From assembly GCA_009784335.1 (NCBI GenBank), contig WRBX01000037.1, forward strand, positions 1 to 6,689: a stretch of DNA of 6,689 bases, in the 5' to 3' direction. The notes below the pieces were generated by a model. That model saw nothing but the letters and a program-made list of their open reading frames with translations, was not told where the DNA came from and did not search any database. This DNA comes from Oscillospiraceae bacterium. GTDB taxonomy: Bacteria > Bacillota_A > Clostridia > Monoglobales > WRBX01. The translations under genes and the position numbers were made by a program. How positions within the stretch are numbered: the first letter of the stretch is position 1; the number at the start of each line of letters is the position of its first letter. Of the stretch, positions 1-6,689 are shown piece after piece.

Positions 1-780
1 ATTCCAAAGGTCATAGCATTTTTTGAAATTATGATCCTTAATCATCAGATTCGTTCTTTTTATCGGCGATTTAACGGGAATGCATTTGCGCATTGCAAGA
101 TAAAATTCACTTTGCTTATATCCATTAACCATGCGCCTAATATGTTCAATGTTTTCAAAAACTTTTGCAGCATCGGCATTATCGCCAATATAAGAATTCC
201 CTTGCCTGATTTTTAAAGTTAGATTATATGCTATTTTTTCATCATTATCTTTGTCATTAAACTCAGAATCTACTTTTAGAGTTGAGTGGAATATTTTGCC
301 GATTGCATCATAGAGCGCATCATATCTGCGAATCAAGAATTCATCTATCTTGTTGATTAAGGTTATAACAAAGCGATTTTCATAAATATCAAAACTATCT
401 TCATTATAAATATTCATGATTTTTTTAGGGATAACAAAGTTGCCTGCATCAACTCTATCTATTAAATGAGTATGCGTTGATAGATGGCGAACGGCCTCGG
501 CGCCGGTATTTTTTGCAAGGTCAATAGGAACAACAACTTCTTCGCGCTCCACAAACCTGCGCGGGTTTCTGAGGATATTATCGAGGGCGGGCAATGTCTC
601 TAAAATATTGTTTACCCATGATTCATCTATAGTTTTAATATCTAAAACATTTTTTTGCTCATAAAATTTAACCCCTGAATCCATCACTTTCATGAAATAT
701 TCATAAAAATGGTCGCCGGTAAGGGTTTTAATCATTCGTGTTCTGAATTTTTTGTAAAGCCTCTTGCTATAATTCTTCAT
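1..780 (-). CDS. DUF2357-family McrC-like protein, 3' end beyond the window
   Basis: This ORF runs 260 codons without a stop from an ATG at 780 to the left edge, so only the N-terminal part is present. Its product is predicted to be the effector or specificity partner of the McrB-type motor upstream. Recognisable DUF2357 stretches are NPRRFVEREEVVVPIDLA (about residues 72-89), a following VRHLSTHTHLID, IYENRFVITLINKIDEFL near the middle, and KRTNLMIKDHNFKKCYDLW just before the edge. In this family, proteins commonly continue into a C-terminal PD-(D/E)XK nuclease domain; that part cannot be seen here. The start is supported by AAAAGAG at 788-794, seven bases upstream and inside the end of the EAL gene, with only 3 nt between the genes, so translation is probably coupled. 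Family assignment is by pattern recognition; nuclease activity is inference. Confidence 0.82.
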   Translation of the reverse strand, partial: MKNYSKRLYKKFRTRMIKTLTGDHFYEYFMKVMDSGVKFYEQKNVLDIKTIDESWVNNILETLPALDNILRNPRRFVEREEVVVPIDLAKNTGAEAVRHLSTHTHLIDRVDAGNFVIPKKIMNIYNEDSFDIYENRFVITLINKIDEFLIRRYDALYDAIGKIFHSTLKVDSEFNDKDNDEKIAYNLTLKIRQGNSYIGDNADAAKVFENIEHIRRMVNGYKQSEFYLAMRKCIPVKSPIKRTNLMIKDHNFKKCYDLWN

Positions 781-783
781 AAT

Positions 784-1539
784 CTAACTCTTTTGAACGG
801 TTTTAACTATCCTGGGGCTGAGCATCTCTCTGCTGTTTATCAACCTGCCAAATATAGGCCCTTGCATCTTTTCGCAAGCCAATGTCATTAGCAATTCTTT
901 TTGCTCTTCTTTTTCAATATCTTCGGCAATGATTTCTATATTCTGCTTTTTTGCTTGCTTGATTATTGAAGTGACATTTTCTGCCGCTTTTTGGTCGGCT
1001 GATATTCGCTCTGTCAAGCTTTTTGCCAGCTTAATTATATCTACCGGAATAGTATCTAACCTAGATAAAGGAAGAAGACTGGCGCTATAGTTATCAATTG
1101 CGATTTTGAACCCTGCCTTTTTTAACTCATATATTCTTTCTACAATGGCATCTGATTTGGCACCAAAGAAATTCTCATGCACTTCTAGGCATATTTTGCC
1201 CGGTGCGCACTGCGATTCTTCTGCAATTTTCAACAAGTCGGCGGCGATGCTCTTTTTCCGAAGCTGCCCGGCCAGAAGATCCATCGAAATATATTCGAAA
1301 GCGATTTTCTTCGCTTCCATTTTGTTAATGCACCCGCACACTTCATCAAACAGCCACTTGCCAAGAGAGAGGCCGACTCCTGCTTTTTCAGCCACAGGAA
1401 AAAAAAGGTTCTGCGGCAAGCTCCCCAAGCCTTTTTCAACAAGTTTCACGCAAGTTTCATAACCGATAACCTTAGAAAAACTGGGCTCCATTATCGGCCA
1501 ATAATACATTTTTAACTCAGGTTCTTTTTTATTATCCAT
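784..1539 (-). CDS. degenerate EAL-domain protein, probably catalytically inactive
   Basis: The 251-residue protein is almost entirely one EAL domain, the fold of cyclic-di-GMP phosphodiesterases, with no membrane segment or signal peptide. The scaffold is clear: YETC (27-30) in the EAL-motif position, FFPVAEKAG (46-54), ISMD (84-87), LEVHEN (118-123), IAIDN (146-150), VDIIKLA (166-172), IIAED (203-207) and QGPIFGR (226-232). Some metal and catalytic positions are kept: E28, E119, D149, K170, E206 and Q226. Others are lost. The usual DDFGTG loop reads DNYSAS, the Asn of the NxSxxxL motif is Asp87, and the Asp of the KxD motif is Ala172. Hydrolysis is therefore unlikely; a nucleotide-sensing or protein-binding role is an inference. 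GAGGAG at 1549-1554, nine bases upstream, fixes the start. It sits in the operon between the McrB-type motor (15-nt gap) and the DUF2357 gene (3-nt gap). Confidence 0.85.
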   Translation of the reverse strand: MDNKKEPELKMYYWPIMEPSFSKVIGYETCVKLVEKGLGSLPQNLFFPVAEKAGVGLSLGKWLFDEVCGCINKMEAKKIAFEYISMDLLAGQLRKKSIAADLLKIAEESQCAPGKICLEVHENFFGAKSDAIVERIYELKKAGFKIAIDNYSASLLPLSRLDTIPVDIIKLAKSLTERISADQKAAENVTSIIKQAKKQNIEIIAEDIEKEEQKELLMTLACEKMQGPIFGRLINSREMLSPRIVKTVQKS

Positions 1540-1554
1540 CTTTGATTTCTCCTC

Positions 1555-3090
1555 TTACGAAGCCATTTTAATCAGTCTTTCAAGAAATGCTTTAGCATAT
1601 GGCATATTATCTCTGCCGAACAATTTTTCGAGATAAGAAATAAGTTTTTTCATGCTGTCTTTCAGCAGCATTAAATTCAAGCCTTCAAATTTTTTCAGAA
1701 CTTTATATGTGAACATATAATCCAAGCCGCCGATTTCAGTTCCGCCGCAGGCAACATAAACCGGGATAAAATCTCGCATTTGCTTTACAATTCGATTACC
1801 GAACGATAGGCGAAAATTCTCGATTACAAAATAGTCCAAAGCTTCCAATTTTTCAAAAATTTCATCTGAAACCGGGTGCGTTTTTTTCGCTTCTGCAAAA
1901 AGCTTTTGCAAATATGCAGATTCAATTTGCATAGGCTCGCTATCTTCGCATTCGAATTCTGCTATTTTTGTATCAATCTGAATAGGAATTGCGCGATCAT
2001 AAACCTTATCTGTTATTGAAAAAGTAGAATCATCGTTGTTAGCTGTGCCCACAAACCAAAGATTTGTTGGCAATTTCATTCTTCCGTTTATAACATTTTT
2101 TGGGTCGCTGGGCCATGAATCCGGGACAACATCTATAATCCACTCATCTGAATTAGGCAATTCCAAAACGGATAGGATTTCGGCGAAATAATATTCCACT
2201 CGCGCGAGATTCATCTCGTCTAAAACCACAAAACCTATATCATCTCTATATGTAAACTCGTAAATTCCTTCTAAAAACTCGGATTCGTTGAATCTCTTTG
2301 TAAATTCATTGAGATATCCGACAAGCTCGGTTCTATCCCTCCAAGACGGCTGAACGGCACAAACGCAAGAATCGCGTTTTAAGAATTTGCCCCAAGAATA
2401 AGGCAATGAAGTTTTTCCTGTGCCTGATATTCCTTCCAAAATTATTAATCGCGAAGATGCCATGCCTGCCACAAACGCCATTACAAGTTCGCGCGGATAA
2501 TACAAATTCATTTTTTTGCAAGCGAAATTTCGATATCTCTCCACCAATTCACTGAGCGTGAATTTTTGCGGTGTGGTGATTTTAAACGGGTTTTCTTCGT
2601 ATTTCTTATCAACATCAATGAGCCGAACAAATCTGCTGATGCCGCCGTTAGGGTCGATTGCTTCTTCCTCGCCGTCGCCTTCTTCGCCCTCTTCTTCGCC
2701 CGGCTTTAAGCCCAACTGAGAAACTTTCATAGCCATGATTTTATTTTTCTCATCTAATAAAGCGGCAACCTCGTGGTTCAGCCTGGTTATCTCTTTCATC
2801 AATTCTTCTTCTTCCACCATTCGTTTTCTAAACGCAAAATATTTTTTGAGAGCTTTTAAGATGAACCAAACCAAAAGTGCAAACAGGGCCACAATCATGA
2901 TAATAGAAAGAACCCCCAATATCCACGCAGTTGTATCAAATTGGGGGAAATAAATCTTTATTATGCCAACATATGTACTAAATGATGCACCCGCATTCCA
3001 AAAAGCATTGCCGAGAGTTTGAAAAAACTCAACTACATTCTTCAAAATCAGCACCATTAGTTCATAAAAAAATTCGAAGAATAAGCTCAT
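1555..3090 (-). CDS. membrane-anchored McrB-type GTPase/AAA+ ATPase
   Basis: A 511-residue motor of the McrB branch of AAA+ proteins, which hydrolyse GTP and drive a McrC/DUF2357 nuclease partner. Walker A is GISGTGKTS (220-228), Walker B is VVLDEMNLA (288-296), and the McrB hallmark NxxD is N351-D354 in VGTANNDDS. WRDRTELVGYLNEFTKRF (250-267) and an arginine-finger candidate R366 also match the family. The N-terminus is unusual. It has a hydrophobic stretch at about 10-30, a strong membrane helix at about 55-80, a charged coiled-coil-like segment at about 86-125 and a Glu-rich linker (131-143), all before the motor. No DNA-binding domain of the E. coli McrB type is apparent. The N-terminal segment probably places the motor on the cytoplasmic face of the membrane. 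A modest AGGT at 3098-3101 precedes the start; the gap to the signal peptidase gene is 18 nt. The family call is firm; target and nucleotide preference are inferred. Confidence 0.93.
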   Translation of the reverse strand: MSLFFEFFYELMVLILKNVVEFFQTLGNAFWNAGASFSTYVGIIKIYFPQFDTTAWILGVLSIIMIVALFALLVWFILKALKKYFAFRKRMVEEEELMKEITRLNHEVAALLDEKNKIMAMKVSQLGLKPGEEEGEEGDGEEEAIDPNGGISRFVRLIDVDKKYEENPFKITTPQKFTLSELVERYRNFACKKMNLYYPRELVMAFVAGMASSRLIILEGISGTGKTSLPYSWGKFLKRDSCVCAVQPSWRDRTELVGYLNEFTKRFNESEFLEGIYEFTYRDDIGFVVLDEMNLARVEYYFAEILSVLELPNSDEWIIDVVPDSWPSDPKNVINGRMKLPTNLWFVGTANNDDSTFSITDKVYDRAIPIQIDTKIAEFECEDSEPMQIESAYLQKLFAEAKKTHPVSDEIFEKLEALDYFVIENFRLSFGNRIVKQMRDFIPVYVACGGTEIGGLDYMFTYKVLKKFEGLNLMLLKDSMKKLISYLEKLFGRDNMPYAKAFLERLIKMAS

Positions 3091-3108
3091 TTTATGTACC
3101 TACATTCA

Positions 3109-3795
3109 TCACTCAGAGTTTTCGACAGTCGCAACTTCCTCGGGTTCTGCCGCAACAGGCGGAGGGGCAACTTCGACCGGCGTGGTCGGCGTGGCCACCG
3201 GTTTTACTTCGCCTTCCACGATTGCAAGCCTTCTATAAGCGCCAATTGCTTTTGTCAGTTTATATATTTGCCAAAGGAAGAACAAAAGAAGAGGAATCAC
3301 TAAGCAGTAGAAGAATCCCCATTTTGATTGAAGGAAGGTCATCACAGTGCCTCCGCCTACAATCTTAGTTCCGCTATACAAGCCGATTACATCATTTGCG
3401 ATTTTTCTGTCAGTATCGACAACCGAGTTGTTATCACCCTTTGTGGTGAAGCTTGGTATGCCGGAATCATTATGTACTTGGGTAATTCTGTGAGTGTTGA
3501 AAGCCCTTTGGCCGTCAATAATATCCCAAAATGTTATGATTTGCCCGGTGGTTAGCGTTAGCGTCTGCTCGGGAGAAAGATTTTTTACAATAATCAAATC
3601 TCCTGCTTGGAAATTATCCTTAGCGTCGCCTTTCATAGAATCGGTCTCTACCGTGAGAACACTATAGCCGAAAATGTTAGGCATGCCAGCATCTCTTTGA
3701 GAAAGTGTCAGAAAAATAAAAACTGCCATAACAACAATTATAAGCCCGACTATTATCCTACCGGTGATTGCAAAGCTTTTTTTCATAGTTTTCAT
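3109..3795 (-). CDS. SipW/ER-type signal peptidase I with long C-terminal tail
   Basis: A membrane serine protease that removes signal peptides outside the cytoplasmic membrane. It belongs to the SipW/ER/archaeal branch, in which histidine replaces the general-base lysine. Visible are an N-terminal membrane helix (about 13-31), the catalytic serine S53 in ETDSMKGD, the expected histidine H102 in NTHRITQV, and the TKGDNNSVVD box (118-127). A second membrane helix lies at about 160-177, followed by a Pro/Val/Ala/Glu-rich tail (about 197-228). The usual catalytic set appears complete. Two starts are possible. The ATG at 3795 has the AAGAAGGA ribosome site directly against it, whereas the ATG at 3786 (MKKSFAITG) is about nine bases from it and is the better start. 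This is the first gene of the operon. SipW enzymes often serve a nearby TasA/camelysin-like substrate, but none is visible in this window. Confidence 0.9.
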   Translation of the reverse strand: MKTMKKSFAITGRIIVGLIIVVMAVFIFLTLSQRDAGMPNIFGYSVLTVETDSMKGDAKDNFQAGDLIIVKNLSPEQTLTLTTGQIITFWDIIDGQRAFNTHRITQVHNDSGIPSFTTKGDNNSVVDTDRKIANDVIGLYSGTKIVGGGTVMTFLQSKWGFFYCLVIPLLLFFLWQIYKLTKAIGAYRRLAIVEGEVKPVATPTTPVEVAPPPVAAEPEEVATVENSE

Positions 3796-3842
3796 TCCTT
3801 CTTTAATTAATTTTTATTAATAAACAAAGTACAACCGAAAAC

Positions 3843-3871
3843 ATTATTTCATAAGTGCAAAACCTTGTCAA
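3843..3871 (-). promoter_or_regulatory. extended -10 promoter for the signal peptidase/McrB-type operon
   Basis: Read on the minus strand there is a perfect TTGACA (3871-3866), a 17-bp spacer and AATAAT (3848-3843, five of six matches). TG lies one base before the -10, giving an extended -10. Transcription would start near 3836, leaving a leader of roughly 50 nt before the preferred signal peptidase start. No operator-like palindrome overlaps it, so it looks constitutive, though that is inference. Confidence 0.75.
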
Positions 3872-3943
3872 ACTTTATGAACTATTAACTTTGTGCATTT
3901 TCATGACCGGCTTTCCGCAGGTAAAAAAGCTTGCCGCAAAAAC

Positions 3944-3971
3944 AAAAAAGCTCCTCAATTTCTTGAAAAGC
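3944..3971 (-). terminator. possible weak Rho-independent terminator
   Basis: On the minus strand GCTTTTC (3971-3965) can pair with GAGGAGC (3956-3950), including two G-U pairs, around an 8-base loop, followed by six T residues (3949-3944). It ends just ahead of the operon promoter. It may be the original terminator of the tRNA-His gene, from before a fragment was inserted at 4006-4139; that history is inference. The stem is short, so confidence is moderate at best. Confidence 0.4.
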
Positions 3972-3982
3972 TTTCCGGTGTG

Positions 3983-4005
3983 TGGGGTGAACGATGGGAA
4001 TTGAA
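3983..4005 (-). repeat. partial tRNA-His 3' end, att-like direct repeat
   Basis: These 23 bases are identical to 4140-4162, the last 23 bases of the tRNA-His gene from the T-loop through CCA. Identity stops abruptly on both sides: G at 3982 against A at 4139, and A at 4006 against C at 4163. The flanks do not complete a tRNA. Repeats covering the T-arm to CCA are typical attachment cores left by tyrosine recombinases at tRNA genes. The copy lies 157 bp from the intact one, on the side facing the McrB-type operon. No integrase is visible, so the att reading is an inference. Confidence 0.7.
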
Positions 4006-4139
4006 ACTCCGCTTCGCGGGCGCCTTTCTTTGTGCACTTAGTTTTACAAGCAGATTCCATCCGCTAAGTTTTTTGCGACTTCGCGCAACTATTATTCTGG
4101 CCCATTAAAAATTCCCACATAAATGTGGGAATTTTCCAA
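4006..4139. other. 134-bp noncoding segment between the two tRNA-His 3' ends
   Basis: No convincing gene is present. The segment holds the terminator hairpin at 4108-4135, a small perfect hairpin CCGC-TTC-GCGG near 4009-4019, and a 7-bp stem near 4044-4060 that pairs better on the minus strand because of a G-U pair. The flanking tRNA-end repeats suggest it is what remains of an integrated element, but it could equally be ordinary tRNA-downstream DNA beside a partial duplication. Confidence 0.4.
4108..4135 (-). terminator. Rho-independent terminator of tRNA-His
   Basis: A perfect 13-bp inverted repeat, AAAATTCCCACAT (4108-4120) against ATGTGGGAATTTT (4123-4135), with a 2-base centre. It begins five bases past the tRNA CCA end. 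On the minus strand the stem runs directly into a T-tract, as expected for intrinsic termination. The palindrome is symmetrical, so it could act on both strands, but only the tRNA transcript clearly needs it. Confidence 0.85.
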
Positions 4140-4217
<78 letters not shown>

Positions 4218-4234
4218 ACATCTTTATTATATAT

Positions 4235-4264
4235 AGTATACTCAAAATTATATCCTTTTGTCAA
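4235..4264 (-). promoter_or_regulatory. promoter of tRNA-His
   Basis: On the minus strand a perfect TTGACA (4264-4259) is followed after 18 bp by TATACT (4240-4235, five of six matches). The predicted start near 4228 lies about ten bases before the mature tRNA 5' end. It is divergent from the galU promoter, with seven bases between the two -35 boxes. Confidence 0.75.
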
Positions 4265-4271
4265 GAATAGT

Positions 4272-4299
4272 TTGACAAATTTCTTTCTTTATATATAAT
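4272..4299 (+). promoter_or_regulatory. galU: strong sigma-70/SigA-type promoter for galU
   Basis: A perfect TTGACA (4272-4277), a 16-bp AT-rich spacer and a perfect TATAAT (4294-4299). Transcription should start near 4306, giving a short leader of about 25 nt that includes the AAGGGG ribosome site at 4317-4322. That leaves no room for a riboswitch or attenuator, so expression is probably constitutive. Confidence 0.85.
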
Positions 4300-4330
4300 T
4301 ATATCAAATATATTATAAGGGGTAGAGTTT

Positions 4331-5206
4331 ATGCAAACAGTAAAAAAAGCAGTCATTCCGGCGGCGGGGCTGGGAACTAGGTTTCTTCCCGCAACAAAGG
4401 CGATTCCGAAAGAAATGCTTCCGATTGTGGATAAGCCGACTATCCAATATATCGTTGAAGAGGCGGTCGCTAGCGGCATTGAGGACATTTTGATTATTTC
4501 GGGCAGAACCAAACGGGCGGTTGAGGATCATTTTGATAAATCCTACGAGCTTGAAAACGAGCTAAAAATCACCGGCAAGGATGATTTTCTAAAAGAGGTT
4601 GAGGCGATTTCGCACTTGGCGAATATCCATTATGTGCGCCAGCGTGAGGCGTTGGGGCTTGGCCATGCGATTTATTGCGCAAAGGCTTTTGTTGGTAATG
4701 ACCCCTTTGTGGTTATGCTTGGCGATGTGCTTTGCTATACTCCGGAAGGCGAAAAAACCTACTTAAAAGAGATGATTGACCTTTATGACGAAAAGGGTGC
4801 ATCGGTTATCGGCACGCAAGAGGTTCCGCAAGAGGATGTGCATAAATATGGCATAGTTGACGGTAAAGAGATTAAGCCGGGTATGTATGTGATTAATTCG
4901 TTGATTGAAAAGCCAAAACCGGGCGAAACCGCCAGCCGTTCGTCGATTTTTGGCAGATATGTTATTTCACCGCAGATTTTCGAGATTTTGGAAAACACCA
5001 GGCCGGGCAGAAATAATGAGATTCAACTTACCGATGCGCTTAACACGCTTGCGCAACAGGGCAATATGCTGGCGCTTGATTATATGGGCAAATATAACGA
5101 TGTCGGCCATCATATTGGCTTTTTGGAAGCAACGGTGGAGTATGCTCTTCGTCGACCAGATTTGAAAGATGAATTTGCTACATTTTTAAAAGGTTTACAG
5201 CTTTAA
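4331..5206 (+). CDS. galU: UTP-glucose-1-phosphate uridylyltransferase GalU/GtaB
   Basis: Cytoplasmic enzyme that joins UTP and glucose-1-phosphate to make UDP-glucose and pyrophosphate, supplying glycolipid, teichoic-acid and polysaccharide synthesis. The 291 residues are the normal bacterial GalU length. The nucleotide-binding signature GLGTRFLPATKAIPKEMLP fills 13-31 and continues into VDKP (33-36). REALGLGHA (105-113), the metal-binding Asp D132 in MLGDV, GTQEVP (161-166), YGIVD (173-177), IEKP (192-195), FGRYV (207-211) and EIQLTDA (230-236) are all intact. AAGGGG at 4317-4322, eight bases upstream, supports this start. It has its own strong promoter. The following gene is 134 bp downstream behind a long hairpin, so the two are probably not tightly coupled. 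Nothing is truncated or unusual. Confidence 0.97.
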   Translation: MQTVKKAVIPAAGLGTRFLPATKAIPKEMLPIVDKPTIQYIVEEAVASGIEDILIISGRTKRAVEDHFDKSYELENELKITGKDDFLKEVEAISHLANIHYVRQREALGLGHAIYCAKAFVGNDPFVVMLGDVLCYTPEGEKTYLKEMIDLYDEKGASVIGTQEVPQEDVHKYGIVDGKEIKPGMYVINSLIEKPKPGETASRSSIFGRYVISPQIFEILENTRPGRNNEIQLTDALNTLAQQGNMLALDYMGKYNDVGHHIGFLEATVEYALRRPDLKDEFATFLKGLQL

Positions 5207-5212
5207 AAAAAT

Positions 5213-5302
5213 TAATGAAAAATGAATGATGAATAATTAATAATGAATAATCTGGCAAGAGTCAAAAATATTATTCACTATTCATCATTCATTTCTTCAT
5301 TA
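5213..5302. repeat. long imperfect AT-rich hairpin made of ATGAATAAT-like words
   Basis: The 15 bases at 5221-5235 (AATGAATGATGAATA) are exactly complementary to 5279-5293. The stem extends outward through 5213-5219 with 5296-5302 (one bulged base) and resumes inward with TGAATAAT (5244-5251) against 5270-5277. The apical loop is 5252-5269. The arms themselves are built from recurring words such as AATGAAT and GAATAAT. It occupies most of the galU to flavoprotein gap. It may act as a weak bidirectional transcription barrier or be a small dispersed palindromic repeat; there is no T-tract of classic terminator form. Confidence 0.75.
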
Positions 5303-5340
5303 TTCATTAGGCTTTTTCATAAAATATTAATGGTGATTAA

Positions 5341-5910
5341 ATGAAAATATTAGCTTTAAATGGCAGCCCTAATAGCGATGGGAATACTGATTCCTTGATT
5401 GATGCCGTAGGGGCGGCCATCGGCCGTCCGCATGACTTCGAAAAAATCGATGTCCTCGAAACACTTCAAACTGCAAAATGGATGCCATGCACAGCGTGCT
5501 CGGCGCCTTGCAATGGATGCTGCTTTATCGGCACCGAAGTGGAAAAAGTGTTCGATAAAATGCGCGAGGCAGATGTGATAATCCTTGCCAGCCCGGTTTA
5601 TTTCGGCACAGTAAGCGGAATTCTAAAATGCTTTTGGGATAAAACAAGGCAACTTCGAGGTGCGCGGGCATTAGTCGGCAAGAAATGCGCGGCGATTGCC
5701 AGCGGCCATGCAAAATTCGGCGGGCAGGAAACGACAATTCGCGCGCTGCATGATATGGCGCTGGTGCAGGGGATGGAAATTATAGCCGACGGCAGCGCTG
5801 AATTTGATGCCGGGCATCATGGGGTGGCGTCGAGCGGCGATGCACGGGAAGATGGGTTTGCGATTCAAAGGTGCAAAGTGCTGGCGAATAGGATAATGCA
5901 AAGCATTTAG
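5341..5910 (+). CDS. flavodoxin-family NAD(P)H-dependent FMN oxidoreductase, iron-sulfur flavoprotein-like
   Basis: A 189-residue cytoplasmic flavoprotein of the flavodoxin-like/NADPH-dependent FMN reductase superfamily. The N-terminal phosphate-binding loop GSPNSDGNT (8-16) and ASPVYFGTVSG (83-93), which contacts the flavin, are typical. Between them is a cysteine cluster C50-x2-C53-x3-C57-x2-C60-C61. In iron-sulfur flavoproteins a comparable cluster binds 4Fe-4S, but the spacing here is not the compact archaeal motif, so a redox disulfide or no cofactor is also possible. FWDKTRQL (98-105) and the GGQE loop (127-130) also fit the family. The substrate cannot be told. The start follows GGTGA (5332-5336), a modest ribosome site. 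The final codons and TAG stop lie inside a hairpin repeat that fills the gap to dgt. This stretch is visibly richer in G+C than the minus-strand operon. Confidence 0.88.
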   Translation: MKILALNGSPNSDGNTDSLIDAVGAAIGRPHDFEKIDVLETLQTAKWMPCTACSAPCNGCCFIGTEVEKVFDKMREADVIILASPVYFGTVSGILKCFWDKTRQLRGARALVGKKCAAIASGHAKFGGQETTIRALHDMALVQGMEIIADGSAEFDAGHHGVASSGDAREDGFAIQRCKVLANRIMQSI

Positions 5911-5976
5911 CATCTAGGATTTAGCATTTAGAATTTTTATGTGCAACTAAATGCTAGTTGCTAAACACTAAATGCT
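5902..5976. repeat. imperfect hairpin made of TTAGCATTTAG words, overlapping a stop codon
   Basis: Arms 5903-5931 and 5947-5975 are inverted copies matching at 23 of 29 positions without gaps, with a 15-base loop (5932-5946). The word GCATTTAG or its complement recurs at 5903-5910, 5924-5931, 5947-5954 and 5968-5975, so each arm carries it twice. The left arm includes the last codons and TAG stop of the flavoprotein gene. The right end stops just before the dgt ribosome site. There is no T-tract after it. The design resembles the hairpin at 5213-5302, although the words differ. Confidence 0.75.
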
Positions 5977-5993
5977 AATTTAGGGGAGAAATT

Positions 5994-6689
5994 ATGAACA
6001 TAAGAGAATCAAAGGAAGCAAAAGAAAAGCAGCATTTGGATAAACGGGCGGCTCTATCATGCAATGCCGTGAGGGGACAAGCTGAGGAGCAGGATATTAT
6101 TCGCACGGCGTTTCAGCGCGATAGGGATAGAATTATTCATTCAACGGCGTTTCGCAGGCTAAAAGATAAAACTCAAGTTTTCTTTATGAGCCATAATGAC
6201 CATGTGCGCACAAGGCTGGACCATACCTTGGCCGTTTCGCAAATTGCGCGAACCATTGCATCAAGCCTTAATCTAAACGAAGATTTAACCGAGGCGATTG
6301 CGCTTGGGCATGATTTGGGGCACACGCCTTTTGGGCATGACGGCGAGCACACAATGAATTATCTTTTGCAAGATGGTTTTTCACATGAGGAAAATGGTGC
6401 AAGAATAGCGAGGGAATTGAATTTAACCGAAGAAGTGATTGATGGAATTTTGAATCATGATTCTGATAGATATGCCAAAACTTTGGAAGGGCAATGCGTG
6501 AAGCTGGCAGATAAAATCGCTTATGTAACGCATGATTTCCAAGATGCGCTTCGCCTGGGCAAAGCACCTGCAGATTTCAAATGGTCGATGTTTGGGCTTG
6601 GCGATTCTTATGCAAAAATGATTGATACGCTGGTTAAAGATGTAATTTCCTATAGTATGGATAAAGATGTTATTGATATGTCGCCCGAG
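5994..6689 (+). CDS. dgt: deoxyguanosinetriphosphate triphosphohydrolase, 3' end beyond the window
   Basis: HD-superfamily enzyme that cleaves dGTP (and often other dNTPs) to the nucleoside and tripolyphosphate, helping to control the dNTP pool. The ORF is open for 232 codons to the right edge; the family usually has more than 300 residues, so roughly the last third is missing. AFQRDRDRIIHSTAFRRLKDKTQVF (39-63) is the hallmark N-terminal block. The metal site is complete: H77 in RTRLDHTLAVSQ, H106-D107 in LGHDLGHTPFGH, and D173 in LADKIAY. H110 and H115 are also conserved. GGGGAG at 5983-5988, five bases before the ATG, fixes the start. In many Firmicutes dgt lies upstream of dnaG and the main sigma gene; that arrangement would lie beyond the window and is not seen. 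Confidence 0.97.
   Translation, partial: MNIRESKEAKEKQHLDKRAALSCNAVRGQAEEQDIIRTAFQRDRDRIIHSTAFRRLKDKTQVFFMSHNDHVRTRLDHTLAVSQIARTIASSLNLNEDLTEAIALGHDLGHTPFGHDGEHTMNYLLQDGFSHEENGARIARELNLTEEVIDGILNHDSDRYAKTLEGQCVKLADKIAYVTHDFQDALRLGKAPADFKWSMFGLGDSYAKMIDTLVKDVISYSMDKDVIDMSPE

Follow-up and report, generated by a model that had tools for sequence, protein, structure and literature searches.

The four genes at the left end of a 6,689-nucleotide stretch of Oscillospiraceae DNA (hereafter the window) join an McrB-like motor and a DUF2357 protein with a signal peptidase and an EAL protein, and raise the question of whether a motor pair akin to a restriction system serves in defence here or at the cell surface. 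Judged from sequence comparisons, a part in building the cell surface is more likely for the system than one in fighting phages, because its relatives are situated among genes for exported surface proteins and second-messenger proteins and lack a recognisable DNA-cutting part. The four open reading frames (ORFs) are co-directional on the minus strand (3795-3109, 3090-1555, 1539-784 and 780-1), with intergenic gaps of 18, 15 and 3 nt and the last ORF open at the left edge. These coordinates agree with the arrangement reported in a first-pass annotation of this DNA. The features distinguished in and around the operon are:

3109..3795, minus strand: SipW-type signal peptidase (228 aa; TIGR02228 match)
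1555..3090, minus strand: McrB-like AAA+ NTPase of the NxD (CoCoPALM-like) type (511 aa; profile, motif and hydropathy analysis)
784..1539, minus strand: stand-alone EAL protein with a degenerate active site (251 aa; PF00563)
1..780, minus strand: DUF2357 (McrC N-domain) protein, first 260 aa, truncated by the window edge (PF09823)
3843..3871, minus strand: promoter-like site 5' of the operon (TTGACA-17-AATAAT, 11/12 consensus matches, TG ahead of the -10)
3945..3976, minus strand: terminator-like hairpin between the operon and the tRNA
4140..4216, minus strand: tRNA-His (gtg)
3983..4005, minus strand: att-like perfect 23-bp copy of the tRNA-His 3' end (second copy at 4140-4162)

A promoter-like site is thus found where a single strong promoter had been proposed, while its strength amounts to a pattern match, as five promoter-like sites occur in 701 bases compared to 1.9 ± 1.5 in shuffled sequences. 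Right of the tRNA-His gene, the plus strand encodes a GalU-like nucleotidyl transferase, an FMN reductase and, truncated at the right edge of the window, an HD protein which we take to be a dGTPase. Among the GalU matches listed, those with names belong mostly to Clostridia, with one labelled Hyphomonadaceae, and a clostridial origin of the window is accordingly probable. The G+C contents of these three genes are 45.1, 51.2 and 43.2 %, respectively, while those of the operon genes are 43.7 % (SipW), 38.5 % (AAA), 41.0 % (EAL) and 34.0 % (DUF2357), the last being the lowest. The copies of the 23-bp repeat start 157 bp apart, with none expected by chance, and look like attachment-site copies, yet the spacer between them is just 134 bp. 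The repeat of the tRNA-His 3' end is only a hint of mobility, and the proposed tRNA-proximal mobile defence locus is not borne out by it. There is no TasA-like gene within the window, where the tRNA lies upstream of the operon and the downstream side is beyond the edge; fibre genes of this locus, if any, would be located past that edge.

The signal peptidase and the McrB/DUF2357 pair

The signal peptidase scores above the cut-off of TIGR02228 (66.0 bits; cut-off 51.85) and below that of NF046067, the equivalog model for SipW of Bacillus (92.2 bits; cut-off 190), and is therefore termed SipW-type rather than SipW proper. Hydropathy analysis places hydrophobic segments at residues 14-32 and 159-177. 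Searches of the AAA+ motor against Pfam yielded nothing above cut-off. A profile built from the motor and three relatives matched McrB of the solved structures 6hz4, 6ut6 and 7vsr over the AAA+ core (E 2.7e-5 to 6.1e-5), and the motor matched the PADLOC model PDC-M26A (E 2.2e-37). With the DUF2357 protein scoring above the PF09823 cut-off (36.6 bits; cut-off 23.3), the structure matches uphold the assignment of an McrBC-like pair.

Loci around 47 full-length relatives of the motor were compared with 20 loci around ordinary McrB genes, which served as controls. The relatives were hand-picked from the best-scoring matches, belong nearly all to one class and in some cases derive from the same genome. 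Among them are the three seed loci (L001-L003), which together with the window had supplied the profiles. Loci with other AAA types (L108, L149-L154), short or fragmentary ones (L155-L157) and two that merely extend L001 and L003 (L158-L159) were left out. Many stretches stop at contig ends.

The motor has a hydrophobic segment at residues 60-78, followed by a conserved charged stretch ending in EKNKIMAM and by an AAA+ core in which the Walker A motif reads GISGTGKT, Walker B LDEMN and the signature motif NND. Its signature, GTANNDDST, is of the NxD type and does not match the classical McrB NxxD with which the motor had first been credited. The NxD signature occurs in 48/48 motors (47 relatives and the window), as does a Walker A of GISGTGKTS or GVSGTGKTS. 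The proposed membrane anchoring fares better, with a hydrophobic segment in the first 130 aa of 47/47 relatives, against 2/20 control McrB proteins with such a segment anywhere in the motor.

These features recall CoCoPALM, a clade of CoCoNuT-like NTPases whose members all carry NxD and are fusions with a membrane and coiled-coil part resembling FtsB (Bell et al. 2024, eLife, PMC11090510). The McrC homologue of this clade likewise has a coiled coil. CoCoPALM NTPases are associated with signal peptidases, and the few sentences on them in the main text tie them to pilus assembly and defer them to a later paper (PMC11090510). The window shares with this clade an NxD McrB-type NTPase with a predicted membrane helix, a putative McrC homologue and an adjacent signal peptidase, and appears to fit it as judged by the NxD signature, the hydrophobic segment, the DUF2357 domain and the signal peptidase. 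It differs in the degenerate EAL added between the two core genes, and SipW, TasA and camelysin are absent from the main text of the paper (PMC11090510). The name is carried by one paper in two versions, the other text matches being unrelated by title. Among the literature matches listed, no paper joins SipW/TasA loci with McrB/DUF2357; SipW, TasA and McrB all occur in the text of PMC3682982, which by its title is a functional-metagenomics method paper. The system, first presented as undescribed, is thus not wholly so: CoCoPALM is named in print, with its function left open there as far as the main text goes (PMC11090510).

The McrC DUF2357 domain is described as binding the McrB GTPase and stimulating it (PMC11090510). 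Pfam scanning at E 0.1 of 45 of the 46 DUF2357 partners of the relatives, the truncated partner of L002 being left out, detected DUF2357 in 27/45 and the PD-(D/E)XK family in 0/45, while single weak matches included the LAGLIDADG_WhiA model (0.024). Both DUF2357 and PDDEXK_7 were found in 10/10 partners tested from the 20 control McrB loci. An in-house narrow DUF2357 profile matched 4/20 controls, whereas Pfam found the domain in all ten tested. The DUF2357 proteins of the relatives range from 371 to 940 aa. Conservation is highest over roughly the first 260 aa, whereas the tails vary and contain many charged residues. As its own C-terminus lies beyond the window edge, the DUF2357 protein of the window is predicted from these relatives to be without a nuclease.

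Gene neighbourhoods of the relatives

The DUF2357 gene adjoins the motor in 46/47 relative loci. A SipW-type peptidase is encoded directly upstream of the motor in 34/45 loci, and up to three genes upstream or four downstream in 45/46. Proteins with SipW-type signals occur up to seven genes upstream or eight downstream in 32/42 loci and EAL proteins nearby in 21/42, while SipW, SipW-type signal proteins and EAL proteins were each found in 0/20 control loci. When the seeds L001-L003 are removed, a hand count gives 43/44 (DUF2357), 42/43 (SipW nearby), 30/40 (signal proteins) and 20/40 (EAL). The ties of the pair to the peptidase and to EAL proteins, as initially proposed, both recur around the relatives, although the EAL gene accompanies the pair at about half of the loci only and in another position.

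The SipW-type signal pattern, an in-house one, was found in 84/644 ORFs of the relative loci and 0/303 of the controls. A frequent gene order runs from an intact EAL, a degenerate EAL, a small protein and one to three fibre-like proteins to SipW, the motor and DUF2357, followed by fibre-like proteins and further SipW genes. Family scans covering 47 of the 84 fibre-like proteins gave matches to TIGR04088 (7/47 at E 0.1), TIGR04090 (BsaA; 1/47 at E 0.1) and camelysin (3/47 at E 0.01), and comparison by sequence with solved structures gave no match. A structural model of one of them (pLDDT 38) is too poor for a TasA-like fold to be judged. A WxEGxDxxC-like motif is present in the C-terminal part of fibre-like proteins of L001, L003 and other relatives (32/644 ORFs versus 0/303 in controls), and 22 of these 32 ORFs also bear the signal pattern. 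Furthermore, 20/47 relative loci contain an ORF of at least 850 aa without family assignment, many of them truncated at the end of the stretch. The large ORF in four other relative loci is, by eye, a pyruvate:ferredoxin oxidoreductase and is not part of the system.

The EAL protein of the window matches PF00563 well above cut-off (161.6 bits; cut-off 31.3), but its active site is degenerate, with Asn replaced by Asp, the second Asp of the DD motif by Asn, and KLD/KID by KLA; the metal and catalytic positions are those which we presume for EAL domains. Besides itself, three relatives of this protein were found, two of them close. EAL proteins of the relative loci were sorted into intact and degenerate by an in-house motif pattern, and exactly one of each occurs in 15/21 EAL-bearing loci, one of the 21 (L141) having a weak, partial match. 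In a tree from which rows below 200 aa were dropped, including that of L141, 17 degenerate EALs of the relatives form one clade (support 96/89), while the window EAL and two metagenomic proteins form a separate one (support 100/100). These separate clades suggest that EAL proteins were recruited into such loci more than once. All 17 members of the former clade have one N-terminal hydrophobic segment, and a GGDEF domain was found in 3/3 members scanned. Among the intact EALs paired with degenerate ones, 13/15 carry two segments, the first close to the N-terminus and the second ~210-290 residues further on. The location between motor and DUF2357 genes is seen in the window and in 0/47 relatives. 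As two degenerate-EAL lineages occur in such loci, the reading of c-di-GMP, or the docking of another partner instead, would appear to belong to the system, and the relatives bear out the link to the membrane and to a second messenger that the first-pass annotation had made.

Cell-surface export weighed against defence

The best explanation is probably a CoCoPALM-type core, that is, an McrBC-derived motor pair serving the export of cell-surface proteins rather than restriction. The surface-export role itself, which rests on the gene context of the relatives, can be put forward with considerable confidence. The defence role originally proposed would make the locus a membrane-anchored type IV restriction-like or abortive anti-phage system, with the peptidase and fibres as mere companions, which we consider improbable. 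The kinship of the motor and DUF2357 with McrB and McrC and the PDC-M26A match agree with such a role, and the class named in the title of the CoCoPALM paper points the same way (PMC11090510). Against it, the PD-(D/E)XK family is found in none of the 45 partners of the relatives but in all control partners tested, and surface-type genes recur beside the relatives and are absent beside the controls. PADLOC scanning of ORFs of 120-700 aa, motor and DUF2357 excluded, matched 43 defence families (E 1e-10 or better; e.g. PDC-S01, AbiE and AbiLi) among 115 neighbour proteins in nine of the 47 relative loci, but 187, including BREX and type I methyltransferase models, for 87 neighbour proteins in nine of the 20 control loci, both figures being counts of families and not of genes since PADLOC families overlap. 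The relatives thus carry some defence genes, but a resemblance to defence islands is much stronger in the controls. No relative was found on viral contigs in a scan with two short patterns. A DUF2357 protein without any nuclease domain, in a locus always accompanied by envelope-biogenesis genes, had been named in the first-pass annotation itself as counting against defence. With no PD-(D/E)XK family in the 45 partners of the relatives and with exported surface-type proteins as neighbours, the defence role does poorly on this test and is not supported.

A further alternative is that both roles hold in part, the McrB/DUF2357 pair being an NTPase sensor of surface damage or phage adsorption that alters the surface fibres. 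The membrane segment of the motor would suit such an envelope sensor, as would the EAL proteins near half of the relatives and the spacing of the two segments in most paired intact EALs, which is that of receptors with an outside sensor; no effector is seen among the neighbours besides the export genes, however, and we regard this switch as unlikely. The EAL gene of the window may also have slipped by chance into an ordinary CoCoPALM pair and have no role there. This would account for its position, which none of the 47 relatives shares, and for the finding of just two close relatives of the protein, but is hard to reconcile with the gaps of 15 and 3 nt around the gene and with the recurrence of EAL proteins near the system, both lineages of which are degenerate; such an insertion is very unlikely.

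Within the surface-export explanation, the best reading is a c-di-GMP-linked, NTP-driven membrane machine which would control how TasA/BsaA-like surface fibres are exported or assembled. The AAA+ protein would assemble into a ring at the cytoplasmic side of the membrane, tethered there through its N-terminal helix, and onto this ring the DUF2357 protein would dock to stimulate NTP hydrolysis, as in McrC, with a charged tail in place of the nuclease in the relatives. The ring may act on or gate the SipW peptidase and its presumed TasA/BsaA-like substrates, so that surface fibres would be released or assembled only once the system is switched on. The degenerate EAL, by binding c-di-GMP or a partner, would be the switch; hydrolysis would be coupled to a step in which the SipW substrates are exported, processed or assembled, with the timing set by the degenerate EAL. 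These details of ring, gating and EAL switch are put forward tentatively. It is conceivable, though short of probable, that Gram-positives have here a novel kind of energy-driven machine for surface fibres. In it, a membrane-anchored McrBC-derived NTPase ring, activated by a DUF2357 protein that lacks a nuclease, would drive or gate the export and assembly of TasA/BsaA-like fibres in dependence on SipW. Degenerate EAL proteins would control this machine as c-di-GMP receptors and would have been recruited on two occasions or more, in the window through insertion between the core genes.

To our knowledge, the prevailing view of TasA-type fibres is that they assemble extracellularly and need no energy source. 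If loci for such fibres contain a recurring NTPase pair related to restriction systems, together with c-di-GMP proteins, the fibres would gain a motor or gate on the inside, and a branch so far classed with type IV restriction would turn out to have another function. The surface-fibre reading is a testable claim on CoCoPALM, the function of which is left open in the main text of PMC11090510.

Several known systems share parts of this arrangement. McrBC type IV restriction systems (6hz4, 6ut6, 7vsr) have the AAA+ core and DUF2357 in common with the window, but the window motor has no DNA-reader domain that could be seen, NxD in place of NxxD and a membrane segment, and the DUF2357 partners of its relatives are without the PD-(D/E)XK family. 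LapD is made up of degenerate GGDEF and EAL domains, while the window EAL is stand-alone and lacks GGDEF. The idea common to both is that a degenerate EAL reads c-di-GMP and controls a surface adhesin, as described for LapD (PMC3032553, PMC3032545), and no family membership is claimed. A cell-division protein of the McrB family, PcdA of Staphylococcus aureus, has likewise left restriction for a role in cell structure, but its Walker A is described as degraded and it lacks an McrC partner (PMC10602043), whereas the window system keeps both Walker A and the partner. SipW-TasA of Bacillus and SipW-BsaA of Clostridium perfringens (PMC7395162) combine a SipW-type peptidase with SipW-dependent fibre proteins, as here, and in C. 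perfringens BsaA depends on SipW to be released and to polymerise. The operon described there, sipW-bsaABCRSD, is run by a two-component system and is without an AAA+ or DUF2357 gene (PMC7395162). The NorQD MoxR AAA+ complex (PMC13036017) resembles the proposed machine in that an AAA+ protein and a dedicated partner remodel a target, but that partner is a VWA protein and the AAA+ family is another one than that of the window motor.

Distribution and variants of the system

Protein searches returned at least 8000 relatives of the motor, a figure to be taken as a floor because every one of the 8000 scored candidates matched. Cultured bacteria with a relative include Bacilliculturomica massiliensis (L001) and Peloplasma aerotolerans. 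In the phylum of the L001 genome 41/299 genomes match, full-length only in that of L001 (900 bits) and at 129 bits or less in the other 40. Matches occur in 23/198 genomes of its order, again full-length only in that of L001, and in 3/60 genomes of its family, including one further full-length match and one as fragments. For L003, 25/43 genomes of the order match, 20 of them at more than 600 bits, as do 130/346 genomes of the class, other AAA types counted in. The system is therefore common around L003 and patchy around L001.

Two systems, L160 and L161, lie ~15 kb apart on the same contig of one genome. L160 is the sole locus of the 47 in which DUF2357 does not adjoin the motor, and its system may share the DUF2357 protein of L161. 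Two motors ~15 kb apart are likewise encoded in genomes G826, G597, G691 and G589. Another locus type (L108, L150 and L152) combines an AAA+ protein of 598-614 aa with a SipW-like protein of 334-348 aa. L108 and L150 also encode a short protein with a weak DUF2357 match, and L108 exported-looking proteins and, by eye, an ABC-type ATPase. In L149, L151, L153 and L154 the genes are arranged in tandem as motor, DUF2357 and motor, with at least one large protein encoded alongside.
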